From: an uncultured Thermoproteales archaeon
GTDB taxonomy: Archaea > Thermoproteota > Thermoprotei > Thermoproteales > Thermoproteaceae
Direction of reading: 5' to 3'
NCBI GenBank assembly: GCA_946480885.1
Contig: CAMLLK010000035.1
Coordinates: 1-7,770 of the forward strand
DNA: 7,770 nt
Shown: positions 1 through 7,770 of the stretch, one piece after another
Layout: each line of letters starts with the position of its first letter
Position numbering within the stretch: the stretch's first letter is position 1
The notes under the pieces: generated by a model
The model's database searches: none
Told to the model about the DNA's origin: nothing
The model's input: the letters and a program-made list of their open reading frames with translations, nothing else
Position numbers and translations under genes: made by a program

Positions 1-39
1 AGATCTCCACTCTTTCCCTACACGACGCTCTTCCGATCT
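1..39 (+). other. Illumina P5/read-1 adapter left in the assembly
   Basis: The first 39 bases match the end of the Illumina P5 plus TruSeq read-1 adapter. They run from the AGATCT of the P5 part through CTCTTTCCCTACACGACG to the final TTCCGATCT. The only difference I see is a C at position 7, where the adapter has A. The orientation is the one expected at the start of a read, with the insert beginning directly at position 40. This is library sequence, not archaeal DNA, and it marks an artificial contig end that truncates the gene at 40-774. Any translation through 1-39 is meaningless. Confidence 0.96.
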
Positions 40-774
40 CTGGCCGTGGAAGTACTCTCCCTCTTGAAAATACATCCTCCGCCATGTGGGGGCCTTGTCT
101 GGAAAGGCCTTGGCCAGGCGGGCGAAGTTATCTCTCTTCGCCTTGTAGGTACTTGCCACTAGGTGTTTGGCCCCGGCCCCGGCGGCTTTTGCCACGACCT
201 CTTCTATATTCTCAACGTCGTCGTTTAGTAGCGGAATTAGGGGGTCGAGCCTTACAGTAACTGGGATGCCCGCCTCCGCGAGGCGCCTCACAGCCTCAAG
301 CCTCCCGGCGGGGCGCGGCGCCCCTGGCTCTAACACTGACGCAAGTCCGTCTCTAAGCGTTGTAATTGTGATTTGCACAGCCACGCGCCCCCTATGCCTT
401 TGGAGAATATCTAAATCCCGGAGGACTAGAGGCGATTTTGTGACAATAATTACTCTATACCCCCTCTCTAAGAGCGTCTGCAACACTCTCCGCGTCAGCC
501 CCAGCTTGGCCTCCGGCGGCGTGTAGGGATCGGAGGAGTTTGAGAGGCTTATCACGGCGCCCCGGGGGATTTTCTCCAAATCCCGCCTTACTTTATCAAG
601 CAAATCCTCCTTCGGCCGGGGGTTGAAGGCGTCTGGTATGTAAGAGGTGATGTAACAGTATAGGCATTTGTGTCCGCAGCCTGTGTAGGGGTTGAGGCCG
701 TATTTAAAAGGACAGGTGCAGAGGGGATTCCCCCAGGGGTCGAAGGGCCTGACGGCGTTTAACGATATGCGCAC
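40..774 (-). CDS. Radical SAM protein, spore photoproduct lyase-like (SplB/COG1533 type), C-terminus missing
   Basis: The open frame gives 245 residues from a GTG at 774-772 and runs without a stop into the adapter at 39, so the C-terminus is lost. The radical SAM cluster motif CxxxCxxC is C33-GHK-C37-LY-C40, inside NPYTGCGHKCLYCYI, the form typical of the SplB-like COG1533 family. Further family-like segments are the SNSSDPYTPPE stretch around residues 80-90, VIIVTKSPLVLRD around 110-122 and RLDPLIPL around 178-185. Two extra cysteines (C19, C21) precede the cluster. Members reductively cleave S-adenosylmethionine with a 4Fe-4S cluster; the substrate of this archaeal branch is unknown to me, and DNA photoproduct repair should not be assumed. 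The upstream in-frame codons offer no other start, and a TATA-like element at 792-801 suggests an almost leaderless transcript. It lies 35 bp behind the ATPase gene on the same strand. Confidence 0.9.
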
Positions 775-791
775 GGAGTCCTCTGCCCCGG

Positions 792-801
792 TATTTAAAA
801 A
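792..801 (-). promoter_or_regulatory. TATA box for the radical SAM gene
   Basis: On the minus strand this reads TTTTTAAATA, centred about 22 nt before the GTG at 774. That spacing fits an archaeal promoter with a leaderless or nearly leaderless transcript. It lies between the ATPase stop codon (810-812) and the radical SAM start, so the latter gene may be transcribed independently. The T-run could also help end the ATPase transcript. Confidence 0.55.
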
Positions 802-809
802 CGTGGCGG

Positions 810-1577
810 CTATTTCTTCTGCCTCACCTCTATTCCCAGCTCCCTCAGCTGTTTGCTGAGCATTTTTAACATCGTCTTTACGTCTATTTCAGCCACACGC
901 CCGTTGACAATTTCAAAATGAATCCAGTCGTGTGAGACTTTAAGCCTCTTCGCCCTGTAAATTCTCATGCGCCTCACGTAGAGGCCCATTTCCTCTAAAT
1001 TGGGATCCACCTCTATTTGTATAATTACGTCGGCTAAATGCACTGCGGTAGCTAACACGCCGTATACCTCCTCCACGTCTGTGTGAGCAGTGGCCACGAC
1101 AATGGAGTCTGTGTGTTTGGCAAAGATCTTAAAGGCGCGGAAGACTTCTAATGCAGACCCCGGGCTTCTCATCAAGATCTCGTTAAGCGAGTCAACCACG
1201 ACGACACCTCCTCTGAATTCCGCGGCGAATTCAGCCAGTTTGTTAACCAAGGCGTAGGCATCGGGCGTCTCTAGCCTGTGCCTAAACGTCGGCTTCAACT
1301 TGGCCAGCCGCTCGCCGGGCGCGACAAATCCGTCAACAACTATTACCCGGTCCGCCGGCGCCCCGTGGCTTTTTAACTCCTCTAAAACCTCGTCTGCCAG
1401 CGCGTCAATGGCGAAGAACAAAACGGGCGCCCCTGCCCTTGCCGCCGTCGCCGCTATAGTTGAGGCGAAGAAAGTCTTCCCCACTCCTAGGAAGCCCTCA
1501 CTTAGGACCACGTAGCCAGGGGGGATGCCATCGGGAATCTGCTCGTCTACTGGATCAATTCCCGTCTTAAAACCCAT
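810..1577 (-). CDS. RecA/KaiC-like ATPase (RadA/GvpD superfamily, COG0467 type)
   Basis: This 255-residue protein has one RecA-fold ATPase domain. It opens with a KaiC-like lead-in (TGIDPVDEQI, residues 5-14), followed by a Walker A loop G28-FLG-VG-K34-T35. The Walker B strand is GVVVVD (124-129) followed by S130, and VATAHTD (161-167) is a sensor-like strand. The C-terminal RIYRAKRLKVSHDWIHFEI segment (205-223) matches the usual KaiC-family arginine/histidine region. At the end of beta-3, where KaiC proteins normally carry an acidic pair (usually EE), this one has D58-A59. Single-domain archaeal KaiC-like proteins are widespread and mostly of unknown role, possibly regulatory. The ATG at 1577 has a TATA box about 24 nt upstream, supporting this start and a leaderless transcript. 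Family assignment is firm; biological role is not. Confidence 0.92.
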   Translation of the reverse strand: MGFKTGIDPVDEQIPDGIPPGYVVLSEGFLGVGKTFFASTIAATAARAGAPVLFFAIDALADEVLEELKSHGAPADRVIVVDGFVAPGERLAKLKPTFRHRLETPDAYALVNKLAEFAAEFRGGVVVVDSLNEILMRSPGSALEVFRAFKIFAKHTDSIVVATAHTDVEEVYGVLATAVHLADVIIQIEVDPNLEEMGLYVRRMRIYRAKRLKVSHDWIHFEIVNGRVAEIDVKTMLKMLSKQLRELGIEVRQKK

Positions 1578-1596
1578 GTAAAAAACGCGACGGCCT

Positions 1597-1605
1597 TATT
1601 AAAAA
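1597..1605 (-). promoter_or_regulatory. TATA box for the KaiC-like ATPase gene
   Basis: The minus-strand reading is TTTTTAATA, centred about 24 nt before the ATG at 1577. This is the standard archaeal spacing for a leaderless transcript. Confidence 0.6.
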
Positions 1606-1659
1606 CTTCGCCTCCAATCAATAAGTATAACACTTTGCGGAGCGGGCCCCTCCGGCATC

Positions 1660-1936
1660 CTAAAAAGGGGCGTTTATTTTTACCTCCAAGAATGCTGTTA
1701 TATACGCAAAAGAGCCGCGACAAATATTCCCAATAAACGCCGTGAAGAGATGCGGTACTCCTGACTCTTCGTCGTAGTTTACAAATCCGTGGGCGGCGGC
1801 GTTTATCACCTCGCCTGCGTCTGGTGTAAAGAGCAGAACAACACTTGTGCACCTAACAGTCTCGTCGTAAAACTCCACTATCGCCGTCAATGCGACTGTA
1901 ACCAGCAGTGTGGCGATTACTACTGCTAGAGATCAT
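1660..1936 (-). CDS. Small protein with hydrophobic N-terminal segment; start codon apparently frameshifted
   Basis: I do not recognise this protein. The reading frame spans about 90 residues between a TGA at 1935-1933 and the TAG at 1662-1660. It begins with a strongly hydrophobic stretch (SLAVVIATLLVTVALTAIVE) that looks like a signal or anchor helix, with some resemblance to archaeal type IV pilin N-termini. A polar domain with two cysteines follows (about 70 residues, ending EVKINAPF). The only ordinary start codon in frame is a TTG at 1890, but it sits inside the hydrophobic segment and would remove most of it. An ATG at 1936-1934, about 31 nt downstream of a TATA-like element, is where a start is expected, yet it lies one frame off, overlapping the TGA. 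The simplest reading is a small indel or sequencing error just after the ATG. A broken gene is equally possible. A TTG start at 1890 remains the fallback. Confidence 0.5.
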
Positions 1937-1961
1937 AGTGTAGTGAACAATACCTTTTTTT

Positions 1962-1972
1962 CGTTAATAACG
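1962..1972 (-). promoter_or_regulatory. TATA-like promoter element for the small hydrophobic protein
   Basis: The minus strand reads CGTTATTAACG here, centred about 31 nt before the ATG at 1936. It is symmetric, so direction is not certain. A second AT-rich element (TTTAAAA on the minus strand, 1975-1981) lies further upstream. Transcription from the nearer box would begin at about 1941, just before that ATG, which supports it as the intended start. Confidence 0.4.
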
Positions 1973-1983
1973 GATTTTAAATG

Positions 1984-1997
1984 CTGTTGCCTAACAG
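1984..1997. repeat. Short inverted repeat downstream of the phosphoesterase gene
   Basis: CTGTT (1984-1988) and AACAG (1993-1997) are perfect complements around a 4-nt loop. The repeat lies between the phosphoesterase stop and the promoter of the small gene. It could be part of a terminator or an operator, but five base pairs could also occur by chance. Confidence 0.3.
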
Positions 1998-2003
1998 AGA
2001 GGG

Positions 2004-2011
2004 AATAAAAA
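2004..2011 (-). terminator. T-rich tract after the phosphoesterase gene
   Basis: On the minus strand the sequence reads TTTTTATT about 12-19 nt beyond the phosphoesterase stop codon at 2025-2023. Archaeal termination commonly occurs at short U-tracts without a stable hairpin, so this is a plausible termination site. Confidence 0.4.
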
Positions 2012-2022
2012 TGGCACGGCCC

Positions 2023-2655
2023 CTAATAATACAGCTTTTTTAAACTCACCACGGCCTTTGTTCCATCTAGTACCGCCTCGGCGTAGTAGCCGTCTTTCAA
2101 GGGGCCTGGGTTGACGACGATCGTATCGCCGATTATGTCAATGCCTCTATCCTCGTGTATGTGGCCGTGGACGGAGAGAATCGGTTGTTTTTCCTCGATG
2201 TATTTCTTAACCGCCAGGCTGCCAACTGGCCTTACCCCGCCCACTTTGTCTAAATGTCCCCTCGGCGGGTTGTGGACCACCAAGACGTGGGGCGTGGGCG
2301 TAAGGGAGTAGAGTAGCCCCTGGAGATCCTCTTCCGACACTCTGAACAAGTCGTTGAAGGGCGTCGGGAGGCTCCCCCCGGCGCCTCCGATCACGTAGGG
2401 GCCCAGCCTTTGAGTCCTCCCGTGGACAGGCTTAATAGAGTCCTTCTCAAACCCGGCCAGCTCCGGAGGGTCTGTATTCCCCGGCACGAAGTACACAGGG
2501 GCTATCCCGGCGAGAGCCTCCAGCGCCTCCACAGCCGCCTCAACGCTCCGCTTGTAGGTGAAGTCGCCAGCCGCTATTACCGCGTCGTAACTGCCCCGGA
2601 TTAATCTCACTTGTTTAACTCCGTCGTGTACATCGGCGACTAGTATCAGGCGCAT
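2023..2655 (-). CDS. Calcineurin-like metallophosphoesterase
   Basis: The 210-residue protein carries the full metal-binding signature of the superfamily in order: D8-x-H10 in VADVHDG, G30-D31 in AAGDFT, G59-N60-T-D in VPGNTDPP, H128 in VVHNPP, and G164-H165-I-H167 in SVHGHIHED, followed by VNPGP (181-185). These residues normally hold two divalent metals for phosphoester hydrolysis. The compact size and the GNTD and NPG motifs resemble the YfcE/MJ0936-like archaeal phosphodiesterases. The substrate cannot be read from sequence. No signal peptide is visible, so the protein should be cytoplasmic. The start is the ATG at 2655, about 24 nt after a TTTAAAA box, so a leaderless transcript is likely. 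It is divergent from the large surface gene, with a 254-bp gap between the starts. Confidence 0.93.
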   Translation of the reverse strand: MRLILVADVHDGVKQVRLIRGSYDAVIAAGDFTYKRSVEAAVEALEALAGIAPVYFVPGNTDPPELAGFEKDSIKPVHGRTQRLGPYVIGGAGGSLPTPFNDLFRVSEEDLQGLLYSLTPTPHVLVVHNPPRGHLDKVGGVRPVGSLAVKKYIEEKQPILSVHGHIHEDRGIDIIGDTIVVNPGPLKDGYYAEAVLDGTKAVVSLKKLYY

Positions 2656-2675
2656 TTGCGCTTTAAGATATTCTG

Positions 2676-2682
2676 TTTTAAA
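2676..2682 (-). promoter_or_regulatory. TATA box for the metallophosphoesterase gene
   Basis: On the minus strand the sequence reads TTTAAAA within GTTTAAAAC, centred about 24 nt before the ATG at 2655. This supports that start and a leaderless message. Confidence 0.55.
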
Positions 2683-2714
2683 CTTGACGGCGCTAGTTAA
2701 TGCGCCTCCCTACA

Positions 2715-2722
2715 TTTATATA
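2715..2722 (+). promoter_or_regulatory. Orphan TATA box in the divergent gap
   Basis: TTTATATA is a strong archaeal TATA match with no long reading frame after it; the first ATG downstream (2728) is followed at once by TAG. Read on the plus strand, transcription would begin near 2745, a few nucleotides before the nested inverted repeat at 2753-2831. The element is also AT-rich on the minus strand, so direction is uncertain. Confidence 0.45.
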
Positions 2723-2744
2723 ACAACATGTAGAACGGCGACTA

Positions 2745-2832
2745 GGCAAAGCAAAAGCGACACTGGGAAGCACTCTCCAACACTCGCCAAAGTCCCCGGG
2801 CGTACCCAGACCTCACAGCCCCCTCGCTTTTT
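2745..2832 (+). ncRNA. Candidate small structured RNA (nested hairpin ending in a T-run)
   Basis: AAAAGCGA (2753-2760) is perfectly complementary to TCGCTTTT (2824-2831), closing a 79-nt unit. Inside it, CTGGG (2763-2767) pairs with CCCAG (2805-2809), and CGCC (2785-2788) can pair with GGCG (2799-2802), so all three helices nest. The 3' strand ends in TTTTT (2828-2832), which could act as a U-tract terminator. A strong TATA box lies about 26 nt before the expected 5' end. An ACA at 2815-2817 raises the possibility of an H/ACA-like guide, but the spacing does not clearly fit. I recognise no known family. The boundaries and the existence of a transcript are inference; the pairing is seen. Confidence 0.35.
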
Positions 2833-2869
2833 AACGCGGAAAGGACACTGAATAGGAAATACTACTATA

Positions 2870-2892
2870 GCGCAATGTTTATAAATCCGTTT
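2870..2892 (+). promoter_or_regulatory. Core promoter (BRE/TATA) of the first surface-protein gene, copy 1 of a 23-bp repeat
   Basis: This segment contains GCGCAATG, then the TATA box TTTATAAA (2878-2885), then TCCGTTT. It is identical over 23 bp to 6132-6154. The box centre is about 28 nt before the ATG at 2910, so the transcript should be leaderless or nearly so. Between box and start lies a T-tract (2890-2904, interrupted by one C) that is much shorter in copy 2. Confidence 0.75.
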
Positions 2893-2909
2893 TTTTCTTT
2901 TTTTGAGGC

Positions 2910-5030
2910 ATGTTGCCGAGATCTCTTCTAGTAATGGCGTTGGCGGCTTGGGCTGTGTTGCTAACAGCGCAGGGACCGCCTGGGGAGCTGTTCTGCGCCT
3001 CGGCGGGGGAGCTGGGGCTTGCGGGAGAGTCGTCAACGCTTATGTTCTCAGTGTTTGAAAGGGGGTCTTGGAGGCCTGCCGCCGCATATATAGAGCCGGA
3101 GAACGTCACCTTCCTCCTCGTGCCGCTCCTCACTAGAAACGACACTGACATATCTAAAGCCGCGGTGCCGGGCAGGCTCCCGCCCCCTGTCTTGAGAAAC
3201 GAGACAGTGGTGTGTTTTGAGGCCGCCCCGGGGAGGCCTGCGGTGGATCCGCCCGCGCCAGGCCTCCTCATAGTGGCAGAGAAGAGGGTGGCTAAATACC
3301 ACGTCTTCGTCGCCAGGGCAGAAGACGTGGAGAACCCCGCCAATTTTACGCTTGCTTTGCCCAATAAGGCCGAGGGGAAGAGGCCGGACAAGGTAGAACT
3401 GGCAGACCAACGCCCGCCTCGCGGCGGCAAGAAAAAACAACAGCCAGAGGCAGAGGTGCAGTCTGTAAATAGCCTAAGCTACTGGGCCGCCTTCAAGCTG
3501 TATAAACTGACCTCTGCCTCCCTGGCGCCAGGCGCGTGTCTATCCACTACCTTCGACGTGCCAGAGGGAACGCGGCAGGCGGCAGTGGTCTTAACAGGCG
3601 GCACAACACCTGGGACGTATCAATACACTATAACCAACACCTTAAGTCCGTCCAACAGGTGGAGCGGCACGGTAACTGTACCCCAGGGATCTCCGCAAAC
3701 TGCGGTGCAGTGGTTGCCCTCAGGCAGAGCCCAGTACTACGTAGAGATATGTAATAGAAACTCCCAAACCGCCACCGTCTACACCTCGGTGTTACTCCAA
3801 GCCCAGAACCAGCAGTATTTTAGAAACGACGTAATTAGAACTCCTAGGATCTACATCCTCACCTACTTGCCTGTATACTGTAGTAATTATGGCCTCTGTC
3901 CGAGCAACACGCATGTAATATATGAAAACTCTTACTTCGCCATTCCTGGGTTTTATGTAGACGCCGCCTCCTACATCTTCCTCGAAATATACGTAAAAGT
4001 GCCAAAAGAGGCCGCTAAGTCCGACCCAGTTACGGTGTACTGGGGAAGTATCCCTGTGGCAACTCTCTACGGCTATGACTCGGGGAACACCAAAATCTAC
4101 TCAGGCAGCGTGGTGATACCAGACAGCTATTTGATGTTCCTCCTACCCACTTACGGCCTAGGAGGAGTTATCTCAATAGGCCCCTTTACCATCTACGCAA
4201 ACTCTGCATATGAAGTGGAAGTAAAGGCGGCTGTGAGGAGGCCGCAGGAACTCGCCCCAGCAGGTGACGCAACAGTATACAATACGTTAGTAAGAAGATT
4301 CAGAGAGTCCTTTCTCTTCTTTGACCGGAGAGCATTTATAGCAGACATAGACTATGCAAGAGCAAGTGGGGGAAGTGGCGAGCTCGTTATAAGTACTAAG
4401 CCGGTTGTAGATATTGGCGCACCGCCATGGGCCAAGTACTCATACGTGACGTTCTACATAAGATTCTACGACGGCTCTATGAATCCGATAGAAATATCTG
4501 GAGGTAGCGCATCTGTTGTCAATACGACTTCGTGGTGGGGGAGTGCGTTGAAAAACTTGGCAATAGTTTCTGCAATTCTCCAGATTTATGATTTGATAAA
4601 GGGCACTGTTGACGCTTTGAAGAAGGTGGCCACGGGCTTTCCAGTGATTGGATATGTGACTTTTGCCATGGACGCCATTATTAACGCCGCGGAGGCCAGA
4701 GTAAGCGTTGAAAGAGTTGATTCCTACACGTTGAAAGTCACTCTGTGGACAGGAGGATACGATAGGTATCCACTAGAGGCGAGAATATATTTTAACATAC
4801 GGAGTGATCCGCAGTACGTCGCCGTTACGGGGGTTGAGTATAGTATTGGCGAATTAGGTTCTTGGATTACTGTACATAGAGTGGATAAGCCGGTTCTGCC
4901 GTACACGTCATATGCGTATGTGGGAGGTGTCAGTAGCGTTACCTACTTCCCCTACAGGACTTTGACATGCGGCGTCCAAGAGTCTCTAGGTTATCCGTGG
5001 GATAAGTGTGACAGCGCGTATTATCGGTAG
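2910..5030 (+). CDS. Large exported beta-rich surface protein, paralogue of the gene at 6164
   Basis: The 706-residue protein starts with a typical signal peptide: MLPR, a hydrophobic core to about residue 20, then AQGPP. A first domain (about 25-155) is followed by a basic Pro-rich linker with RPPRGGKKK at 168-176. Ser/Thr/Tyr/Val-rich beta-type sequence follows from about 186 to 540. An unusual helical hydrophobic insert lies at about 546-595, and a final beta-rich segment ends the protein. I see five N-x-S/T sequons (N65, N77, N97, N145, N538) and paired-looking cysteines (C324/C330, C687/C700), consistent with an extracellular glycoprotein. There is no C-terminal membrane anchor. It resembles S-layer or appendage-associated proteins of Thermoproteales in style, but I recognise no named family. 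The start is bounded by an in-frame TGA at 2904-2906 and supported by the TATA box at 2878. Its 3' end overlaps the membrane-protein gene. Confidence 0.85.
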   Translation: MLPRSLLVMALAAWAVLLTAQGPPGELFCASAGELGLAGESSTLMFSVFERGSWRPAAAYIEPENVTFLLVPLLTRNDTDISKAAVPGRLPPPVLRNETVVCFEAAPGRPAVDPPAPGLLIVAEKRVAKYHVFVARAEDVENPANFTLALPNKAEGKRPDKVELADQRPPRGGKKKQQPEAEVQSVNSLSYWAAFKLYKLTSASLAPGACLSTTFDVPEGTRQAAVVLTGGTTPGTYQYTITNTLSPSNRWSGTVTVPQGSPQTAVQWLPSGRAQYYVEICNRNSQTATVYTSVLLQAQNQQYFRNDVIRTPRIYILTYLPVYCSNYGLCPSNTHVIYENSYFAIPGFYVDAASYIFLEIYVKVPKEAAKSDPVTVYWGSIPVATLYGYDSGNTKIYSGSVVIPDSYLMFLLPTYGLGGVISIGPFTIYANSAYEVEVKAAVRRPQELAPAGDATVYNTLVRRFRESFLFFDRRAFIADIDYARASGGSGELVISTKPVVDIGAPPWAKYSYVTFYIRFYDGSMNPIEISGGSASVVNTTSWWGSALKNLAIVSAILQIYDLIKGTVDALKKVATGFPVIGYVTFAMDAIINAAEARVSVERVDSYTLKVTLWTGGYDRYPLEARIYFNIRSDPQYVAVTGVEYSIGELGSWITVHRVDKPVLPYTSYAYVGGVSSVTYFPYRTLTCGVQESLGYPWDKCDSAYYR

Positions 5031-5562
5031 TTTTGGGCTAAAGGCCTCTTTTTTCTTGTTTCTTTTTTCCTACTTGTTGCTGGCTGGGGTTCGCGCGGGG
5101 GTGTTTGAGTTTCCCCATTTCCTTCTGTTGGGGGCTTTGGCGTATTTAGCGGCTTATTACGTGGCTAGTGGGCGTTATCTCTTCCCCACGGCTGTTTACG
5201 GGGCTGGGCTGGGGCTTTTGGCCCTCAACAAGTTTCTGCCGCCTAGCGCCGTGTTCGGGCCTCTGCCCGTTGATTTGAGCTGGGCCACTTTCTACTTCCC
5301 CTTTGCCGCCGCGGCCCTTCTCTTGTACGCGGCCACTTTCGCCAGGGGGTTTGCGGCGAGGGCTCTCTCAGTACTTCTCCTGGCGCTGGCAGTGGCGCTG
5401 GGACACTTCTACATGGTTTACGTGGGCTGGCTGTGGAGGGCCGTGGTGCCCTCCCTGGGGCTGGCCCCCGCCTTCCCCGAGCCCCAAGACGCGCCGCTAT
5501 ACATACTGCTCTACGAGCTGTGGAGAGCTGTACACCAGCTCCCCCTCCGGCGCAAGGCTTAA
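5008..5562 (+). CDS. Small integral membrane protein, about five transmembrane segments
   Basis: The 184-residue protein is almost entirely hydrophobic. Likely membrane segments are at about residues 12-30, 35-52, 60-78, 92-112 and 118-147. A short soluble tail follows, ending PLRRKA, whose positive charge would place the C-terminus inside the cell. No enzyme or transporter motif is visible and I do not recognise the family. The GTG at 5008 begins 23 bp before the stop of the large surface gene, in another frame. This overlap suggests co-transcription and possibly translational coupling, with no separate promoter visible. A role as membrane partner, anchor or assembly factor for the surface protein is inferred from this arrangement only. 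A later start within the first 20 codons cannot be excluded. Confidence 0.75.
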   Translation: MTARIIGSFGLKASFFLFLFSYLLLAGVRAGVFEFPHFLLLGALAYLAAYYVASGRYLFPTAVYGAGLGLLALNKFLPPSAVFGPLPVDLSWATFYFPFAAAALLLYAATFARGFAARALSVLLLALAVALGHFYMVYVGWLWRAVVPSLGLAPAFPEPQDAPLYILLYELWRAVHQLPLRRKA

Positions 5563-5893
5563 TCCAAGACTCTACTGGCGTGGATGCCCCCGCCTCTGGT
5601 GGCCGATACATGCGGCGGAGTTGGGCAGGTGAGTCCTATCGGCGGCATTTACGACGCGGCAACAGCCGCCGGCGGCCAGGCAGAACGTCGAGGTTGCTGT
5701 GAAAGCGCTGGAGACACTCGCCGTGATAGCGCCGTGTATTTCAACCTACAGGCAGATTGCGTTGTCGACGATGTGGAAAACTCCCGCGGAGACGCAGGTA
5801 GGTGATACACTTGTAAAGCTCAGATGCAAAAGCTGGAACAAAGGCGTATTTTTGAATGATGGCCGCATTAATGAGTTTGTATATAAAACTTAG
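5563..5893 (+). pseudogene. Possible decayed coding fragment in the intergenic gap
   Basis: No intact gene is convincing here. Two frames each read like part of a real protein. One runs directly on from the membrane-protein stop to about 5690 and contains SPIGGIYDAATAAGGQA. The other, from about 5684 to the TAG at 5891, contains NVEVAVKALETLAVIAP and ends NEFVYKT. Joining them needs a single frameshift near 5685. The second could alternatively be a free-standing GTG-started frame of 64 codons (5699-5893). I recognise neither part, and the protein-like look is a judgement by eye, so this is a weak call. Confidence 0.2.
5880..5888 (+). promoter_or_regulatory. TATA box in the gap between the surface-protein genes
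   Basis: The sequence TATATAAAA is a good archaeal TATA match. It precedes the palindrome at 5893-5905 and an ATG at 5916, about 32 nt from the box centre. No large gene follows, so any transcript would encode at most a short peptide or be non-coding. Confidence 0.4.
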
Positions 5894-5905
5894 TGTTTTA
5901 AACAC
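5893..5905. promoter_or_regulatory. Perfect palindrome next to a TATA box, operator-like
   Basis: GTGTTT and AAACAC are perfect complements around a single central T. The palindrome begins about 5 bp after the TATA box and covers the region just before the expected transcription start. Archaeal repressors often bind in that position. Its centre is itself TATA-like (TTTTAAA), so symmetry may be partly due to AT content. Confidence 0.35.
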
Positions 5906-5915
5906 AAGGGTCTTT

Positions 5916-6011
5916 ATGAAAACAGATATGTTTCCGCGGGCTTTACATCTCATAATAGCAAATCCACTGGCTAAATCTATACAAGAACCTACCACAGAGA
6001 TACGGCGCTGA
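5916..6011 (+). CDS. Possible 31-residue peptide gene
   Basis: An ATG at 5916 opens a frame of 31 codons ending at TGA 6009-6011, starting MKTDMFPRALHLIIANP and ending EIRR. The only support is the TATA box about 32 nt upstream and the palindrome between them, which together look like a regulated promoter with a very short leader. There is no recognised domain and no cysteine motif. A frame of this length is easily found by chance. The segment could equally be the 5' part of an untranslated RNA, with the GC-rich hairpin at 6015-6028 downstream. Confidence 0.15.
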   Translation: MKTDMFPRALHLIIANPLAKSIQEPTTEIRR

Positions 6012-6014
6012 GGA

Positions 6015-6028
6015 GAGGCCGGAGCCTC
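6015..6028 (+). repeat. GC-rich hairpin within a short direct repeat
   Basis: GAGGC (6015-6019) and GCCTC (6024-6028) form a 5-bp stem with a 4-nt loop. The 8-mer CGGCGCTG occurs just before and at the end of this hairpin (6003-6010 and 6028-6035). No U-tract follows, so it is not an obvious terminator. Apart from this hairpin, and the promoter copy beginning at 6132, I see nothing recognisable in 6012-6163. Confidence 0.3.
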
Positions 6029-6131
6029 GGCGCTGTCGCAACGCCCGCAGTCTCCCAAGCCAGTGCTCAACCCCTTGACGAGGGAGCCGACAGCAGTGCA
6101 TACTCCAACGCCTTCGTAATCAAGTGATGAT

Positions 6132-6154
6132 GCGCAATGTTTATAAATCCGTTT
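6132..6154 (+). promoter_or_regulatory. Core promoter (BRE/TATA) of the second surface-protein gene, copy 2 of the 23-bp repeat
   Basis: This copy is identical over 23 bp to 2870-2892, with the TATA box TTTATAAA here at 6140-6147. The sequence immediately before each start is also alike (TTTGAGAC here, TTTGAGGC in copy 1), but the T-tract between the two conserved parts is 8 nt shorter. The start codon is therefore only about 20-24 nt from the box centre. Confidence 0.75.
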
Positions 6155-6163
6155 GTTTGAGAC

Positions 6164-7770
6164 ATGGTGACGAGAATAGTTCTGTGGATTGCGATTGCGG
6201 CGTTTGTAATAGCTGGTTATGTTGACGTCCACGTAGAGGGCGGGCCAGACGTTGAGAGCCTGCATTTGTATGTATGGAACGGCTCCGACTGGACGCCTGT
6301 TTATGTCATTTACCAGCCAGAGTTTATTGACACATACCTTGTCGCCACTGGCCAGTGGGTATTGATGCCCTACTACAACATGTCTAAATATGTCCTGCGC
6401 ATTCCCAGGGCGGCTCTGGCGCCGCAGGGGCCTCCACAAGTCCCGCCGGGGCTAGAGCGCTGGACTCTGGAGGTGGAGAACGGGACTAGAAAAGCGGTCA
6501 TAACGCTGGCAGTGGGCAGAGACCCGCTGAGGCGCGGCAACACAACTCTGGCCACATGGAAGGCGCTTGGTCAAGAAATAGTGAAGACGCCAAACCGGGG
6601 CAAAATTGACAGGCCGCCTAGGAGGGGGCCTCAGAACAGCCCAGATGGCGGCGATGTTGCAACCGCCAGCTACGCCGTGTCTACAGGCGCTACCGTATAC
6701 CCCATTGGAAGCCTCTATTTCAAATCGGCCTCCGTTGCTAGCACCTTCAGCACATACCTGCCCGTTGACTCGCCCACGGGCGAGACGAGGCTGTGCGGCT
6801 TGGACAATATGCACTGGGTTGGGTTTGAAGTTCAAAACTTCACCTTAGGGATTAAGGTGGATGGATATGTCACCGGGGGCTACCTCACTCTAGAAATTTA
6901 CAACTTAGACACGTGCACCTTAATAAGCAACACGCTCTTCGCACTTCCAAATACCGGGACCTACTGGACAAATATACAGATTAGCCTTCCCCAAGACAGC
7001 CAAATTGGCGTGAGGCTAAAGGCAAGCGGTAGGGCGGAGGTCGCGTTCATTTCAGCATATGTAGTTGCGAGGTATAAAAAGACTGTAAACAGCCTCGCCC
7101 AAATAGCAACTTCGAAGGTTATTTCAGCCTCTGCTCCTAGAATAAGCGTAAGTGGCAGGTACAAAGTGGGAGTCCTCTACGGACCTTACGTCGCGTATGA
7201 CGGCTTGGCGGGGAACTCCGCTGGTTCGAGCTACAGCAACGTATATGTTCCGCCGTCTACAGTAACGCTTACAGTGTATGGGCAGTACTGCCCGTTATTA
7301 AATGTACAGATTTATATCAACGGTATGTTATACACATCTGACCTTGTAAGCCCCGTCTCGACGACCCCTGCAGGTTATACTTGTACTTATAATGTTCCTT
7401 CGAAAACCTTACAGATAAGGCCCAGGGAGTACGCAGTATCTAAGGCCACTTATTCGGGCGGGGGCATCTCAGTCACAGTGGTATATACATTTTGGGGAAG
7501 TAGCGCAACCATAAGCTTTTCCGACAGACTCCAAATAGTATATGACAGGTGGATAGAGCCGTTCCATTCGCGCTATATAGACGTCAGTACTGGATTACCC
7601 TATCCCCAGTGGGGGACTGTATTACTCTATAACACATTACAAATTTTAGGACCAGTCAACAGCTCCACTCTGAACATAGTAACGGAAATAAGGGCCAGAA
7701 ACAATGAATTGATAATATCTCTTGCGCACAACTTGCTAAATCCCATGTTTCATGTATGCGGCGCTGAGTG
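6164..7770 (+). CDS. Large exported beta-rich surface protein, paralogue of the gene at 2910; 3' end beyond window
   Basis: The frame is open from ATG 6164 to the window end, giving at least 535 residues with no stop. The start must be the ATG at 6164 or the GTG at 6167, because TGA lies in frame at 6158-6160; the short distance from the TATA box slightly favours the GTG. MVTR plus a hydrophobic run to about residue 18 forms a signal peptide. The N-terminal domain shares ESxL, GS-W-P and PE spacing with the first paralogue (residues 31-60 here, 40-71 there). A linker with RPPRRG at 150-155 matches RPPRGG there. Later, YNTL (489-492) and ELIIS (515-519) correspond to YNTL (457-460) and ELVIS (491-495). 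Six sequons are visible (N39, N72, N106, N126, N225, N499). By this alignment roughly 195 residues remain beyond the window. Function unknown; cell-surface location is inferred. Confidence 0.85.
   Translation, partial: MVTRIVLWIAIAAFVIAGYVDVHVEGGPDVESLHLYVWNGSDWTPVYVIYQPEFIDTYLVATGQWVLMPYYNMSKYVLRIPRAALAPQGPPQVPPGLERWTLEVENGTRKAVITLAVGRDPLRRGNTTLATWKALGQEIVKTPNRGKIDRPPRRGPQNSPDGGDVATASYAVSTGATVYPIGSLYFKSASVASTFSTYLPVDSPTGETRLCGLDNMHWVGFEVQNFTLGIKVDGYVTGGYLTLEIYNLDTCTLISNTLFALPNTGTYWTNIQISLPQDSQIGVRLKASGRAEVAFISAYVVARYKKTVNSLAQIATSKVISASAPRISVSGRYKVGVLYGPYVAYDGLAGNSAGSSYSNVYVPPSTVTLTVYGQYCPLLNVQIYINGMLYTSDLVSPVSTTPAGYTCTYNVPSKTLQIRPREYAVSKATYSGGGISVTVVYTFWGSSATISFSDRLQIVYDRWIEPFHSRYIDVSTGLPYPQWGTVLLYNTLQILGPVNSSTLNIVTEIRARNNELIISLAHNLLNPMFHVCGAE

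Follow-up and report, generated by a model that had tools for sequence, protein, structure and literature searches.

In Thermococcales, Makarova et al. (2021, PMC8416519) described VARTIG, a hypervariable gene module encoding Ig domains. According to the main text of that paper, which does not contain the word Pyrobaculum, its authors saw nothing closely resembling the module in other archaea. A search of open-licence papers by their titles and the starts of their abstracts found no description of the Pyrobaculum modules reported here, and VARTIG was the sole archaeal module of such a kind that it met.

Compared with VARTIG as that paper's main text presents it, the Pyrobaculum modules have the same layout, a large secreted beta protein encoded first (secretion being predicted in our case) and small membrane-protein gene(s) behind it. 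In both, the C-terminal part recombines between strains and species (here in the A clan, and weakly in the B family), and both have a conserved C-terminal motif, a patchy distribution and broken copies. VARTIG, as described there, is confined to Thermococcales, whereas the modules reported here belong to another order, to Pyrobaculum and a few relatives. The first VARTIG protein has Ig-type domains (arCOG07710), whereas Pfam gave no Ig or CARDB domain in our large proteins, the models of which look like beta-sandwiches or jelly rolls. VARTIG has heterogeneous partner arrays, whereas the Pyrobaculum modules have one partner each and are dispersed, with about 15 loci in one genome. Finally, junctions can be located in the DNA of the Pyrobaculum modules, whereas the recombination sites of VARTIG were not placed because close genomes were wanting (PMC8416519). 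Given the other order and the lack of an Ig match in Pfam, we regard the Pyrobaculum modules as analogous to VARTIG and not as members of it.

Two relatives of the proteins studied here bear source names, P0143 ('P. aerophilum family 59') and P0060 ('family 66'). These were named as separate families without function, and the names convey no pairing, mutual homology or recombination; in our analysis P0143 falls in one clan (A) and P0060 in the other (B) of the same superfamily.

Gene content of the window

The window, the whole 7770 bp stretch of DNA that was analysed, carries a radical-SAM gene, a KaiC-type ATPase gene and a metallophosphoesterase gene on its minus strand. On its plus strand are gene A (2910..5030), a membrane-protein gene (5008..5562) and gene B, which starts at 6164 and is cut by the window's end at 7770 (ORF 6164-7768). 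A encodes a 706-aa protein of the A clan, as judged from the reading frame, relatives, alignment and an AlphaFold model. The membrane gene, recognised by its reading frame, hydropathy and the pairing count given below, has a GTG start, overlaps A by 23 nt and encodes a small hydrophobic partner of 184 aa. B was assigned to the B clan from its reading frame, relatives and model, and has a full-length relative (P0023, 708 aa) that is 99% identical. All three frames of the original prediction are thus confirmed. A hydropathy scan also found an N-terminal hydrophobic segment in each of the two large proteins, which we, like the prediction, read as a putative signal peptide.

A repeated promoter had likewise been proposed, and the 23-mer GCGCAATGTTTATAAATCCGTTT is present in exact copies before A (2870..2892) and before B (6132..6154), both on the plus strand, against an expectation of 0.00 in 200 shuffles. 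No further match occurs in the window with up to two mismatches allowed. Before A the repeat offers a TATA-like TTTATAAA, and a T-tract runs from the repeat to the start codon. A T-tract/GA..ATG context akin to the repeat lies 5' of many superfamily members, not of all, and the exact matches to GTTTTTTTGANNCATG in four genomes (3 of 3) are at the start codon of members.

The stretch between the membrane gene and B includes an inverted copy, now degraded, of the metallophosphoesterase gene's beginning (5584..5742, plus strand), with a match of about 71% to 2488-2643 on the opposite strand; by its sequence it appears to be the scar of an inverted duplication. Over 7.7 kb the window aligns with a contig of 2,222,430 bp (G029), which we take to be Pyrobaculum aerophilum. 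Positions 1390-7687 are 97-100% identical and positions 40-1239 only 79-87%, the shift falling inside the KaiC gene at about 1281-1360; this switch in the window is possibly an assembly chimera.

Remote paralogy and the membrane partner

A and B belong to a superfamily of beta-rich proteins of about 700 residues. The named relatives are hypothetical proteins, mostly of Pyrobaculum, with one Thermofilaceae and one Thermoproteus record. The two proteins had been predicted to be diverged paralogs of low overall identity. BLASTP between them gave nothing useful (E 0.16), and shallow profiles gave a weak N-terminal match only (E 0.038, probability 1.4). Clan-level profiles, built after distant relatives from Pyrobaculum genomes had been added, matched collinearly along 639 columns at a probability of 97 (E 1.1e-10, score 97.7), against scores of at most 31.3 for 31 controls run with that A profile (the B profile reversed, shuffled by column 20 times and shuffled by block 10 times); the high-confidence part of this alignment is short, 43 columns comprising the helices and the strands behind them. 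From these profile alignments we conclude that A and B are remote paralogs over their whole length.

The AlphaFold2 models of A (mean pLDDT 75.5, pTM 0.75, 26 rows) and of B as P0023 (mean pLDDT 76.1, pTM 0.70, 79 rows, one a repeat of the query) arrange their parts alike: an N-terminal beta domain is followed by a basic linker of low confidence, three regions rich in beta structure, a pair of helices and a C-terminal beta domain. Their secondary structures agree at 0.66 of 591 aligned positions, and at 0.53 or less when shifted by at least 5 residues. Structure prediction had been proposed as a check, unrelated folds being the outcome that would speak against paralogy; since the models and the secondary structures agree, this check does not refute it.

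In A the N-terminal beta domain spans approximately residues 25-166 (2982..3407; 10-residue pLDDT means of 69-91). The predicted RPPR linker is borne out: in both proteins the motif opens the basic linker that is modelled at low confidence, at residues 168-171 of A (3411..3422; pLDDT below 50 at residues 173-187) and at residues 150-153 of B (6611..6622; pLDDT below 50 at residues 151-171). The helical hairpin of A, residues 550-594 (4557..4691), is modelled at low confidence and is hydrophobic in some paralogs. The C-terminal tail (4956..5027), of the pattern RT-TCG-QE ... C ... R, is made up of columns that vary hardly or not at all in alignments A1, A4 and A7 and is among the best conserved parts of the A clan. 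All these features are on the plus strand.

Other sequence claims of the original prediction fared less well. Neither protein is rich in sequons, A having 5 against 3.3 in shuffled sequences (p 0.21) and B, as P0023, 6 against 5.0 (p 0.39). The supposedly collinear YNTL motif is taken as a chance match because it varies among A orthologs. ELxIS is roughly collinear in the A/B profile alignment, but is a weak strand pattern.

The linked membrane gene is a regular feature of the superfamily. A small hydrophobic ORF directly follows 41 of the 44 full-length members of both clans, compared with 6 of 180 other long ORFs taken as controls, when its start was required to lie within -60 to +150 nt of the member's stop codon. 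The 44 came from 46 sources (45 loci and the window) after members at edges and those shorter than 600 aa had been excluded; they are not independent, because orthologs and the near-identical pair of the window and locus L046 count separately, and a few controls were perhaps counted twice, as three loci overlap others. The partners are hydrophobic, 134-212 aa long, and overlap the large gene in 34 of the 41 cases, the first start codon in range having been chosen, which favours overlap. A second membrane gene had been predicted after B, beyond the window, and is present in the homologous genome (L046:9904-10398, 164 aa). No homology was detectable between the partners of A-type and B-type proteins.

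There are three exceptions to the pairing. Two loci, L117 and L125, have no partner visible in them. The third, L068, encodes one chain of 786 aa, where A, minus its otherwise so well conserved C-terminal tail, runs into the partner (in a genome of 2,009,313 bp that we take as P. calidifontis). The regular pairing and this natural fusion go beyond the original prediction, and the fusion predicts direct contact between the large protein and its partner.

Profile searches of 81 genomes of the class (E <= 1e-6) gave matches to the B clan in 7 and to the A clan in 6, and to either in 8. Our reading of the match tables gives some 15 loci for G029 and 13 or so for P. oguniense. The predicted expandable locus in Thermoproteales is supported. 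Not all copies are intact: L050 and L056 are each split in two, and L112 is interrupted by an in-frame stop that its intact relative L116 lacks. Remnants such as L055 also exist.

Recombination junctions inside the large gene

Recombination between species is absent from the original prediction.

The two ends of the A proteins gave conflicting trees. In the 22 proteins analysed (of the 26 rows of alignment A4, four far rows having been dropped), the N-terminal 254 and C-terminal 399 columns rejected each other's groupings with AU p values from 1.3e-4 to 2.8e-56, for clades picked after the alignment had been seen. The N tree joins the window's A with P0009 (support 94/98) and P0007 with P0010 (100/99), and the C-terminal data reject both groups (p 3.5e-9 and p 5.7e-6). 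The N-terminal data in turn reject both groups of the C-terminal data (p 2.8e-56 and 1.3e-4), of which that of P0009 and P0013 has moderate support (88/85). The protein pairs themselves change abruptly. The window's A and P0009 are identical at 275 of the first 276 residues and at 156 of the following 388, P0007 and P0010 at 258 of 283 N-terminal and 159 of 371 C-terminal residues. Pairwise comparison puts these two junctions at rough window equivalents of 3738..3830; P0009 may be an assembly chimera. In the B family a sharp change-point (log-ratio above 20) was seen in only 6 of 3003 pairs.

Genome comparisons place the exchange in DNA. Measured per 100 columns, the modules of P. ferrireducens (L052) and strain 3827-6 (L064) are 82-98% identical between A's start and nt 898. 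Identity drops to 36-59% at nt 899 to 2486 and returns to 97-98% at nt 2487 to 2686, a stretch that takes in the last part of the partner gene; outside roughly -190 and +2880 the surrounding sequences are unrelated. Where P. ferrireducens has the L052 module, strain 3827-6 cleanly lacks a 4.07-kb segment that holds it, the flanks joining with a 13-bp overlap and being 94-96% identical between the strains. In P. ferrireducens, a 255-nt remnant survives where 3827-6 has its own module.

A second case links G029 with P. oguniense (G002). When 400 kb of each was compared in 500-bp bins, 421 of the 800 bins matched, at a median of 72%. A single 12-kb segment at this locus stands out with 93% identity and is the sole match of at least 92% and at least 300 bp in the compared 400 kb. 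The inner 9 kb or so is near identical, with 12 differing positions in the right 4.8 kb. This near identity ends inside A at codon 110 (L046:4835, equivalent to window position 3239), the remainder of A and the partner being 58-86% identical. The shared block also spans the KaiC, metallophosphoesterase and radical-SAM genes, and therefore the transfer need not have been selected for the surface genes.

That modules recombine between species and between strains, with junctions inside the large gene, is strongly supported by these alignments and trees.

A proposed role in surface recognition and its alternatives

Given paired genes of which one end is exchanged, the role of the modules can be read in several ways. 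Polymorphic toxin systems share with them a conserved N-terminal part, an exchangeable C-terminal part and a cognate gene immediately downstream (41 of 44 here, an immunity role for it being putative). The large protein could then be a toxin, secreted or contact-dependent, to which the small membrane protein gives cognate immunity, the variable C-terminal part and the immunity gene being exchanged together behind a conserved N-terminal part. The conserved 5' part with a 3' part exchanged along with all or part of the downstream gene, the many divergent pairs per genome together with broken copies, and the hydrophobic hairpin of some paralogs fit such a pair. However, polymorphic toxin systems have a recognisable C-terminal toxin domain, and in the members scanned Pfam, NCBIfam, PHROGs and PADLOC gave no toxin domain nor any domain that indicates a function. 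Moreover, exchange in the modules is homologous, with no swap for unrelated domains, one genome has the large protein and partner fused, and the C-terminal tail is nearly invariant. We consider a toxin-immunity pair unlikely.

A structural component of the cell envelope, be it an S-layer subunit, a second layer or stalk with a membrane anchor, or a surface appendage, is quite improbable. Beta-rich proteins paired with a membrane protein would suit it, and the second surface layer described for P. organotrophum (PMC5744192, as that account gives it) counts in its favour, but it is opposed by the small share of genomes in the class that match (8 of 81), by the roughly 15 divergent loci of one genome, and by presence that differs between strains with flanks 94-96% identical. 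The same three facts leave the S-layer of the original prediction unsupported. The filament that it also raised is not supported either, as sequence comparison gave no significant PDB relative; the B clan had a non-significant match to the PilC minor pilin (E 0.18) and the A clan none. Highly improbable is a receptor or transporter complex, in which the large protein would act as ligand-binding ectodomain to a partner that is a channel or transporter, with paralogs for different substrates: pairing and fusion agree with it and the beta-sandwich parts resemble many ligand-binding ectodomains, but the partner is small and has no recognised transporter domain above cut-off, and mosaic exchange between species would be unusual for transporters.

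The reading that we favour, with rather modest confidence, is that A and B belong to variable, membrane-tethered surface recognition modules of a multicopy two-gene superfamily. Its homology, pairing, fusion and junctions are strong, and the biological role is its weak step. The large protein, with its hydrophobic N-terminus and tandem beta-rich domains over some 700 aa, would be exported by Sec. In the A clan the tail RT-TCG-QE...C would dock on the membrane partner, and from the fusion L068 the tail seems to have become dispensable once A and partner were one chain. Docking would display the jelly-roll ectodomain at the membrane. If the conserved 5' part recombines, everything behind it, the last two thirds of the gene and the partner, would be renewed at once, and such exchange could diversify a recognition surface used in cell-cell recognition or adhesion, or in virus evasion.

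More tentatively, we suggest that Pyrobaculum has a crenarchaeal system of recognition or conflict, convergent with VARTIG, in which dispersed two-gene modules have the recognition half and its cognate partner swapped between species as cassettes via conserved 5' arms, such that a community of hyperthermophiles may share and reshuffle surface identities. Two families without known function would become one system with a regular partner, and its junctions fall between chromosomes that have been sequenced and can be mapped to roughly a hundred bases. Together these points would open variable self-recognition, or the evasion of viruses, to testing in hyperthermophilic archaea.

Sequence identity, contig end and promoter of A in the window

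Comparison of the window with the P. aerophilum-like genome G029 gave an identity of 79-87% that changed to 97-100% within the KaiC gene, at positions 1281-1360, and this step is either a recombination junction or an assembly chimera. The contig end (window 1-39) carries what we take to be adapter-like Illumina sequence and, as the minus-strand radical-SAM reading frame runs into it, the last residues of that frame are an artefact. Upstream of gene A, the T-tract between the TATA box and the start of A (window 2890-2905) reads T7-C-T7, versus T8 in G029 and T7 in P. oguniense. The tract is longer in the window than in either of the other genomes, and the promoter of A possibly varies in length.

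Surroundings of the module

The metallophosphoesterase/KaiC/radical-SAM cluster has undergone an inverted duplication around the module, traces of which lie at window 5584-5742, at 7340-7572 of L046 (the matching G029 locus) and at 48-2711 of locus L059, and a fuller version of the second cluster copy was retained by P. oguniense. At the site lacking the 4.07-kb P. ferrireducens module (strain 3827-6, L132:12343-12355), the two module flanks (L052:7263 and 11329) overlap by 13 bp, the kind of overlap expected from microhomology or a short direct repeat.

A likely mosaic and possible insertions in superfamily genes

The B-family proteins P0114 and P0117 are 88% identical up to alignment column 377 and 51% identical beyond it, a pattern that likely denotes a B mosaic. 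One B-clan gene is split by about 600 bp (L050:9085-9679) containing a 131-bp self-complementary stretch. Dispersed repeats of about 70-95 bp were found at L066:7271-7365 and at L056:4677-4771, 6908-7002 and 9957-10027, one of which lies within the coding frame of an 842-residue B-clan gene. These repeats look as if short mobile elements had entered such genes.
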